Shown piece after piece: positions 1 through 64,000 of a stretch of DNA of 64,000 bases. How positions within the stretch are numbered: position 1 is the stretch's first letter; each line of letters opens with the position of its first letter. The stretch comes from Tepidanaerobacter syntrophicus. GTDB lineage: Bacteria; Bacillota; Thermosediminibacteria; Thermosediminibacterales; Tepidanaerobacteraceae. Below the pieces are notes generated by a model. It made no database searches. It had not been told where the DNA came from and was given only the letters and a program-made list of their open reading frames with translations. Both the position numbers and the translations under genes were made by a program. The stretch spans positions 310,001 through 374,000 of the forward strand of contig NZ_DF977003.1 in assembly GCF_001485475.2 (NCBI RefSeq), in the 5' to 3' direction.

Positions 1-99
1 AATAAAATATCCAGCAAGCAAAGCGTATAAAATTGAAATTCTTGCTATAACTGAGATGGCAAGCACAGCTGAAACTAACAATATCGTTATTATTTCCAT
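1..99 (-). CDS. N-terminus of an unidentified membrane protein (cut by window edge)
   Basis: Reading the minus strand from an ATG at 99-97 gives 33 uninterrupted codons that run off the window. A GTGAGG ribosome binding site lies 5 nt before the start (complement of 105-110). The peptide begins MEIITILLVSAVLAIS and continues hydrophobic through ARISILYALLAGYFI, so it is at least one membrane segment. It is divergent from the peptide transporter at 349, and the two share a 249-bp upstream region. The family cannot be named from 33 residues. Confidence 0.6.
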   Translation of the reverse strand, partial: MEIITILLVSAVLAISVIARISILYALLAGYFI

Positions 100-348
100 A
101 TTAACCTCACCAAACATAATTTAAAAAAATTAAGGTATGAATTTGCTTTACAATAAAATAATTCTGCTTGCAACTCTAAATTCCTGCTTATCCAAAAAAT
201 GAATTCATTATAATGATCTGCATTCAGGTTTAATGATAAAGTCCCGCTTTTTTAAAATAGCTCATCTAAAAACTTTAAAATAGATGCAGGATTTTTTAGT
301 ACATTGTAGAATATTTTAAAGTAGTCCTGCAACTGAGGAGGTTTTTAA
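100..348. other. Divergent intergenic region upstream of the peptide transporter
   Basis: This AT-rich spacer must hold promoters for both directions. A TATAAT at 209-214 is a possible -10 for the transporter operon, but no good -35 stands 16-18 bp before it. GCAGGA near 284-289 and TCCTGC near 325-330 could pair across a loop of about 35 nt just before the AGGAGG site of the first transporter gene. No riboswitch or coding sequence was recognised. Confidence 0.3.
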
Positions 349-1275
349 ATGCCGGTATATATCTTAAAACGTATTTTAGCGGGTATGCTTACTATGTTCA
401 TACTTGTGACAATAACATTTTTCTTGATGCATGCTATTCCAGGGGGACCTTTCAGTCCGGCAGAAGAACGAAATGTCCCTGAAAGTGTATTAAAAAAAGT
501 TGAAGAACGATACGGCCTCAACGATCCAGTTTATATTCAGTATTTTAACTACTTAAAAAATCTAGCACATGGAGATTTGGGTTTTTCATTTAAGCAACCT
601 GACAGAACAGTCAACGAAATTATCCGCATTGGTTTTCCGGTATCAGCAAAAGTTGGTGCTATAGCTGCTGTGGTATCTGTGGTAATAGGCGTCCCTCTTG
701 GTATAATATCAGCGGTAAAAAGGGGCAAATGGATGGACTGGGCTTCTATGGCATTTGCAACTATCGGTATATCGGTTCCCGGTTTTGTTATAGCTGTGCT
801 TTCAATGTACTTATTTGCTGTAAAGTTAAAGATTTTGCCCACATATGGACTTACGAGTTGGAGACACTATATACTTCCTGTAGGAGGTCTTGCCCTGGGA
901 CCAATTGCCTATATAGCAAGACTGATGAGGTCTAGTATGCTGGAAATCATGCGTCAAGACTATATTCGTACAGCTAGGGCAAAAGGCGTAAGCGAATTTT
1001 GGGTTATAGCAAAACATGCAATGAAAAATGCCATAACACCCGTAGTGACATACTTAGGTCCTTTAGTGGCATCTCTTTTAACAGGCAGTTTTGTAGTTGA
1101 AAAGCTTTTTTCAATTCCAGGCATGGGCCGCTATTATGTAACTGGAATAAGCGATAGGGATTATTCAGTAACTCTTGGAATGACATTATTTTTTGGATTA
1201 TTTGTTGTAATTGCCAATATTATCGTTGATATCTTATATGCGCTTATTGACCCGCGAGTCAAAATGGATGAGTAG
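349..1275 (+). CDS. oppB: Oligopeptide/dipeptide ABC transporter permease, OppB/DppB type
   Basis: Inner-membrane permease of a peptide importer, 308 aa, the usual length for DppB/OppB. A first membrane helix covers residues 8-30. A large extracytoplasmic loop follows and contains the family-typical YGLNDP near 55-60. Five more helices fill residues 97-300. The cytoplasmic EAA loop that docks on the ATPase is at about 203-222 (DYIRTARAKGVSEFWVI), and the C-terminal DPR signature is at 301-303. The start follows a GAGGAGG site. It is the first gene of a permease-permease-ATPase-ATPase-binding protein operon with almost no spacing. The substrate (di- or oligopeptide, or nickel) cannot be told from the permease alone. 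Confidence 0.93.
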   Translation: MPVYILKRILAGMLTMFILVTITFFLMHAIPGGPFSPAEERNVPESVLKKVEERYGLNDPVYIQYFNYLKNLAHGDLGFSFKQPDRTVNEIIRIGFPVSAKVGAIAAVVSVVIGVPLGIISAVKRGKWMDWASMAFATIGISVPGFVIAVLSMYLFAVKLKILPTYGLTSWRHYILPVGGLALGPIAYIARLMRSSMLEIMRQDYIRTARAKGVSEFWVIAKHAMKNAITPVVTYLGPLVASLLTGSFVVEKLFSIPGMGRYYVTGISDRDYSVTLGMTLFFGLFVVIANIIVDILYALIDPRVKMDE

Positions 1276-1284
1276 GTGAAAAAA

Positions 1285-2217
1285 ATGGAAACACCGTTAT
1301 ATGATGAAATTCCACCAGAACTTTTTGAAAAAGCTTTGGATACGGAAAAACAGTCCGATGTAATATCTAGGCCTAGTATGTCATACTGGCAAAATGCCTG
1401 GGCAAGATTTAAGAAAGACCCACTTGCTATGATCGGCCTTGTAGTTATAATTATTATTACGCTTTTTGCTATTTTCGGACCTATAGTTTCGCCATACACT
1501 TATGACGGTCAAAATATAGCTATTCAAAACCAGCCTCCTTCAAGAGAACATTGGTTTGGTACTGATAAATTTGGAAGAGACATTTTTGTGCGCGTTCTTT
1601 ATGGGGCAAGAATTAGTCTCAGTATAGGAGTAATGGCTGCCGCAATAAATCTTGTAATAGGAGTTATATATGGCGGTATAGCCGGATATTTTGGCGGTAG
1701 AGTAGATATGGTGATGATGAGGATAGTAGATGTTCTGTATGGACTTCCATCATTGCTTTATATAATTTTAATTATGATGTTTTTAGGTAACACAGTTAAA
1801 AGTATTCTTATAGCACTCAGCCTTACTTATTGGATAGGCACTGCAAGAATCGTAAGGTCTCAGGTTTTATCTTTAAAGCATGAAGAATACACTCTTGCAG
1901 CAAGAGCGCTAGGCGTTTCAAATTTAGGTATAATATTTAGACATTTAGTTCCTAATAGTATGGGTCCAATTATAGTAACAGTTACATTTTTAATCCCTCA
2001 AGCTATTTTTTCTGAGGCTTTTTTAAGCTTTTTGGGCATAGGAATTCAGGTTCCAATGGCAAGTTGGGGCACTTTAGCAAATGATGCTATTCCGGCTATT
2101 TTTACTCAGCCTTATCAGATGATTTTTCCTGTACTTGCCATAAGCATCACAATGTTTGCATTAAACTTTATTGGAGACGGCCTTAGAGACGCTTTAGATC
2201 CAAGACTAAAAAAATAG
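1285..2217 (+). CDS. oppC: Oligopeptide/dipeptide ABC transporter permease, OppC/DppC type
   Basis: Second permease subunit, about 310 aa. It carries the N-terminal OppC domain (WARFKKDPLAMIGLV, then a first membrane helix). The periplasmic HWFGTDKFGRDIFVRVLYGAR block, the EAA loop (EEYTLAARALGVSNLGIIFRH) and the terminal GDGLRDALDPR are all diagnostic. The reading frame can be opened at a GTG at 1276, directly abutting the oppB stop. The ATG at 1285 is preferred because the TAGGTGA site sits at the right distance from it. It is translationally coupled to oppB. Confidence 0.92.
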   Translation: METPLYDEIPPELFEKALDTEKQSDVISRPSMSYWQNAWARFKKDPLAMIGLVVIIIITLFAIFGPIVSPYTYDGQNIAIQNQPPSREHWFGTDKFGRDIFVRVLYGARISLSIGVMAAAINLVIGVIYGGIAGYFGGRVDMVMMRIVDVLYGLPSLLYIILIMMFLGNTVKSILIALSLTYWIGTARIVRSQVLSLKHEEYTLAARALGVSNLGIIFRHLVPNSMGPIIVTVTFLIPQAIFSEAFLSFLGIGIQVPMASWGTLANDAIPAIFTQPYQMIFPVLAISITMFALNFIGDGLRDALDPRLKK

Positions 2218-2229
2218 GTAGGTAAAATT

Positions 2230-3234
2230 ATGATATTGCTTGATGTGGTTAATCTTAAGACAACTTTTCAAATTGATGCCGGAAACGTTCAGGCAGTGCG
2301 GGGCGTATCTTTTCATGTTGATGAAGGAGAGTCTATAGGCATTGTCGGTGAGTCCGGCTCGGGCAAAAGCGTTACAATGCTCTCGGTAACAAGGCTTTTA
2401 CCGGAGAACGCCAAAGTTGAAGCCGATAGCATCAATTTTAACGGTACCGAGTTATTAAAACAAGATGACAATTTTATGCGAAAAATTCAAGGCAGTGAAA
2501 TCGGCATGATTTTCCAAGATCCAATGACTTCGCTAAACCCCTTATTTACAATCGGAGATCAGATAATGGAGCCAATTCGCATACATCAAAAACTATCAGG
2601 CGAGGATGCAAAAAAAAGAGTAATAGAACTTCTCAAATTAGTAGAAATACCTGATCCGGAAAGCCGATTAAAGCAATATCCTCATGAATTTTCAGGTGGA
2701 ATGAGACAGCGAGTAATGATTGCAATTGCCCTAAGCTGCAATCCAAAACTTTTGATAGCTGATGAGCCGACTACAGCACTAGATGTCACAGTTCAAGCAC
2801 AAATTTTAGACCTTATGGATGAATTAAAGAAAAAATTAAATATGTCAATTATATTAATAACTCATAATTTAGGAGTCGTTGCTAAAATTTGCAATCGTAT
2901 CATTGTTATGTATGGTGGTTTATTGGTAGAGGAAGGCACTTCTAGAGAAATATTTTACGAGCCTAAACATCCTTATACATGGGGTCTTTTGCGCTCCATT
3001 CCAAAAGTAACTGCTCAAAAAAGTAAACTTATACCTATTCCGGGCAGCCCGCCGGATCTGCTTTCACCTCCTGCCGGCTGTCCCTTCGCTCCAAGATGCG
3101 AATATGCAATGAAGGTCTGCATGAAATACCCTCCGAAAAAAATAGGACTTAGTGACACTCACAGTGTTGCCTGCTGGCTTATGCATCCAAAATCACCCGG
3201 ATATAAAATGGAGGGATTGTATGCAAATAGATAG
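2230..3234 (+). CDS. oppD: Peptide ABC transporter ATPase, OppD/DppD type
   Basis: Cytoplasmic ATPase of the peptide importer, 334 aa. Visible motifs are Walker A GESGSGKS (40-47), Q-loop in IFQDP (about 96), ABC signature FSGGMRQR (154-161), Walker B LLIADEP (174-180) and the H-loop at THNLG (H212). The C-terminal oligopeptide extension has four cysteines (C284, C290, C297, C315). In a characterised thermophile DppD these bind a [4Fe-4S] cluster, so the same is inferred here. The 3' end overlaps the next gene by 14 nt, giving translational coupling. Confidence 0.94.
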
Positions 3235-4201
3235 TAAAAACCTTTTAGAAATAAAACACTTAAAAAAATATTTTGAGATACGAAAAGGCTTTTTTGGTAA
3301 AAATGTGCGCATTTTGAAGGCTGTAGATGATGTAAGTTTTAGCATAAAAAAGGGCGAAACTTTTGGACTTGTAGGCGAATCGGGATGTGGAAAAACTACT
3401 GCCGGAAGAACTATACTAAAACTTTATGAGCCCACCTCGGGCCAAATCTTTTACGATGGTAATGATATATCAAAATTTAGCGAAAAAGAAATGTTTCCAT
3501 ATAAAAAGAAAATGCAGGTCATATTTCAAGATCCCTATGCATCATTAGACCCTCGCATGACGGTGGGCGAAATTTTGGGAGAAGCTATAGACGTTCATCA
3601 CCTCTATGAAGGTAAGGCACGTTCTGACAGAATTGCGGAGCTTGTAGAACTTGTAGGATTAAAAAGTGACCACATAAACAGATATGCCCATGAATTTTCC
3701 GGTGGTCAGCGCCAAAGAATCGGAATAGCCCGCGCTTTAGCGGTCGAACCCGAGTTTATAGTTTGCGATGAGCCCATATCAGCTCTTGATGTATCTATAC
3801 AAGCTCAGATTGTTAATATGCTTGAAGAATTTCAAGAAAAGTTTGGTTTAACTTACTTATTTATATCCCATGATCTTTCAATGGTAAGGCACATATCTCA
3901 CAAAGTGGGCGTTATGTACCTTGGCTCTTTGGTAGAATATGCAGGAGTAGACGAGATCTTTTTGAACATGCTTCATCCTTACACAAAAGCGCTTCTGTCC
4001 GCGGCGCCAATTCCTGATCCTGACGAATCTAAAAAAAGTGAAAGGATACATCTTCAAGGGGATGTACCAAGCCCATTAAATCCGCCAAGTGGATGTGCGT
4101 TTAGAAATCGCTGTATCTATGCCAGCAAAATATGTTCAGAGGAAAAGCCTGTGCTAAAAGATGCAGGCGCCGGACATATGGTGGCATGCCACCTTTATTG
4201 A
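3221..4201 (+). CDS. oppF: Peptide ABC transporter ATPase, OppF/DppF type
   Basis: Second ATPase subunit, 326 aa from the chosen start. The frame is open from 3152, but the GGAGGG at 3210-3215 points to the ATG at 3221, and the family alignment begins there. Walker A GESGCGKT is at 52-59, signature FSGGQRQR at 149-156, Walker B FIVCDEP at 169-175, and SHDLS holds the switch histidine. The C-terminal extension repeats the four-cysteine pattern (C292, C298, C305, C323) seen in the partner. OppD and OppF are expected to form the nucleotide-binding heterodimer under the OppBC pore. Confidence 0.94.
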   Translation: MQIDSKNLLEIKHLKKYFEIRKGFFGKNVRILKAVDDVSFSIKKGETFGLVGESGCGKTTAGRTILKLYEPTSGQIFYDGNDISKFSEKEMFPYKKKMQVIFQDPYASLDPRMTVGEILGEAIDVHHLYEGKARSDRIAELVELVGLKSDHINRYAHEFSGGQRQRIGIARALAVEPEFIVCDEPISALDVSIQAQIVNMLEEFQEKFGLTYLFISHDLSMVRHISHKVGVMYLGSLVEYAGVDEIFLNMLHPYTKALLSAAPIPDPDESKKSERIHLQGDVPSPLNPPSGCAFRNRCIYASKICSEEKPVLKDAGAGHMVACHLY

Positions 4202-4238
4202 TATGTCAAAAATATAAATGAATCGGAGGGAATTAATA

Positions 4239-5843
4239 TTGAAAAAATCAGGAGTGTTTCTAGTTGCTTTGACACTTATAGTTTCTATGCTGGCAGGCTG
4301 CGGAGGTCAACAATCTTCCACGGCGGATTCAAAAAATAAAATTATATACGCTATGAGCGATGAAGCTGAAACATTAGACCCGACGCTGAACATTTATGCT
4401 CGTTCCTCAAATGTGTTATTAAACCTTTTTAGTGGTCTGTTTAAAGTGGGACCTGATGGCAAGCTTGCGCCATCGATGGCTGAAAGTTATACTATTGATG
4501 AAACCGGAACAAAATATACGTTCAAAATCAGAGATAATGCTAAATGGTCAGATGGAAAGCCTCTTACCGCTCAAGATTTTGAGTATACTTTCAAAAGAAT
4601 ATTAAATCCCGATGTGGCATCGAAAGCAGCCTATGAACTTTATTACATAAAAAACGGCAAAGCTTACAACGATGGAAATGCCACAGCAGATGAGGTAGGA
4701 GTCAAAGCTTTAGATGACAGAACTTTAGAAATTACATTAGAAAATCCAACCCCATATTTTCTAGATCTTTTAAGTTCTAGCAGCTACTTGCCTGTAAGAA
4801 AGGATATTGTGGAAGGAAACGAAGGTTGGACAAAATCTCCAGAAACTCTTATAAGCAATGGTCCTTTTTATATGGCAGAAATCAAGCCCAAAGAAAAGTA
4901 TGTTCTAAAGAAAAATCCTCACTATGTCGATGCTGACAAAGTAAAATTAGATACTTTAGAGATAACCTTTATAGATTCTCCTGAGACCGAACTTGCCGCA
5001 TATCAGAACAATGAAATAGACATATCTCAAAACCTTACTCCTGAAGGGATGTCACAATACAAGGATTCGTCGGAATTTCATAGAGTCCCAAGGATTGGAG
5101 TTTATTATCTTGATATAAACACTTCAAAAGATCCTTTTGATGATGCTAGAGTAAGAAAGGCTTTTAGTATATCAATAAACAGAGAGCAGCTTGTTACAAA
5201 GATATTGCAAACAGTAGGCAAACCGGCTTTTGGGTTTGTGCCTTATGGTATTCCTCACGGTGTTGAAAAAGATAAAGACTACCGAGATGTGGTGGGAAAC
5301 CTTTTCACAGAAGACGTTAGCGAGGCAAAAAAACTGCTAGCTGAAGCAGGTTATCCTGATGGCAAAGACTTTCCTGCTGTCACATACATCTGCATGGCGG
5401 ATCAAGCCAACAAGGATTTGGCTCAAGCGCTCCAGAGCATGTGGAAAGAAAATCTTGGTGTTCAGGTTGATATAAGAACATATGAATCCAAATTATACTG
5501 GGATGAGATGCATCAGGGAAACTTCAACATTGGTTGGGATGGCTGGACAGGAGATTATTTAGATCCAATGACGATGCTTGATCAGATGGAAAGTGTAAAT
5601 ACCGAGACCAATAATCGCTGGAGCAATCCTGAGTATGATAGGCTGCTTGAAGAAAACCGCAAGACTGCAGATCAAAAAATACGCATGGAAAACTTTGCAA
5701 AAGCTGAAAAATTGCTAATGGATGAAATGCCCATAATACCTCTTTATTTTAGAGAGACTGCATATTTATGCAAACCTAATATAAAGGGCCTCTTAGTAGA
5801 TGTTTCAGGGCATATGATATTTGAATATGCATACAAAGAATAA
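4239..5843 (+). CDS. oppA: Peptide-binding lipoprotein, OppA/DppA (SBP family 5)
   Basis: Extracellular solute-binding lipoprotein of the importer, 534 aa. The start is taken as TTG at 4239, because CGGAGGG at 4224-4230 lies at ideal spacing to it and a clean lipoprotein signal follows (MKKSGVFLVALTL, lipobox LAGC, lipidated C21). An in-frame ATG at 4218 has no such signal in front. Family 5 features include SDEAETLDPTLN near the mature N-terminus, the WSDGKPLTAQDF block and the late NFNIGWDGWTGDYLDP segment. Overall this looks like an oligopeptide rather than a nickel binder, which is an inference. It is last in the operon. Confidence 0.92.
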   Translation: MKKSGVFLVALTLIVSMLAGCGGQQSSTADSKNKIIYAMSDEAETLDPTLNIYARSSNVLLNLFSGLFKVGPDGKLAPSMAESYTIDETGTKYTFKIRDNAKWSDGKPLTAQDFEYTFKRILNPDVASKAAYELYYIKNGKAYNDGNATADEVGVKALDDRTLEITLENPTPYFLDLLSSSSYLPVRKDIVEGNEGWTKSPETLISNGPFYMAEIKPKEKYVLKKNPHYVDADKVKLDTLEITFIDSPETELAAYQNNEIDISQNLTPEGMSQYKDSSEFHRVPRIGVYYLDINTSKDPFDDARVRKAFSISINREQLVTKILQTVGKPAFGFVPYGIPHGVEKDKDYRDVVGNLFTEDVSEAKKLLAEAGYPDGKDFPAVTYICMADQANKDLAQALQSMWKENLGVQVDIRTYESKLYWDEMHQGNFNIGWDGWTGDYLDPMTMLDQMESVNTETNNRWSNPEYDRLLEENRKTADQKIRMENFAKAEKLLMDEMPIIPLYFRETAYLCKPNIKGLLVDVSGHMIFEYAYKE

Positions 5844-5879
5844 ACCGAGACATAAAAACAAAAATTCTGTATAAGAATG

Positions 5880-5932
5880 AAAAGCTGCCTGTTCCATGCA
5901 TCGAAGATGTGCGAGCAGGTGGCTTTTCCTAT
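5880..5932 (+). terminator. Rho-independent terminator of the peptide transporter operon
   Basis: AAAAGCTGCCTG (5880-5891) pairs with CAGGTGGCTTTT (5916-5927) as a 12-bp stem with two G-U pairs, followed by a pyrimidine-rich tail. It lies 36 nt after the oppA stop. Confidence 0.75.
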
Positions 5933-6053
5933 TAATTTTTTTAAGTATTGCCAGTTAAAAAGGAGGATTATGGGCATTTTTGGAGAACATATAGAAATAT
6001 AGATGCACAACACGCAGCTTATAATTAAACTATTTGTACAAAGAGGGGATTGC

Positions 6054-6752
6054 ATGTTATTTATAAAGGAAAATATCGCAAATATTGAATCACGAATAAA
6101 AACCGCTGCCGAAAAAAGCGGAAGAAACTTTAAAGATATCAGCCTTGTTGCTGTTACGAAGACCATTTCTCCTGAAATAATTCAGGAAGCAGTAGATGCC
6201 GGCATAACGTTATTAGGCGAAAATAAAGTCCAAGAAGCCCGCGGTAAAATTGATAAAATAAAGGGTGATGTGGAATGGCATTTAATAGGCCATTTACAAA
6301 GAAATAAGGTAAAAATAGCCTTAGAACTTTTTTCATTGATTCAATCACTAGACAGCTTTGCACTGGCTGAAGAAATACAAAAAAGGGCGCGGCAGATGCA
6401 AAAAAATGTTGATGTCCTGGTTCAGATAAACATTGGCTTAGAAAAAACAAAATATGGCATTAACCCTGCCGATGCCGAAAGTTTCATAGAAAGTGTTGCT
6501 TCTTTGGAAAACTTAAACGTAAAAGGCCTTATGGCAATTGCTCCTTTCAAAGAAAACCCGGAGGATGTAAGACCTTATTTCCGAGAGATGCGAAGCATAT
6601 TTGAAAGGATAAAACAAGAATCTATAAAAAATGTCGAAATGAAATACCTGTCAATGGGCATGAGTAATGATTTCGAAGTAGCAATAGAAGAAGGATCGAA
6701 TATGGTAAGAATTGGTACTGCGATTTTTGGAGCAAGGGATTACTCTAAGTAA
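6054..6752 (+). CDS. yggS: PLP homeostasis protein, YggS/ProsC family
   Basis: Cytoplasmic PLP-binding protein of the alanine-racemase fold (YggS/YlmE), involved in vitamin B6 and amino-acid homeostasis; it has no known catalytic activity. 232 aa. The PLP lysine sits in AVTKT (K36). LIGHLQRNK, the MGMSNDFEVAIEEGSNMVRIG segment and the closing GTAIFG are family hallmarks. The frame is open from 6003, but GAGGGG at 6043-6048 places the start at the ATG at 6054. It heads the yggS-sepF-yggT-divIVA cluster, the same order as ylmE-ylmF-ylmG-divIVA in Bacillus. The ylmD gene that often precedes it is not present. Confidence 0.93.
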   Translation: MLFIKENIANIESRIKTAAEKSGRNFKDISLVAVTKTISPEIIQEAVDAGITLLGENKVQEARGKIDKIKGDVEWHLIGHLQRNKVKIALELFSLIQSLDSFALAEEIQKRARQMQKNVDVLVQINIGLEKTKYGINPADAESFIESVASLENLNVKGLMAIAPFKENPEDVRPYFREMRSIFERIKQESIKNVEMKYLSMGMSNDFEVAIEEGSNMVRIGTAIFGARDYSK

Positions 6753-6790
6753 TCTATAAAAATATTTATAAATAAGAGGTGAAAATTTTA

Positions 6791-7225
6791 ATGAGTGGAA
6801 AAAACTTTCTAGACAAGATGATGTATTTTTTAGGAATTGGCGATGAAGAACTTGAAGAACCTGAAAAAGACGAATATGAACCTTATGTTGTAAGGGCTGA
6901 ACAAAAACCCGCAGGTCGCGTAATCAACATTCATCAGACAAGCAAAAACAAAATGGTTATATTTAAGCCTCAGTTTTTTGAAGAAGTTCGCGAGATAACC
7001 GATGAAGTGAAAAATAGACGTGCAGCAATCGTAAATTTAGAAAGAATGGACAAAGAAAATGCAAAGCGAGTGCTTGACTTTATGGCAGGGAGTATTTATG
7101 CTCTAAATGGAACAGTTAAAAAAATCGGCGCCGGTATATTTATTTTCGCCCCTGATAATATAGATGTTTCTGGTGTTGATGCAGATGACTATGACGCAAA
7201 TGGTACATCACTGGTTTCGAGATAG
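6791..7225 (+). CDS. sepF: Cell division protein SepF
   Basis: SepF polymerises on the inner membrane and tethers FtsZ through its core domain. 144 aa. The N-terminus (MSGKNFLDKMMYFLGIG) is the amphipathic membrane-targeting helix. An acidic linker follows, then the SepF core from about residue 50 (VIFKPQFFEEVREITDEVKNR) to LNGTVKKIGAGIFIFAP. A GTG at 6779 is in frame, but AAGAGGTG is then its own binding site, so ATG 6791 is chosen. Its place between yggS and yggT is conserved in Gram-positive bacteria. Confidence 0.94.
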   Translation: MSGKNFLDKMMYFLGIGDEELEEPEKDEYEPYVVRAEQKPAGRVINIHQTSKNKMVIFKPQFFEEVREITDEVKNRRAAIVNLERMDKENAKRVLDFMAGSIYALNGTVKKIGAGIFIFAPDNIDVSGVDADDYDANGTSLVSR

Positions 7226-7238
7226 GAGTGCATAAATT

Positions 7239-7520
7239 TTGCTGATTAATTTAGTCAACATGATATTCCAATTTTTAGATTTAATGATTCTCATTAGGAT
7301 TGTGTTATCCTTTTTTCCTGACTTGTCTCGTTCTAATATTGCACACTTTGTATATCAAATTACAGAGCCGATATTACTCCCGTTTAGAACGCTTTTAGAA
7401 AAGTTAATTCCACCTCGCCATACAGGCTATTATTTAGACTTTTCGCCTGTGCTTGCTCTATTTTTCTTGGATATTTTAAGAAATATTGTTATAAGATTAC
7501 TGGTTGCAATTTTGTGGTAA
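7239..7520 (+). CDS. YggT family membrane protein
   Basis: Small integral membrane protein, 93 aa, with two hydrophobic segments (about 1-28 and 62-90). Between them lies the family motif ITEPILLPFRTLLEKLIPP, followed by DFSPVLALFFLDILR. It starts at TTG 7239 behind AGGAGTG at 7224-7230. YggT/YlmG proteins are linked to division, envelope or ion homeostasis by gene context, but no biochemical role is fixed. In Bacillus an S4-domain gene (ylmH) follows; here divIVA follows after only 15 nt. Confidence 0.87.
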   Translation: MLINLVNMIFQFLDLMILIRIVLSFFPDLSRSNIAHFVYQITEPILLPFRTLLEKLIPPRHTGYYLDFSPVLALFFLDILRNIVIRLLVAILW

Positions 7521-7535
7521 GGAGATGATTTTTGA

Positions 7536-8108
7536 ATGGACCTGTCGCCGCTGGAGATCCAGAAGAAAGAATTTAGTAAATCAATGAGGGGCTATAACAA
7601 AGAAGAAGTTGACGAGTTTTTAGAGAAGTTAACGGAAAATTACGAAAAAATTTATAAAGAAAACAAGGACTTAAGAGAACGAATTGAGCTTTTAGAAGAA
7701 ACCATACAAAGTTATAGAGAAATCGAGACTACTTTAAAAAATACTCTTGTATTAGCTGAACAGACTGCTGAGGAAGTCAAAGCTAATGCACGCAAAGAAA
7801 GAGAGATTATTTTAAAGCAGGCAAACGCAGAAGCAGATAAAATTATCGAGGGTGCCCAGAAAAAATTCAACCAAATAAATAACAAAACAGAGGAACTTTT
7901 AAGGCAGTTTAATCTATACAAGACGCGGTTTAAAAACTTCCTTCAGTCTCAATTAGATTATCTTGATTGTAGTGAACTTGATATATCGAACTTGATTTTG
8001 CAAAATCAGGATATTTCGCAGGAAGAAAACGTATGCGAGGCTTCAAAAACCTGCATCACGGAAACATCAGATGAAATTGCGGTTAGCGAAGATACAGCAA
8101 CTGAATAG
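7536..8108 (+). CDS. divIVA: DivIVA-family polar scaffold / division site protein
   Basis: Coiled-coil protein that recognises curved membrane at poles and septa, 190 aa. The N-terminal lipid-binding domain (LSPLEIQKKEFSKSMRGYN, then EVDEFLEKL) is intact. It is followed by long heptad-rich helices from about 30 to 140 and an acidic, probably disordered tail rich in E, S and T. RBS AAGGAG at 7519-7524. It closes the division cluster; the next operon has its own promoter 2 nt after the stop. Confidence 0.93.
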   Translation: MDLSPLEIQKKEFSKSMRGYNKEEVDEFLEKLTENYEKIYKENKDLRERIELLEETIQSYREIETTLKNTLVLAEQTAEEVKANARKEREIILKQANAEADKIIEGAQKKFNQINNKTEELLRQFNLYKTRFKNFLQSQLDYLDCSELDISNLILQNQDISQEENVCEASKTCITETSDEIAVSEDTATE

Positions 8109-8109
8109 A

Positions 8110-8138
8110 TTGAAATTTATAAGATATGGTTGTATAAT
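8110..8138 (+). promoter_or_regulatory. SigmaA-type promoter for lspA-rluD-pyrR
   Basis: TTGAAA (8110-8115) and TATAAT (8133-8138) are separated by 17 bp, directly after the divIVA stop. The lspA ribosome binding site follows about 20 nt downstream. Confidence 0.65.
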
Positions 8139-8171
8139 TGTTAAAAAACCGCAATACCGGAGGTAGCAATA

Positions 8172-8645
8172 TTGCCATATATTATTTTAAGTATATTTAT
8201 AGCGGGCTTAGATCTTATAACAAAATATCAAGTTCAAAAAACAATGGATCCGTTCGATTCGATTCCTATAATAAAAAATGTCTTCCATATAACTTATGTG
8301 CAAAATACAGGAGCAGCATTTAGTATATTAAGTGGAAGAATTTTTTTGTTCATTTCAGCTTCTATAATTATTATTTCCGCAATAACATTTATATTAATAA
8401 AATATCCCATCAAACAAAAGGCATTGGGCATTGCCCTTGCTATGGTTTTGGGGGGAGCGGCAGGCAATTTTATAGACAGAATGAGGTATGGATATGTAAT
8501 TGACTTTTTAGATTTTAGGATTTGGCCTGTTTTTAACGTGGCGGATTGTGCCATTGTTATTGGAACAATAATTTTAGGATATTTTCTTCTTTTCCGCTTA
8601 GATTCGGAAAAACTAGAATTTAAGAATGGCAGGAGGTTAGATTGA
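8172..8645 (+). CDS. lspA: Lipoprotein signal peptidase (signal peptidase II)
   Basis: Membrane aspartyl protease that removes signal peptides from prolipoproteins such as the OppA and DctP proteins encoded in this window. 157 aa, four membrane helices. Catalytic aspartates are D102 in the GNFIDR motif and D125 in FNVADCAI, and NTGAAFS is the conserved second motif. The start is TTG 8172 behind GGAGGTAG (8159-8166). The 3' end overlaps the next gene by 4 nt, the usual lspA-rluD coupling in Firmicutes. Confidence 0.95.
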   Translation: MPYIILSIFIAGLDLITKYQVQKTMDPFDSIPIIKNVFHITYVQNTGAAFSILSGRIFLFISASIIIISAITFILIKYPIKQKALGIALAMVLGGAAGNFIDRMRYGYVIDFLDFRIWPVFNVADCAIVIGTIILGYFLLFRLDSEKLEFKNGRRLD

Positions 8646-9583
8646 GCAGCAAACTTGAATTTGTGGTAGAAAAAAATGACGAAAAAAAGCGGCTTGATGT
8701 ATTTTTAGCAGAGAAAATAGAAAATTCCCGAAGCTTTATAAAAAACAGCATCCTTGAAGGCCAGGTCTTAGTTAATGGTTTTTGCGCAAAGCCTAATTAT
8801 AGACTAAAACAAAATGACAAGATAACGGTTAATATTCTTGAAATGCCCAAACCTTCAGCGACTCCGGAAGATATCCCGCTAGACATTGTTTGCGAGGATG
8901 AAGATATAATTGTTATAAATAAGCCTAGGGGAATGGTGGTTTACCCGGCTGCCGGTAATTATTCAGGAACTTTAGTAAATGCTTTACTCTACCACACTAA
9001 GGATTTAGCATCTAATGGCGGACAAATAAGGCCTGGGATAGTGCATAGGTTAGATAAAGATACATCAGGCCTTATTGTAGTTGCAAAAAATAATGCAGCG
9101 CACCTTAATTTAGTAGAACAACTGAAAAACAGACAATTTAAAAAGGTCTATCAGGCTATAGTCTGGGGAGATATCAAAGATAACGAAGGCACGATAGATG
9201 CTCCTATTGGCAGACATCCTGTAAGACGGAAAGAAATGACCGTTACTACAAAAAATTCCAAAGACGCCATTACACATTTTAAAGTAGTGGAGAGATTTGG
9301 CGAATTTACGTTTATAGAGGCAAGAATTGAAACCGGCAGAACGCATCAAATAAGGGTTCATATGAAATTTATTAATCATCCGATAGTGGCAGATCCGGTA
9401 TATTCGCGAAAAAAAGCGCCATTTGAAATAAAGGGGCAGGCGCTTCACGCATATAAATTAGGTTTTTACCATCCTACTACTAAAAAATTTATTGAATTTT
9501 CAGCACCTATGCCGGATGATATGGCTAAAATTTTGGATATACTCAGAGATAAATACGCAGAGCAGAGAAAGGATGGAAATTAA
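8642..9583 (+). CDS. rluD: 23S rRNA pseudouridine synthase, RluD subfamily
   Basis: RluA/RluD family pseudouridine synthase, 313 aa. An S4 RNA-binding domain occupies about residues 15-75. The catalytic domain carries HRLDKDTSG with catalytic D138, and the GRTHQIRVHM block follows. TTG start overlapping the lspA stop. RluD enzymes modify helix 69 of 23S rRNA, but RluC or RluA-like substrates cannot be ruled out from sequence alone. Confidence 0.9.
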   Translation: MSSKLEFVVEKNDEKKRLDVFLAEKIENSRSFIKNSILEGQVLVNGFCAKPNYRLKQNDKITVNILEMPKPSATPEDIPLDIVCEDEDIIVINKPRGMVVYPAAGNYSGTLVNALLYHTKDLASNGGQIRPGIVHRLDKDTSGLIVVAKNNAAHLNLVEQLKNRQFKKVYQAIVWGDIKDNEGTIDAPIGRHPVRRKEMTVTTKNSKDAITHFKVVERFGEFTFIEARIETGRTHQIRVHMKFINHPIVADPVYSRKKAPFEIKGQALHAYKLGFYHPTTKKFIEFSAPMPDDMAKILDILRDKYAEQRKDGN

Positions 9584-11884
<2,301 letters not shown>

Positions 11885-11910
11885 ATAAAACCCTCCTTAC
11901 ATTGCAATTA

Positions 11911-11939
11911 AGTATAACATGAAACCGCCTGTTTTTAAA
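11911..11939 (-). promoter_or_regulatory. Putative promoter of rqcH (extended -10)
   Basis: On the minus strand TGTTATACT forms an extended -10 (complement of 11911-11919), with TTTAAA 17 bp upstream of the hexamer. The -35 is weak. Confidence 0.4.
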
Positions 11940-12025
11940 GATTTAACATGAAGGATGGCTTACATTTTTAGGAATTCTTATCTTTTGTGTTTTTATAAAA
12001 AATTCATAATATGAAAAAATAATGA

Positions 12026-12055
12026 TTGACATCTTACATACTAATATGGTAGTAT
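12026..12055 (+). promoter_or_regulatory. Promoter of the hexuronate operon
   Basis: A consensus -35 TTGACA (12026-12031) is followed after 18 bp by TAGTAT (12050-12055), which matches the -10 at 4 of 6 positions. The spacer and -10 are covered by a palindrome (12033-12060), so a repressor bound there would block RNA polymerase. Confidence 0.6.
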
Positions 12056-12060
12056 GTAAG
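12033..12060 (+). promoter_or_regulatory. 28-bp palindromic operator over the uxuB promoter
   Basis: CTTACATACTA (12033-12043), 6-bp spacer ATATGG, TAGTATGTAAG (12050-12060). The two 11-bp arms are perfect inverted repeats. The likely binder is the GntR/FCD regulator at 20492, by gene context. A TAGTAT half-arm recurs at 20470-20475 ahead of that regulator, and GTATGTAA at 16702-16709 ahead of the TRAP permease genes. Confidence 0.65.
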
Positions 12061-12111
12061 TGAAAATATTCAGGTATTAATTTATGGCCTGAAGTAAAAC
12101 AGGTGATGAAA

Positions 12112-13716
12112 ATGAAATTGAACATTTCCAACCTTAAAAACAAAGAGTTCTGGCAGAGGAAAGGATATCAACTGCCTAATTTTGATATTGAAAAGATGAA
12201 AGAAAACACTCTTAAAAATCCAATGTGGTTACATTTTGGAGCTGGCAACATTTTTAGAGCTTTTCCCGCGGCATTGCAGCAAGATTTACTGGATAAAGGT
12301 CTTTCAGACCGAGGAATCATCGTATGTGAATCCTATGATGAAGAAATTATTGAAAAAGCTTACACGCCATATGATAACTTAAGTATACTTATAACTCTGA
12401 AAGCTGATGGCAGCATAGATAAGAAAATAATTGCAAGCATAGCCTCTGCAATGAATGTAAGAGATAGCTTAAATAAATTGATTGATATTTTTACACATCC
12501 AAGTCTACAAATAGCCAGCTTTACCATAACAGAAAAAGGATATTCGCTTGTGGATTCCAGCGGAAGTTATCCAAAAGAAATAGCAGAAGACCTTGAGGGA
12601 AATTTTCAAACTCCAAAGACTCTAATGGGTACAATAGCTTTTTTATGCTACAAAAGATACTTAGCCGGAAAGCTTCCTATAACTTTATTAAGTCTAGATA
12701 ATTGTTCGCACAATGGCTCAAAATTACATGATGCAGTGAAAACTTTTGCTGATAGTTGGGTAGAAAATAAAAAAGTTGATGCAGGTTTTTTGGAGTATAT
12801 ACAAAATCAACAATTCGTATCTTTTCCATGGACAATGATAGACAAAATCACCCCAAGACCTTCTGAACAAGTAAAAGCTATGTTGGAAGCTGATGGACTA
12901 GAAGATGTGGAAATTATAAAAACAAAAAAGAATACATATGTCGCATCTTTTGTAAACGCGGAGCAAACCCAATATCTCGTTGTAGAAGATGTATTTCCAA
13001 ATTCAAGACCTCCTTTAGAAGAAGCGGGTGTAATTTTTACAGATAGAGAAATCGTGGATAAAGTAGAAAAAATGAAAGTTTGCACATGCCTTAATCCATT
13101 ACACACGGCGCTTGCTATATACGGCTGCCTTTTAGGCTATACCTCTATTGCGGACGAGATGAAAGATAAGCACCTTAAAAAATTTATTGAAAAGCTAGGG
13201 TATGAGGAAGGGCTGCCTGTTGTAGTAGATCCGGGAATAATAAAACCGGAAGAATTTTTAAAAGAAGTTATAGAAGAAAGATTGCCAAATCCTTTTGTTC
13301 CTGATACACCACAACGGATAGCTTGTGACACATCACAAAAAATCCCGGTGCGCTTTGGCGAAACTCTCAAGGCATATATTTCAACTGGGAAGCGAGACAT
13401 ATCAACACTAACATATATACCGTTATTTTTTGCAGGCTGGTTAAGATACCTTATGGGAATAGACGATGAAGGAAAGCCATTTGCCCCCAGCCCTGACCCA
13501 ATGCTTGAAGTATTGCAGGGATATATAAAAGACATATCTTTGGGAGATAAAGGACCGTTTACGGATTCATTAAAGCCAATACTTTCAGATGAAAAAATAT
13601 TTGGAGTAGATCTTTATAAATATAAACTCGCTCCGAAGGTAGAAAATATGTTTACAGAACTAGTGGCTGGTAAGGGGGCGGTAAGGAAGACATTGGAGAA
13701 ATACGTTAGCGACTAA
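12112..13716 (+). CDS. uxuB: Fructuronate reductase (mannitol dehydrogenase family), UxuB-like
   Basis: NAD-dependent reductase of the long-chain mannitol dehydrogenase family, 534 aa. By context it converts D-fructuronate to D-mannonate. The nucleotide-binding region is LHFGAGNIFRAFPAALQQ (about residues 38-55). The C-terminal half has the family pattern TCLNPLHTALAIYGCLLGY. Tagaturonate reductase (UxaB) is the alternative; mannonate dehydratase UxuA in the same cluster favours UxuB. In-frame GTG 12103 and ATG 12106 lie inside the AGGTGATG ribosome binding site, so ATG 12112 is chosen. First gene of the hexuronate operon. Confidence 0.82.
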   Translation: MKLNISNLKNKEFWQRKGYQLPNFDIEKMKENTLKNPMWLHFGAGNIFRAFPAALQQDLLDKGLSDRGIIVCESYDEEIIEKAYTPYDNLSILITLKADGSIDKKIIASIASAMNVRDSLNKLIDIFTHPSLQIASFTITEKGYSLVDSSGSYPKEIAEDLEGNFQTPKTLMGTIAFLCYKRYLAGKLPITLLSLDNCSHNGSKLHDAVKTFADSWVENKKVDAGFLEYIQNQQFVSFPWTMIDKITPRPSEQVKAMLEADGLEDVEIIKTKKNTYVASFVNAEQTQYLVVEDVFPNSRPPLEEAGVIFTDREIVDKVEKMKVCTCLNPLHTALAIYGCLLGYTSIADEMKDKHLKKFIEKLGYEEGLPVVVDPGIIKPEEFLKEVIEERLPNPFVPDTPQRIACDTSQKIPVRFGETLKAYISTGKRDISTLTYIPLFFAGWLRYLMGIDDEGKPFAPSPDPMLEVLQGYIKDISLGDKGPFTDSLKPILSDEKIFGVDLYKYKLAPKVENMFTELVAGKGAVRKTLEKYVSD

Positions 13717-13758
13717 ACGACTATGTTTAAAACACAATAGCCTTAAGGAGATGTGAAA

Positions 13759-15171
13759 ATGGCGTTTATAAATGACGATTTTATGTTACAGAATGACACT
13801 GCTAAATTTTTATATCATACGTATGCCAAATCTCTTCCAATATTTGATTATCACTGCCACTTAGACGTGAAGCTCATAGCCAAGGACTATCAATTTTCTA
13901 GTATAGCTGAACTGTGGCTGGCAGGAGACCATTACAAATGGAGAGCAATGAGGGCTAACGGCATATCAGAAGAAATGATTACTGGAAATGCCAGTTCTGT
14001 AGAAAAATTTGAAGCATGGTCAAAAACTATCGAAAATTGCATAGGAAATCCATTATATCATTGGACTCATCTGGAATTAAAAAATTATTTTGGCATAGAT
14101 GAACTATTAAATGAGAATAATTGGAAAGAAATTTATAATAAAGCCAATAAAGTGATCAAGGAAGAGCAATTAACCGCAAGAAAGTTGCTTCAATTATCAA
14201 ACGTGACTTATATTTGTACCACTGACAATCCCCTAGACTCTCTTGAATATCATGATAAAATAAGCGCTGATAAGAATTTTAAAATTAAAGTACTCCCTTC
14301 TTTTAGACCGGATGAAGCGTTTACAATTGGAGAAAAAAAGTTCGTTGATTTTGTTAAGAAATTAGCCCAAATTACAAATACTACAATCAAAAGTTATTCG
14401 GATTTTGTTAAGTGTTTAGAAGAACGGGTTGATTACTTTGATAAAAGAGGAGCTTTTATATCTGATCATAGCTTTGAAAAATTGTTTTTTAAAGAATCAA
14501 CAGATGAAGAAGTAGAAGCCATATTTCAAAAGTCGCTAAATGAAAATCAAATTACTGACGAAGAATACAAAAAATTTATCAGCCGTTTGATAATAGACTT
14601 AGGGGCTATTTATCACAAAAAAAACTGGGTAATGCAAATTCATTTTGGAGCAATACGAAATAACAATACTGTTATGTATGAGAGGCTTGGACCAGATACG
14701 GGATTTGATTCTATAGCCGATCAATCAGATTTAGCTTATGCATTAAATAGGCTACTCGATACTATGTACCAAAGGAATACTTTGCCAAAAATGATTATAT
14801 ACAATCTGAATCCGGAATATAATCACATTGTAGCAAGCGCTATAGCAAATTTTCAAAGCAATGAAGAGGGAATAAAAAACAAGATTCAATTCGGAGCCGG
14901 ATGGTGGTTTAATGATACAGAGCAAGGCATGCTTCGTCAGATGAGTACTTTAGCAGACCATGGATTACTTATGCATTTTACGGGAATGGTCACAGATTCA
15001 CGGAGCTTCCTATCGTTTCCACGTCATGAGTATTTCAGACGAATTTTATGCAATTATATAGGCGAACAGGTTGAAGAAGGAAAATTTCCCAATGATAAAA
15101 AATTACTAAAAAAGTTGGTAGAGAATATCTGTTATTATAATGCGTTAAATTTTTTTGCTAAGGATATATAA
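13759..15171 (+). CDS. uxaC: Glucuronate/galacturonate isomerase UxaC
   Basis: Uronate isomerase of the amidohydrolase superfamily, 470 aa. It converts D-glucuronate to D-fructuronate (and galacturonate to tagaturonate). Visible motifs are the metal-binding YHCHLD near residue 35, LWLAGDHYKWRAMRANG, MQIHFGAIRNNN and QFGAGWWFNDTEQGM. The frame is open from GTG 13753, but AAGGAG (13745-13750) fits ATG 13759. It lies 42 nt after uxuB. With uxuB and uxuA it supplies the three-step route from glucuronate to 2-keto-3-deoxygluconate. Confidence 0.95.
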   Translation: MAFINDDFMLQNDTAKFLYHTYAKSLPIFDYHCHLDVKLIAKDYQFSSIAELWLAGDHYKWRAMRANGISEEMITGNASSVEKFEAWSKTIENCIGNPLYHWTHLELKNYFGIDELLNENNWKEIYNKANKVIKEEQLTARKLLQLSNVTYICTTDNPLDSLEYHDKISADKNFKIKVLPSFRPDEAFTIGEKKFVDFVKKLAQITNTTIKSYSDFVKCLEERVDYFDKRGAFISDHSFEKLFFKESTDEEVEAIFQKSLNENQITDEEYKKFISRLIIDLGAIYHKKNWVMQIHFGAIRNNNTVMYERLGPDTGFDSIADQSDLAYALNRLLDTMYQRNTLPKMIIYNLNPEYNHIVASAIANFQSNEEGIKNKIQFGAGWWFNDTEQGMLRQMSTLADHGLLMHFTGMVTDSRSFLSFPRHEYFRRILCNYIGEQVEEGKFPNDKKLLKKLVENICYYNALNFFAKDI

Positions 15172-15360
15172 GAGTTTCATGAGTTATTTATGATTTCCGG
15201 CAAATCAGGACATAGAAGTATTACATAAGATATTGAACACCATTTGCTTAAAATTAGTTTTAGATGAAAGGGGAGAAGCCTATTTTAAAAAGATAAAGCG
15301 CAAAAAAGTGTAAAAATAAATGCGACGGCAGCAAAAATTTTTAAAATTAGGGGGATGAAA

Positions 15361-16404
15361 ATGAAAAAAAGTTTTAAGTTATTATCATTAATCTTGGCGC
15401 TGGCATTAATCAGTTCAGTGTTAGCAGGATGCGGAGGCCAACAATCGCAAGAAGGTAAACAGGAGTCAGAGGGAAATTCAACCTCAGAAGAAATTACTCT
15501 TGTATATGCGGAAGTCAATCCGCCAGATTCTATTGCCGGCAAGACAGCTTTTGCTTTTAAAGATAAAGTAGAAGAGCTTTCAAATGGTCAGATTAAAATT
15601 GATGTTCAAGCAAGTGGAGTTTTGGGAGCAGAAAATGATGTGCTAGACACAATGCTAGGTGGCGGCAAGACAATTGACATGGCTCGTATATCCGCATTTG
15701 CCCTGACAAGCTATGGCGGTGAAAAATCAATGTTGCTCTCTGTTCCTTATACATTTGTAAACCGTGAACATTTTTGGAAATTTGCTAATTCTGATTTAGC
15801 TTCTGAATTTCTTCTAGAACCACATGAAAATGGCAAGGGAGTTAGAGGTTTATTCTACGGTGAAGAAGGTTTCCGTCATTTCTTCACAGTAAAGCCGATT
15901 AAAGGCATAGAAGATCTTAAAGGTATGAAACTTAGGGTATCAGCAGATCCCATTATGACTGCCATGGTAGAAGCTCTTGGCGCCTCACCCACGGTCGTAT
16001 CATTTAATGAATTATACTCTGCACTACAAACAGGTGTAGTCGATGGAGCAGAACAGCCAATTGTAAACTACAAAGCTAATTCATTTTATGAGGTTGCACC
16101 AAATTTGATTCTTGATGGCCATACTCTTGGAGCAATACAAGTAATCATAACAGATGAAGCATGGGATAGTCTAACAGAGGAACAGCAAAATATTCTTATG
16201 GAAGCCGGTAAGTATGCATCAGAGTATAACAGAAAGATTTCCGAAGAAACGGAAAATCAAGCTTTAGATGAACTAAAAGCTAAAGGCGTAAATGTTATAG
16301 AAGTTAACGATATTACACCTTGGAAAGAAGCATGTAAGGATGTAATCTCTTCTGCAACAGAAAAATATGCTGAACTTTATCAGCAAATTCTTGATATGCA
16401 ATAA
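15361..16404 (+). CDS. dctP: TRAP transporter substrate-binding lipoprotein, DctP family
   Basis: Extracytoplasmic binding protein of a TRAP importer, about 347 aa. The lipoprotein signal ends in LAGC, with a GGQQS-rich mature N-terminus like OppA's. The conserved ligand region reads KGMKLRVSADPIMTAMVEAL, with a carboxylate-binding arginine in LRV, then VVSFNELYSALQTGVVDGAEQP. The start is ATG 15361 behind AGGGGGGATG; an upstream ATG at 15355 sits inside that site. Gene context suggests an acid sugar (uronate or mannonate-like) as substrate, which is inferred. Confidence 0.9.
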   Translation: MKKSFKLLSLILALALISSVLAGCGGQQSQEGKQESEGNSTSEEITLVYAEVNPPDSIAGKTAFAFKDKVEELSNGQIKIDVQASGVLGAENDVLDTMLGGGKTIDMARISAFALTSYGGEKSMLLSVPYTFVNREHFWKFANSDLASEFLLEPHENGKGVRGLFYGEEGFRHFFTVKPIKGIEDLKGMKLRVSADPIMTAMVEALGASPTVVSFNELYSALQTGVVDGAEQPIVNYKANSFYEVAPNLILDGHTLGAIQVIITDEAWDSLTEEQQNILMEAGKYASEYNRKISEETENQALDELKAKGVNVIEVNDITPWKEACKDVISSATEKYAELYQQILDMQ

Positions 16405-16778
16405 ATTTAAAAATTCTAATAAATTTCCGAGAGATACAATCGTATTCAAAAATTTTATTTTACCTTAAGTTTACCCTAAATATTGCAAATCAAATAAAAT
16501 AGAGCAATTGTGAAATGCATATCTGATGCTTTGATTTCGCTAATAACCAAAAAATATGTCGAAATTATCAAGAGTAAAACGAATAATTTAATTCGTGCTC
16601 TTGATAATTTCAAGTACACTTTCAAACAATGTTAAAGCGAAATCAAGGCAAAATTTATTTATGGTAGATAAATATACGATAACTAGCTATTTGAAATATT
16701 CGTATGTAATGCCACTTATAAGAGTAGCAAATAAACAAGAGTAATTTAATAAATAACACGAGTAGGAGGAGGTAAAAC
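16405..16778 (+). other. 374-bp gap between TRAP binding protein and membrane subunits
   Basis: No gene here. It contains a 124-nt nested inverted repeat (16527-16650) and then ATACGA (about 16674-16679) facing TCGTAT (about 16700-16705). It also holds GTATGTAA (16702-16709), shared with one arm of the uronate operator. The AGGAGGAGG ribosome binding site of dctQ ends the gap. Strong structure between a binding-protein gene and its membrane genes often limits readthrough or stabilises the upstream mRNA. Confidence 0.5.
16527..16650 (+). repeat. Nested long inverted repeat (MITE-like or mRNA hairpin)
   Basis: Three concentric arm pairs. TGCTTTGATTTCGCT (16527-16541) pairs with AGCGAAATCAAGGCA (16636-16650) at 14 of 15, plus TAAC/GTTA just inside. 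GAAATTATCAAGAG (16561-16574) pairs with CTCTTGATAATTTC (16598-16611) perfectly over 14. ACGAAT (16579-16584) pairs with ATTCGT (16591-16596). No clear target-site duplication flanks it. Confidence 0.75.
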
Positions 16779-17303
16779 ATGGCAGGAATTTTTGGTATTC
16801 TTAATAAGATTAAACCAGTATATGATCAAATATATAAGATTACTCTTTTTTTGTGCAAAATGCTTTTGATAGCTGATATTCTTGTTGCGACACTGACTGT
16901 AGCGGGGCGATATATTCCATTTATACCTGATCCGGCATGGAGCGAAGAAGTGATTTTAAGCTGTATGGCGTATATGACAGTTCTTTCTGGAGCCTTAGCC
17001 ATCAGAAGAAGGGCACATATTCGTATGACAGCATTTGATAAATTTTTACCTGAAAAACTAGTGACTATTTCGGATGTTATTTCTGATATTGCTGTTTTAG
17101 TGTTAGCCATAGTTCTGATAGTAGTGGGTTGGAGATACTCAGTAGAGATTGGCTCAAAAGGTTCCTATGTAAGTATGCCCAATGTCTCCAGATTCTGGAT
17201 GTACTTTGCTGTGCCATTAGGAGGGATAGCCATGCTTATATTTCAAATTGAGGTTTTATTAGAAAATATCGAGAAGCTTTTTGCGATAAAGGAGGAAATA
17301 TAG
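16779..17303 (+). CDS. dctQ: TRAP transporter small membrane subunit, DctQ family
   Basis: Four-helix small permease subunit, 174 aa, of the tripartite ATP-independent importer. Hydrophobic segments are near 20-50, 60-80, 95-118 and 135-160. The family motif around WSEEVILSCMAYMTVLSGALAIRRRAHIRM is intact, with the R-R-R-A-H-I core at about 77-82. ATG start behind AGGAGGAGG. Its stop abuts the ATG of dctM. It is expected to pair with DctM in the membrane. Confidence 0.92.
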   Translation: MAGIFGILNKIKPVYDQIYKITLFLCKMLLIADILVATLTVAGRYIPFIPDPAWSEEVILSCMAYMTVLSGALAIRRRAHIRMTAFDKFLPEKLVTISDVISDIAVLVLAIVLIVVGWRYSVEIGSKGSYVSMPNVSRFWMYFAVPLGGIAMLIFQIEVLLENIEKLFAIKEEI

Positions 17304-18596
17304 ATGAGCGTTGAAAGTACAGCGATTTTGATTTTACTCAGCAGCTTCTTTATAATGATACTTTTAAGATTTCCAATCGCTTATGTAGTTGCGCTTTCAT
17401 CATTGTTAACGCTTTTATATCAAGGGCTGCCGCTTACTACGATTGTTCAACAGATGGTAAAAGGAATTAGCTCTTATAGCCTCATGGCAGTGCCGTTTTT
17501 TATTACAATGGGAGTTTTAATGGGAACTGGCGGTATCTCAGAAAAGTTAATTGAGTTAGCAAATGCTTGTGTTGGGTGGATGAGAGGAGGCTTAGCGATG
17601 GTTAACATCGTTGCATCCTACTTTTTCGGAGGTATTTCCGGCTCAGCGGCTGCAGATACCGCTTCTCTCGGCAGTATTTTAATTCCTATGATGGTAGAAG
17701 AGGGGTATGATGCTGATTTCTCTACTGCGGTTACGATTACTTCTTCAGTGGAAGGTCTTTTAGTTCCTCCTAGTCATAATATGGTTATCTATTCTACTGC
17801 TGTAGGTGGTGTCTCGATAGGAAGCCTTTTTCTTGCCGGATATTTACCGGGTGCAGTCTTAGCAGTATCTTTAATGATAGGTGCCTATATAATTTCCGTT
17901 CAAAGAAATTATCCTAAAGGCGAAAAATTCAGTATGAGCAATTTATTGAAACAGCTCGGTGCATCTATTTGGGCTCTTGCATCTGTTTTAATAGTTGTAA
18001 TAGGAGTAGTCGGAGGTATCTTTACAGCTACGGAATCTGCGGCTATAGCAGTTATTTATAGCTTAATTGTTAGTGTATACATCTATAAAGGCCTTGACTG
18101 GAAAGGCGTGTGGAAGGCTCTAGAAAGCTGCATAGATACACTTTCTATTGTTCTAATTTTAATTGCAACTTCTAGTATTTTTGGATATTTGCTAACACGC
18201 TTACATGTGCCGTCTCTAGCAGCAAATGCGATTATTAGTTTTACAGATAATCCTATTATCTTGTCATTGCTTTTAAATTTTATTCTTTTGGTTCTGGGGT
18301 GCATTATGGACATGGCTCCGATTATATTAATTGCTGTTCCTGTTCTATTTCCGATTGCAACTTCAATTGGCATTGATCCTATCCAGTTTGGCATCATCGT
18401 TGTCCTGAACTGTGGAATAGGTCTCTTGACGCCTCCTGTAGGATCTGTGTTGTATATTGGCACCGCCATTTCCAAGCTGCCGATGGAACGCGTTGTAAAA
18501 GCGACATTACCATTTTACATTTGTATGATTATCGCTCTTTTGCTGGTAACATTCGTTCCGGCAATTAGTCTGTGGCTCCCATCATTATTTATGTAA
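17304..18596 (+). CDS. dctM: TRAP transporter large permease, DctM family
   Basis: Channel-forming subunit, 430 aa, about 12 membrane segments, of the ion-transporter superfamily. Characteristic stretches are FGGISGSAAADTASLGSILIP (about 108-128), EGLLVPPSHNMVIYS, the TATESAAIAVIYS segment and GLLTPPVGSVLYIG near the C-terminus. Driven by a sodium or proton gradient. Start directly after dctQ behind AAAGGAGG. With DctP and DctQ it completes a secondary importer, probably for the hexuronates handled by the neighbouring enzymes. Confidence 0.94.
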   Translation: MSVESTAILILLSSFFIMILLRFPIAYVVALSSLLTLLYQGLPLTTIVQQMVKGISSYSLMAVPFFITMGVLMGTGGISEKLIELANACVGWMRGGLAMVNIVASYFFGGISGSAAADTASLGSILIPMMVEEGYDADFSTAVTITSSVEGLLVPPSHNMVIYSTAVGGVSIGSLFLAGYLPGAVLAVSLMIGAYIISVQRNYPKGEKFSMSNLLKQLGASIWALASVLIVVIGVVGGIFTATESAAIAVIYSLIVSVYIYKGLDWKGVWKALESCIDTLSIVLILIATSSIFGYLLTRLHVPSLAANAIISFTDNPIILSLLLNFILLVLGCIMDMAPIILIAVPVLFPIATSIGIDPIQFGIIVVLNCGIGLLTPPVGSVLYIGTAISKLPMERVVKATLPFYICMIIALLLVTFVPAISLWLPSLFM

Positions 18597-18609
18597 AGAG
18601 ACGATCGTC

Positions 18610-19089
18610 ATGAAATATAAATATAATTATCAGGTGATGGCTTCTGATATTTGGAAACTATCTATATCTAATATTTATAATTCTATGATAGGAGTATGCA
18701 ACATTATTTTTACTGCTGCTATACTGCTTTTAACAGTAAAGTTCTGGGCAAATGCAACCACCATTATAAAATTACTTCTAATGCTAGCAGTTAGTTTATT
18801 TACAATTATTCAACCTATCGTTATTTATCTTCAGTCAAAAAGATTGGTAGCAAAGATTCCATCTGATTTAGAGATAGGCTTTGATGACTATGGAATTCAC
18901 ATAATGACAAAGAATCAAAATTCTAAATTCGAATGGGATAAGATAAAAGGGGTATACAAAAAACCAAATATGCTTATTATATACACAGCACATAAGCAAG
19001 GATATATATTAACAAATAAAATATTAGGGGTGCAAAAAGAAGATCTATATGACTATATTTTAGACAAAATTAACATGGGACAACACTGA
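18610..19089 (+). CDS. YcxB-like small membrane protein, unknown function
   Basis: 159 aa. Two close membrane helices (about 25-47 and 52-72) are followed by a cytoplasmic domain of about 80 residues. The IGFDDYGIHI, FEWDKIKGVYKKPNMLIIY and L-x-K-x-I-L pattern resembles the YcxB-like C-terminal domain, a PH-like fold found in many Firmicutes hypothetical proteins. No function is known. It lies 13 nt after dctM and 84 nt before uxuA, so it is probably co-transcribed with the uronate genes. A role in transport or an accidental passenger are both possible. Confidence 0.6.
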   Translation: MKYKYNYQVMASDIWKLSISNIYNSMIGVCNIIFTAAILLLTVKFWANATTIIKLLLMLAVSLFTIIQPIVIYLQSKRLVAKIPSDLEIGFDDYGIHIMTKNQNSKFEWDKIKGVYKKPNMLIIYTAHKQGYILTNKILGVQKEDLYDYILDKINMGQH

Positions 19090-19173
19090 AAACTTTATAA
19101 ATATTGTAGCCTATCCATAACCTAAGGCGACAATTACAAGTTAAAATTAATCTATTATCGGAGGTTGATACAT

Positions 19174-20259
19174 TTGAAGATGGTATTTAGGTGGTTTGGT
19201 GAAAAATATGATAAGATTCCTCTTAATTATATACGGCAAATACCTGGCGTATCCGGAGTTGTAACAAGTTTAATGGATATTCCGGTAGGTGAAGTCTGGC
19301 CCTTGGAAAGAGTTCAGGCTCTTAAAAAAGAAATCGAAGATCATGGTCTGGAAGTTGAAGTTATTGAAAGCGTTAATATACATGAAGACATAAAACTTGG
19401 TGAAAAGACAAGGGATAAATACATTGATGCATATATTAAAACTATGGAAAATCTGTCGAAAATTGGAATAAAAGTAATCTGCTATAATTTTATGCCTGTG
19501 CTTGATTGGGCAAGAAGCGAGCTTGCAAAACCACTAAGCGACGGATCCACTACTATGGCATATAAGCATGAATACATTTTAAATATTGATCCACAAAATC
19601 TTGCAAGTCGAGTAGGAGAGCAATCAGGTGGATTTGAGCTTCCAGGTTGGGAGCCAGAAAGATTAAAAGAGATGTCTACCGTAATAGAAAAATATAAGAA
19701 TATTACTGAGGAACAATACTGGAAGAATATAAAATATTTTCTAGACAGCGTTATTCCTTATGCTGAAAAATATGATATTAAACTTGCTATTCATCCGGAT
19801 GATCCACCATGGCCAATATTTGGCCTGCCAAGAGTTATTACCAACAGAGATAATATAAGAAAATTCCTTGATCTTAATACTAGCCCATATAATGGTTTAA
19901 CGCTTTGTACAGGATCACTTGGAGCAAATAAAGAAAATGATCTTCCTGCTATTATAAGAGAATTTTCAGGAGAAGGAAGGGTGCATTTCGCTCATATAAG
20001 AAATCTTAAATTCGAAAACGATAAAGATTTTTATGAAAGCGCACATCTTTCTAAGTGTGGATCACTGGATATGTTTGAAATTGTAAAGGCCTTCTATGAC
20101 ACAGGATTTACCGGGTATATAAGGCCGGATCATGGACGTATGATTTGGGATGAAACAGGACGTGCAGGTTATGGACTTTATGATAGAGCTTTAGGTGCTA
20201 CTTATATACAAGGACTGTGGGAAGCGATCGATAAAATGAGCAAACGATATTGCAAGTAA
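19174..20259 (+). CDS. uxuA: Mannonate dehydratase UxuA
   Basis: Xylose-isomerase-like TIM-barrel enzyme, 361 aa, converting D-mannonate to 2-keto-3-deoxy-D-gluconate. Diagnostic segments are the N-terminal MVFRWFGEKYDKIPL, the SVNIHEDIK and YNFMPVLDWARS stretches, AIHPDDPPWPIFGLPRV, VHFAHIRNLK and YIRPDHGRMIWDE, which supply the metal and acid-base residues. CGGAGGT at 19159-19165 fits the TTG at 19174; an earlier in-frame TTG at 19165 overlaps that site. KDG kinase and aldolase, the next two steps, are not in the window. Confidence 0.95.
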   Translation: MKMVFRWFGEKYDKIPLNYIRQIPGVSGVVTSLMDIPVGEVWPLERVQALKKEIEDHGLEVEVIESVNIHEDIKLGEKTRDKYIDAYIKTMENLSKIGIKVICYNFMPVLDWARSELAKPLSDGSTTMAYKHEYILNIDPQNLASRVGEQSGGFELPGWEPERLKEMSTVIEKYKNITEEQYWKNIKYFLDSVIPYAEKYDIKLAIHPDDPPWPIFGLPRVITNRDNIRKFLDLNTSPYNGLTLCTGSLGANKENDLPAIIREFSGEGRVHFAHIRNLKFENDKDFYESAHLSKCGSLDMFEIVKAFYDTGFTGYIRPDHGRMIWDETGRAGYGLYDRALGATYIQGLWEAIDKMSKRYCK

Positions 20260-20279
20260 TGTATTCGGTAGTTTAGAAA

Positions 20280-20405
20280 ATGATAGGATTGAAAGTCTCT
20301 CTGGGTGAAAAAACCAACTTAATTCAAGCCCAGAGGGACTATTTTGGCGCACATACTTATGAAAGAATAGATGAAGAAGGGATTTTTCATACGATCTGGA
20401 TTTGA
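20280..20405 (+). pseudogene. C-terminal remnant of 6-phosphogluconate dehydrogenase (gnd)
   Basis: Translating 20280-20405 gives 41 residues containing [16 protein letters not shown] and then [12 protein letters not shown], ending at TGA 20403-20405. This matches, from memory, the extreme C-terminus of decarboxylating 6-phosphogluconate dehydrogenase, including the catalytic-site tail YFGAHTYER. The remaining roughly 430 residues of the enzyme are missing, and no ribosome binding site precedes the ATG at 20280. It lies between uxuA and the GntR regulator, so a pentose-phosphate gene probably once sat in this sugar-acid cluster and was mostly deleted. A 12-bp inverted repeat in the fragment (20294-20305 with 20329-20340) may now act as a hairpin. 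Confidence 0.8.
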
Positions 20406-20456
20406 CAAAAGATGAAAATGTTGGAATAAGGTATTTTAAAGTTACTTTTTATATCA

Positions 20457-20462
20457 TATAAT
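20457..20462 (+). promoter_or_regulatory. Possible -10 box of the GntR regulator gene
   Basis: A consensus TATAAT lies 30 nt before the start codon, but no clear -35 stands 17 bp upstream. A TTGACA at 20402-20407 is too far away for this -10. TAGTAT at 20470-20475 repeats the inner part of the operator arm at 12050-12060, suggesting possible autoregulation. Confidence 0.3.
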
Positions 20463-20491
20463 TAATCAGTAGTATAGAAAGTAGGATAATT

Positions 20492-21211
20492 ATGCTTGAA
20501 TTATTAGAAAGAGACAAAAGAGAGACTACAAGAGAATACGTAATAAGAGTTCTAAGACATAATATAATAAATTTAAATCTCAAACCAGGTCAGTTTGTAA
20601 GTGAAAACGAGATTGCGGAAATACTGGGAGTAAGCCGCACCCCTGTGAGAGAAGCTTTTATCGAGCTTTCTAAATCGGCTCTGGTTGAGATATATCCTCA
20701 AAGAGGTACTTGCATTGCGCCTATAGACATGGATGTCGTTGAGGAATCCCGATTTATGCGATGTGTACTGGAAAAAGCTGTTATTCAATTGGCATGCGAT
20801 AAAATATCTGACCGCGATATTACAAAACTTGAGGATAACCTTCAATTACAAGAGACATGCCTAGGACACCATGACCCGCAGTATTTACTCTATTTAGATG
20901 ATAAATTCCATGAATACTTGTTCGAGATATGCAATAAGAAAATGACGTATAATTTGATTAAAAGTGCCGTTGCTCAGTTTGATAGAGTCCGTATATTAAA
21001 CTATACGGAAATGGATATGAATGTCAGTGTGAATGAACATAGAGAATTGCTCGAAGCTATAAGAAGACGAGATAAAGAATTGGCGACAGAGCTTATGGAA
21101 AAACACCTGACACGGGTAATTTACGACATGTCTTATTTAAAGGAAAAGCATCCGGAGTATTTTAAAGGTAATATTATAAAAGTATCATCATATGCAGGCA
21201 ATGATTCATGA
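20492..21211 (+). CDS. GntR-family transcriptional regulator, FadR/FCD subfamily
   Basis: 239 aa. The N-terminal winged helix is at about 14-75 (LRHNIINLNLKPGQFVSENEIAEILGVSRTPVREA in pieces; the recognition helix is in LGVSRTPVREAF). The C-terminal all-helical FCD effector domain is at about 85-215, with the metal-binding pattern D-x3-H in LDDKFHEYLFE and histidines in EHRELLEAI and MEKHLTR. Regulators such as UxuR, ExuR and KdgR belong here, so the likely ligand is a hexuronate or KDG intermediate and the likely target is the palindrome at 12033-12060. Those assignments are inferred. Weak ribosome binding site (GTAGGAT). Confidence 0.88.
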   Translation: MLELLERDKRETTREYVIRVLRHNIINLNLKPGQFVSENEIAEILGVSRTPVREAFIELSKSALVEIYPQRGTCIAPIDMDVVEESRFMRCVLEKAVIQLACDKISDRDITKLEDNLQLQETCLGHHDPQYLLYLDDKFHEYLFEICNKKMTYNLIKSAVAQFDRVRILNYTEMDMNVSVNEHRELLEAIRRRDKELATELMEKHLTRVIYDMSYLKEKHPEYFKGNIIKVSSYAGNDS

Positions 21212-21245
21212 GGTTTCCGACAAAATATCGGAGACCTTTTCTTTT
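21212..21245 (+). terminator. Rho-independent terminator after the GntR gene
   Basis: GGTTTCCGA (21212-21220) pairs with TCGGAGACC (21228-21236), 9 bp with one G-U pair and a 7-nt loop. A T-rich tract follows from 21237. It starts on the base after the stop codon. Confidence 0.85.
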
Positions 21246-21269
21246 TCTATACTATTTTCTAAAATTCTA

Positions 21270-21298
21270 TTTACAAACTTACAAAATAGAGGTATAAA
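21270..21298 (+). promoter_or_regulatory. Promoter of nfo
   Basis: TTTACA (21270-21275) and TATAAA (21293-21298) with 17-bp spacing, about 30 nt upstream of the endonuclease IV start. Confidence 0.6.
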
Positions 21299-21330
21299 GA
21301 TTTAAAGATGTAGACAAAGGAGCAGATAAT

Positions 21331-22158
21331 ATGCTAATAGGAGCTCATATTTCTATTTCCAAGGGTTATGAACATGCAGTAAATGAGGCAATATCTATTG
21401 GAGCAAACACGCTACAGTTTTTTACTCGAAATCCTAGAGGCAGTGCTGCAAAAGCACTGGATCCAAACGATATAGAGAAAATGAAAAAACGAGTTAATGA
21501 AACTAATTTTGGTCCCTTGGTGGCTCATGCTCCATATACGCTTAATCCGGCGTCAGATAAAGAAAATGCCAGAAATTTTACTAAAAATATTATTCTAGAC
21601 GATCTGGATAGAATGGCTATTATTGGTGCTCCATATATTGTTTTGCACCCGGGCAGCCATTTAGGGGCAGGAGTAGAAGTAGGTATCAGAAGGATTGCTG
21701 CCATATTAAAAGAAGTGACAGAGAGCAAAAAAGATGTTATGATTTTGCTGGAAACGATGTCAGGTATGGGAACAGAAGTCGGATACAGGTTTGAACAGCT
21801 TTATGATATTATTAATCTTACAGAAAGCCCTGAAAATTTTGGAGTATGTTTTGACACCTGTCATCTGTTTGCAGCAGGTTACGACATAGTTAATGATTTG
21901 GACGGAGTGATTTCAGAGTTTGATAAAATTTTAGGACTTTCAAAATTGAAGGCAGTGCATTTAAATGATAGCAAGTTTGGACTAGGAAGTATGAAAGACA
22001 GGCATGCAAATTTAGGAGAGGGCATGCTTGGCATTGGAACAATTAAAGCTGTGTTAACTCATCCAAGACTGGAAGATAAGCCATTCTTATTAGAAACACC
22101 TGGCGGCATTGAAGCTTACAAAAAGGAAATTGCATTGGCAAAGACATTAGTATCATAA
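21331..22158 (+). CDS. nfo: Endonuclease IV (AP endonuclease)
   Basis: Zinc-dependent apurinic/apyrimidinic endonuclease of base excision repair, 275 aa. All metal-ligand motifs are visible: VAHAPYTLNPA, IVLHPGSHLGAG, ILLETMSGMGTEVG, CFDTCHLFAAGYD, AVHLNDSKFGLGSMKDRHANLGEG and FLLETPGG. ATG start behind AAAGGAG. It is a single-gene unit, bounded by the GntR terminator with its own promoter upstream and by the remA promoter downstream. Confidence 0.96.
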   Translation: MLIGAHISISKGYEHAVNEAISIGANTLQFFTRNPRGSAAKALDPNDIEKMKKRVNETNFGPLVAHAPYTLNPASDKENARNFTKNIILDDLDRMAIIGAPYIVLHPGSHLGAGVEVGIRRIAAILKEVTESKKDVMILLETMSGMGTEVGYRFEQLYDIINLTESPENFGVCFDTCHLFAAGYDIVNDLDGVISEFDKILGLSKLKAVHLNDSKFGLGSMKDRHANLGEGMLGIGTIKAVLTHPRLEDKPFLLETPGGIEAYKKEIALAKTLVS

Positions 22159-22197
22159 ACATCGAACCCGGCACCGGCTTGTTGAACTTCAATGTTA

Positions 22198-22226
22198 TTG
22201 TTTTAAATAAAATTAAATGATATAAT
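22198..22226 (+). promoter_or_regulatory. Promoter of the remA-gmk-rpoZ operon
   Basis: TTGTTT (22198-22203) and a perfect TATAAT (22221-22226), 17-bp spacing. Transcription would start near 22233, about 120 nt upstream of remA, so the leader includes the hairpin at 22244-22271. Confidence 0.6.
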
Positions 22227-22243
22227 AATTGCAAGGATTATTT

Positions 22244-22271
22244 AGTAAACCAGGGCAAACCCTGGTTTACT
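22244..22271 (+). promoter_or_regulatory. Perfect 12-bp hairpin in the remA leader
   Basis: AGTAAACCAGGG (22244-22255), loop CAAA, CCCTGGTTTACT (22260-22271). It sits just after the predicted transcription start. Only a weak T-rich run follows (GGGTTTATTT), so it could be a 5' stabiliser, an attenuator, or the terminator of nfo. Confidence 0.65.
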
Positions 22272-22355
22272 GGGTTTATTTAGTGCATAAAGGTTATTTT
22301 TTACTGAAAAAAATTAACTCTTTAAATAAAAAATCTGGGAGGTTATATTTCGATT

Positions 22356-22649
22356 ATGGATATCAAACTTGTCAATATTGGATTTGGAAATATTGTATCA
22401 GCAAATCGCATAATAGCTATTGTTAGTCCTGAGTCGGCACCTATAAAGCGCATAATTCAGGAAGCCCGTGAACGAGGAATGCTTATAGATGCCACCTATG
22501 GCAGAAGAACCCGTGCTGTTATAATAACAGACAGCGATCATGTTGTGTTATCAGCTATTCAGCCGGAGACAGTAGCTCATCGCTTAAGCAGCAACAAAAA
22601 TTTGATTGAAGACGAAGAAATAGTCGAAGAAGAAACTAATTTCGAATAG
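22356..22649 (+). CDS. remA: RemA/YlzA (DUF370) regulatory protein
   Basis: Small DNA-binding protein, 97 aa, forming a ring with HK-like basic surface. In Bacillus it activates extracellular matrix and osmoprotection genes. Conserved stretches are [45 protein letters not shown] and [15 protein letters not shown]; the C-terminal 15 residues are acidic and extra. GGGAGGT precedes the ATG by about 12 nt, a little longer than usual. Position immediately before gmk and rpoZ is conserved in Firmicutes. Its target genes here are unknown. Confidence 0.93.
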
Positions 22650-22659
22650 AGGGAACTTT

Positions 22660-23268
22660 ATGAGCGAAAAGGGCTTGCTTATTGTGGTATCAGGACCTTC
22701 CGGCGTCGGAAAGGGAACGCTGTGCAATGCATTGGTGAAAAACATAGATAATTTATTTATATCAATTTCAGCTACTACCAGGCCGCCTAGGACAGGCGAG
22801 GTAAACGGCGTAAATTACATCTTTATGAACCAAGAGAATTTCGAAGAGAAAATTGAAGAAGGGCAGTTTTTGGAATGGGCCAAGGTATATAATAATTATT
22901 ATGGGACGCCTAAAGAATTTGTTATTGAAAAGCTAAAAGAAGGCAAAGATGTAATTCTTGAAATCGATATACAAGGCGCGGCTCAAGTAAAAAAGAACTG
23001 TCCTAACGGGGTTTTCGTATTTATAGCACCACCCAGCCTTGAGGAATTAAGAAAGCGAATTATAAACAGAGGCACGGATAACGAAGAGTCTATTAATTTA
23101 CGTTTAAAATCTGCAAAAGAAGAGATGCGAGCTTCTTTTGATTATGATTATGTTATAATTAATGATGATTTAGATAAAGCTGTTTTGAAACTTCAATCGG
23201 TTATTTTAGCAGAAAGATGCAAGGTTTCAAGGAATAAAGATAAAATTTTAGAGATTATCGGAGATTGA
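22660..23268 (+). CDS. gmk: Guanylate kinase
   Basis: Phosphorylates GMP to GDP, also the recycling step from (p)ppGpp-derived GMP. 202 aa, standard length. P-loop GPSGVGKGT is at 12-20. The GMP-binding region TTRPPRTGEVNGVNYIF, the QFLEWAKVYNNYYGTP segment and the ILEIDIQGAAQVK stretch are all present. ATG start, 10 nt after remA. Part of the remA-gmk-rpoZ-coaBC-priA run. Confidence 0.97.
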   Translation: MSEKGLLIVVSGPSGVGKGTLCNALVKNIDNLFISISATTRPPRTGEVNGVNYIFMNQENFEEKIEEGQFLEWAKVYNNYYGTPKEFVIEKLKEGKDVILEIDIQGAAQVKKNCPNGVFVFIAPPSLEELRKRIINRGTDNEESINLRLKSAKEEMRASFDYDYVIINDDLDKAVLKLQSVILAERCKVSRNKDKILEIIGD

Positions 23269-23286
23269 CACTAGGAGGAATAAGCC

Positions 23287-23493
23287 ATGATGTATCCATC
23301 TATAGATTCTCTTACTGCAAAGTATGAGAGTAAATATATTATAGCAGTTGCGGCTGCTAAAAGAGCACGACAATTAGTAGAAGGTGCGAAGGAGCTTGTA
23401 GAAGTAAATACGAAAAAACCTGTTTCAATAGCACTATTCGAGCTTGATGCAGGTAAGATTATAATAGAAAAACCAAAAACTCGAGTAAAATAA
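23287..23493 (+). CDS. rpoZ: RNA polymerase omega subunit
   Basis: 68 aa. Assists assembly of beta-prime into RNA polymerase. The N-terminal motif MMYPSIDSLTAKYESKY is followed by IAVAAAKRARQLVEGA, the conserved omega signature, and the KKPVSIALFELDAGKI segment. Start ATG behind AGGAGG. Its place between gmk and coaBC is the standard arrangement and supports the call despite the small size. Confidence 0.94.
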   Translation: MMYPSIDSLTAKYESKYIIAVAAAKRARQLVEGAKELVEVNTKKPVSIALFELDAGKIIIEKPKTRVK

Positions 23494-23505
23494 AAGAGGT
23501 GTGCG

Positions 23506-24717
23506 ATGCTTAAAGACAAATTTGTGATATTGGGAGTGACTGGCAGCATAGCCATCTATAAAGCGGTAGAGCTGGTAAGGCTTTTAAAAAAAGCAGGTGC
23601 GCAAGTTCAAGTAATAATGACAAAATCGGCATGCGAATTTGTTAAGCCGTTGACTTTTCAAGTCATATCCCAGAATCCTGTTATCACCGATATGTTTGAA
23701 GAACCTGACTCCTTTGATGTGGAACATGTAGCTCTTGCAGATAAAGCTGATGTTTTTTTGGTAGCACCGGCTACTGCTAACATAATTGCAAAAATTGCAG
23801 CCGGTCTGGCAGACGATATGCTTACCACCACTATACTTGCCACAAGAGCAAAAAAGATAATCGTCCCTGCAATGAATGTTAATATGTATGAAAATATTAT
23901 AACACAAAGGAATATTGAAACTCTCACATCTACCGGTGCTGTGGTGATAGAACCTGCAACCGGTGATCTTGCATGCGGATATAAAGGTAAAGGAAGATTT
24001 CCTGAGCCGGCAGATATTGTCGAGCAAATAGAAGTGATATTAGGGAAAAGCGGAGATTTAAGAGGCAAAAAGTTTTTAATAACCGCAGGACCTACTCGCG
24101 AACCTATTGATCCGGTTAGGTTTATTACCAACCATTCTTCCGGAAAAATGGGTTATGCCTTGGCCGAAAAAGCAGTGCATCGAGGTGGCGAAGTTATTTT
24201 GATTTCCGGTCCGACAAACATAAAACCGCCCCTGGGCCTTTCAAAATATATTCCCGTAGAAACAGCCGATGAAATGTTTAACGCTGTTATGGAATACTAT
24301 CCTAAGGTCGATGTTGTTATAAAATCGGCGGCTGTTGCGGATTTTTCGCCCAAATATTTTAGTGAAGAAAAAATAAAGAAACAGAATTTTGATATGGTAC
24401 TTGAACTTAAGCGAAATCCGGATATACTGCAAGAACTGGGAAATAGTAAAACACACCAGATTTTAGTTGGATTTGCTGCTGAAACAACTGATACACTAAA
24501 AAATGCCCAGGATAAACTGAAGCGAAAAAATCTTGATCTGATAGTATTAAATGATCTTACAGCGCAGGGAGCGGGTTTCGGCACAGATACGAACATCGTG
24601 AAGATATTATACAAAGACGGACGAATAGAAGAATTGCCTAAAATGCTCAAGAAGGACTTGGCTGATGAAATATTAAACAGGATATACGCTTTTTTGGAGC
24701 AAAATCGTAAATTTTAA
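23506..24717 (+). CDS. coaBC: Bifunctional phosphopantothenoylcysteine decarboxylase / synthase CoaBC
   Basis: Two steps of coenzyme A synthesis. 403 aa. The N-terminal flavoprotein CoaC domain (about 1-185) shows GVTGSIAIYKAVELVR, HVALADKADVFLVAPATANIIAK, the substrate-binding PAMNVNMYEN and the catalytic cysteine in LACGYKGKGRFPEP. The C-terminal CoaB domain (about 190-400) has ITAGPTREPIDPVRFITNHSSGKMGYALAE and KSAAVADFSP. ATG start, 12 nt after rpoZ. No truncation is seen. Confidence 0.96.
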   Translation: MLKDKFVILGVTGSIAIYKAVELVRLLKKAGAQVQVIMTKSACEFVKPLTFQVISQNPVITDMFEEPDSFDVEHVALADKADVFLVAPATANIIAKIAAGLADDMLTTTILATRAKKIIVPAMNVNMYENIITQRNIETLTSTGAVVIEPATGDLACGYKGKGRFPEPADIVEQIEVILGKSGDLRGKKFLITAGPTREPIDPVRFITNHSSGKMGYALAEKAVHRGGEVILISGPTNIKPPLGLSKYIPVETADEMFNAVMEYYPKVDVVIKSAAVADFSPKYFSEEKIKKQNFDMVLELKRNPDILQELGNSKTHQILVGFAAETTDTLKNAQDKLKRKNLDLIVLNDLTAQGAGFGTDTNIVKILYKDGRIEELPKMLKKDLADEILNRIYAFLEQNRKF

Positions 24718-24747
24718 GCTGTATAAGTTTTAGTAGGAGGAAAATCT

Positions 24748-26952
24748 TTGATTAATGCTTGCTTGGTAGCAGTAGATGTAAAACATCCAAAAGCCAAAAA
24801 AGAATACACATACTTGATTCCCAAGGATATGCAATCATCAATAAACCTTGGTGATGTAGTCCGTGTTCCTTTTGCCAATATGAAAACGACAGGAGTGGTT
24901 ACAGAACTTTTGGATACAAGTAGCTGCGAACCTGCCGACTATAAATTAAAATCGATTATAGACAAAGAGCCAGTGAGTCTGCCGGCAGAATTACTAGAAC
25001 TTGCAAAAAGTCTTTCCAAATATTATGGCACCCCACTTATAGATTTTTTGCGTCTTATGCTGCCGCCTTCCCTTGGATACAAAACTGAGCGAGTATATTT
25101 TTTGCAAAGTAATGCAGACAATAGCAAGATCTCTAAAAGAGCATTTAATCAGAAACAAATATTCGATTATATAGCAAAAGCCGAATGTGCTACTGAAAAT
25201 GAAATTTCAAAAAACTTAAAGATTCCACTTTCGTCGGTAAGGTCGGCACTAACAGCGCTTTGTAAAAAAGAAATAATAAAAAAAGATTATAAGATAGTAA
25301 GAAGAAAGCCTTTTTCAATTTCATACAGCAGTTCCAGTCAAGATATTATACTTACAGAAGAACAAGAAAATGCAATAAAAACGATTGTGGAAAGCTATTA
25401 TAACTCTAAAAAAACCGTACTTTTATACGGAGTTACAGGCAGTGGCAAAACCGAAGTATACCTTAGAGCTATTGATGAAGTTATAAAAACAGGGAAAAAA
25501 GTTCTCATGTTAGTTCCTGAAATTTCGCTTACACCTCAAATGCTTTCAATATTTCAAAACCGCTTTAAAGATAAAACTGCTGTTATCCACAGCAAACTTT
25601 CAGCAGGAGAAAGATTTGACGAGTGGCAGCGTATATGTTCAGGAAAGGCTTTGGTTACTCTAGGAGCAAGGTCAGCAATATTTGCCCCTATCCAAGATTT
25701 AGGCATGATTATCATAGATGAAGAACATGAGACTTCTTATAAAAACGGTGAACATCCATATTATGACGCAAGGATGGTTGCGCAATTAAGGGCAAAACAG
25801 CAGAATGCTCTTCTAGTTTTAGGTAGCGCCACTCCTTCTGTAGAATCTTTTTATAGAGCTTGCAAAGGAGAATATTTACTTGCCGAACTTACCAAAAGGG
25901 TGTCAGGGCGACATCTGCCAAAATTAGAAGTTATAGACATGAGAGAAGAATTAAAAGCTGGCAACAGACACATCTTTAGCAGGAAGCTGCTTTACGGGAT
26001 GAAGGAGACTCTAGAACAAAAAAAACAGGTTATCCTATTCTTAAACCGCAGAGGTCACTCGACTTTTGTTATTTGTAGAGACTGTGGCTTTGTTTTAAAA
26101 TGCAAGTATTGCGATATTTCAATGACGTATCATTTTGAAGATAAGACTGCTCGGTGCCACTATTGCGGTTATACGATAAAGGCACCTGATATATGTCCAA
26201 AGTGCAGCAGTAGAAACATAAGGTATTTTGGGGCAGGAACGGAAAAGGTAGAAGAAGAAGCGAGGAGATTTTTCCCCGAATATTCCACTATAAGGATTGA
26301 TTCTGATTCAACCCGGAAAAAAGGATCCTTGGAAAAAATGCTGGCAAGTTTTAAAAAAGGAAATGCCCAAATATTAGTGGGGACTCAGTCTATTGCAAAA
26401 GGACTAGACTTTCCAAATGTTACGCTTGTAGGGATTATAAGTGCTGATACTATTCTAAATGTGCCTGATTTTAGATCGGGCGAGCGAACATTTCAATTGA
26501 TTACTCAAGTTGCAGGCAGATCAGGAAGAGGAGAAACTCGAGGAAAAGTATATGTCCAAACATATAATCCTGAATCATTTGCTATTCAAGCAGCTTGCAA
26601 TTTTGATATAGAAGGCTTTTATAAAGAAGAATTAAAAAACCGCAAAGAGGCAAATTACCCGCCTTTTTGCCGCATGCTCAACATTGTTTTTAAAGGAAAT
26701 GATGAAAATTTAGTCAAAAAAGAAGCGGACAAAATAGGTAAGATGCTCCAGCAGCAATTTAGCACTAAAATCAAAATGTATGGCCCGGTTCCGGCGCCTC
26801 GATCCAAAATCAGAGAAAATTACCGTTATAATATTTTAATAAAAAGCGATCAGATAGATATTTTGATAAATATTTGTAACCAAATGAATATTTTAAATAT
26901 TGATAATAAAATAGACATATCTTGGGATATAGACCCGTTGGATTTGTTATAG
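24748..26952 (+). CDS. priA: Primosomal protein N' (replication restart helicase PriA)
   Basis: Superfamily 2 helicase restarting collapsed replication forks, 734 aa. A 3' DNA-binding N-terminal domain is followed by Walker [12 protein letters not shown] (about 228-238), DEEH in [11 protein letters not shown], and the helicase motif [12 protein letters not shown] zinc region of four CxxC pairs spans about 448-490 ([28 protein letters not shown]). The C-terminal helicase motifs include [18 protein letters not shown] and [12 protein letters not shown] start at 24748 behind TAGGAGGAAAA. Confidence 0.96.
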
Positions 26953-26963
26953 GAGGCATGTTA

Positions 26964-27434
26964 ATGGCACTAAGAAATATTCGTGAATACGGCGATGAAA
27001 TTTTAAGAAAAAAAGCTAAAGATGTTACTGTATTTGACAAACGACTACATGTGCTTATAGAAGATATGCAAGAAACGATGGTGCATGCTAATGGCGTCGG
27101 TCTTGCGGCTCCGCAAGTCGGTGTGCTTAAAAGGGTAATTGTTATAGATGTGGGAGAAGGCCCTATAGCATTAGTAAACCCAGAGATAGTAGAAAGCGAA
27201 GGAGAAATTATTGATGCCGAAGGGTGTTTAAGTGTGCCCGGCGTGCTTGCCGAAGTTGCAAGACCTATGAAAGTCAAAGTCAAGGCACAGGATAAATGGG
27301 GTAACTATATAGAATTAGAGGGTCAAGAGTTGCTGGCAAGAGCTTTGTGTCACGAAATAGATCATCTTTATGGCAAGCTTTTTGTGGATAAAGCTATAAA
27401 ATTCATTGAACCTGATAGCGAGGAAGAAAAATGA
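26964..27434 (+). CDS. def: Peptide deformylase
   Basis: Removes the N-formyl group from nascent proteins. 156 aa. Three signature motifs are intact: GVGLAAPQ (44-51), EGCLSVPG (86-93, metal ligand C88) and HEIDH (130-134, ligands H130 and H134). The frame is open from inside priA, but AGGAGG at 26951-26956 fits ATG 26964, after the priA stop. The stop overlaps fmt by 4 nt, so deformylase and the enzyme that adds the formyl group are translationally coupled. Confidence 0.96.
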
Positions 27435-28381
27435 AGGTTGTATTTATGGGAACGCCAGATTTTGCGGTTGTCCCTCTTGAAATGTTAATAAAAAACAATA
27501 TAAATATTATAGGTGTTGTTACACAGCCGGATCGGCCGGTAGGAAGGAAAAAAGTTATAACTGCACCTCCTGTAAAAAAGCTTGCATCTAATTACGATAT
27601 TCCTGTATACCAGCCAGAGAAGGTTAAAAGTGCTGAATTTATCAAAATCCTTAAATCGCTTGAGCCTGACCTAATCATTGTTGTTGCTTTTGGACAAATT
27701 TTAAGCCGAGATGTACTTGATATTCCTAAAATAGGATGCATAAATGTTCATGCTTCATTGCTACCGAAATATAGAGGCGCAGCTCCGATGCAGTGGGCGA
27801 TAATAAACGGAGAAAAGGTAACAGGAGTAACTACCATGTGGATGGACGAAGGAGTAGACACCGGAGATATCTTTATGCAGGAAAAGATTGAAATAGATGA
27901 CGAGTGGACATCACTAGAACTTTCATGTGAGCTTTCAAAATTAGGTGGAAAATTACTAATCAAAACTTTGGAAAATATAAAATCTGGAAATTTAATACGA
28001 GTACCTCAAAACCACGAAGAAGCAACTTATGCACCAATGCTTAAAAAGGACGATGGTAAAATTAATTGGTTTAAAACCACCTGGGAGATTTATAATTTAA
28101 TTCGAGGTATGTATCCGTGGCCAACTGCATTTACATTAAGAAACAAAACTGAATTTAAGATATTAAAAGCCAGACCTTATTTAACAAATGCTGCACCTAA
28201 TCCCGGCAAATATTTGGGTGCAGTAAAAAATGAAGGTTTTCTGATAGGCACAGGAGACGGAAGCCTGCTTGTGTTAGAAGTGCAAGAATCCGGAAAAAAG
28301 CGGATGAAAGCCACAGAATATTTAGCCGGTCACACAATGAATGAAGGAGAATTCTTTGCCGATGATGTACACCAAAAATAA
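27431..28381 (+). CDS. fmt: Methionyl-tRNA formyltransferase
   Basis: Formylates initiator Met-tRNA using 10-formyl-tetrahydrofolate. 316 aa. N-terminal formyltransferase domain with [13 protein letters not shown] at the start, the folate/catalytic motif [21 protein letters not shown] (near residue 107) and the VDTGDIF segment. The C-terminal OB-like tRNA-binding domain begins near 210 ([14 protein letters not shown]). ATG start overlapping def by 4 nt. Its 3' end overlaps the next gene. Confidence 0.97.
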
Positions 28382-29141
28382 TGGTGAAAGTGCAAAAAAA
28401 AGAGTATTTATCGGACTGCTGTCTGTAAGTATTCTTCTGATTTTAGGAATGATTTTTGCAGGAGTTCTTATCTATTATAATAAATTTGGCGACTGGTACC
28501 GCTACATTTTATTAGGAGTAATAATATTCTTAAGTATATTTATTATTCTAATAGGCATCGGCCTTGCGGCAGTTGTTCTGACATTACTACATGTAAGAAG
28601 CTTTTTTGGCCTTGAAAAACTAATGAAATCTTCGCTAAACTTGTTATTTCCATTAGTTGTAGCAATTGGAAGAATTTTCAATATACCTGCCGAGGTTATC
28701 AAAGATTCCTATATCGAAGTAAACAATAAACTGCTTCAAAGCAAAGCTTATTCATTAAAACCAAGCGATATTCTTATTTTAGCTCCTCACTGCCTACAAA
28801 AGTGGGACTGTCCTTACAAAGTTACTGCCGATGTTTCTAACTGCCACCATTGCGGCCGATGTGATATAGATAAGCTTTTAAAGATAAGTGAAGAATATGG
28901 AGTTAACTTGACAGTTGTGACAGGCGGAACTTTGGCCAGAAAAAAAGTTAAAGATTTTAGGCCAAAGGCAGTGGTAGCTATTGCGTGCGAGCGGGATTTA
29001 ACAGACGGCATCTTAGATACCAGTCCGCTACCTGTATTTGGGGTTTTAAATATTAGACCGGAGGGGCCATGCAAAAATACAAAAGTTAATTTAGACAAGG
29101 TAACTTACGCAATTGAATTTTTTCTATCTGGGAAGGAGTAG
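28362..29141 (+). CDS. DUF116 family membrane-anchored cysteine-rich protein
   Basis: About 259 aa; function not established. Two membrane helices near the N-terminus (about 14-38 and 47-76) are followed by a cytoplasmic domain. That domain has seven cysteines arranged as APHCLQKWDCPYK, NCHHCGRCD, AIACERD and EGPCKN, a pattern typical of metal or Fe-S binding. TVVTGGTLARKKVKDF and KAVVAIACERDLTDGI are conserved DUF116 blocks. The frame opens at 28341, but AAGGAG at 28343-28348 fits ATG 28362 (or TTG 28356). Set between fmt and rsmB and overlapping fmt, so probably linked to translation or RNA modification by context only. Confidence 0.82.
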   Translation: MMYTKNNGESAKKRVFIGLLSVSILLILGMIFAGVLIYYNKFGDWYRYILLGVIIFLSIFIILIGIGLAAVVLTLLHVRSFFGLEKLMKSSLNLLFPLVVAIGRIFNIPAEVIKDSYIEVNNKLLQSKAYSLKPSDILILAPHCLQKWDCPYKVTADVSNCHHCGRCDIDKLLKISEEYGVNLTVVTGGTLARKKVKDFRPKAVVAIACERDLTDGILDTSPLPVFGVLNIRPEGPCKNTKVNLDKVTYAIEFFLSGKE

Positions 29142-29150
29142 TATAATACA

Positions 29151-30503
29151 TTGCCAAAACCTAGAGAATTGGCGGTTTCTATATTGACCAAGATAGAAAA
29201 GGGTTCATATGGAAATCTGCTTTTAAGTCAATATTTAACACCTGATATAACTCAAAAAGATCGCGCATTAATTACTGAGCTAGTCAACGGAGTTGTACAA
29301 AATCTTCTTCGAATAGATTATATAATATCACAATTTTCTAAAATACACCCATCAAAAATGTCTCCAAATGTTAGAAATGCTTTAAGAATAAGTGTATACC
29401 AAATATTCTTTTTGGATAGAGTGCCGGAATTTGCAGCTGTAAATGAATCAGTAAATATCGTAAAAAAGTTTAGTGGAGCAAAGGCAGCAAATTTTACAAA
29501 TGCCGTTTTAAGGAATATTATAAGGAATAAAGATAATATATCCTATCCTGATAGAGATAAAAATTTTGAAGAATACCTTTCGGTGTACTATTCTTTTCCT
29601 TCATGGCTTGTTAAAAGATGGGTGGATTTGTTTGGCAAAAGCTTTACAGAAAGTTTGTGCATATCATTAAATGAAAGGCCAAAACTTTGTGCCAGGGTAA
29701 ATACTCTCCTTACTACAAGAGAAAGATTAGAAAACAGATTCAGAGCCGAAGGTGTACTTACTGCTCCCGGCCTGTTTTGTGATGAGGCTTTATATATTTT
29801 AAGCTCTCCCCCCATCACTACCTTAGAAAGCTTTAAAGAAGGTCTTTTTATTCCACAAGACGAAAGCTCGATTATAGCATCTCTTGCAACGGGTGTAAAA
29901 AGTGGCGAGAAGATTCTTGATGCAGCAGCAGCTCCCGGAGGCAAAGCAACTCACATGGCTGCTCTTATGCAAAATAAAGGAGAAATAATTGCATGGGACG
30001 TACATCCCCATCGAGTCCAACTCATAAAAGAAAATTGCCGAAGATTAAAGGTAGATATTGTTAAGCCGGAGGTAAAAGACGCTAAAGTTTTTGATGAGAA
30101 TCTAGTTGATACATTTGATAAAGTTATAATAGATGCACCATGCTCCGGGACAGGAGTTATCAGACGCAAGCCAGATATCAAATGGTCAAAAAAACCTGAA
30201 GATATTATTTCTTTAAAATCAGAACAAGAAAAAATATTAAACACATGCTCTTGTTATGTAAAACCCAATGGTATCTTAGTTTACAGCACATGCAGCATAG
30301 ATCCGGAAGAAAATGAGAAAAATATTGAAGCTTTTCTTGCAAAAAATGATTCTTTCGTCTATGATGATTTAAGGAATTATGTACCTAAAGAGCTTCATGA
30401 AAGCCTTGAAAATCATTGCGGTTATTTAACTTTGTACCCAAATCTTCATGGGACAGACGGATTTTTCATTGCTCGTTTGAAAAAAGTTAAGCCATTAAGG
30501 TGA
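29151..30503 (+). CDS. rsmB: 16S rRNA m5C967 methyltransferase RsmB
   Basis: 450 aa, typical length. An N-terminal NusB-like RNA-binding domain (about 1-140) is followed by the SAM-dependent Rossmann domain. Seen are the SAM loop DAAAAPGGKATHMA (about 254-267), DAPCSGTGVIRRKPDIKW with one catalytic cysteine, and YSTCSIDPEENE with the second. TTG start at 29151 behind GGAGTAG. Conserved neighbour of fmt and rlmN. Confidence 0.95.
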   Translation: MPKPRELAVSILTKIEKGSYGNLLLSQYLTPDITQKDRALITELVNGVVQNLLRIDYIISQFSKIHPSKMSPNVRNALRISVYQIFFLDRVPEFAAVNESVNIVKKFSGAKAANFTNAVLRNIIRNKDNISYPDRDKNFEEYLSVYYSFPSWLVKRWVDLFGKSFTESLCISLNERPKLCARVNTLLTTRERLENRFRAEGVLTAPGLFCDEALYILSSPPITTLESFKEGLFIPQDESSIIASLATGVKSGEKILDAAAAPGGKATHMAALMQNKGEIIAWDVHPHRVQLIKENCRRLKVDIVKPEVKDAKVFDENLVDTFDKVIIDAPCSGTGVIRRKPDIKWSKKPEDIISLKSEQEKILNTCSCYVKPNGILVYSTCSIDPEENEKNIEAFLAKNDSFVYDDLRNYVPKELHESLENHCGYLTLYPNLHGTDGFFIARLKKVKPLR

Positions 30504-30509
30504 AACGGT

Positions 30510-31538
30510 ATGAATAAAATTAATTTAAAAAGTTACACACTAGAAGAGTTAGAAAATTTTGTGCATCAGATGGGGCAACCTTCCTATCGAGCAAAGCAAA
30601 TCTATAAATGGATATATAGAGGACAAACAGACTTTGAAAAGATGACAGATCTTCCTAAAAGCTTTATAAAAGAGCTTGAAGATGTGGCTTTTATAAGCAG
30701 TCTAAAAATATACAAAAAATATGCGTCAGACGATGGAACAATAAAATATGTTTTTGCCTTAGATGATAAAAATATAATCGAAGGCGTTAAGATGAAATAT
30801 TCATTTGGAACAACAGCATGTATTTCAAGCCAGGTTGGATGCGCCATGGGCTGCGCTTTCTGTGCGTCTACCCAAGACGGACTGGTAAGAAATCTTGCGT
30901 GGTGGGAAATGGCAGATGAAGTTCTTGCCATGGAAAAAGACTTGCAAGAAAAGGTAAGCCGCGTGGTAGTAATGGGAAGCGGCGAACCTCTTTTGAATTA
31001 CAAAGAATTAATTAAGTTTTTAAGAATTTTAAATTCACCTTTGGCTTTTAATATAAGCTACAGAAGGATAACTGTTTCCACATGCGGCATAGTGCCTTAC
31101 ATTATTTCCCTTGCCGATGAAAACATACCCGTAACTCTTGCAATTTCTCTACATGCGCCCAATGATGCTATAAGAAATAGTCTAATGCCTATAAATAAAA
31201 CGTACCCAATTTCACAATTGTTAGATGCGGCAAGATATTATATAATGAAAACAAAACGGCGCATAACTTTTGAATATATACTGATTTTAGACGTAAACGA
31301 TACAAAAGAATGTGCTTATGAGCTTTGCACACTTTTAAAAGGTTTACTCTGCCATGTAAATTTGATACCATTTAATCCTGTAGAAGGCAAAGAATTTAAA
31401 AGAAGCGATGATGCAAAAGTACGGGAATTTGAACAAATACTCCTAGAAAATAATATTTCCGCAACCGTTCGAAGAGAAACAGGAGCCGATATAAATGCTG
31501 CCTGCGGTCAACTTCGACGGAGTTTATTAGAGAGGTGA
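30510..31538 (+). CDS. rlmN: 23S rRNA (A2503-C2) / tRNA (A37-C2) methyltransferase RlmN
   Basis: Radical SAM methyltransferase, 342 aa. The [4Fe-4S] cluster cysteines are C111, C115 and C118 in CAMGCAFCAS. The second catalytic cysteine is near the C-terminus (C332, in NAACGQLR). VMGSGEPLLNY corresponds to the SAM-binding GGEP motif. The related resistance gene cfr cannot be excluded by motifs alone, but the housekeeping position after rsmB and before prpC favours RlmN. ATG start 6 nt after rsmB. Confidence 0.95.
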   Translation: MNKINLKSYTLEELENFVHQMGQPSYRAKQIYKWIYRGQTDFEKMTDLPKSFIKELEDVAFISSLKIYKKYASDDGTIKYVFALDDKNIIEGVKMKYSFGTTACISSQVGCAMGCAFCASTQDGLVRNLAWWEMADEVLAMEKDLQEKVSRVVVMGSGEPLLNYKELIKFLRILNSPLAFNISYRRITVSTCGIVPYIISLADENIPVTLAISLHAPNDAIRNSLMPINKTYPISQLLDAARYYIMKTKRRITFEYILILDVNDTKECAYELCTLLKGLLCHVNLIPFNPVEGKEFKRSDDAKVREFEQILLENNISATVRRETGADINAACGQLRRSLLER

Positions 31539-31542
31539 AATA

Positions 31543-32295
31543 ATGCTTGGTGTAATAAAAAGCGATGTGGGCAGGGTTAGAGCAAACAATGAAGATTCTT
31601 TTTATTTTCCGCCAAAAGACAGCAAACTTCCCGAGCTTTTCATAGTGGCTGATGGAATGGGCGGACATCAGGCCGGTGAAGTGGCAAGTAAAATAGCAAC
31701 TAATGAAGTGGCTGAATATATAAACAGTCACTTATCAGAAAACATCAGCTGTGAGGAAATTAAGGAAACTATTAAAAATGCTGTATCTATAGCAAATGAA
31801 AAGATATTACATTTATCCTTACAAAAAGATGAATTTTTCGGAATGGGAACAACACTTACTGCCGCGCTATTTTACGGAAATTATGTATATATCGGTCACG
31901 TAGGCGATAGCCGAGCGTATCTTATTCGCGAAAATGATATCAAGCAATTGACTCGAGACCATTCCCTGGTGTGGCAACTAGTGGAAAGCGGTCGCATAAC
32001 TATGGAAGAGGCAAGGGTACATCCTATGAAGAATATTATTACAAAGGCTCTTGGGACTGAAAGAGATTTGGAGCCGGATATTCTAAAGATAGCCTTGAAA
32101 GATAATGATATAATTTTACTGTGCAGCGACGGACTGACAAATATGCTGGAAAATGATGAAATTAAGGACATTGTTTTGTCTGCTAAAGAACCTGAAAAGG
32201 CTGTTCAGAAACTAATAGATTATGCGAATTTTAAAGGCGGGGAAGACAATATCACCGTTGGCATAATAAAAGTGGATGAAGTGGGATGTGAATAA
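31543..32295 (+). CDS. prpC: PP2C-type serine/threonine phosphatase PrpC/Stp
   Basis: Metal-dependent protein phosphatase, 250 aa, opposing the kinase encoded next. Metal-binding aspartates are in NEDSFYF, VADGMGGHQAGEVAS (near residue 33), GDSRAYLIR and LLCSDGLTNML, with GGEDNITVGII closing the fold. ATG behind GAGAGGTG. Its stop is directly followed by the prkC ATG, a fused-operon arrangement found throughout Firmicutes. Confidence 0.95.
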   Translation: MLGVIKSDVGRVRANNEDSFYFPPKDSKLPELFIVADGMGGHQAGEVASKIATNEVAEYINSHLSENISCEEIKETIKNAVSIANEKILHLSLQKDEFFGMGTTLTAALFYGNYVYIGHVGDSRAYLIRENDIKQLTRDHSLVWQLVESGRITMEEARVHPMKNIITKALGTERDLEPDILKIALKDNDIILLCSDGLTNMLENDEIKDIVLSAKEPEKAVQKLIDYANFKGGEDNITVGIIKVDEVGCE

Positions 32296-34176
32296 ATGGA
32301 TATAGTAGGAAAAACTTTGGGAAACAGATACACAATTCTAGAAGAAATCAGCGGCGGAGGCATGGCTACAGTCTACAAGGCAAAGTGCAGTGTTCTCAAC
32401 AGAATAGTAGCCATAAAGATTTTAAAACCTGAATTTGCAAATGATGAGGAATTTGTAAGGCGCTTTAGAAGAGAGGCCCAGGCCGCTGCAAGCTTGTCAC
32501 ATCCGAATATTGTCGGTATATATGATGTAGGTGAAGAAGACGGTTTATACTATATAGTGATGGAGTATGTTGAGGGTATTACTTTAAAAGAGTATATAAA
32601 GCAAAATTTTCCTATACCTATTGCTGATGTTCTAGAAATGGGCATACAAATATGTGACGCATTAGAATGCGCTCACAAGAATAAAATAATCCACAGAGAT
32701 ATAAAGTCCCAAAATATCATGATAACTAATGATGGCAGGATAAAAGTAACAGATTTTGGTATTGCTCGAGCTGCAGATGGCGCAACTATTACAAACAGCA
32801 ATAATATGTTTGGCTCAGTGCAGTATTTCTCGCCTGAGCAAGCAAAAAGCGATATTGTCGATGAACGTTCTGACATATATTCACTAGGAGTGGTTTTGTA
32901 TGAAGCTTTTACAGGCCAATTGCCTTTTACCGGTCAAACGCCGGTGGCTATAGCATTAAAACATATACAGGAAAAACCGCCTCTAATTTCCCAATTTATT
33001 CCCGGTTTTCCTTATGAACTTGAAAGGATTGTACAAAAATGTCTTGCAAAATCCCCTGACGACAGATATCAAAGCGCTAAGATGTTAAGAGATGATTTGA
33101 TAAGAGCATTAACAAATGAAAATATCATCAACTTTGTTTCGGCTCCTAATGTAGAAAATACAATGGTAATAGATAATTTGAAGGATACATTGACAACGGC
33201 TGCAAATTCGGGACATAAATCTGATGTTTCTAAGCCGAAAAAATCTCGAAACATTCTCAAAGGCATAGGTATCGCACTTGCGCTAGTTATTTTGTTTGGG
33301 ATATTCTCCTATGCAGGAACATTTCTTGCCAAAAAATATCTCGAGGTGCAGGAAGTTACTGTTCCAAGTGTTGTTGGAATGACAGAAGAAGAAGCTATTG
33401 CTGAAATTGAAAAACAAAAGCTTGAGGCAAAAGTCGTAGACAGAGTTTTTGATAAAGCTCCGGCAGGGCAGGTAATCTCACAAGATCCTGAAGGCGGCCA
33501 AAAAGTAAAAGTAAATCGCCCCCCAATAGAACTTGTAGTCAGTAAAGGACCGAAAGCTACCACTGTTCCTAACGTAATAGGACTTTCGGAAGAAAAAGGA
33601 CTTGAAGCACTGAAAAGCAAGGGCTTAGAAGCTCGAATAATTCTTGAAAATTCTACTGAACCTGAAGGTACGATAATTGATCAAAATCCGAAGGAAGGTT
33701 TTACCCTTTCAGAAGGAGAATCTGTTGATTTAACTATAAGCGTTGGGCCGGAGACTATAACTATGCCAAATCTTATAGGAAAGACATTGGATGCAGCCAA
33801 AGCTTTGCTCAAGGAAAATGACATTGCAGTAGGAAGCGTTTCCGAAAAGCATGACCAAACTCCTGCGAATACTGTAATAGATCAAAATCCAAAAGCAGGC
33901 GCATCGGTTAGCCCCGGCGCTTCTGTAACTCTTGTAGTAAGCAGCGGACCGGTCGAGAAAAAACAAATAGTTGTAGGACCGATACTTCTTCCTTCTGATG
34001 TGGAAGAAACTACGGTGAAAATTGTAGTTTCGGATGAATTGGGCGAAAATCGTACCGCATATCTAAAAAAACATAAAGCGGAAGAAAGCCCCCTTAATAT
34101 AACAATCGAAGGCGCAGGCCAAATGAACATTGAGGTTTGGCTTGATGATATACTTTACTACAAAGGAACAAAATGA
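32296..34176 (+). CDS. prkC: PASTA-domain serine/threonine protein kinase PrkC
   Basis: Membrane kinase sensing muropeptides and cell-wall status, 626 aa. The cytoplasmic kinase domain (about 10-270) has the glycine loop SGGGMATVYKA, AIKILKPE, catalytic HRDIKSQNIMI, DFGIAR and GSVQYFSPEQA. A single membrane helix lies near 318-340. Three extracellular PASTA repeats follow (about 353-418, 419-486, 487-552), each starting V-P-x-V/L-x-G. A beta-rich tail of about 75 residues ends the protein. The gene for its known partner substrate family, IreB, is also in this window (61040). Confidence 0.96.
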   Translation: MDIVGKTLGNRYTILEEISGGGMATVYKAKCSVLNRIVAIKILKPEFANDEEFVRRFRREAQAAASLSHPNIVGIYDVGEEDGLYYIVMEYVEGITLKEYIKQNFPIPIADVLEMGIQICDALECAHKNKIIHRDIKSQNIMITNDGRIKVTDFGIARAADGATITNSNNMFGSVQYFSPEQAKSDIVDERSDIYSLGVVLYEAFTGQLPFTGQTPVAIALKHIQEKPPLISQFIPGFPYELERIVQKCLAKSPDDRYQSAKMLRDDLIRALTNENIINFVSAPNVENTMVIDNLKDTLTTAANSGHKSDVSKPKKSRNILKGIGIALALVILFGIFSYAGTFLAKKYLEVQEVTVPSVVGMTEEEAIAEIEKQKLEAKVVDRVFDKAPAGQVISQDPEGGQKVKVNRPPIELVVSKGPKATTVPNVIGLSEEKGLEALKSKGLEARIILENSTEPEGTIIDQNPKEGFTLSEGESVDLTISVGPETITMPNLIGKTLDAAKALLKENDIAVGSVSEKHDQTPANTVIDQNPKAGASVSPGASVTLVVSSGPVEKKQIVVGPILLPSDVEETTVKIVVSDELGENRTAYLKKHKAEESPLNITIEGAGQMNIEVWLDDILYYKGTK

Positions 34177-34206
34177 TAAATGGTGGGTCTTACCTGCCTT
34201 TTATCA
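34174..34206 (+). terminator. Hairpin between prkC and rpe (terminator or attenuator)
   Basis: TGATAAATGGTGGGT (34174-34188) can pair with ACCTGCCTTTTATCA (34192-34206), 14 of 15 positions counting two G-U pairs, with a 3-nt loop. An ATTATTTAT run follows. The left arm begins at the prkC stop codon. Confidence 0.5.
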
Positions 34207-34240
34207 ATTATTTATAAATCGTAAAGGGGCCTGATGGTTT

Positions 34241-34894
34241 ATGACAAAAATTGCACCTTCAATTTTATCTGCAGATTTTAGTTGCTTATTAGAAGATATA
34301 AAAAAAGTAGAAGACGGTGGAGCTGATCTGTTACATATAGATGTAATGGATGGACATTTTGTGCCAAATATAACAATTGGCCCCCCAGTTATATCATGTC
34401 TTAAAGGAAAAACTAATCTGCCCTTTGATGTTCATCTAATGATCGAAAACCCCGAAAGATATATTGATGAATTTGCTAAGGCAGGAGCAGACATTATTAC
34501 AGTTCACGAAGAGGCAACGGTTCACTTGCATAGGGTATTAGGTTATATAAAGGATAAGGGAATGAAAGCAGGAGTTGCTCTAAATCCGTCGACTCCTATT
34601 TCGAGCCTGGAATATGTAATAAATGATATTTATATGGTGCTGATAATGAGCGTTAACCCCGGGTTTGGTGGACAAAAATTTATTCCTGCAATGATGGAAA
34701 AAATAATGGATTTAAAAAAGATGATTAGACAAAAGAACGCAGATGTCTTAATAGAAGTTGATGGTGGGATCAATGAGGATAACGCATCGGATATAGCAAA
34801 AGCCGGAGCGGATATATTAGTAGCAGGTTCTGCTATTTACCAATCTCACTGCCCTGCAGAAACGATAAGAAAGTTAAAAAACAATAATATTTGA
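34241..34894 (+). CDS. rpe: Ribulose-phosphate 3-epimerase
   Basis: Interconverts ribulose-5-phosphate and xylulose-5-phosphate. 217 aa. Signature segments are ILSADFSCLLEDI, the metal-binding HIDVMDGHFVPNITIGP, VHLMIENPE, MSVNPGFGGQKFIP and EVDGGINEDN, with the phosphate-binding VAGSAIY. ATG start behind AAGGGG. In most Firmicutes the GTPase gene rsgA stands between prkC and rpe and thiN follows; neither is here. Confidence 0.96.
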   Translation: MTKIAPSILSADFSCLLEDIKKVEDGGADLLHIDVMDGHFVPNITIGPPVISCLKGKTNLPFDVHLMIENPERYIDEFAKAGADIITVHEEATVHLHRVLGYIKDKGMKAGVALNPSTPISSLEYVINDIYMVLIMSVNPGFGGQKFIPAMMEKIMDLKKMIRQKNADVLIEVDGGINEDNASDIAKAGADILVAGSAIYQSHCPAETIRKLKNNNI

Positions 34895-34897
34895 CAA

Positions 34898-34937
34898 AAT
34901 AAAGAAGCGTGCTTTACCGGCACGCTGATTCTTTATT
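34898..34937. terminator. Bidirectional terminator between rpe and rpmB
   Basis: AATAAAGAAGCGTGC (34898-34912) pairs with GCACGCTGATTCTTTATT (34920-34937) with one bulge. An A-tract on one side and a T-tract on the other let it serve both strands. It includes the rpmB stop codon. Confidence 0.8.
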
Positions 34938-35121
34938 TGGCTCTTTTTACTTTTCCGGAGCGTAAGCAGCTGCTGCATACATTTATCCTTTTTATGCGGC
35001 CGTTTAAATCAGCTTTTACTCGGAAAATATTCGGAGCCCATGTGCGTTTTGACTTTCTATGAGAATGGCTAAGCTGTATACCTCTCCTTGGGGCTTTGCC
35101 ACAAATCTCACATTTTGCCAT
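34933..35121 (-). CDS. rpmB: 50S ribosomal protein L28
   Basis: 62 aa, standard length. The start MAKCEICGKAPRRGIQLSHSH and the end VCSSCLRSGKVKRAK carry two CxxC pairs, so this is the zinc-binding form. Start ATG behind GGAGGTGTAGTA on the minus strand. It is a single gene facing rpe and divergent from the Asp23-like gene, the common rpmB/yloU divergence in Firmicutes. Confidence 0.97.
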   Translation of the reverse strand: MAKCEICGKAPRRGIQLSHSHRKSKRTWAPNIFRVKADLNGRIKRINVCSSCLRSGKVKRAK

Positions 35122-35346
35122 TACTACACCTCCCTATCATCTTTTGACAATCCACGCTCCATATATTTTTTTAAAAATTAGCATGGTCATGGTATGATTA
35201 AATACGCCAAAAGTATTGTATCATATAAAAAACAGCACTGCAATAAAAATGTCTTTCAATGGTTTTGCTTTTAATGGATTATGAAAAACCTATAAAATAT
35301 ATTATAATAAATCTAAAGTATTTATAATGCTTGGAGGGAGGCAATC

Positions 35347-35700
35347 TTGAAAAATATAATAAAGACTTCATTGGGAGAAATAGAAATATCCAAAGATGTT
35401 ATAGCTGTGCTTGCCGGCAATGCGGCTGTTGAATGTTATGGTTTAGTAGGCATGGTTTCCAGAAAAATGAGCGATGGCCTGACTGAACTTTTAGGAAGAG
35501 AAAATCTGCACAAAGGCGTAGAAGTAAGGCTTGAAGGAGATTTGCTAATCATCGATTTACATGTGGTAGTACAATATGGCATAAAAATCCATGAAGTTGC
35601 AAATAACGTTATTGAAAAAGTAAGTTTCACATTGGAAAACTTCTTGGGATTTGAGCCTGACAAAATTAATGTAATAGTTCATGGCGTCAGAACAAAGTAA
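35347..35700 (+). CDS. yloU: Asp23/Gls24 family protein (YloU)
   Basis: 117 aa single-domain Asp23/DUF322 protein. Conserved features are the N-terminal TSLGEIEISKDVIAVLAGNAA, CYGLVGMV, and the C-terminal IVVHGVR-like INVIVHGVRT. Members are linked to cell envelope stress and, in some species, membrane anchoring through AmaP; no enzymatic role is known. TTG or ATG choice: the frame starts at TTG 35347 behind GGAGGGAGG. A TATAAT at 35303-35308 may be its -10. It is 20 nt upstream of the DhaL protein gene, an arrangement conserved as yloU-yloV. Confidence 0.9.
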   Translation: MKNIIKTSLGEIEISKDVIAVLAGNAAVECYGLVGMVSRKMSDGLTELLGRENLHKGVEVRLEGDLLIIDLHVVVQYGIKIHEVANNVIEKVSFTLENFLGFEPDKINVIVHGVRTK

Positions 35701-35720
35701 GGTACGGGGAGGTTGTAGCA

Positions 35721-37388
35721 TTGGCTATTAAAAAAATCGATGGCAATTTGCTAAGAAAAGCTATAATAAATGCAGCTTTTGTTTTAAGGCAAAATAAGAA
35801 AAATGTAGATGCACTAAATGTATTTCCTGTGCCTGACGGAGATACGGGAACGAATATGTCCCTGACAATGGACCAGGCAGTAAGAGAATTGGAAAAAGTG
35901 TCATCAAATGATCTAAAAAAGATCGCTGACGCCTTGGCATGGGGTTCATTGATGGGAGGAAGGGGCAATTCCGGAGTTATTCTCTCTCAGCTCTTTAGGG
36001 GCTTTGCCCAGGGCATTCCTTCCAATAAGAAAAGCATTACCCCTTATGAACTTGCCACGGCATATAAAAATGGAGTTGATGCGGCATATCGTGCTGTTAT
36101 GAGACCGGTAGAGGGGACGATCCTTACGGTAGCGCGAGAAACTGCCGATAAAATGATTATGGAAGCAAGACGGTATGAAGATTTGGAAACCGTGCTTGAA
36201 AACACTATAAAATATGGCGAGAAAGTCCTTGAAAAAACACCAGACATGTTAAAAGTCCTTAAGGAAGCAAATGTAGTAGATGCCGGAGGAAAAGGTCTTA
36301 TATTCTTAATGAAGGGCTTTCTTGAGGCAATAAAAAATCCAAATTTAGATGTTGCGTCCCTTAAGGAAAAGAATTATGAGTCTTCATATAAAACTGCTTA
36401 CGAAAGTGAAAAAATTCCTCAAGAAATAAAATATATTTATTGTACAGAGCTACTTATAACCGGAAAAGAAATAGATATAAATTCACTAAAACAAGAATTG
36501 GATGGCATAGGAGATTCTATGATAGTAACCGGCATGGGTGACCTCGTGAAGATACATATCCATACTAATAATCCGGATAGGGTCTTAAATGCTGCATTAA
36601 AAAGAGGAGAACTATCAAAAATTAAAATTGATAATATGAAGATACAGCATAATGAGATTATCAATAATGAAGTAGTAGAAGAAAATAAAGCTGATATCAA
36701 GATTTCCGAGAATAAGGAAATGACATCAAAGAAAAAAGTAGGCGTAATCGCGGTATCTCAAGGCAAAGGTTTAAATGAGATCTTCAAAAGCATGGGCGCC
36801 GATATAATCGAAGGCGGCCAATCTATGAATCCTAGTACAGAAGATATACTTTCCGCTATAGAAAATAGCAGTTATGAAGACGTAATTATTTTACCAAACA
36901 ATAAGAACATAATATTGACTGCCCAGCAAGCAAAGAGCATTTCAACTAAAAACGTGTATGTTGTTCCTACCAAATCAATTCCGCAGGGTATTGCGGCGCT
37001 GTTGGCTTTTAATCCTGATTTTTCAGTACAAGAAAACATTTCGAATATGGAAAGAAATATTCAAAACGTAATTTCCGGTGAAGTTACTTATGCAGTCAGA
37101 GATACATCATGGGACGGAATCAAAATAAAAAAAGGGGATATTATCGGGATAAAGGAAGATGATATAGTCGTTATTGGAGATAACAAAGAGAAGGTTTTGC
37201 TGGATCTTGTAGATAAAATGGCCGAAGGTGCAATCGGCGGAATAATTACAATCTATTATGGCGATGATGTAAGCGAAGATTCGGTAAAAGAGGCAGTAGA
37301 AGCTTTAACAGAAAAGTATAAGGATTTTGATGTGGAATACTATTTTGGAGGCCAAAGCCTATATTATTACATTGTTTCTCTGGAATAA
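35721..37388 (+). CDS. fakA: DhaL-domain kinase, FakA/YloV family
   Basis: 555 aa. The N-terminal DhaL/DAK2 ATP-binding domain (about 5-200) has the Mg-nucleotide motif NVFPVPDGDTGTNMSLTM and GGRGNSGVILSQLFRGF. A middle linker and a C-terminal DegV-like/DAK1-like domain (about 340-555) follow. In Staphylococcus FakA phosphorylates fatty acids carried by FakB (DegV) proteins, and the same role is inferred here. No fakB gene lies in the window. TTG start at 35721 behind GGGGAGG. Conserved between yloU and recG. Confidence 0.9.
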   Translation: MAIKKIDGNLLRKAIINAAFVLRQNKKNVDALNVFPVPDGDTGTNMSLTMDQAVRELEKVSSNDLKKIADALAWGSLMGGRGNSGVILSQLFRGFAQGIPSNKKSITPYELATAYKNGVDAAYRAVMRPVEGTILTVARETADKMIMEARRYEDLETVLENTIKYGEKVLEKTPDMLKVLKEANVVDAGGKGLIFLMKGFLEAIKNPNLDVASLKEKNYESSYKTAYESEKIPQEIKYIYCTELLITGKEIDINSLKQELDGIGDSMIVTGMGDLVKIHIHTNNPDRVLNAALKRGELSKIKIDNMKIQHNEIINNEVVEENKADIKISENKEMTSKKKVGVIAVSQGKGLNEIFKSMGADIIEGGQSMNPSTEDILSAIENSSYEDVIILPNNKNIILTAQQAKSISTKNVYVVPTKSIPQGIAALLAFNPDFSVQENISNMERNIQNVISGEVTYAVRDTSWDGIKIKKGDIIGIKEDDIVVIGDNKEKVLLDLVDKMAEGAIGGIITIYYGDDVSEDSVKEAVEALTEKYKDFDVEYYFGGQSLYYYIVSLE

Positions 37389-37400
37389 GGGTGTGATTGA

Positions 37401-39434
37401 TTGGATTTAAACTCTAATGTTCAGAATATCAAAGGTGTTGGTCCTGCGCGGGCAAAACAACTTTCTAAGCTAGACATATATACCATTAAAGATGTGCTGT
37501 TTTATTTTCCCAGGGATTACCTGGATATGTCACCACTAACGTTTAAACAGGGAGCAGAAGATAAAACAGGAGCCTTTCCCTGTGTTGTAACAGGAAGAGC
37601 TGCAACTACAAAAACAAACTCCGGCCTTTACATTACGAAAGTGCCGGTTAGTGATGGCCAAAATAAAGGCTATGCTGTGTTTTTTAATCAGCCGTTTATT
37701 GAAAGAAGCTTTTACCCTCATCAAAAGCTAATACTTATAGGAAAAATAAGAAAAAATTTCGGAACATATGAAATTTCTGCTCCTGAATGGATAAAGTTTG
37801 AAGAAATAAAACAGGGCGAAAAACTTGAAAAAATTCGCCCTATCTATCCTTTGACCAAAGGTGTATCCCAAAATTTTTTAAGAAGCATCGTAAAAAATGC
37901 ATTGGAAGTTGTATCGAGTATAGAGGATACATTGCCTGAAGATATTATCAAAGAATATAATTTACTTTCCCTTAAAGAAGCTATAAAAAACATACATTTT
38001 CCACAAAGCTTTAATATGCTTGAAAAGGCAAGACAAAGATTTGTTTTTGAGGAATTGCTGTTATTTCAACTATCTGCCGGTTTATCCAGATACTGCGTAA
38101 AAGCTGAAAAGCGCAAAAATATATATAAGAACCTTGAATTGACACCTTTCTTATCGTCCCTTCCTTTTTCACTTACATCCGGCCAAAAAAAGGTTTTAGA
38201 AGAGATAGTGGAAGATTTGCGAAGCAAAAATGTTATGAGCAGACTGGTGCAAGGAGATGTAGGCTCAGGAAAAACTATCATAGCATGTGCAGCTTTGTAT
38301 CTTGCGGCAAAAAATGGTCTTCAAGGCGCAATGATGGCTCCTACTGAGATTTTAGCCGATCAGCATTATAATACATTGAAAAAGTTTCTCAAGCCTCATG
38401 GAGTAAATGTTGAAATATTAAAAGGAGGGCTTGCCGGCAAGGAGAGAAAAAAGATTTTATCGCAACTTAAAAACGGTAGTATAGATGTTTTAGTGGGTAC
38501 ACATGCTATTTTAGAAGAAGATGTGATGTTTAAAAAATTAGGAATGATCATTACAGATGAACAGCATAGATTTGGAGTAAAACAAAGGGAGAATTTGGTG
38601 AAAAAAGGTTATTCTCCGGATGTAATAGTTATGAGCGCAACTCCTATACCGCGTACTGCTGCTATGGCGCTTTATGGAGATCTGGACATTTCTATTATAG
38701 ACACTCTCCCAAAAGGCAGGCAAAAGGTCGATACTTATGTAGTCCAAGATTCTATGAGAAAAAAGGTATATGATTTTGCGGCTTTAGAAATAAAAAAAGG
38801 CCATTTGGTTTATGTTGTATGTCCTGCAGTGGAAGAAAATGAACTGGATGTGGCAAATGTAGAGGAACATGCAGCTTGGTTAAAAGAAAATTATCCAAGC
38901 CTAAAGATAGGAATTCTCCATGGTAAAATGAAACAAGACGAAAAAGATGATATATTAGGCCGCTTTTTAAGAAAGGAAATTCAGGCCCTTGTAGCAACTA
39001 CAGTTGTAGAGGTAGGGATAGACGTTCCTGATGCTACGCTTATTATTGTAGAAAATGCAGAAAGATTTGGTTTAGCCCAGCTTCATCAATTGCGCGGTCG
39101 AGTTGGTAGAAGTTCGTTGAAATCTTATTGCATTTTAATGACTGCCTCTAGCCAACCTGAGGCTCTAACGAGGTTGAAGTTTTTAATGAAATGTCAAGAT
39201 GGCTTTGAAATTTCGCAAAAAGATTTGGAAATGAGAGGACCCGGAGAATTTTTAGGCATAAGACAACATGGATTTTTTGAGTTCAAGTTTGCAAGCTTTG
39301 TTGAAAACACAGATATCCTTGAAACTACTCAAAAATTAGCTAGCGAAATATTGCAGAAAAATTATCTTCAGCTCCCAGAATATAAAAATCTCAAGGAATT
39401 ACTCGAAAATAAGGCAAAGGATGCAATTAACTAA
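37401..39434 (+). CDS. recG: ATP-dependent DNA helicase RecG
   Basis: Fork-reversal and Holliday-junction helicase, 677 aa. N-terminal wedge/OB domain (about 1-200, beginning NIKGVGPARAKQLSKLDI). Helicase motifs are GDVGSGKTIIA (about 289-299), MAPTEILADQH, the DEQHRFG box, SATPIPRT and the C-terminal VEVGIDVPDATLIIVENAERFGLAQLHQLRGRVGRS. TTG start at 37401 behind AAGGGTGTG, 12 nt after the DhaL gene. Confidence 0.97.
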   Translation: MDLNSNVQNIKGVGPARAKQLSKLDIYTIKDVLFYFPRDYLDMSPLTFKQGAEDKTGAFPCVVTGRAATTKTNSGLYITKVPVSDGQNKGYAVFFNQPFIERSFYPHQKLILIGKIRKNFGTYEISAPEWIKFEEIKQGEKLEKIRPIYPLTKGVSQNFLRSIVKNALEVVSSIEDTLPEDIIKEYNLLSLKEAIKNIHFPQSFNMLEKARQRFVFEELLLFQLSAGLSRYCVKAEKRKNIYKNLELTPFLSSLPFSLTSGQKKVLEEIVEDLRSKNVMSRLVQGDVGSGKTIIACAALYLAAKNGLQGAMMAPTEILADQHYNTLKKFLKPHGVNVEILKGGLAGKERKKILSQLKNGSIDVLVGTHAILEEDVMFKKLGMIITDEQHRFGVKQRENLVKKGYSPDVIVMSATPIPRTAAMALYGDLDISIIDTLPKGRQKVDTYVVQDSMRKKVYDFAALEIKKGHLVYVVCPAVEENELDVANVEEHAAWLKENYPSLKIGILHGKMKQDEKDDILGRFLRKEIQALVATTVVEVGIDVPDATLIIVENAERFGLAQLHQLRGRVGRSSLKSYCILMTASSQPEALTRLKFLMKCQDGFEISQKDLEMRGPGEFLGIRQHGFFEFKFASFVENTDILETTQKLASEILQKNYLQLPEYKNLKELLENKAKDAIN

Positions 39435-39461
39435 TATTTTGTTTTAAATCATTAAATAATG

Positions 39462-39470
39462 TGTTAGAAT
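39462..39470 (+). promoter_or_regulatory. Possible extended -10 promoter for rsmD-coaD
   Basis: TGTTAGAAT (39462-39470) fits an extended -10. TTGTTT at 39439-39444 is 20 bp away, longer than ideal. It lies in the 67-nt gap after recG. Confidence 0.35.
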
Positions 39471-39501
39471 AATGCTTAAAGAGGTCTGAGGTGCTTAAAG
39501 A

Positions 39502-40041
39502 GTGAGAGTTATTGGCGGCATGCATAAAGGAAGAAAGATTAAATCGCTAAAAGGGAAAAATACAAGACCTACAGCGGATATTGTAAGAGAAGCGTTATTT
39601 GATATATTGGGCGGCAAGATTGCGGGAAGTCGTTTTTTAGACTTGTTTGCAGGAACCGGAGCAGTAGGAATCGAGGCGCTAAGTCGTGGATCAGAAAGTG
39701 CGATTTTTGTTGAAAAATCCCTTGAGGCTTGCTTGATAATTAAACAAAATCTTGAGAATCTAGCTCTTACCGAAAAATCCAGGATAATTAGGGATGATGC
39801 AGAGTCTGCCCTAAAAAATCTGCTAAAGCAAGGCGAAGAATTTGACATAATATTCATGGATCCCCCTTATTCGAAAAACAAAATAGAACCAATATTAACG
39901 ATCTTACGAGATTTTGAGCCGCTAAAATCCATCATAGTGATTCAACACGCGGAAGACGAACTATTTAATACTGATGGTTTTTTATGCTATAAACGCAAAA
40001 AATATGGCAAGTCAATGCTGACATTTTTGATTAGGGAGTGA
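39502..40041 (+). CDS. rsmD: 16S rRNA (guanine966-N2)-methyltransferase RsmD
   Basis: 179 aa. SAM-binding [18 protein letters not shown] (about 48-65) and the catalytic [10 protein letters not shown] (about 115-124) identify the enzyme. The N-terminal [25 protein letters not shown] pattern is typical. The start is GTG 39502. The region before it duplicates GCTTAAAGAG (39474-39483 and 39493-39502), the second copy running into the start codon. Partnered with coaD as in most Firmicutes. Confidence 0.95.
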
Positions 40042-40046
40042 CAGAA

Positions 40047-40538
40047 TTGAAAATAGGTATATACCCAGGAAGTTTTGACCCAATTACATATGGCCATGTT
40101 GACATAATAGAAAGAAGCGCAAAATTATTTGACAGATTAATCGTAGCAGTGCTGTCAAACCCAAGAAAAACGCCGCTTTTTACTGTCGAAGAAAGAATTG
40201 AGATGATTCAGGAATCAGTAAAGAACATGCCGAACGTTGAAATTGACACTTTTTCCGGTTTGCTAATAGATTTTGCAAGACTAAAAAAAGCAGATGTAAT
40301 AGTAAAGGGGCTTAGGGCTGTTTCTGATTTTGAATATGAGCTTCAAATGGCTCTTATGAATAAGAAATTAGATGAACACATAGAGACGATTTTTATTATG
40401 ACGAGCAGCAAATATTCATATTTAAGTTCAAGTGTTGTAAAAGAAGTTGCAAGTTTTGGCGGATGTGTAGCAACTGTTGTGCCGCCATTAGTTGAAAAAC
40501 GCTTAAAGGATAAATTTAAAATTGACAACAAAAAGTAA
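40047..40538 (+). CDS. coaD: Phosphopantetheine adenylyltransferase CoaD
   Basis: Penultimate step of coenzyme A synthesis. About 163 aa. N-terminal nucleotidyltransferase motif [14 protein letters not shown] with the T/HxGH-type ATP site, [20 protein letters not shown], and the [20 protein letters not shown] segment. A GTG at 40038 overlaps the rsmD stop and is in frame. TTG 40047 is preferred since [12 protein letters not shown] is the canonical start and GGGAG sits 8 nt before it. Confidence 0.95.
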
Positions 40539-40560
40539 AAACCTTGAAGGGGGTTTTTCC

Positions 40561-41007
40561 ATGAAATGTTTTCAAGCTATAGAGCAGCTTCAGAATTTAA
40601 TAATGGATAGTCCAAAAGTTCCATTCTCTAATAAGGTAATAATAAATAAAGAACAGGCATTAAACTTAATCGATGAAATTGTGCGCAATATACCTGAAGA
40701 TCTAAAAGATGCTAAAAGAGTGCTTGAAGAAGAGCAGCGAATTTTGTCTGAAGCGAAACAGCAAGGAGACTTAATAGTAAAAGAAGCTGAAACAACAATT
40801 GAAAAAATGGTAGATGAAAATGAAATAACCAGACTTGCCAGAGAAAAATCCGAACAAATCTTAGCTTATACTAAGCAGACTGCTCGCGATTTGCGCACCG
40901 GTGCCAATGAATATGCTGATGAAGTATTAGAAAATGCACAAAAATATCTTGAAGAATTGCTTGAAACATTAAAAAGAGGAAGAGACGAATTAAATAAAGC
41001 AAAATAA
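40561..41007 (+). CDS. Coiled-coil protein of unknown function between coaD and the Lon/PDZ protease
   Basis: 148 aa, start ATG behind AAGGGGG. A short N-terminal part (MKCFQAIEQLQNLIM, then EQALNLIDEIVRNIPEDL) is followed by a long, charged, heptad-like helix from about 50 to 148 (EEEQRILSEAKQQGDLIVKEAE and similar). It resembles ATP synthase b-subunit or DivIVA-type stalk helices in composition but has no membrane anchor. Clostridia often have such a gene after coaD. Function unknown; a scaffold role is plausible only from shape. Confidence 0.75.
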   Translation: MKCFQAIEQLQNLIMDSPKVPFSNKVIINKEQALNLIDEIVRNIPEDLKDAKRVLEEEQRILSEAKQQGDLIVKEAETTIEKMVDENEITRLAREKSEQILAYTKQTARDLRTGANEYADEVLENAQKYLEELLETLKRGRDELNKAK

Positions 41008-41053
41008 TTTGTTAGTAATATTTAATAATACAATCAGAAAAGAAGGTAGGACA

Positions 41054-42058
41054 ATGTCTGGCAAGCATAAAAAAAAGCTACTGCAATTTTTGGCGTTAAT
41101 TGTAATACTATTAGGTATAAATTACTATTTAGCTCAGAATTATACAATAATGGCGCCGGGAATAACTGTTGATTTGAAAGAAATCGTAACTGTTGAAAAT
41201 GGAATAAAGCACAAAGAAGGCTCTATTTTTTTAACAGCAGTATCAAGCAGAACTCTCAATATACCACTTTTTATATATGCTGCAATAGACCCTTACACTG
41301 ATATTGAAAGGAAAGAAGATGTAATACCTGCTGGCTGGGATATTAATCAGTATATGGAATATATGAAAAGATGGATGGAAGAAAGCCAAAAAATAGCAGA
41401 AGTGGTAGCACTTAGGAAAGCAGGTTATAACCCTCAGATTTTAGGCGATGGAGCCCAAGTGGTAGAAATAATGCCAGAAAGTCCAGCAAATGGAAAATTA
41501 ATGCCCCAAGACGTAATAATAAAGGTGGATGGCGAAAAGGTAAATTTAGCCGATGAGGTCGTAAAAAAGGTTTCGAGCCATAAAGTCGGCGATATAGTTA
41601 AATTCGAAATTGTAAGAGAAGGCAAGACTATAACCGTTTCTATACCCACAATTGAGAGCAAGACAGAAAAAGGGAAAGCCATAGTGGGTATATATATAAC
41701 TACGCTAAATTGGAAACCAAATTTGCCACTGAAGATAGAAATTGATACGGGTGATATTGGCGGGCCTTCTGCCGGTAGTATGCTGACACTTGAAATTCTA
41801 AACCAACTTTCGAAAGAAGATCTGACGAAGGGCAAAAAAATTGCTGGGACGGGCACTATAAGTCTTGACGAGCAGATTGGTGAAATAGGCGGCGCAAAAC
41901 AAAAAGTGCGAGCAGCCGCCCGGGATGGAGCACAGATATTCTTTGTTCCTGTAAATAATGCAGAAGATGCAAAAAAAGCGGCAAAAGGCTTGGATATAGA
42001 AATTGTCCCAGTAAGCACCCTTGATGATATGCTAAATTACCTAAAAGAATTAAAGTAG
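41054..42058 (+). CDS. Membrane-anchored PDZ-Lon serine protease, YlbL/SepM family
   Basis: About 334 aa. One N-terminal membrane helix (about 8-28) is followed by a PDZ domain (about 135-210, with GDGAQVVEIMPESPANGKL and DVIIKVDGEKV). A Lon-type S16 proteolytic domain comes next, with the catalytic serine in GGPSAGSMLTLEI and lysine in GEIGGAKQKVRAAARDGA. SepM of streptococci trims a competence peptide; the substrate here is unknown. The frame opens at TTG 41009, but AAGGTAGG before ATG 41054 fits better. Its last 22 nt overlap tmcAL on the other strand. Confidence 0.88.
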   Translation: MSGKHKKKLLQFLALIVILLGINYYLAQNYTIMAPGITVDLKEIVTVENGIKHKEGSIFLTAVSSRTLNIPLFIYAAIDPYTDIERKEDVIPAGWDINQYMEYMKRWMEESQKIAEVVALRKAGYNPQILGDGAQVVEIMPESPANGKLMPQDVIIKVDGEKVNLADEVVKKVSSHKVGDIVKFEIVREGKTITVSIPTIESKTEKGKAIVGIYITTLNWKPNLPLKIEIDTGDIGGPSAGSMLTLEILNQLSKEDLTKGKKIAGTGTISLDEQIGEIGGAKQKVRAAARDGAQIFFVPVNNAEDAKKAAKGLDIEIVPVSTLDDMLNYLKELK

Positions 42059-43296
42059 ATAACTTTCCTAGAAAAGTCGGAGACTGCTTTTCTAAACGAA
42101 GCATTCTCGTGGGCCAGAACATAAATATCCGTTGCAAGTATGTCTTTTTCGAACATTGCTCTTGCTAAAGGGTTTAGTTTCTTATACTCAGATGCACGGG
42201 TAATTATAGGCAGTGCAGCCTTTGCTTTTATATCTTTTAGCAAGTGAGCACCTTTTGAAGTAAATCCGAGTATCCTTAGATATTCCGGGGATCGCTTTGA
42301 AACCATGCTTTGAGGAATATCCAACATTGAGTGAATAAGTATTCTTTGAATGCGAGTTAATGGATAACGTTTTGACCTTATTTGTAAAATAAGCTGCTTA
42401 AGATTTCCGCAAACTTTGGCAGCTTTTTTTATTCTATTTTCAAGGCCTTCTTCAACATCGAAATAATTTTTGAGTTCTTTTGCAGTCATTCTCCGCAAGT
42501 TATAAAAAATAATATCTTCAAAGTCGCTTAAAAAAACAGGAGAACGACCTGATTTTATTTCTCGCTCTATAATTTCAACCGTAGAAACAGGAAGGCTTTC
42601 TGCAATTTCACTTGTCAAAAAAGCGGTTTCCTTTGATAGGGCTTCTCTTATAGCTGATGCACTGGAATATTTTCCTGTAAGGCTTTTATTGTTATAATCC
42701 GAACCTTTTCTTGCAACAGGAAAGATTGAAAAATCCGCTCTAAGCTTATTAATAGCTTTTATATACTCTATTGCCAAAATATAATTTGGTTTTTTAAGTA
42801 GCATGGACGCTGAATCTATGTCTAGATTCAAATCTTCTGCTAAAGCATATTTTATCAATGCCTTTTCTCTAGCTGCCGGAAACGATAAACCGCTTTTGAG
42901 ATATTCATTTATAAATTGTTTAAAAAGTTTAGGTTCTGCGGATAGAGTTTCTCCTAACTGTACTAATTTTTTAGTATCACAATCTTCAACACCGAAACTT
43001 AATGTATTTACAATTTTACAGCTTTGCAGCAATCTTACGGCACTTTCTGCAAAAATTTCGGCTGTTGCAGTCGAAAAACAAACAGGCAGCTCAATTACGA
43101 GATCTATTCCTTGAGCAAGAGCCATTTCGGCCCGTGCCCATTTGTCAAAGACAGCTGGCTGTCCGCGCTGCACGAAGTTTCCGCTCATGACAGTTATTAT
43201 AGCATCTGGCCTCAGGGATTTTTTAATCATGTCTAATTGATATAAGTGACCATTGTGAAAAGGGTTATATTCTGACACGATTCCAACAACATTCAA
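42037..43296 (-). CDS. tmcAL: tRNA(Met) cytidine acetate ligase TmcAL (YlbM)
   Basis: Adenylyl-acetate-dependent enzyme that forms N4-acetylcytidine at the wobble base of elongator tRNA-Met in Firmicutes. 419 aa. The nucleotidyltransferase motif SEYNPFHNGHLYQ near residue 10 and SGNFVQRGQPAVFDKWARAEMAL are diagnostic. The frame extends upstream to 43386, but the family begins VVGIVSEYNPFHNGH, and TTG 43296 has GAGGGG in front. Convergent with the Lon/PDZ protease gene, with overlapping 3' ends; in Bacillus these two genes are co-directional. Confidence 0.92.
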   Translation of the reverse strand: MNVVGIVSEYNPFHNGHLYQLDMIKKSLRPDAIITVMSGNFVQRGQPAVFDKWARAEMALAQGIDLVIELPVCFSTATAEIFAESAVRLLQSCKIVNTLSFGVEDCDTKKLVQLGETLSAEPKLFKQFINEYLKSGLSFPAAREKALIKYALAEDLNLDIDSASMLLKKPNYILAIEYIKAINKLRADFSIFPVARKGSDYNNKSLTGKYSSASAIREALSKETAFLTSEIAESLPVSTVEIIEREIKSGRSPVFLSDFEDIIFYNLRRMTAKELKNYFDVEEGLENRIKKAAKVCGNLKQLILQIRSKRYPLTRIQRILIHSMLDIPQSMVSKRSPEYLRILGFTSKGAHLLKDIKAKAALPIITRASEYKKLNPLARAMFEKDILATDIYVLAHENASFRKAVSDFSRKVIYFNSFR

Positions 43297-43453
43297 TTGG
43301 CTACGCCCCTCATAATTACTTTTGTTTATTATATAACAAAAATAAAAAACTTTTAAGAAGGAAATTTCAGTTTTGCTATAGAACAATTACTAAAGTTGAA
43401 CACATTTTTATTGCCAGGTATTAGAACTTTGCTTAAACTTTCAGCAGATATTG

Positions 43454-43462
43454 TGTTATAAT
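43454..43462 (+). promoter_or_regulatory. Extended -10 promoter of pta-ackA
   Basis: TGTTATAAT gives a TGn-extended consensus -10. The nearest -35-like sequence (TTGCTT, 43429-43434) is 22 bp away. The region is about 80 nt upstream of pta. Confidence 0.5.
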
Positions 43463-43541
43463 TAACAAGGTTTTATGAGACCGCAAAGCTAAAAATATAT
43501 TAAAAATATTTAAGTGATAGATAAAGGGAGGAGTATTTAGT

Positions 43542-44528
43542 ATGGATTTTATTAAAAAGATAAGGGAGCGGGCAAAAGCTTCACAAAAGACAATAGTGCT
43601 GCCTGAAGGAAGCGATGAAAGGGTTATTAGTGCAGCAGAAATTATTGCAAGAGAAAAAATTGCAAAGGTTGTGGTACTGGCAGAAAAGGAAAATTTAGAA
43701 GCTTCAAGTAAGCTGGAATCCTTGGGAGTTCAAATTCTCAATCCTAAAACATCGCCTAAATCCGAAGAGTATGCAAATCTATTGTATGAATTGCGTAAAA
43801 ACAAAGGCATGACTTTGGATAAGGCGAGAGAACTGGTAGAAGATCCTATATGGTATGGAGTTTTAATGGTTAAAAATGGTGATGTTGACGGAATGGTAGG
43901 GGGAGCTATAACAGCCACATCAGATATTTTCAGGCCGGCATTTCAAATAGTTAAAACTGCACCCGGCATCAGTGTGGTATCTAGCGCCTTTATGATGATA
44001 GTGCCAAATTGTGAGTTAGGCTCAGCAGGCCATATTCTTTTTGCAGATTGTGCAATAAATCCAAATCCTGATTCAGAACAGTTGGCAAGCATTGCTATTT
44101 CCACTGCCAATACATGGAAATCTCTAATGGAAGATGAGCCGCGTATAGCAATGCTGTCATTTTCTACAAAAGGAAGCGCACAAAATGAATTAGTAGATAA
44201 AGTTGTAGAGGCTACAAAGATACTTAAGCAACAAGCTCCTGACCTTCTTGCAGACGGAGAGCTTCAAGCGGATGCCGCTTTAGTTCCGCAAGTTGCCAAG
44301 TTAAAAGCACCCGACAGCCAAGTGGCAGGTAGGGCAAATGTTCTAATATTCCCTGATCTTAATGCGGGTAATATCGGATATAAACTAGTGCAAAGACTTG
44401 CCAAAGCTACTGCTATAGGACCGATAAGCCAAGGATTGGCTGCCCCTATAAACGATTTATCAAGAGGCTGCAATGCTGATGATATAGTAAATGTAGTTGC
44501 AATAACATGCCTGCAGGCGACTCAGTAA
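43542..44528 (+). CDS. pta: Phosphate acetyltransferase
   Basis: Interconverts acetyl-CoA and acetyl phosphate. 328 aa, the short class I form. Motifs are [17 protein letters not shown] at the N-terminus, [24 protein letters not shown], the [10 protein letters not shown] segment and the C-terminal [21 protein letters not shown] with [20 protein letters not shown] start behind AGGGAGGAG. Forms an operon with ackA for ATP-yielding acetate production or acetate uptake. Phosphate butyryltransferase is excluded by the acetyl-type motifs. Confidence 0.95.
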
Positions 44529-44559
44529 TTTGAAAGCACAAAAGGAGGAGACAATTAAA

Positions 44560-45765
44560 TTGAAAATTCTTGTTATTAACTGCGGAAGTTCATCGCTAAA
44601 ATATCAGCTGTTTAATATGGAGGACAATTCTGTTCTTGCAAAAGGTTTGGTCGAAAGAATAGGCCTTGAAAGCGGAATGCTCAAACATACTCCGCAAGGA
44701 AAAGAAACTGTGAAAATAGAGGAGAATATTCCAGACCATAAAGTTGCAGTAAAGTTAATGCTGGATGCGTTGATAAATAAAGATTATGGTGTTATCGATG
44801 ATCTTTGCGAAATATCAGCAGTTGGTCATCGCGTTGTGCATGGTGCAGAGAAATTTTCGGGTTCAGTAATAATTAATTCGGATGTTATGGAAGTTTTAAA
44901 TGAGTGCATTGAAATAGCTCCGCTACACAACCCACCAAATATCATCGGTATTGAAGCGGTGCGTGAAATGTTACCTGACATTCCCACGGTAGGCGTGTTT
45001 GACACGGCTTTTCATCAAACAATGCCCAAGTATGCCTATATGTATGGCCTTCCTTATAAGATGTATGAAAAATACGCTATAAGAAGATATGGTTTTCATG
45101 GAACATCTCACTGCTTTGTAGCAGGGGAAGCTGCGAAAATACTAGGTAAACCTCTTGTGAATTTAAAGATTATAACGCTGCACCTTGGCAATGGTTCAAG
45201 TATAACAGCCATAAAAAATGGTAAATCAATTGACAACAGCATGGGCTTTACTCCCTTAGAGGGCGTTGTAATGGGAACTCGTTGCGGCAGTATAGATCCC
45301 GCAATTGTACCGTTTATAATGGAAAAGGAAGGGCTCTCTCCGGATGAAGTAAACGACTACTTGAATAAAGAATGCGGCGTTTATGGAATTTCAGGGGTAA
45401 GTAGCGACTTTAGAGATTTGGAGGAAGCCGCAGATAACGGCAATGAGCGAGCAAAACTTGCTCTTGACATGTTTGCTTATCAATGCAAGAAATATATAGG
45501 CTCCTACGCTGCTGCTATGAACGGCCTAGATGCTATCGTATTTACCGGAGGAATTGGAGAAAATTCGAATACTGTAAGGAAAATGATATGCAGTGAAATG
45601 GATTATCTTGGCATAAGTATTGATGAAAATAAAAATAATACAACTGTGCGGGGTAAACAAGGAGATATCTCATCAGACGATGCAAAAGTAAAAACCCTTG
45701 TTGTTCCAACAAATGAAGAACTTATGATAGCATTAGATACAATGTCTTTAGTCAAAAACGCTTGA
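44560..45765 (+). CDS. ackA: Acetate kinase
   Basis: Makes acetate and ATP from acetyl phosphate and ADP. 401 aa from the TTG at 44560, which follows AAAGGAGGAG; the frame is open from 44530, but canonical AckA begins [16 protein letters not shown]. Other motifs are [48 protein letters not shown] and [10 protein letters not shown]. Overlapping regulatory signals: the -35 of the yceD promoter contains the ackA stop codon. Confidence 0.97.
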
Positions 45766-45790
45766 CACAGACTTGCTGTAAATATATAAT
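45762..45790 (+). promoter_or_regulatory. Consensus promoter of yceD-rpmF inside the ackA stop
   Basis: TTGACA (45762-45767) overlaps the ackA stop codon (45763-45765). TATAAT (45785-45790) follows after exactly 17 bp, a perfect SigmaA-type match. Confidence 0.8.
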
Positions 45791-45847
45791 AAGACCGACT
45801 GCATTTCTTTATTGCTATCACAACAGGATGCTTTTGAGGTGAATTTT

Positions 45848-46348
45848 GTGAAATTAAGTTTGGTAGGAATGAAACATGTGGTTGGAAGTACGGCTGAATT
45901 TGCATTCACCCAGGAAAAGATGAATATTGATCTTTCACATGAGAATATTACTAAAGTAGGTCCTGTGCAAGTAACTGGAAAAATCGAGAATCTTGGCGAT
46001 AGAATATTTCAAGCAGAGGGCCATATTGAGGTTTCTGCAGTCGGTTTGTGCTCACGATGCCTCGCTCCGACACCGGTCAAGTTTGGAATGGAGTTTTTGT
46101 TTAAATTTAGTGATATCTTAGCCGAAACGGATGATATTTTTGCGTTCAAAGGTGAGGAAATAGAACTTTATCCCCAGATAGTAAGTGAAATTATTTTAAA
46201 TTGTCCTAGCCAAATTTTGTGTAAACCTGATTGCAAAGGGCTTTGCCCTAAATGCGGTGCAAATTTAAATTTAGGCGCATGCAGTTGCGAAACAGAGGAT
46301 ATAGATCCAAGACTTGCAGTTTTAAAAAAGCTGATAGACAGCAGATAG
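45848..46348 (+). CDS. yceD: YceD/DUF177 family protein
   Basis: 166 aa from GTG 45848, chosen because GAGGTG lies just ahead; the frame is open from 45812. YceD proteins are needed for normal 23S rRNA levels in some bacteria and are almost always next to rpmF. Seen here are CSRCLAPTPV near residue 73 and a C-terminal zinc-like cluster, CPSQILCKPDCKGLCPKCG, followed by GACSCE. Mechanism unknown. Confidence 0.9.
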   Translation: MKLSLVGMKHVVGSTAEFAFTQEKMNIDLSHENITKVGPVQVTGKIENLGDRIFQAEGHIEVSAVGLCSRCLAPTPVKFGMEFLFKFSDILAETDDIFAFKGEEIELYPQIVSEIILNCPSQILCKPDCKGLCPKCGANLNLGACSCETEDIDPRLAVLKKLIDSR

Positions 46349-46366
46349 CGAGGAGGTGTTATAGCA

Positions 46367-46558
46367 ATGGCCAATCCAAAACATAAAACCCCTAAAGCCA
46401 AAACAGGTTCTAGAAGAAGCCAATGGAAATTATCTTTACCGGCAATTTCAGAATGTCCTCGCTGCCGGCAGCCGAAAATGCCTCATAGGGTATGTCCTAA
46501 TTGCGGATACTACAAAGATTTAGAAGTAATAAAAAAGGAAGCTAAGAAAGCAAAATAG
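46367..46558 (+). CDS. rpmF: 50S ribosomal protein L32
   Basis: 63 aa. MANPKHKTPKAKTGSRRSQWKL is the L32 start. The CPRCRQPKMPHRVCPNCGYY segment has the two CxxC zinc pairs. ATG behind GAGGAGGTG, 18 nt after yceD. In Bacillus the order is ylbM-yceD-rpmF; here pta-ackA is inserted ahead of yceD. Confidence 0.97.
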   Translation: MANPKHKTPKAKTGSRRSQWKLSLPAISECPRCRQPKMPHRVCPNCGYYKDLEVIKKEAKKAK

Positions 46559-46563
46559 TTTTA

Positions 46564-46604
46564 TTCAAGAATACCTCCATAAAATTTATGGAGGTATTCT
46601 TGAA
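46564..46604 (+). repeat. Perfect 41-nt palindrome after rpmF
   Basis: TTCAAGAATACCTCCAT (46564-46580) is the exact inverted repeat of ATGGAGGTATTCTTGAA (46588-46604). The AAA and TTT inside extend pairing to 20 bp. No T-tract follows, so it is atypical as an intrinsic terminator. It may be an mRNA 3' stabiliser or a mobile palindromic unit. Confidence 0.8.
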
Positions 46605-46632
46605 AGTAAGAAATTGTTAAAGATTCAAAGGG

Positions 46633-46670
46633 AAAATATCCACGGTCAACCGGCGGGTATTTTTCATTTT
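46633..46670 (+). terminator. Terminator of the yceD-rpmF operon
   Basis: AAAATATCC (46633-46641) pairs with GGGTATTTT (46655-46663), with an inner CGG-TCAA-CCG stem (46643-46652). The tail continues TCATTTTCATT. Confidence 0.7.
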
Positions 46671-46672
46671 CA

Positions 46673-46701
46673 TTGATATAAAAATCAGATTAGTTTATAA
46701 T
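46673..46701 (+). promoter_or_regulatory. Promoter of recJ-apt-relA
   Basis: TTGATA (46673-46678) and TATAAT (46696-46701) with a 17-bp spacer, immediately after the rpmF terminator and about 65 nt upstream of recJ. Confidence 0.7.
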
Positions 46702-46767
46702 TATAGTTGTGCATACAGCTATTTATAGAACAAGAGAACATCTCGGTCAAAAAAATCGGAGGATACA

Positions 46768-49293
46768 ATGATTAATGGCAATTATAAATGGGAAATAGGT
46801 ACGAAAGAAGAAGTTGATATAGCAGAGAACAATCTTCATCCTGTAATTCTACAATTACTGAAAAAACGAGGCATAATTACACAGGAGCAGATTCAGCGAT
46901 ATATATACCCGAAACTTTCGTATTTATACGATCCGATGCTTTTAAAAGATATTGATAAAGCCGTAGAGCGGATTAAGAAAGCGATTTTAAATAAAGAGAA
47001 AATCGTGGTGTATGGAGACTATGATGCAGATGGCATAACAAGCTGTGCGATAGTTATAAAATTGTTGGAAAAATTAGGTGCCTTGCCTGAGTATTATATA
47101 CCGTCAAGATTAGATGAAGGGTATGGGCTTAACACAGATGCCATACAAACAATAGCCGACACAGGAGCAAAACTTATTATAACAGTAGACAACGGCATAA
47201 GTGCGGCGGAAGAAGTAGAATTTGCAAAAAAATTAGGTCTTGATATTGTCATTACCGACCATCATGAACCTTCGCAAAATATACCCAATGCTGTTGCAAT
47301 AGTAAATCCAAAACAAAGAGACTGCAACTACCCATTTAAAGAATTGGCAGGCGTAGGAGTTGCACTTAAACTTGCATGTGCATTTAAGATAAATGATGCA
47401 GCCCTTGAAAAGGAATTCCTAGAACTTGCAGCTGTTGGAACAATAGCTGATGTAGTGCCTCTTTTAGATGAAAACCGGATAATAGTTAAGAACGGTCTTG
47501 CCTATCTGGAAAACCCAACTAACAATGGCCTTAAAGCAATGCTGACACAAATGGGATTGAACAATGCCGCTTTAGACACTGGAAAAATCGGCTATCTGAT
47601 AGCTCCGAGATTGAATGCGGCAGGGAGAATAGGAAACCCGGAAACTGCATTAGAACTTTTATTGTGCAAAGATGAAGCTAAAGCATATGAACTTTCATCA
47701 TCTCTTGAAAAAATCAATCAAGAAAGACAGGCAATTGAAGTCAAGATTTTCGATGAAGCTAAAGTAATTATAGAAAAAGAGAATCTTGCAGACAAGTCCA
47801 GTATTATAGTAATCTCAAACTCTAACTGGCACCCTGGCGTCGTAGGTACTGTCGCTTCAAAGTTAGTTGAATTATACAAGAGACCGTGCATAGTTATATC
47901 TGAAAACAATGGTGAGGGGCGCGGTTCCGGAAGAAGCATTCCGGGGTTTAATCTTTTTGAAGCACTAAGCGAATTCTCCGATCTTTTTATGAAATTCGGA
48001 GGACATGAACAGGCCGTTGGCCTTACTATAAAAACAGAGAACATTCGTAAACTAACAGATGAATTGAACCGTCGCTTTAATATAAAGGATATTGAGCTTA
48101 TAACAGAGCCTATACTCAATATTGATTTGGAGCTTAATCAAGATGACATAAGTCTTGAACTTGCTAAGCAACTTGAACTAATGGAGCCCTTCGGTTACGG
48201 AAACACAAAACCGGTATTTGCATGCAAGAATTTACAAATTCAGACATCAAGAACGGTAGGCAGCGACTTTAAGCATCTGAAGCTGCGCCTTAAGAGCCGG
48301 GAAAACAATATTGAAGCAATTGGCTTTAATTTTGGAGGGTATAAAGAAGATTTAGACATGGCTTCCATAATGGATATAGCATTCTTTTTAGAAGTAAACC
48401 GATGGAATGGCAATGTTGAGCCTCAGCTTAATATAAAAGATCTAAAGGTTCCGTTTTTCAGAGATGAACTGCTCATTAAAATAGAAAACAAATATTATGC
48501 AAACTTTAATTCTTATTTAACATATCTAAATAAAAATGATAGGCAAGTCCCTAATGACATATATAAAAATAAATTTATTTTACCCGGCGAGAATCCAAAA
48601 GCTAAAATTGACTATATAAAATCAGTGCTTGATCCAAAACAAAAAACAGCAATAATTATAAATACACCCTATAAAGCCTGGGAATTTGCAAAACAACTTC
48701 AAGAATGCGATGATATAAGTTACAATGAGTTTGAAATAGTGTACAATATTGACTCGGAACTGCCGAAAATCCTTAGCGACAATATCATTGCTATAAATCC
48801 TGCTTTTGACTGTGGCAAAGCATGCTGTGATAACATTGTTTTTTATGATGCTCCTTTTAATGAAAATATATTCAAAAAGCAGCTTGCGCAAATCTTGCCT
48901 GATGCAAAAATACACCTACTGTTTAATAAAGAGGATTTGCGTTATAATTATCTTGTATGCAGGCGAATTTTCCCGACGATTGATGAGCTAAAAATAATTT
49001 ATCAAGTGCTATCAAGGCTTTTTTTAAACGGTTCTAATAATTTATTGGATCTTAATTTACTGGAAGACATTCTTAAAAAGCAATTAAAGATAGATTTTAA
49101 TAAAGCTTACCTGTTAAATGTATTAAAAGTTTTTCAAGAGATGGACATTATTCGCTACAAGATCGACGGCAACTATATGCACATCTTAGATTACAAGAAA
49201 AACGGCAGAAAAATTCAATTAGAGTTTTCCGATACATATATGAATCTTTATTTACTTAAAAAAAGTATTATAGATTTTTATAGTAAATTATAA
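46768..49293 (+). CDS. recJ: Single-stranded DNA exonuclease RecJ
   Basis: 5'-3' ssDNA exonuclease of recombination and mismatch repair. 841 aa, the long Firmicutes form with an extra C-terminal domain after residue 560. DHH-family motifs are VYGDYDADGITSC (81-93), TVDNGISA, VITDHHEPS and NPK near 195. The DHHA1 motif is GRGSGRSIPGFNL, then KFGGHEQAVGLTI. An OB-like domain follows at about 465-560. ATG behind TCGGAGG. Confidence 0.95.
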   Translation: MINGNYKWEIGTKEEVDIAENNLHPVILQLLKKRGIITQEQIQRYIYPKLSYLYDPMLLKDIDKAVERIKKAILNKEKIVVYGDYDADGITSCAIVIKLLEKLGALPEYYIPSRLDEGYGLNTDAIQTIADTGAKLIITVDNGISAAEEVEFAKKLGLDIVITDHHEPSQNIPNAVAIVNPKQRDCNYPFKELAGVGVALKLACAFKINDAALEKEFLELAAVGTIADVVPLLDENRIIVKNGLAYLENPTNNGLKAMLTQMGLNNAALDTGKIGYLIAPRLNAAGRIGNPETALELLLCKDEAKAYELSSSLEKINQERQAIEVKIFDEAKVIIEKENLADKSSIIVISNSNWHPGVVGTVASKLVELYKRPCIVISENNGEGRGSGRSIPGFNLFEALSEFSDLFMKFGGHEQAVGLTIKTENIRKLTDELNRRFNIKDIELITEPILNIDLELNQDDISLELAKQLELMEPFGYGNTKPVFACKNLQIQTSRTVGSDFKHLKLRLKSRENNIEAIGFNFGGYKEDLDMASIMDIAFFLEVNRWNGNVEPQLNIKDLKVPFFRDELLIKIENKYYANFNSYLTYLNKNDRQVPNDIYKNKFILPGENPKAKIDYIKSVLDPKQKTAIIINTPYKAWEFAKQLQECDDISYNEFEIVYNIDSELPKILSDNIIAINPAFDCGKACCDNIVFYDAPFNENIFKKQLAQILPDAKIHLLFNKEDLRYNYLVCRRIFPTIDELKIIYQVLSRLFLNGSNNLLDLNLLEDILKKQLKIDFNKAYLLNVLKVFQEMDIIRYKIDGNYMHILDYKKNGRKIQLEFSDTYMNLYLLKKSIIDFYSKL

Positions 49294-49324
49294 GCCTTTT
49301 ATCTGAAAATATGGAGGAAATTGA

Positions 49325-49843
49325 ATGGATTTAAAAGGAAAAATTAGAGTAATTGAAGATTTTCCCCAGAAGGGGATTAGTTTCAAAGATATTACAACCC
49401 TTATCAAAGATGGAGAAGCATTTAAATTCGTAATAAAGTCTCTAGCGGATTTGGTAAAAGATAAAAATGCTGATATTGTAGTGGGACCGGAAGCCCGCGG
49501 ATTCATTATAGGTGCTCCTCTGGCGTATGAACTTGGGGCCGGTTTTGTACCCACAAGAAAAAACGGTAAACTTCCGGCAAAAACCCTAAACGCTGAATAT
49601 AAGTTGGAATATGGAACAGATATTATCCAAATGCACGAAGATGCAATAAAACCCGGCCAAAGGGTAATAGTTGCTGATGATTTGCTGGCTACCGGTGGCA
49701 CAGCTTTATCTAACATAGATCTTGTAGAAAGAGTAGGCGGAAAAGTTGTGGCGGTGGCAGTTGTGATAGAATTGACAGAATTAGGCGGCAGGAATGTATT
49801 GCAAAATTATGATGTATTCTCTCTCGTAAAATATTTAAGTTAG
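49325..49843 (+). CDS. apt: Adenine phosphoribosyltransferase
   Basis: Salvages adenine to AMP with PRPP. 172 aa. Typical N-terminus (KIRVIEDFPQKGISFKDITTL), VGPEARGFIIGAPLAYELG, VPTRKNGKLPAKT and the PRPP loop VIVADDLLATGGTA. ATG behind GGAGG. Neighbour of relA and recJ as in many Clostridia and Bacilli. Confidence 0.97.
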   Translation: MDLKGKIRVIEDFPQKGISFKDITTLIKDGEAFKFVIKSLADLVKDKNADIVVGPEARGFIIGAPLAYELGAGFVPTRKNGKLPAKTLNAEYKLEYGTDIIQMHEDAIKPGQRVIVADDLLATGGTALSNIDLVERVGGKVVAVAVVIELTELGGRNVLQNYDVFSLVKYLS

Positions 49844-49858
49844 CCGGAGGGAAAGTAT

Positions 49859-52021
49859 TTGAATTTTGATTCGCTAGAAAAACAGATTTTGTCTTATAGT
49901 CCGTCAGCTGACATTAATATAGTCCGAAAAGCTTATGAATTCGCAAAAGAAGCACATGGTGAGCAGCGCAGAGTTTCAGGTGAACTGTTTATTTCTCATC
50001 CATTAGGCGTTGCTAAGATTTTAGCGGATTTAGAGCTGGACGTTCCCACTATTGCTGCCGGCCTGCTTCATGATGTAGTGGAAGATACCAGTTATACGAT
50101 AGAAGATATTGAAAAGAATTTCGGCTCCGAAATTGCGACATTAGTAGACGGTGTAACAAAACTTGGAAAACTTGAGTATAAAACAAAAGAGGAACAGCAG
50201 GCAGAAAATTTAAGAAAAATGTTTTTCGCCATGGCTAAAGATATCCGTATAATCCTTATTAAACTGGCAGATAGATTGCATAACATGAGAACATTAAAAT
50301 CAATGCCGGAAGATAAGCAAAAAGAAAAGGCAATGGAGACCCTTGAGATTTTTGCACCTCTTGCGCACCGTCTTGGAATATCTGCAATAAAATGGGAATT
50401 GGAAGACTTGGCTTTTAGATATCTGGAACCTGAAAAATACTATGAACTTGTAGAAAAAGTTGCAAAAAAGCGACAAGAACGTGAAAAGCATATTAACGAA
50501 ATGATAGCCATTTTAAAAGAAAAACTTTCGGCTGCCGGGATAGAAGCTGATATACAAGGGCGTCCAAAGCATTTTTACAGCATATACAAGAAAATGAAAG
50601 ACCAAAACAAAACCTTTGAACAGATTTATGATCTAACTGCTGTCAGGGTGATAGTTGATACTGTCAAAGACTGCTATGGTGCATTAGGCGTTGTTCACAG
50701 CCTTTGGAAACCTATACCCGGAAGATTTAAGGATTATATAGCAATGCCAAAACCTAATATGTATCAATCGCTTCATACCACAGTGATAGATTCTTCCGGA
50801 GACCCTCTTGAAATACAAATCAGAACATATGAAATGCACAAGACTGCTGAATATGGAATTGCGGCTCACTGGAGATATAAAGAAGGTGGAAAGGATAGCA
50901 GTGATTTTGAACAAAAACTGTCATGGCTCAGAGAAATACTAGACTGGCAGCGGGAACTTCGCGATGCAAAAGACTTTATGGAAAACTTAAAAATCGATCT
51001 TTTCACTGATGAAGTTTATGTATTTACTCCCAAAGGAGATGTTATAGACTTGCCCATGGGCTCTTGCCCTATAGACTTTGCCTACAGGATTCATACTGAT
51101 ATTGGCAATAAGTGTGTGGGAGCCAAAGTAAATGAAAAGATGGTTCCCCTCGATTATAAGCTAGCTAACGGTGATATAGTTGAGATTATTACATCAAGCC
51201 ATAGTCCGGGACCTAGCCGGGACTGGTTAAATATAGTAAAATCACCTCAGGCAAAAAACAAAATACGGCAGTGGTTTAAGAAAGAACGGCGGGAAGAAAA
51301 CATTGCCAGAGGAAAGGATATGCTTGAAAAAGAAGGCCGCCGACAAGGTTACGATATTTACCAGCTGATGAAACTTGACTTTATGAACAATTTATTAAAG
51401 AAAATGAGTTTTGCTAACATTGATGATATGTATGCTGCTATCGGTTATGGAGCTGTTACGACAAAACAAATACTTCAAAAAATCCTTGAGGAATATAAGA
51501 AAAGCACAAAGCTTAAGCAAGAGACAATTATCGAAAAAGTTGACACAAAAGCTAAAAAGAAAAAGAATGTGGACCATGGAATAAAGATAGATGGCGTTGA
51601 TAATCTCTTGGTGAAATTTTCACGTTGCTGCAATCCCGTTCCGGGGGATAAAATTGTAGGATATATCACGCGAGGCAGAGGCGTTTCTATTCATAGGCAA
51701 GACTGTAAGAATGTAGCAAGGGGAGATTTCGATAAAGATAGGCTGATAGATGTTAAATGGGAAGGATTTGAAGAAACTTCATATCCAGTAGAGATTCAGG
51801 CATCTGCCCATGATAGGCCGGGCATACTTTCTGAAGTGATAAATTTAGTCAGCGATATGAAAACAAATATTGACGCAATTAATGCACGCACAACTAAAGA
51901 CGGAGTCGCTGTTATAGATATGATACTAGAGATCAATAATAAACAGCATCTTGAGAATGTTATGCAAAAAATCAAAAAAATAAATGGGATATATAGTATT
52001 CGAAGAGTGATGAACCAGTAA
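49859..52021 (+). CDS. relA: Bifunctional (p)ppGpp synthetase/hydrolase RelA/SpoT (Rel)
   Basis: Stringent response enzyme, 720 aa. The HD hydrolase domain has H47 (SHPLG) and HDVVEDT (H71, D72), so hydrolysis should be active. The synthetase domain covers about 235-345 (GRPKHFYSIYKKM, IYDLTAVRVIVDT, YQSLHTTV). TGS follows at about 385-450 (VFTPKGDVIDLPMGSCPIDFAY), then helical and zinc-finger regions (SRCCNPVPGDKI) and a C-terminal ACT domain (about 645-718). TTG start at 49859 behind CCGGAGGG. Its GTP-derived signal links to gmk and apt in this window. Confidence 0.96.
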   Translation: MNFDSLEKQILSYSPSADINIVRKAYEFAKEAHGEQRRVSGELFISHPLGVAKILADLELDVPTIAAGLLHDVVEDTSYTIEDIEKNFGSEIATLVDGVTKLGKLEYKTKEEQQAENLRKMFFAMAKDIRIILIKLADRLHNMRTLKSMPEDKQKEKAMETLEIFAPLAHRLGISAIKWELEDLAFRYLEPEKYYELVEKVAKKRQEREKHINEMIAILKEKLSAAGIEADIQGRPKHFYSIYKKMKDQNKTFEQIYDLTAVRVIVDTVKDCYGALGVVHSLWKPIPGRFKDYIAMPKPNMYQSLHTTVIDSSGDPLEIQIRTYEMHKTAEYGIAAHWRYKEGGKDSSDFEQKLSWLREILDWQRELRDAKDFMENLKIDLFTDEVYVFTPKGDVIDLPMGSCPIDFAYRIHTDIGNKCVGAKVNEKMVPLDYKLANGDIVEIITSSHSPGPSRDWLNIVKSPQAKNKIRQWFKKERREENIARGKDMLEKEGRRQGYDIYQLMKLDFMNNLLKKMSFANIDDMYAAIGYGAVTTKQILQKILEEYKKSTKLKQETIIEKVDTKAKKKKNVDHGIKIDGVDNLLVKFSRCCNPVPGDKIVGYITRGRGVSIHRQDCKNVARGDFDKDRLIDVKWEGFEETSYPVEIQASAHDRPGILSEVINLVSDMKTNIDAINARTTKDGVAVIDMILEINNKQHLENVMQKIKKINGIYSIRRVMNQ

Positions 52022-52032
52022 AGGGGGATATT

Positions 52033-52479
52033 ATGCGGGCGGTAGTTCAGAGAGTAAAAGAAGCAGCAGTTTCTGTGAATGATGAGCAGATTGCCAAAAT
52101 AGGCAAAGGAATGACGGTTTTCGTCGGAATAGCTGCCGGCGATACTATAAAAGATGTTGATTATATTGCAGAAAAAATTGTAGGGCTCAGGATATTTGAA
52201 GATGACGAAGGGAAGATGAATAAATCAATACAAGATATTGATGGAGAAATTCTTATGATATCCCAGTTCACACTGTTGGGGGATGTTCGAAAAGGACGCA
52301 GGCCTAGTTTTACTCAAGCAGCTCCGCCTGATGAGGCGCAAAAACTTTATGAGGCTCTTGTGGACGCCTGCAATCAGAAGGTTAAAACAAAAAAAGGCCA
52401 GTTTCAAGCCCAAATGCTCGTTTATATATTAAACGACGGCCCTGTTACGATATTAGTTGACAGTAATAAAAATTTCTAA
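52033..52479 (+). CDS. dtd: D-aminoacyl-tRNA deacylase
   Basis: Removes D-amino acids wrongly attached to tRNA. 148 aa. Signature blocks are MRAVVQRVKEAAVSV, MISQFTLLGDVRKGRRPSF with the SQ residues of the active site, and NDGPVTILVDS containing the Gly-cisPro-like GP pair. ATG behind AAGGGGG, 11 nt after relA, the conserved relA-dtd arrangement. Confidence 0.95.
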   Translation: MRAVVQRVKEAAVSVNDEQIAKIGKGMTVFVGIAAGDTIKDVDYIAEKIVGLRIFEDDEGKMNKSIQDIDGEILMISQFTLLGDVRKGRRPSFTQAAPPDEAQKLYEALVDACNQKVKTKKGQFQAQMLVYILNDGPVTILVDSNKNF

Positions 52480-52503
52480 ATGAGAGATTTGAGGAGATAT
52501 GTC

Positions 52504-53130
52504 ATGTTTGTAAAACGCTTATCAGTCGGCCCATTAGAAGCTAACTGCTACATTGTTTCTGATAAAAAAACCGGTGAAGCTGTTGTAATAGATCCGGGCG
52601 GAGATGCTGATAAAATTTTGGACGTCATAAAATCTAAGGACCTCAAAGTAAAGTATATAATTTTGACACATGGCCATATTGATCATATCGGCGCATTAAA
52701 CGAAATAAAAAAGGCAACAAATGCTAAAATAGCTATTCATGAAAAAGATGCTAATATGCTGTTATCTCCGGAAGACAATCTTTCAATCTATGTAGGTGGC
52801 GGCTTTGCTCAAACTCCGGCAGAAATATTTTTAAAAGGTGGCGAAAGATTTAAAGTTGGTGATCTTACCTTTGAGATAATTCATACACCCGGACATACTC
52901 CTGGAGGAATCTCTATTAGAGTCGATGGGATGTTGTTTACAGGAGACACTTTATTTGCCGGTTCGGTAGGCCGTACAGATTTCCCGGGGGGATCTTACGA
53001 TGAGCTTATTAAGTCAATTAAAGAAAAACTTCTCCCCTTGGGTGACGATATTTCAATTCTCCCAGGCCATGGAGAAGCTTCCGACATTGGCTTTGAAAAG
53101 CGCACAAATCCATTTCTTGCAGAGGTATAA
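52504..53130 (+). CDS. MBL-fold metallo-hydrolase, YcbL/GloB-like
   Basis: 208 aa, one metallo-beta-lactamase domain. Metal motif THGHIDHIGAL (near residue 54), HTPGHTPGGISI, FTGDTLFAGSVGRTDFPGG and the final ILPGHGEAS give the complete dinuclear site. It resembles glyoxalase II-type hydrolases lacking the C-terminal substrate domain. The substrate is unknown. The frame opens at 52480, but GAGGAGAT before ATG 52504 marks the start. Commonly found after dtd in Clostridia. Confidence 0.88.
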   Translation: MFVKRLSVGPLEANCYIVSDKKTGEAVVIDPGGDADKILDVIKSKDLKVKYIILTHGHIDHIGALNEIKKATNAKIAIHEKDANMLLSPEDNLSIYVGGGFAQTPAEIFLKGGERFKVGDLTFEIIHTPGHTPGGISIRVDGMLFTGDTLFAGSVGRTDFPGGSYDELIKSIKEKLLPLGDDISILPGHGEASDIGFEKRTNPFLAEV

Positions 53131-53155
53131 GTATAAAATATACATCAATAGTAAT

Positions 53156-53195
53156 AAAGCCCCAGCCTAAAGATTGTAAACTAGGCCGGGGCTTT
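53156..53195. terminator. Bidirectional terminator between the MBL hydrolase gene and htrA
   Basis: AAAGCCCCAGCCTA (53156-53169) pairs with TAGGCCGGGGCTTT (53182-53195), 13 of 14. It has A-rich and T-rich flanks and lies between two convergent genes. Confidence 0.85.
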
Positions 53196-53201
53196 AATGA
53201 T

Positions 53202-54371
53202 TTATTCAGGCTTTTTGCCTACAGTTACTGTAACATATTTAGTTTGGCCGTTTCTGAGTATTACAAGAACGAGCTTGTCGTTTATTTTGGATTTACTAAC
53301 TATTGTGCTTACATCGTTGGAATTCTTTATATCCTGATCGTTAATTTTTAATATTACATCTCCTCTTTGCAGACCGGCTTTTTCAGCAGGGCTGCCGGCG
53401 ACAACATCAGCTATTATGGCGCCCTTGACTTCATCAAGCTTAAAATACTCAGCAAGATCTTTTGTCATATCCTGAAGAGCCACGCCGATATAGGGTCTTG
53501 TAATTGAACCACTTGTAATTAGTTCATCTAGCACTTCTTTGACACTGTTTATAGGAATTGCAAAACCTATCCCTTGAGCCTGAGCATTTACAGCAGTATT
53601 TATGCCAATGACCTTTCCGTTTAGTGAAATTAAAGGTCCGCCGCTGTTGCCGGGATTAATAGCTGCATCTGTTTGGATAAGATTGTTATAAACTCTGGTA
53701 GTTCCGGTGCTTTGGTCTGCAATTGTGATAGGTCTTCCCTTTGCGCTAATAACACCTACTGTTACGGTGTGATCAAGTCTGTAAGGATTTCCTATAGCAA
53801 TTACCCATTCACCTACTCTTGCGCTATCGGAGTCACCCAAGGATATTGTGGGCAGTTTTTTTGAAGAATTAATTTTTAACACTGCCAGATCCATAGATGC
53901 GTCCTTGCCAACAACAGTTGCAGTAAAAGGCTCATCAAATCCTTTTACTGTGACAGAAATCGATTTTGCTCCGCTTATGACATGTTCATTTGTTAAAATA
54001 TGTCCTTGCGTATCGATTATAAAGCCACTGCCCAAACCTTTGCTGATTTGAGGGGTTGTGCGAAAATTAAAATCATCCCCAAAAAAGTATTTAAAAAACG
54101 GATCATTAAAAAAGGGGTTTACACTTGTTTGAGTCTCTATCGTAGTTTCTATATAGACTACTGCGTCACTTACTTCATCGACTATATCGGGAATGTTAGT
54201 CGGCAAAGCAGCTGATGATGCAAGGGTAAGCGCACCCTCGGTCCCGTCTGCAGTTGCTGTTTTAGATGGATAGATGGAATTATAAGCAAAAATGCCTCCT
54301 GCTACTACTGCCATTCCAATTGTAAGGCCAATCAAGACGGCAACGAAATATTTATTTTTGATCAACTTCAA
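53202..54371 (-). CDS. htrA: HtrA/DegP-like S1C serine protease with PDZ domain
   Basis: Membrane-anchored quality-control protease facing the outside. 389 aa from TTG 54371, behind GGAGG at 54381-54385. One N-terminal helix (about 9-31) is followed by a trypsin-like domain with triad H130 (TNEHVI), D161 (MDLAVLKI) and S243 (GNSGGPL). One PDZ domain occupies about 290-385 (PYIGVALQDM, GDVILKINDQDI). Standard for Gram-positive HtrA. A TATAAT on this strand (complement of 54406-54411) is a possible -10. It is divergent from the aspS leader. Confidence 0.94.
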   Translation of the reverse strand: MKLIKNKYFVAVLIGLTIGMAVVAGGIFAYNSIYPSKTATADGTEGALTLASSAALPTNIPDIVDEVSDAVVYIETTIETQTSVNPFFNDPFFKYFFGDDFNFRTTPQISKGLGSGFIIDTQGHILTNEHVISGAKSISVTVKGFDEPFTATVVGKDASMDLAVLKINSSKKLPTISLGDSDSARVGEWVIAIGNPYRLDHTVTVGVISAKGRPITIADQSTGTTRVYNNLIQTDAAINPGNSGGPLISLNGKVIGINTAVNAQAQGIGFAIPINSVKEVLDELITSGSITRPYIGVALQDMTKDLAEYFKLDEVKGAIIADVVAGSPAEKAGLQRGDVILKINDQDIKNSNDVSTIVSKSKINDKLVLVILRNGQTKYVTVTVGKKPE

Positions 54372-54478
54372 TTTAATCAACCTCCATTTACTATGTTCTA
54401 TTTTAATTATAACCTATTTAATTTATAAATTTCGTGTGAAATTTGTTAGGGATTTGTGAAAGTTTGAGATTTGACTCA

Positions 54479-54507
54479 TTGACACCTCAGTCCAATTTAA
54501 TTATAAT
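54479..54507 (+). promoter_or_regulatory. Consensus promoter of the aspS T-box transcript
   Basis: TTGACA (54479-54484), 17-bp spacer, TATAAT (54502-54507): perfect SigmaA match. Transcription would start near 54514, just ahead of the T-box leader. Confidence 0.85.
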
Positions 54508-54513
54508 TGTCTA

Positions 54514-54778
54514 AAAGGCATACGCCAAAAGCGAAGATGAGGAAGGAGCATGCAAAGTCTTCAGGGAGAAAAAGCCGAGACTGAAAGCTTTTTCGGCATG
54601 CGCATGTAATACCTAACACCTCGGAGCTTAAATCCTGAAGTTTCTATTTTGATTAGGGATTTACGCTGAGCAAGCGTTAGACTTGTAAGTGGGATTTTTT
54701 CCAAACAGGGTGGCACCGCGGGAGAGTTCTCGTCCCTGATAATATAATTTGTTATCAAGGATGGGGACTTTTTTATTT
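54514..54778 (+). ncRNA. T-box leader of aspS, specifier AAC (asparagine)
   Basis: The antiterminator T-box AGGGTGGCACCGCG is at 54707-54720; its TGGC can pair with the GCCA acceptor end of tRNA-Asn or tRNA-Asp. The terminator pairs GTCCC (54732-54736) with GGGGAC (54763-54768), followed by six T. The 3' side of Stem I reads CCT-AAC-A-CCTCGGAGC, with AAC at 54615-54617. Aligning it with the serine T-box in this window (TCC-G-CCCCGGAGT) places AAC in the specifier position. Uncharged tRNA-Asn would then turn on aspS. The leader ends about 55 nt before aspS. Confidence 0.9.
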
Positions 54779-54832
54779 GTTAATCAGTCTGCTTATATTC
54801 GAATAAACTTACAGAAAAAGGAGTTGTTTCTT

Positions 54833-56605
54833 GTGGAAAAAAAGATTAAAAGGAACTTTTATTGCGGCGATTTGAGAGAGGAACATGAAGGCAATGATGT
54901 ATGCCTTTCGGGATGGGTTCAGACTCGTAGAGATTTAGGAGGGCTTATTTTTGTTGATTTAAGGGACCGAAGCGGTATTGTACAAGTAGTGTTTAATCCC
55001 GAATATGAAGAAGCTTTTAAAAAAGCTGATGAAATACGAAGTGAGTATGTTATCTCTGTGAGAGGAAAGGTATCTAAACGGCCTGAAGAAAATGTAAATC
55101 CAAAAATTCCCACAGGCTATATAGAAATAATCGGCCAGGAAATAGAAATTCTCAGTAAAGCAAAAACCCCGCCATTCTTAATTGAAGATGATGCAAAAGT
55201 TGATGAGATTGTAAGACTTAAATATCGTTATCTTGATTTAAGAAGACCGAAGATGAAGGAAAATATAATCTTTAGGAGTAAATTAAATAAGGCTATAAGG
55301 GATTTTTTAGATGAGAACGGTTTTATTGAGGTAGAGACGCCGATTCTTACTAAGAGCACTCCAGAAGGTGCACGTGACTATTTGGTTCCCAGCAGATTAA
55401 ATCCCGGTAAATTCTATGCTCTTCCTCAATCTCCCCAATTGTTCAAACAAATATTGATGATAGGTGGAATGGAGCGTTACTATCAAATCGCTCGTTGCTT
55501 TAGGGATGAAGATTTAAGAGCTGACAGGCAGCCGGAATTCACTCAGCTTGATATGGAAATGTCTTTTGTGGATGTTGATGATGTAATTTCATTAAATGAA
55601 AAACTTATCAAATATGTTGTCGAAAGGGTTACTGATATAAAAGTTAATATTCCTTTCCCTAGAATTACTTATAATGAGGCAATGGAGAAATACGGTTCAG
55701 ATAAACCCGATACACGTTTTGGCATGGAAATGGTCGATGTATCTGATGCTGTTATAAATAGTGATTTTAAGGTGTTTAAAGATGCAGTTGAAAATGGCGG
55801 AAAAGTTAAGGGAATAAACATTGTAAATGGCAGCAATCTCTTTAGCCGCAGACAAATTGATGAATTGGTAGAAAAAGCAAAAGAATTCGGTGCAAAAGGG
55901 CTAGCATGGATAAACATCGCGGAAGAAGGAATAAAATCTCCAATTGCCAAGTTTTTCAGCAGCGAACAAATAGAAAATCTTATTAGCAAATTCAATGCTA
56001 AAACAGGAGACTTAATAGTATTTGTAGCTGATAAAGACCCCGAACTTGTTATGACATCACTTGGAAGCCTTAGACTGTATCTGGCCAAAACTTTAAATCT
56101 TATAGAAAAGGACAAGTTTAACTTTTTGTGGGTAACTGAATTTCCTTTATTGGAATACAGCGAGGAAGAAAAAAGATATGTGGCAAAACATCACCCCTTC
56201 ACATCTCCCATGGATGAGGATATTTATCTGCTTGAAAGCGAGCCCTGGAAAGCGCGGGCCAAGGCTTATGATATCGTCTTAAACGGAACGGAGTTAGGAG
56301 GAGGCAGCATAAGAATACACAACACTGATCTTCAGGAAAAAATGTTTGAAGTTCTGGGTTTCTCAAAGGAAAGGGCTTGGAACAACTTTGGATTTTTGCT
56401 CAAAGCCTTTGAATACGGAACACCTCCCCACGGAGGCATAGCCTATGGATTAGACAGAATGGCGATGCTACTTTTAGGGCTTGATAGCATCAGAGACTGC
56501 ATAGCATTTCCTAAGACACAGAATGCTTCATGCCCCTTAACAGACGCTCCGAGCGAAGTTGACCAGAAGCAGTTAAAGGAATTACACATACAACTGAAAA
56601 TTTAA
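54833..56605 (+). CDS. aspS: Aspartyl-tRNA synthetase (bacterial type)
   Basis: Class IIb synthetase, 590 aa, the bacterial length. The N-terminal OB anticodon-binding domain is at about 12-105 (CLSGWVQTRRDLGGLIFVDLRDR). Catalytic motif 2 is FRDEDLRADRQPEFTQLDMEMSF, the GAD insertion is at about 290-410, and motif 3 is GIAYGLDRMAMLLLG. GTG 54833 is chosen behind AAGGAG (54817-54822); an earlier open frame runs back into the T-box terminator. The Asn specifier upstream suggests it may also charge tRNA-Asn (non-discriminating). The leucine in RRDLGG is the residue found in the discriminating E. coli enzyme, so the question stays open. Confidence 0.94.
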   Translation: MEKKIKRNFYCGDLREEHEGNDVCLSGWVQTRRDLGGLIFVDLRDRSGIVQVVFNPEYEEAFKKADEIRSEYVISVRGKVSKRPEENVNPKIPTGYIEIIGQEIEILSKAKTPPFLIEDDAKVDEIVRLKYRYLDLRRPKMKENIIFRSKLNKAIRDFLDENGFIEVETPILTKSTPEGARDYLVPSRLNPGKFYALPQSPQLFKQILMIGGMERYYQIARCFRDEDLRADRQPEFTQLDMEMSFVDVDDVISLNEKLIKYVVERVTDIKVNIPFPRITYNEAMEKYGSDKPDTRFGMEMVDVSDAVINSDFKVFKDAVENGGKVKGINIVNGSNLFSRRQIDELVEKAKEFGAKGLAWINIAEEGIKSPIAKFFSSEQIENLISKFNAKTGDLIVFVADKDPELVMTSLGSLRLYLAKTLNLIEKDKFNFLWVTEFPLLEYSEEEKRYVAKHHPFTSPMDEDIYLLESEPWKARAKAYDIVLNGTELGGGSIRIHNTDLQEKMFEVLGFSKERAWNNFGFLLKAFEYGTPPHGGIAYGLDRMAMLLLGLDSIRDCIAFPKTQNASCPLTDAPSEVDQKQLKELHIQLKI

Positions 56606-56803
56606 ACACGAAAGAACACGAAGGGACAGTCCGAGACCACTAAAAAAGTCCCCCTAAAAGAAATCGCAAACACAAGGGGACAGTCCCTTCATGCTGTTCA
56701 TGCTGTTTTTTCTCTGTGCTGTTCTTCTGTGCCGTTTGTGCTCTGCTGGTCGCCAGGAATAACACGAAAGAACCGTCCCTCTGTGTTCCCCCTCTGTGTT
56801 CCC
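56605..56803. repeat. Cluster of short direct, tandem and palindromic repeats
   Basis: AACACGAAAGAAC occurs at 56605-56617 and 56761-56773. AGGGACAGTCC is at 56622-56632 and again inside AAGGGGACAGTCCCTT (56674-56689). TTCATGCTG is tandem (56688-56696, 56697-56705), and CCTCTGTGTTCCC is a perfect tandem (56778-56790, 56791-56803). The patch is richer in GC than its surroundings and holds no gene. Confidence 0.75.
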
Positions 56804-56815
56804 AGCAATGAATTC

Positions 56816-56844
56816 TTGATAAATATCGGGTTTTATGGTAATAT
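56816..56844 (+). promoter_or_regulatory. Promoter of 6S RNA
   Basis: TTGATA (56816-56821), 17-bp spacer, TAATAT (56839-56844) with a TGG extended -10 just before. Start predicted near 56851. Confidence 0.6.
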
Positions 56845-56851
56845 TAACTTA

Positions 56852-57043
56852 ACAAAACAATCCCTGCTGTGTGCGTGTAAGCTGACATAGTAAAGAGCCA
56901 ACACTCTGAGAAAGGGAGTCCGGACTCTGAATGTTGAGTATATGCCCTCGAGAGAGGGAAATACAAGAGACGTTCAGGAGGACACCCACCTGGTAAGCCG
57001 GGTCTCTATTTACGGTCAGTAAACACGGCATGGTGGGGTTTAT
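56852..57043 (+). ncRNA. ssrS: 6S RNA
   Basis: About 190 nt with no open frame. The 5' segment CCCTGCTGTGT (56862-56872) pairs with the 3' segment ACACGGCATGGTGGGG (57023-57038), and CTGAC with GTCAG just inside. This gives the closing stem of a long, bubble-containing rod as in 6S RNA, which mimics an open promoter and sequesters SigmaA holoenzyme. Internal hairpins such as CCAACACTCTGAG with CTCTGAATGTTG are visible. In Bacillus subtilis one 6S gene also lies between aspS and the tcdA homolog yrvM, which supports the call. A promoter ends 8 nt upstream. Boundaries are approximate. Confidence 0.82.
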
Positions 57044-57069
57044 TTAATTATATGGAGTTGTGTTTTATT

Positions 57070-57756
57070 ATGGATGAGAATATTTTTTCTAGAACCCAGA
57101 TTCTTATAGGGGAAGCCGGCATTGAAAGACTTAAAAATTCAAAGATTGCGGTAATAGGACTGGGCGGCGTTGGCTCCTTTGCGGTAGAAGCTTTTGCCCG
57201 TGCCGGGGTGGGAGAACTTGTAATTGTTGACCATGATGTGGTCATGCCTTCAAACTTGAATCGTCAAATTCATGCTACGCATTCCACTGTCGGAATTTCA
57301 AAGGTAGATGCGATGAAAGCTAGAATTTCTGATATAAATCCATCTGCAAAAGTTATAGGTATAAAGGAATTCTATTCGTCTGAAAATGCTTCCACAATTT
57401 TAGACAGTAATTTTGACTATGTTGTAGATGCTATAGATACACTAAAATCAAAAATTGATCTTATTACATATTGCATACATTTAAGCATTCCCATTATTTC
57501 AGCCATGGGTGCCGGAAATAAGTTAGATCCTTTAAAATTTCAAGTAGCCGACATATCAAATACTCACACTTGTCCTATGGCTCGAAAAATAAGAAAAGAA
57601 CTTCGGAAAATTGGTATAGAAAAAGGATTAAAAGTTGTATTTTCCACGGAAATTCCAATAACACGACATTATCCGCCTGGGAGCATATCTTTTGTGCCTT
57701 CTACAATGGGACTTATAGTTGCAGGTGAGGTAATACGAGATTTGATAAAAAATTGA
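57070..57756 (+). CDS. tcdA: tRNA threonylcarbamoyladenosine dehydratase TcdA
   Basis: E1-like ATP-dependent enzyme that cyclises t6A37 of tRNA to ct6A. 228 aa. The ThiF/MoeB-type nucleotide loop VIGLGGVGSFAVEAFARAGVG is at about 26-46. VDHDVVMPSNLNRQ, YVVDAIDTLKSKIDLI, MGAGNKLDP and a C-terminal helix follow. The frame is open from ATG 57052, but the TGGAG at 57054-57058 better serves ATG 57070, where family members begin. The yrvM position after 6S RNA is conserved. Confidence 0.92.
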   Translation: MDENIFSRTQILIGEAGIERLKNSKIAVIGLGGVGSFAVEAFARAGVGELVIVDHDVVMPSNLNRQIHATHSTVGISKVDAMKARISDINPSAKVIGIKEFYSSENASTILDSNFDYVVDAIDTLKSKIDLITYCIHLSIPIISAMGAGNKLDPLKFQVADISNTHTCPMARKIRKELRKIGIEKGLKVVFSTEIPITRHYPPGSISFVPSTMGLIVAGEVIRDLIKN

Positions 57757-57781
57757 CCGAGCTAGTGCAATGTTATATAAT
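57753..57781 (+). promoter_or_regulatory. Promoter of the RseC-like gene, overlapping the tcdA stop
   Basis: TTGACC (57753-57758) includes the tcdA stop codon (57754-57756). TATAAT (57776-57781) follows after 17 bp. Confidence 0.75.
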
Positions 57782-57834
57782 ATGCCTATAGATTGGGCTT
57801 CATTTGATATTTTATTTTAAGGAAGGTATTAAAA

Positions 57835-58257
57835 GTGAGAGAAAAAGCTGTTGTAGTTGCGACAAAAAGCGGATTTGCCCAGTTGCAGATAGAACCGAAA
57901 GATTCCTGCGAAGGATGTAAAGCCTGCGCTGCTGGAAAAAGCGGAAAAGCAATAAAAATATGGGCTAAGAATTATGTTAATGCAAAAGTTGGTCAAACTG
58001 TAGAAGTTGAGCTTCGTGATTCTACATTCCTGTCGGCAACGATAATAATATATGCAATTCCCCTGTTAGCTTTTTTTATAGGGATAGGTTTGGGCTATAA
58101 AGTTTCAGGAATATTTAAAATCGCCATTATAGAACCTTTTGCTGTAGTAGTTGGCGTGGCCCTAATGGCCATTACTTTCTTAGTGATACATTTTTTAACT
58201 GAGCGTAAAAAATTTGGAGACACATATTCGCCATATATAACACAAATTTATGAGTAA
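57835..58257 (+). CDS. RseC/MucC family membrane protein
   Basis: 140 aa. An N-terminal cytoplasmic part with the cysteine motif CEGCKAC (C25, C28, C31) is followed by two membrane helices (about 67-92 and 98-122), the RseC/MucC layout. Relatives act in sigma-E control or in SoxR reduction next to Rnf genes. No Rnf genes lie nearby here, so the role is open; electron transfer through the cysteines is only a possibility. GTG start behind AAGGAAGG. It has its own promoter. Confidence 0.85.
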   Translation: MREKAVVVATKSGFAQLQIEPKDSCEGCKACAAGKSGKAIKIWAKNYVNAKVGQTVEVELRDSTFLSATIIIYAIPLLAFFIGIGLGYKVSGIFKIAIIEPFAVVVGVALMAITFLVIHFLTERKKFGDTYSPYITQIYE

Positions 58258-58282
58258 TTTTTAAAAAAATGCCTACTGAATA

Positions 58283-58311
58283 TTGATAATTGATTTTTCT
58301 TTTTATATAAT
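58283..58311 (+). promoter_or_regulatory. Promoter of the alaS operon
   Basis: TTGATA (58283-58288), 17-bp spacer, TATAAT (58306-58311). The leader to alaS is only about 50 nt and contains no T-box, unlike aspS and serA. Confidence 0.75.
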
Positions 58312-58348
58312 TCCAATCAGTGCAAAGCAACAATAAGTGAAGATTTAG

Positions 58349-61012
<2,664 letters not shown>

Positions 61013-61039
61013 AATAAATTGCGGAATGGAGGGATGAAA

Positions 61040-61297
61040 ATGGAAGGAAAGATGGATGAAACTGTTAAGTTTAGAGTCGAAAAAGAAGCTGACATTGATG
61101 CCAAAACAATTTTGAAACAAGTCAGCAAGGCACTGGAAGAAAAGGGATATAACCCTATAAATCAGCTTGTGGGCTATATCTTATCCGGTGATCCAGCATA
61201 TATTACAAGTTATAACAATGCCAGGAACTTAATTAGAAAGCTCGAACGGGATAAATTAGTAGAGGAGTTAATTAAGAGTTACATTGAAAGCGAATAA
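61040..61297 (+). CDS. ireB: IreB family regulatory protein (UPF0297)
   Basis: 85 aa. The family block DETVKF near the N-terminus, [36 protein letters not shown] in pieces, and [12 protein letters not shown] are all present. In Enterococcus faecalis IreB is phosphorylated on two N-terminal threonines by the PASTA kinase IreK and limits cephalosporin resistance. Here only the second of those positions (T8, in DETV) appears to be a threonine; this comparison is from memory. GGAGGG at 61027-61032 fits ATG 61040. The alaS-ireB-ruvX neighbourhood is conserved. Confidence 0.92.
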
Positions 61298-61318
61298 TTT
61301 TAGCAGTTGTAAGAGGTC

Positions 61319-62272
61319 TTGAAATTGGAGTATAACATTCTTGGAAATACAGGTTTGAGGGTATCCTACCTATGTTTTGGAAGCCTGTCAATAAGCCCGC
61401 TCCAATCAAAGTTTTCTTTAGAAGCGGGAGCCGATATTATAAATTTAGCAATTGATTGCGGCGTTAATTTTATTGATACAGCTGAGTTTTATCAAAACTA
61501 CGATTATATATCTAAAGCACTTAAAAGAACAAAGAAAGATATTGTAATAACAACTAAATCTTATGCCTACACCTATGATGGAATGAAAAACAGCGTTGAG
61601 AAAGCGCGTAGAGAACTTGACCGAGATGTAATAGATATATTTATGCTTCATGAACAAGAAAGCCGGCTTACACTCAAAGGACATCGCGAGGCGTTGGAAT
61701 ATTTACAGAACGCTAAAGCAAAAGGCCAAATAAAGGCAATAGGAGTTTCTACTCACACTGTTGAAGTTGTAAATGCCGCATCTTACATGGATGAGATTGA
61801 AGTAATTCACCCATTGATAAATTTTAAAGGTATAGGGATTAAAGACGGAAATTTAGAGGAAATGGAAAAAGCGATACAAGCAGCATATGAGAACGGGAAG
61901 GGTATATATGCTATGAAAGCCCTTGGGGGAGGAAACCTCATAGGGTGCAAGCAACAAGCCTTTTCTTATATACTTTCATTTCCTTATACCCATTCTATAG
62001 CAGTTGGCATGAAATCATATGATGAAGTTGCAGAAAATATTGCTATATTTGAAAGAAGGCCCATTGAGCCTTCGGTCGAGGAAAGATTAAGTAGCCAAAA
62101 AAGAGAGCTTTTAATTGAAGACTGGTGCGCAGGTTGCGGAGAATGTGCAAGGCACTGCCGATATGGCGCGCTGGAAGTTAAAGGCGGCAGATCTATGGTT
62201 AATCCCAATAAATGCATCTTATGCGGTTATTGTGCAGGCTACTGTCCGGAGTTTTGTATAAAGATAGTTTAA
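61319..62272 (+). CDS. Aldo/keto reductase with C-terminal 2[4Fe-4S] ferredoxin domain
   Basis: 317 aa. The TIM-barrel AKR part (about 1-255) keeps the catalytic tetrad D53, Y58, K80 and H111. The C-terminal part has two CX2CX2CX3C clusters (C270, C273, C276, C280 and C299, C302, C305, C309), typical of a bacterial 2[4Fe-4S] ferredoxin. So electrons could come from ferredoxin rather than, or together with, NADPH. The substrate is unknown. TTG start behind AAGAGGT. It lies between ireB and ruvX, an otherwise translation/replication-linked run. Confidence 0.88.
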   Translation: MKLEYNILGNTGLRVSYLCFGSLSISPLQSKFSLEAGADIINLAIDCGVNFIDTAEFYQNYDYISKALKRTKKDIVITTKSYAYTYDGMKNSVEKARRELDRDVIDIFMLHEQESRLTLKGHREALEYLQNAKAKGQIKAIGVSTHTVEVVNAASYMDEIEVIHPLINFKGIGIKDGNLEEMEKAIQAAYENGKGIYAMKALGGGNLIGCKQQAFSYILSFPYTHSIAVGMKSYDEVAENIAIFERRPIEPSVEERLSSQKRELLIEDWCAGCGECARHCRYGALEVKGGRSMVNPNKCILCGYCAGYCPEFCIKIV

Positions 62273-62287
62273 TTAAGGAGTATTTGA

Positions 62288-62719
62288 ATGCGCATTTTAT
62301 GTTTAGACGTGGGCGAAAAAAGAATAGGAGTTGCGGTATCGGACGAACTAGGCATAACCGCCCAGGGCTTAGGCACCGTTGAAAGAAAACAAAATAGCAA
62401 AGACGAAGATATAGAGGAAATACGAAAAATCGTTGAAAAATACAATGTTGATAAAATAATATTAGGTCTTCCAAAAAATATGGACGGGACTTTAGGACAA
62501 AGCGGTAAGATGGTTGAAGACTATGCTAAAAAACTACAAAGTTGTTTGAATATAGATTTAGGATTTTGGGACGAAAGATTGAGCACTGTTTCAGCTGAAC
62601 GAGTTTTGATAGATGCAGATATCTCCAGAAAAAAAAGAAAGAGCGTAATTGATAAACTATCTGCAGTAATAATCTTGCAAAGCTATTTAGATTATAAATC
62701 AAGAGTTGACACAATGTAA
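62288..62719 (+). CDS. ruvX: Holliday junction resolvase-like protein RuvX/YqgF
   Basis: 143 aa, RNase H fold. N-terminal LCLDVGEKRIGVAVSDELG, central ILGLPKNMDGTLG and the acidic FWDERLSTVSAER motif are the family signatures. Members act in pre-16S rRNA 5' end maturation and possibly in Holliday junction processing. ATG behind TAAGGAG. Conserved alaS-ireB-ruvX-yrzB order. Confidence 0.94.
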   Translation: MRILCLDVGEKRIGVAVSDELGITAQGLGTVERKQNSKDEDIEEIRKIVEKYNVDKIILGLPKNMDGTLGQSGKMVEDYAKKLQSCLNIDLGFWDERLSTVSAERVLIDADISRKKRKSVIDKLSAVIILQSYLDYKSRVDTM

Positions 62720-62770
62720 TAATTACTATAAAATATTCCTAATTCAATTGAATTGGAGTGGAGAAACTTT

Positions 62771-63082
62771 ATGGAAGAGTTTGAAACAATAACCTTGCTG
62801 GATGAAAATGGAGAGGAAACTGTATTTGAGATATTAGGAGTTATAAATGTCGAGGATACAGATTATGCAATTCTGTCCCCTTTAATCGAAGACGAAGAAG
62901 ATGAAGAAGAGGGCGAAGCATACATCTTCAGAATCGATGTGGATGAAGAGGGTAATGAGGTCCTTTTTGAGGTAGAAGACGACGAAGAATTTGAAATGGT
63001 AAGGGATGCATGGGAAATGCTGTGCATGGATGAATTGGAATCCCTTGACGAAGATGACGATTTTGATGGAGAAGATGAGTAG
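62771..63082 (+). CDS. yrzB: DUF1292 protein (YrzB)
   Basis: 103 aa, strongly acidic. Core ETITLLDENGEETVFEILGVINV, DYAILSPL and the YIFRIDVDEEGNEVLFEVED block match DUF1292. The C-terminus is an aspartate/glutamate tail. Function unknown. The frame is open from TTG 62753, but the GGAGTGGAG site there serves ATG 62771. It always follows ruvX in this neighbourhood. Confidence 0.9.
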   Translation: MEEFETITLLDENGEETVFEILGVINVEDTDYAILSPLIEDEEDEEEGEAYIFRIDVDEEGNEVLFEVEDDEEFEMVRDAWEMLCMDELESLDEDDDFDGEDE

Positions 63083-63102
63083 GTTTAATTTTTGATACTG
63101 TC

Positions 63103-63131
63103 TTGACAAACTTATCTAGCTGTTTTATAAT
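63103..63131 (+). promoter_or_regulatory. Consensus promoter of the serA T-box transcript
   Basis: TTGACA (63103-63108), 17-bp spacer, TATAAT (63126-63131): perfect match. Transcription start near 63138. Confidence 0.85.
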
Positions 63132-63137
63132 ATTCTA

Positions 63138-63362
63138 AAATTTAGTTAGTAAAAACTATGAAGGGGAAAATTAAAGATATTTTCTATAGAGAGTCAGTGG
63201 ATGGTGCAAACTGACAGAAGATCTTTATTTCCGCCCCGGAGTTGTTGGCGATGAGCCAAACCGGTTTTAACCGTTAGATTTATAGAGGGTTGCATATTTT
63301 GGGAAACTGAAATAGGGTGGCAACGCGGTAATTTCCGCCCCTTGTACTGGGCGGTTTTTTTA
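63138..63362 (+). ncRNA. T-box leader, specifier TCC (serine), upstream of serA
   Basis: T-box AGGGTGGCAACGCGG is at 63314-63328, and its TGGC fits the GCCA end of tRNA-Ser. The terminator pairs CCGCCC (63335-63340) with GGGCGG (63349-63354), followed by a run of T. The Stem I terminal loop GTCAGTGGATGGTGCAAACTGAC begins near 63193. The specifier region reads ATT-TCC-G-CCCCGGAGTT, with TCC at 63230-63232. Low serine charging would raise serA expression, which matches the pathway. Confidence 0.93.
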
Positions 63363-63415
63363 TTATATATTAATTTGGACTATTTTATATATTTAAGGAG
63401 AGGTGCACGGTGGTG

Positions 63416-63529
63416 ATGAATTTTTTTATTAATGTGCTGGCAGCACTCGAGTCAGCATTGAATAATGAGAATTTATTTGGAGCAGGAATAGCTGCGGCAG
63501 AAAGAATTTTTGCAAAAGGGGAGATATAA
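63416..63529 (+). pseudogene. Remnant of a class V aminotransferase (serine pathway), 37-codon ORF
   Basis: The ORF translates to MNFFINVLAALESALNNENL and then FGAGIAAAERIFAKGEI. From INVLAAL onward it resembles the extreme C-terminus of AGXT/SerC-type class V aminotransferases (pattern VLAAL-x-ALE-x-AL, then GAG-x-AAA). Such a gene normally sits between a serine T-box and serA in Clostridia. It has a strong AAGGAGAGGTG site and its stop abuts the serA ATG, so it may still be translated and couple serA. An in-frame internal deletion that joined the first few codons to the last 30 is inferred. It could instead be a genuine small leader ORF. Confidence 0.55.
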
Positions 63530-64000
63530 ATGAGGGTTTTAGTAAGCGATGATCTTGCTCAAGAGGGAATCGACATATTAAAAAAAGAATTTGATGTAGA
63601 TGTTAAGACAAAATTAAGCGAAGAAGAATTAATGGAAATAATTCCTAATTATGATGCACTTGTTGTCCGCAGTGCGACTAAAGTTACAAAAAATATTATA
63701 GAAAAAAGCAATCTGAAGGTTATCGGAAGAGCGGGTGTTGGTGTTGACAACATAGATGTTGATGCTGCAACGCATAAAGGAATTTTGGTAGTTAATGCTC
63801 CTGAAGGAAATACAATAGCGGCCAGCGAACACACTATTGCACTTCTCATGTCTGTTGCACGAAATATACCCGCTGCTGTTATGAGCCTTAAAAATAAAAA
63901 ATGGGACAGAAAAAGTTTTGTTGGAATAGAGGTTAGAGGAAAAACCCTTGGAATTGTAGGCCTTGGGAGAATTGGCAAAGATGTAGCAGCTAAAGCTATT
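63530..64000 (+). CDS. serA: D-3-phosphoglycerate dehydrogenase, N-terminal part (cut by window edge)
   Basis: First enzyme of phosphorylated serine synthesis. 157 residues are visible and open to the end of the window. The substrate-binding domain (MRVLVSDDLAQEGIDILKK, LVVRSATKVT, GRAGVGVDNIDVDAAT, VVNAPEGNTIAASEHTIAL) leads into the NAD loop GIVGLGRIGKDVA near residue 141. ATG start directly after the TAA of the 37-codon ORF. Controlled by the serine T-box upstream. Whether it has the C-terminal ACT domain cannot be seen. Confidence 0.95.
   Translation, partial: MRVLVSDDLAQEGIDILKKEFDVDVKTKLSEEELMEIIPNYDALVVRSATKVTKNIIEKSNLKVIGRAGVGVDNIDVDAATHKGILVVNAPEGNTIAASEHTIALLMSVARNIPAAVMSLKNKKWDRKSFVGIEVRGKTLGIVGLGRIGKDVAAKAI

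Follow-up and report, generated by a model that had tools for sequence, protein, structure and literature searches.

The locus described here lies in a window of 64,000 nucleotides, the whole stretch of Tepidanaerobacter syntrophicus DNA that was analysed, and comprises a promoter, a leader and aspS, the latter encoding an AspRS (Table 1). The likely start of aspS is a GTG at 54833, with AAGGAG at 54818-54823, and the mechanical ORF start (TTG 54749) falls inside the terminator of the leader. Just downstream of aspS, at 56858-57043, there is a 6S RNA (RF00013), which is kept in five relatives (L025, L029, L031, L032, L037).

Table 1. Features of the aspS locus (window positions) and the gatCAB operons of the same genome (G000; positions on contigs C8 and C9)
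Feature	Position	Strand	Basis
Sigma-70-type promoter, TTGACA - 17 nt - TATAAT	54479..54507	+	12/12 consensus match
T-box leader	54525..54740	+	RF00230 match over whole model, 92.3 bits, E 5.3e-21
GAGG, 5' strand of helix below specifier loop	54539..54542	+	pairs with 54619-54622
Specifier codon AAC (Asn)	54615..54617	+	Rfam alignment; covariance model R1; invariant in 9/9 family leaders
Conserved purine after specifier	54618	+	A; purine in 12/12 training T-boxes of this genome
CCUC, 3' strand of helix below specifier loop	54619..54622	+	R1 and family alignment; pairs with GAGG 54539-54542
Antiterminator	54707..54737	+	helices 6 and 7 of family alignment
Terminator hairpin with U run	54722..54772	+	MFE fold; missed by simple terminator scan
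aspS, bacterial-type AspRS, RRDLGG	54833..56605	+	TIGR00459 820.4 bits, NF001750 890 bits
gatCAB operon (L021)	C9:84601-87817		
gatCAB operon (L022)	C8:206723-209930		

An earlier note on this DNA had placed a T-box before aspS, at 54514-54778, and this was borne out by RF00230, by a family alignment, by the fold of the full leader and by the promoter. The RF00230 score narrowly misses the membership cut-off, falling short of the gathering score (93) by 0.7 bit, and for this reason a whole-window Rfam scan lists only the T-box at 63149 and the 6S RNA. The leaders of the family orthologues scored from 91.8 to 109.7 bits, with at least 93 in 7 of the 8 (G010 fell below, at 91.8). The leader is a T-box despite the missed threshold, a call that rests on its structural parts and on the orthologues. 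In the alignment of nine family leaders 98.8% of cells agreed with the pairing of the T-box structure, and both partners had changed in 7 pairs; as a control, sliding the partners by 1-3 columns on the same alignment gave a pairing of at most 61%. The helix flanking the specifier carries a compensatory change, G-C to A-U on both sides, between the window and its eight relatives, and the segment AGGG-UGGCACC-GCG, which holds the UGGN bulge between the antiterminator helices, was paired in 100% of cells across the nine leaders. Folding of the full leader gave z = -3.63 against shuffles. Stem I folded alone was no better than shuffles (z = 0.11) and its MFE structure differs from the canonical Stem I, a result that is uninformative. 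A simple terminator scan of the leader found none, although the MFE fold has the hairpin.

The S-turn bases (AGUA/GAA) beside the specifier are not recognisable in the window leader, and GAA is present in three relatives with hisS-aspS spacing. Within family f1, the T-box stands at that spacing in three loci (L175, L176, L177) and directly before aspS in six (L025, L027, L029, L031, L032, L037), and a recognisable S-turn GAA is missing from the aspS-only leaders.

The specifier was placed by covariance models, as the earlier note had proposed, and both RF00230 and R1 gave the AAC which that note had read, and not GAC. R1 is a covariance model of Stem I whose training set, free of aspS leaders, consisted of 12 T-boxes from elsewhere in the genome. 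The sequence AAC-A-CCUC follows the expected order of specifier triplet, purine and 3' strand of the lower helix; the leader has neither GAC nor GAU between the upper helix and CCUC. AACA is invariant in all nine family leaders, the remaining loop diverging, and this too agrees with the AAC reading. Applied back to the genome, R1 read 13 of its 14 other T-boxes as cognate to their genes, which were named by eye from the downstream sequences; 12 of these T-boxes are the training set of R1. Outside the training set, the leuS T-box was read correctly and glyS, with only a partial match, failed. A home-made helix search for the specifier had recovered only 5 of the 14 control T-boxes and was replaced by R1. 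The leader also contains CAC, which overlaps the specifier in AACAC and lies two bases off the specifier columns.

The tRNA-Asn of this organism has the anticodon GUU, the pair U1-A72 and G73. The pair U1-A72 has been described as what makes Asp-tRNA-Asn a substrate for amidation (PMC9976931). The discriminator base is G73 in both tRNA-Asn and tRNA-Asp, and C73 in tRNA-His. The bulge UGGC, at 54711-54714, matches a tRNA 3' end of GCCA (G73), and in this way fits tRNA-Asn or tRNA-Asp and not tRNA-His. The match is taken as support only, because TBDB leaves the discriminator out of its matching for His (PMC7778990).

The genome has 2.43 Mb and is estimated to be 99.95% complete. It has no asnS match above the cut-off, the weaker matches being LysRS (named by eye) and the window AspRS itself, and none of the 20 genomes of the class has one (0/20). 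A genome search showed asnA to be absent, and a single PF00733 match (21 bits), the only candidate for asnB, was MnmA, leaving no asnB. Two complete gatC-gatA-gatB operons are present, the identities of GatC and of the second GatA having been assigned by eye, together with a single AspRS gene. The C8 copy of gatCAB is preceded by a glutamine synthetase-like gene (by eye). The genome check suggested by the earlier note therefore returned no asnS, asnA or asnB and two gatCAB operons, and the gene content is in all points that of a tRNA-dependent asparagine pathway without AsnRS, which supports asparagine synthesis on tRNA in this organism. With these three genes absent, and with gatCAB and one AspRS present, tRNA-Asn has to be charged by the AspRS, provided that the genome is complete.

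The window AspRS is of the bacterial type and not of the archaeal non-discriminating type: the archaeal model TIGR00458 gave 248.9 bits, below its cut-off of 368.4, against 820.4 bits with TIGR00459. Leucine in RRDLGG marks the discriminating AspRS of E. coli, and the same leucine in the window enzyme had been a worry from the outset. The residue turned out not to be diagnostic. Among 19 aspS loci of the class, whose genomes have no asnS, 15 carry RRDLGG and 4 RRDHGG. In a wider sample, among the best-scoring aspS matches listed, leucine was found in 21 and histidine in 75 of the 96 asnS-less genomes parsed, compared with 16 and 26 of the 42 genomes with asnS, while 15 of 153 genomes were unparsed at this residue. 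The leucine was accordingly rejected as a marker of specificity. The window AspRS would be non-discriminating, as the genome content requires. In one relative (G005), aspS (C1:1780184-1781931) is split into two frames, because of a sequencing error or because the gene is broken.

A search of the phylum covered 299 genomes, of which 292 had an aspS match at threshold and 139 an asnS match. The survey of leaders comprised 153 genomes, with 140 upstream regions taken from the best ~150 of the aspS matches in the 292 genomes, to which the survey therefore leans, and 13 class loci added to them; some contigs end upstream of aspS (e.g. L191, 280 bases). Among the best-scoring aspS matches listed, a T-box core was found by pattern in 60 of the 153, a pattern miss being no proof of absence. 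Most of the 60 cores lie ~1.34-1.73 kb upstream of aspS, the distance expected for hisS-aspS, and L040 and L042 are the only loci in which an HMM confirmed hisS behind the T-box. R1 matched 51 of these 60 leaders and, among the best-scoring aspS matches listed, read AAC in 27, GAC in 23, ACA in one and CAC in none. The ACA leader (L171) is probably GACAG shifted by one; the nine unmatched leaders were L025, L074, L078, L085, L109, L110, L136, L144 and L173, and a spurious second row of L122 was dropped. Both AAC and GAC occur within each of three families (f16, f64, f72). In a separate set of named genomes, 23 of 80 loci had a core match and 22 were run through R1 (L217 was dropped as spurious), which matched 19 of them: 8 AAC, 9 GAC and 2 other (L211, L222), with L202, L206 and L263 unmatched. 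The AAC leaders of this set include those of Halalkalibacterium halodurans, Priestia aryabhattai and Sporosarcina koreensis. Across the aspS-linked T-boxes (L055-L194, L199-L253), AAC and GAC are about evenly represented regardless of asnS, with no His codon in the matched specifier columns.

The earlier note had linked AAC to an AspRS that also makes Asp-tRNA-Asn for GatCAB, with asparagine formed on the tRNA, and this explanation stands in part. It fits every check in the window genome but is not a rule: AAC was expected to go with a lack of asnS, and the survey gave 16 AAC and 13 GAC leaders in genomes without asnS and 11 and 10 (plus the ACA) in those with it, and thus no association (Fisher p = 1), among genomes that are non-independent, 8 of the 27 AAC leaders coming from the window's family. 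The absence of AsnRS is a fitting context here and does not predict the codon, which is a switch between two states, AAC and GAC, that does not track AsnRS.

For comparison, a search for T-box cores with UGGG gave 30 loci, of which 12 that were T-box-like by eye were run through R1, giving CAC in eight and TGC (Cys) in four. Of the eight CAC loci, three lie before hisZ-like genes and two before amino-acid ABC binding proteins. In L307, L317 and L318 the Cys codon TGC goes together with a UGGG bulge, and UGGG is thus not His-specific.

These comparisons bear on a reading in which the leader is a His T-box inherited from a hisS-aspS operon, with CAC in AACAC as its codon, or a box with two codons, one for Asn and one for His. 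In three family genomes ~1.37 kb separate the T-box from the aspS downstream of it, and an HMM confirmed hisS in two of them; CAY is found at the overlapping place in 42 of the 51 leaders, and the hisS-aspS box of MRSA has been called a histidine T-box in one report (PMC7927825). However, CAC is out of register with the specifier columns, CAY is lacking at the overlapping place in the other 9 of the 51 leaders, and hisS is not downstream of the leader in the window. R1 read Asn or Asp in 50 of the 51 and CAC in none, yet it read CAC in the eight UGGG-core loci. A UGGG bulge was seen in 0 of the 60 leaders, a count to be read with the eight CAC loci having themselves been found via UGGG and with TBDB ignoring the discriminator for His (PMC7778990). 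This reading is considered unlikely.

A T-box for Asp, with its specifier elsewhere in the loop or with tRNA-Asp reading AAC by mismatch, could draw on the GAC found at the same position in 23 of the 51 R1-matched aspS-linked leaders and on the G73 that tRNA-Asp also has; it is nonetheless very unlikely, given that two models (RF00230 and R1) place AAC in the specifier columns, that the 3' side of the specifier loop has no GAY and that AACA does not vary in the family. The least probable case, and an extremely unlikely one, is that AAC is neutral drift in a decaying leader which no longer binds tRNA. The unrecognisable S-turn bases, an Rfam score just below the cut-off and the weak fold of Stem I would agree with decay, but across nine leaders of 75% mean column identity the antiterminator pairs, AACA and the bulge UGG have either stayed the same or changed with compensation, and a consensus promoter is present.

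The interpretation preferred here is that a transcription-attenuating T-box on the sole AspRS gene reads AAC and is opened by uncharged tRNA-Asn, thereby reporting the charging of tRNA-Asn by AspRS, and this is very probably correct. The T-box architecture, the AAC register, the genome content and the tRNA features were established by computation, and the sequence suggests that the leader would bind tRNA-Asn. Uncharged tRNA-Asn would bind the AAC specifier, leading to antitermination and to transcription of aspS, and the switch would report whether AspRS keeps tRNA-Asn charged. Asp-tRNA-Asn would count as charged, so that the AspRS step would be sensed and not the amidation step. In Bdellovibrio, a non-discriminating AspRS was described to prefer tRNA-Asp about 3-fold (PMC4206432). 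Because non-discriminating AspRS tends to prefer tRNA-Asp, tRNA-Asn would run uncharged first and would be the more sensitive sensor. The mechanism is known; the ligand is unexpected but sensible.

The leader shares with the transcriptional T-boxes of RF00230 a Stem I with specifier, AG-bulge and apical loop, a UGGN bulge and an antiterminator/terminator, and differs from them in its sub-threshold score and in its S-turn bases. For the boxes of hisS-aspS operons, which have GACAC, tRNA-Asp was proposed as the main ligand (Gutierrez-Preciado et al. 2009, cited in PMC5313534). These boxes are of the same operon lineage and register as the window leader, and in three family genomes (G005, G006, G009) hisS still lies between box and aspS (HMM-confirmed in G006 and G009); in contrast, the first base of the window specifier is A and not G, giving Asn and not Asp, and in the window genome and five relatives the box is no longer followed by hisS. 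Saad and others described a transamidation operon of Clostridium acetobutylicum whose T-box is recognised by tRNA-Asn as well as by tRNA-Glu (Saad et al. 2013, via PMC4052509). In both cases an Asn codon governs genes of the tRNA-dependent asparagine pathway, whereas the window T-box governs an AspRS gene that is the only one of its genome and of the bacterial type; gatCAB does not follow it, the genome lacks AsnRS, and no Glu codon overlaps the Asn codon. A response of a T-box to tRNA-Asn is possible in vivo, as the lysK box of Bacillus cereus was partly induced by uncharged tRNA-Asn (PMC2916919), although that box has a canonical response to tRNA-Lys and precedes a lysyl-tRNA synthetase gene. 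In the open literature, outside of which Saad 2012, Saad 2013 and Vitreschak 2008 lay and may contain one, no statement of an AAC specifier before a bacterial-type aspS was found.

Both codons, and their independence from asnS, are most simply accounted for if many Firmicutes have an AspRS that charges tRNA-Asp as well as tRNA-Asn; either tRNA could then serve as the sensor, and a switch between GAC and AAC would be tolerated. The AspRS enzymes of B. subtilis, B. halodurans and S. aureus are reportedly non-discriminating, and the AAC read by R1 in the leader of H. halodurans agrees with this. GAC does not imply discrimination, as it is also found in genomes that lack asnS and so need a non-discriminating AspRS. 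Tentatively, it may be that in about half of the Firmicutes aspS and hisS-aspS units which carry a T-box the tRNA sensed is tRNA-Asn, rather than tRNA-Asp or tRNA-His, even where AsnRS is present, that the G/A position flips since AspRS charges both tRNAs, and that AAC would mark a non-discriminating AspRS.

An AAC codon on aspS ties gene regulation to a question of the genetic code, namely how the supply of Asp-tRNA-Asn is balanced without AsnRS. Should AAC on aspS prove to be a marker of non-discriminating AspRS, the leader would allow specificity to be predicted where the leucine or histidine of RRDxGG fails. Wels and others stated that the T-boxes of aminoacyl-tRNA synthetases always carry the cognate codon of their ligase (Wels et al. 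2008; PMC2494555), and AAC leaders on aspS would be a systematic exception to this in name and not in function. A re-reading of the hisS-aspS T-boxes now labelled as histidine is also suggested.

Follow-up and report, generated by a model that had tools for sequence, protein, structure and literature searches.

A remnant of a class V aminotransferase gene directly upstream of serA in Tepidanaerobacter syntrophicus, probably left behind after displacement by serC

The locus described here is best compared with two branches of the class V aminotransferases. The first is the AGXT type (AGXT/serine-pyruvate/serine-glyoxylate, PF00266) encoded 5' of serA, and the second is SerC (TIGR01364), which by family assignment is a phosphoserine transaminase. 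The class V enzyme MJ0959 of M. jannaschii acts as a phosphoserine transaminase. A sequence-only reading of a 64,000-nucleotide stretch of T. syntrophicus DNA, the whole of which is called the window below, had proposed that a short open reading frame (ORF) in front of serA is the stub of a class V aminotransferase gene. Our analysis gives a probability of roughly 93% to the interpretation that this ORF is a pseudogene remnant, left after serC had displaced the class V aminotransferase upstream of serA.

The serine operon at the end of the window is ordered as promoter, T-box leader, terminator, short ORF and serA, all on the + strand. A sigma-70-type promoter (TTGACA-17-TATAAT, 63103..63131) matches the consensus at 12/12 positions and is followed by the T-box leader (63149..63345), which scored 109.9 bits (E 2e-23) with the Rfam covariance model RF00230 and thereby lies above the gathering score of 93. 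By sequence reading, the intrinsic terminator of the T-box, a GC stem with a T-run, covers 63335..63361. In the RF00230 alignment, inspected by eye, the specifier position reads UCC and the bulge reads UGGC, which fits a G73 discriminator; serine is for this reason the likely amino acid, and the T-box probably responds to uncharged tRNA-Ser. The serA gene (63530..64000, running past the window; L019:2530-4101) encodes a full-length D-3-phosphoglycerate dehydrogenase of 523 aa (687.6 bits to TIGR01327, cut-off 454 bits). Between terminator and serA, the Shine-Dalgarno sequence (SD) AAGGAGAGGTG at 63395..63405 forms a strong duplex with the 16S tail (-11.6 kcal/mol), in agreement with the good ribosome-binding site first noted for this ORF. 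Its spacing fits GTG 63410/63413 better than ATG 63416; the ORF is 39 codons long if counted from GTG 63410 and 37 if counted from ATG 63416. The stop codon TAA (63527-63529) directly abuts the serA ATG at 63530 (TAAATG), and serA has an SD of its own, AAAAGGGGAGA, located inside the ORF at 63514..63524 (-8.9 kcal/mol in duplex with the anti-SD). Elsewhere in the window a 6S RNA was found at 56858-57043 on the + strand (RF00013, 89.9 bits).

To identify the stub we aligned it with intact genes of the same order. Residues 5-37 (from 63428) align to residues 348-380 of an intact class V aminotransferase, with 47-59% identity and E-values of 1e-6 to 2e-10 against nine intact genes; against the gene of the sister genera the identity is 57-59% and the score 40-43 bits. 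Examples are G021 (59%, E 1.9e-10) and G007 (58%, E 1.7e-9), and the top score was 43.1 bits, compared with a best of 23.1 bits among 1000 shuffled stubs. The stub alone gave no match in Pfam or NCBIfam scans, presumably because it is too short. The intact gene, of about 382 aa, lies directly 5' of serA in three genomes of sister genera (G005, G007, G011) and in six genomes of a second family of the order (G014-G017, G020, G021), and a T-box was confirmed ahead of it in G005, G007, G011, G014 and G021. The T-box of the window is matched by one 5' of the aminotransferase-serA pair in these relatives and by one 5' of serA in the relic genomes, which bears out the suggestion that the stub occupies the place of such a gene. 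The nearest solved relatives of the intact protein are serine-glyoxylate and serine-pyruvate aminotransferases. In both position and sequence AAGGAGAGGTG is the counterpart of the SD in the intact relatives, GGGAGAGTGG, and it is evidently that of the former aminotransferase gene. As SD and start region both agree with those of the intact gene, the stub is an in-frame fusion of the former start with the former end: the relic (63410..63529, + strand) joins the start region to the last ~33 codons. By sequence homology it is thus what is left, still in frame, of a class V aminotransferase of the AGXT/serine-pyruvate type. It shares with this family the sequence from residue 5, the position between T-box and serA and the ribosome-binding site, but of ~382 codons only ~33 are kept and the PLP-binding domain is gone, so that neither a complete fold nor the PLP-binding lysine is present in its 37-39 codons. 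A genome search found no intact ortholog of the aminotransferase in T. syntrophicus.

Relics of the same gene, decayed independently and in different ways, were found in related genomes, which confirms the proposal that the stub is a deletion remnant. Tepidanaerobacter sp. EBM-38 (G001) and T. acetatoxydans Re1 (G002, a single-contig assembly) have kept the start, an inner piece of about residues 158-182 and the C-terminus. In G006, residues 1-73 and 340-380 are left, interrupted by frameshifts and by a TAA at codon 13; in G008 the start of the N-terminal part and residues 326-382 are left, and a frameshift and a TGA break the frame. No recognisable relic was detected by tblastn in G004 or G012; in G009 serA lies at a contig edge and the region upstream is outside the view of the assembly. 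In the relic clade 138-360 nt separate the terminator from serA, compared with 1171-1196 nt in genomes with an intact gene. Because the breakpoints differ between relics, the deletions were most simply separate events that took place after the lineages had split. Against plain decay, differences between relics are still richest at third codon positions (e.g. 6/3/15 for the window genome and G008), a pattern that we read as selection before inactivation, although a count over 32 codons cannot tell this from later constraint. As the excess is common also to the plainly broken relics, it is uninformative on constraint in the stub. In G006 the start region of serA is present on two contigs, C239 and C280 (L156, L155), with small differences, which suggests a strain mixture in the bin.

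Some properties of the stub in the window speak against plain decay: its frame is clean, its SD is strong and its stop codon adjoins the start of serA. They would also fit a leader ORF that is translated and kept by selection because termination at TAAATG re-initiates ribosomes on serA. Coupling may have been an ancestral trait, since in relatives with the intact gene the stop codon of the aminotransferase either overlaps with the serA start codon or lies very close to it. We nevertheless consider a kept leader ORF unlikely, as in G001, G002, G006 and G008 the frame opened by the old start runs for 6-18 codons and then ends 128-285 nt short of serA. An ORF reaching from the old SD to the serA start is therefore not conserved among the relatives: it is broken in these four, and in G004 and G012, which carry no recognisable relic, it was not found. 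All tested genomes of the relic clade, those lacking a relic included, have an SD of serA itself (-8.9 to -11.7 kcal/mol) at the corresponding position. Folding of the RNA around the stub-serA junction gave no strong stem that would sequester the serA SD and need stub translation to be opened. Further, the stub has Ser instead of the Met conserved in the LEM motif, and one intact frame among four independent relics is unremarkable. The idea that the stub survives through translational coupling to serA, put forward in the sequence-only reading, thus finds no support in the relatives, where the frame is broken or absent and serA has its own SD. Coupling through TAAATG in the window genome alone is possible. 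Distinctly unlikely, in our view, is the more specific version in which the remnant would be re-used in the window species as a translated leader ORF of 37-39 codons, that is, an exapted, cis-acting pseudogene tail keeping serA translation coupled to the T-box message.

If the stub is a remnant, the strain should use another transaminase, as the sequence-only reading pointed out, and this was indeed found. A serC gene on contig C6 of the window genome scored 500.4 bits with TIGR01364, against a curated equivalog cut-off of 443.6 bits. The gene is present in 8 of the 22 genomes of the order (G000, the window genome, and G001, G002, G004, G006, G008, G009 and G012) and absent from the other 14; seven of the eight copies lie above the curated cut-off and the G006 copy is in two pieces at contig ends. 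In the SerA tree the eight serC genomes form one clade (support 100/99), and in the SerC tree, which leaves out the split gene of G006, the remaining seven also form one clade (100/100). Contamination of the assembly can be set aside, since serC of the window genome is part of a contig of 395 kb and its neighbours are conserved in G001 and G002. None of the serC loci has a T-box; the second pathway step would therefore have left T-box control while serA stayed under it. SerC, found in every genome of the relic clade, is by family assignment the enzyme for the step presumed of the lost gene, which we take to have encoded a phosphoserine transaminase on the basis of its family and operon context. 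The stub does not derive from SerC, which belongs to another class V branch and is encoded at another locus, without a T-box. In the genus of the window a gene for a HAD-IB phosphatase-like protein (L020:4678-5463; TIGR01490, 166 bits), a candidate phosphoserine phosphatase, is oriented divergently to serC; an assignment as serB was rejected, as the score was 43.1 bits against the serB cut-off of 144.15, and a match adjoins serC only in this genus. Just 3' of serC in G008 a segment (L160:6418-6626) matches the Rfam family Enterococcus sRNA 1300 (RF02862, 75.8 bits).

The closest SerC outside the clade is that of G241, from a family outside the class, with 69% identity and moderate support (83/84). 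This grouping with an outside bacterial family makes horizontal acquisition of serC by the clade the most likely and simplest reading. Conversely, serC could have been ancestral in the order and lost everywhere outside the clade. This would be in line with the presence of serC in G025, of the same class, and with the 12 genomes of the phylum in which SerC and the old aminotransferase occur together. We find it very improbable, as the SerC of G025, the only other one in the class, is just 49% identical to that of the clade, compared with 69% for the family outside the class; moreover the SerC of the clade nests among the outside group, and several parallel losses would be needed.

The 12 genomes with both genes come from a phylum sample of 398 genomes, searched for close relatives of serC and of the AGXT-type gene, in which 99 have serC and 180 the AGXT-type aminotransferase; from these counts, which depend on the E-value cut-offs, 45 genomes with both are expected (Fisher p 2e-15, uncorrected for relatedness). 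Their rare co-occurrence makes the two enzymes look like alternatives for the same step. A second AGXT-type aminotransferase, with 37-38% identity to the serA-linked one, is encoded in G004 (L152, G004:C36:8242-9321) and G002 (L153, G002:C1:1753812-1754888) and is absent from the window genome. Three genomes of the second family (G013, G018, G019) have no serC, no close relative of the AGXT-type gene and no more than a weak match to serA; these may have lost the phosphorylated serine pathway.

Hardly credible is the last alternative, that the stub is a chance ORF or the misassembly of an intact gene: the silence of the profile libraries on the stub would fit it, but the alignment score is far above that of any shuffle, and an assembly error is excluded because independently assembled genomes, one of them a single contig, also carry relics of this gene.

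Taken together, we favour a history in which the ancestral operon would have consisted of a serine T-box, a class V aminotransferase gene of the AGXT type and serA. A canonical serC would then have entered the ancestor that Tepidanaerobacter shares with three neighbouring genera, at another chromosomal place and without a T-box. With serC acquired the old aminotransferase would have become redundant, and deletions, frameshifts and stops would have ruined its gene in several lineages, in each of them separately. The stub of the window genome would have arisen when ~345 codons were lost in frame, which brought the start region next to the final ~33 codons. That the 3' tail persists may be due mainly to the serA ribosome-binding site inside it and to incomplete decay; the presence of the serA SD in the tail suffices to explain why deletions did not extend through it. 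Throughout, serA would have remained under T-box control and been translated from its own SD.

Our results also bear on serine synthesis in the genus. In the genome paper of T. acetatoxydans Re1, serine was listed among the amino acids made by alternative pathways, perhaps via glycine hydroxymethyltransferase (PMC4374699). The same genome has serA and a serC that scores above the curated cut-off, and these two genes close a gap in the serine pathway of Tepidanaerobacter. Our literature search returned nothing usable on a replacement of the aminotransferase by serC in this genus, nor on a class V enzyme as phosphoserine transaminase. In the clade and its relatives the replacement of one enzyme by another can be followed as a natural series: sister genera have the old gene in intact form, several genomes have fragments of it and others have lost it.

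In comparison with known systems, the locus is a well-supported, ordinary pseudogene remnant and not a new kind of system. It corresponds to non-orthologous gene displacement with a pseudogene remnant, since here likewise a new enzyme would have been gained, the old one decayed and the pathway kept. It differs from the usual case in that several stages of decay are visible side by side in one small clade.
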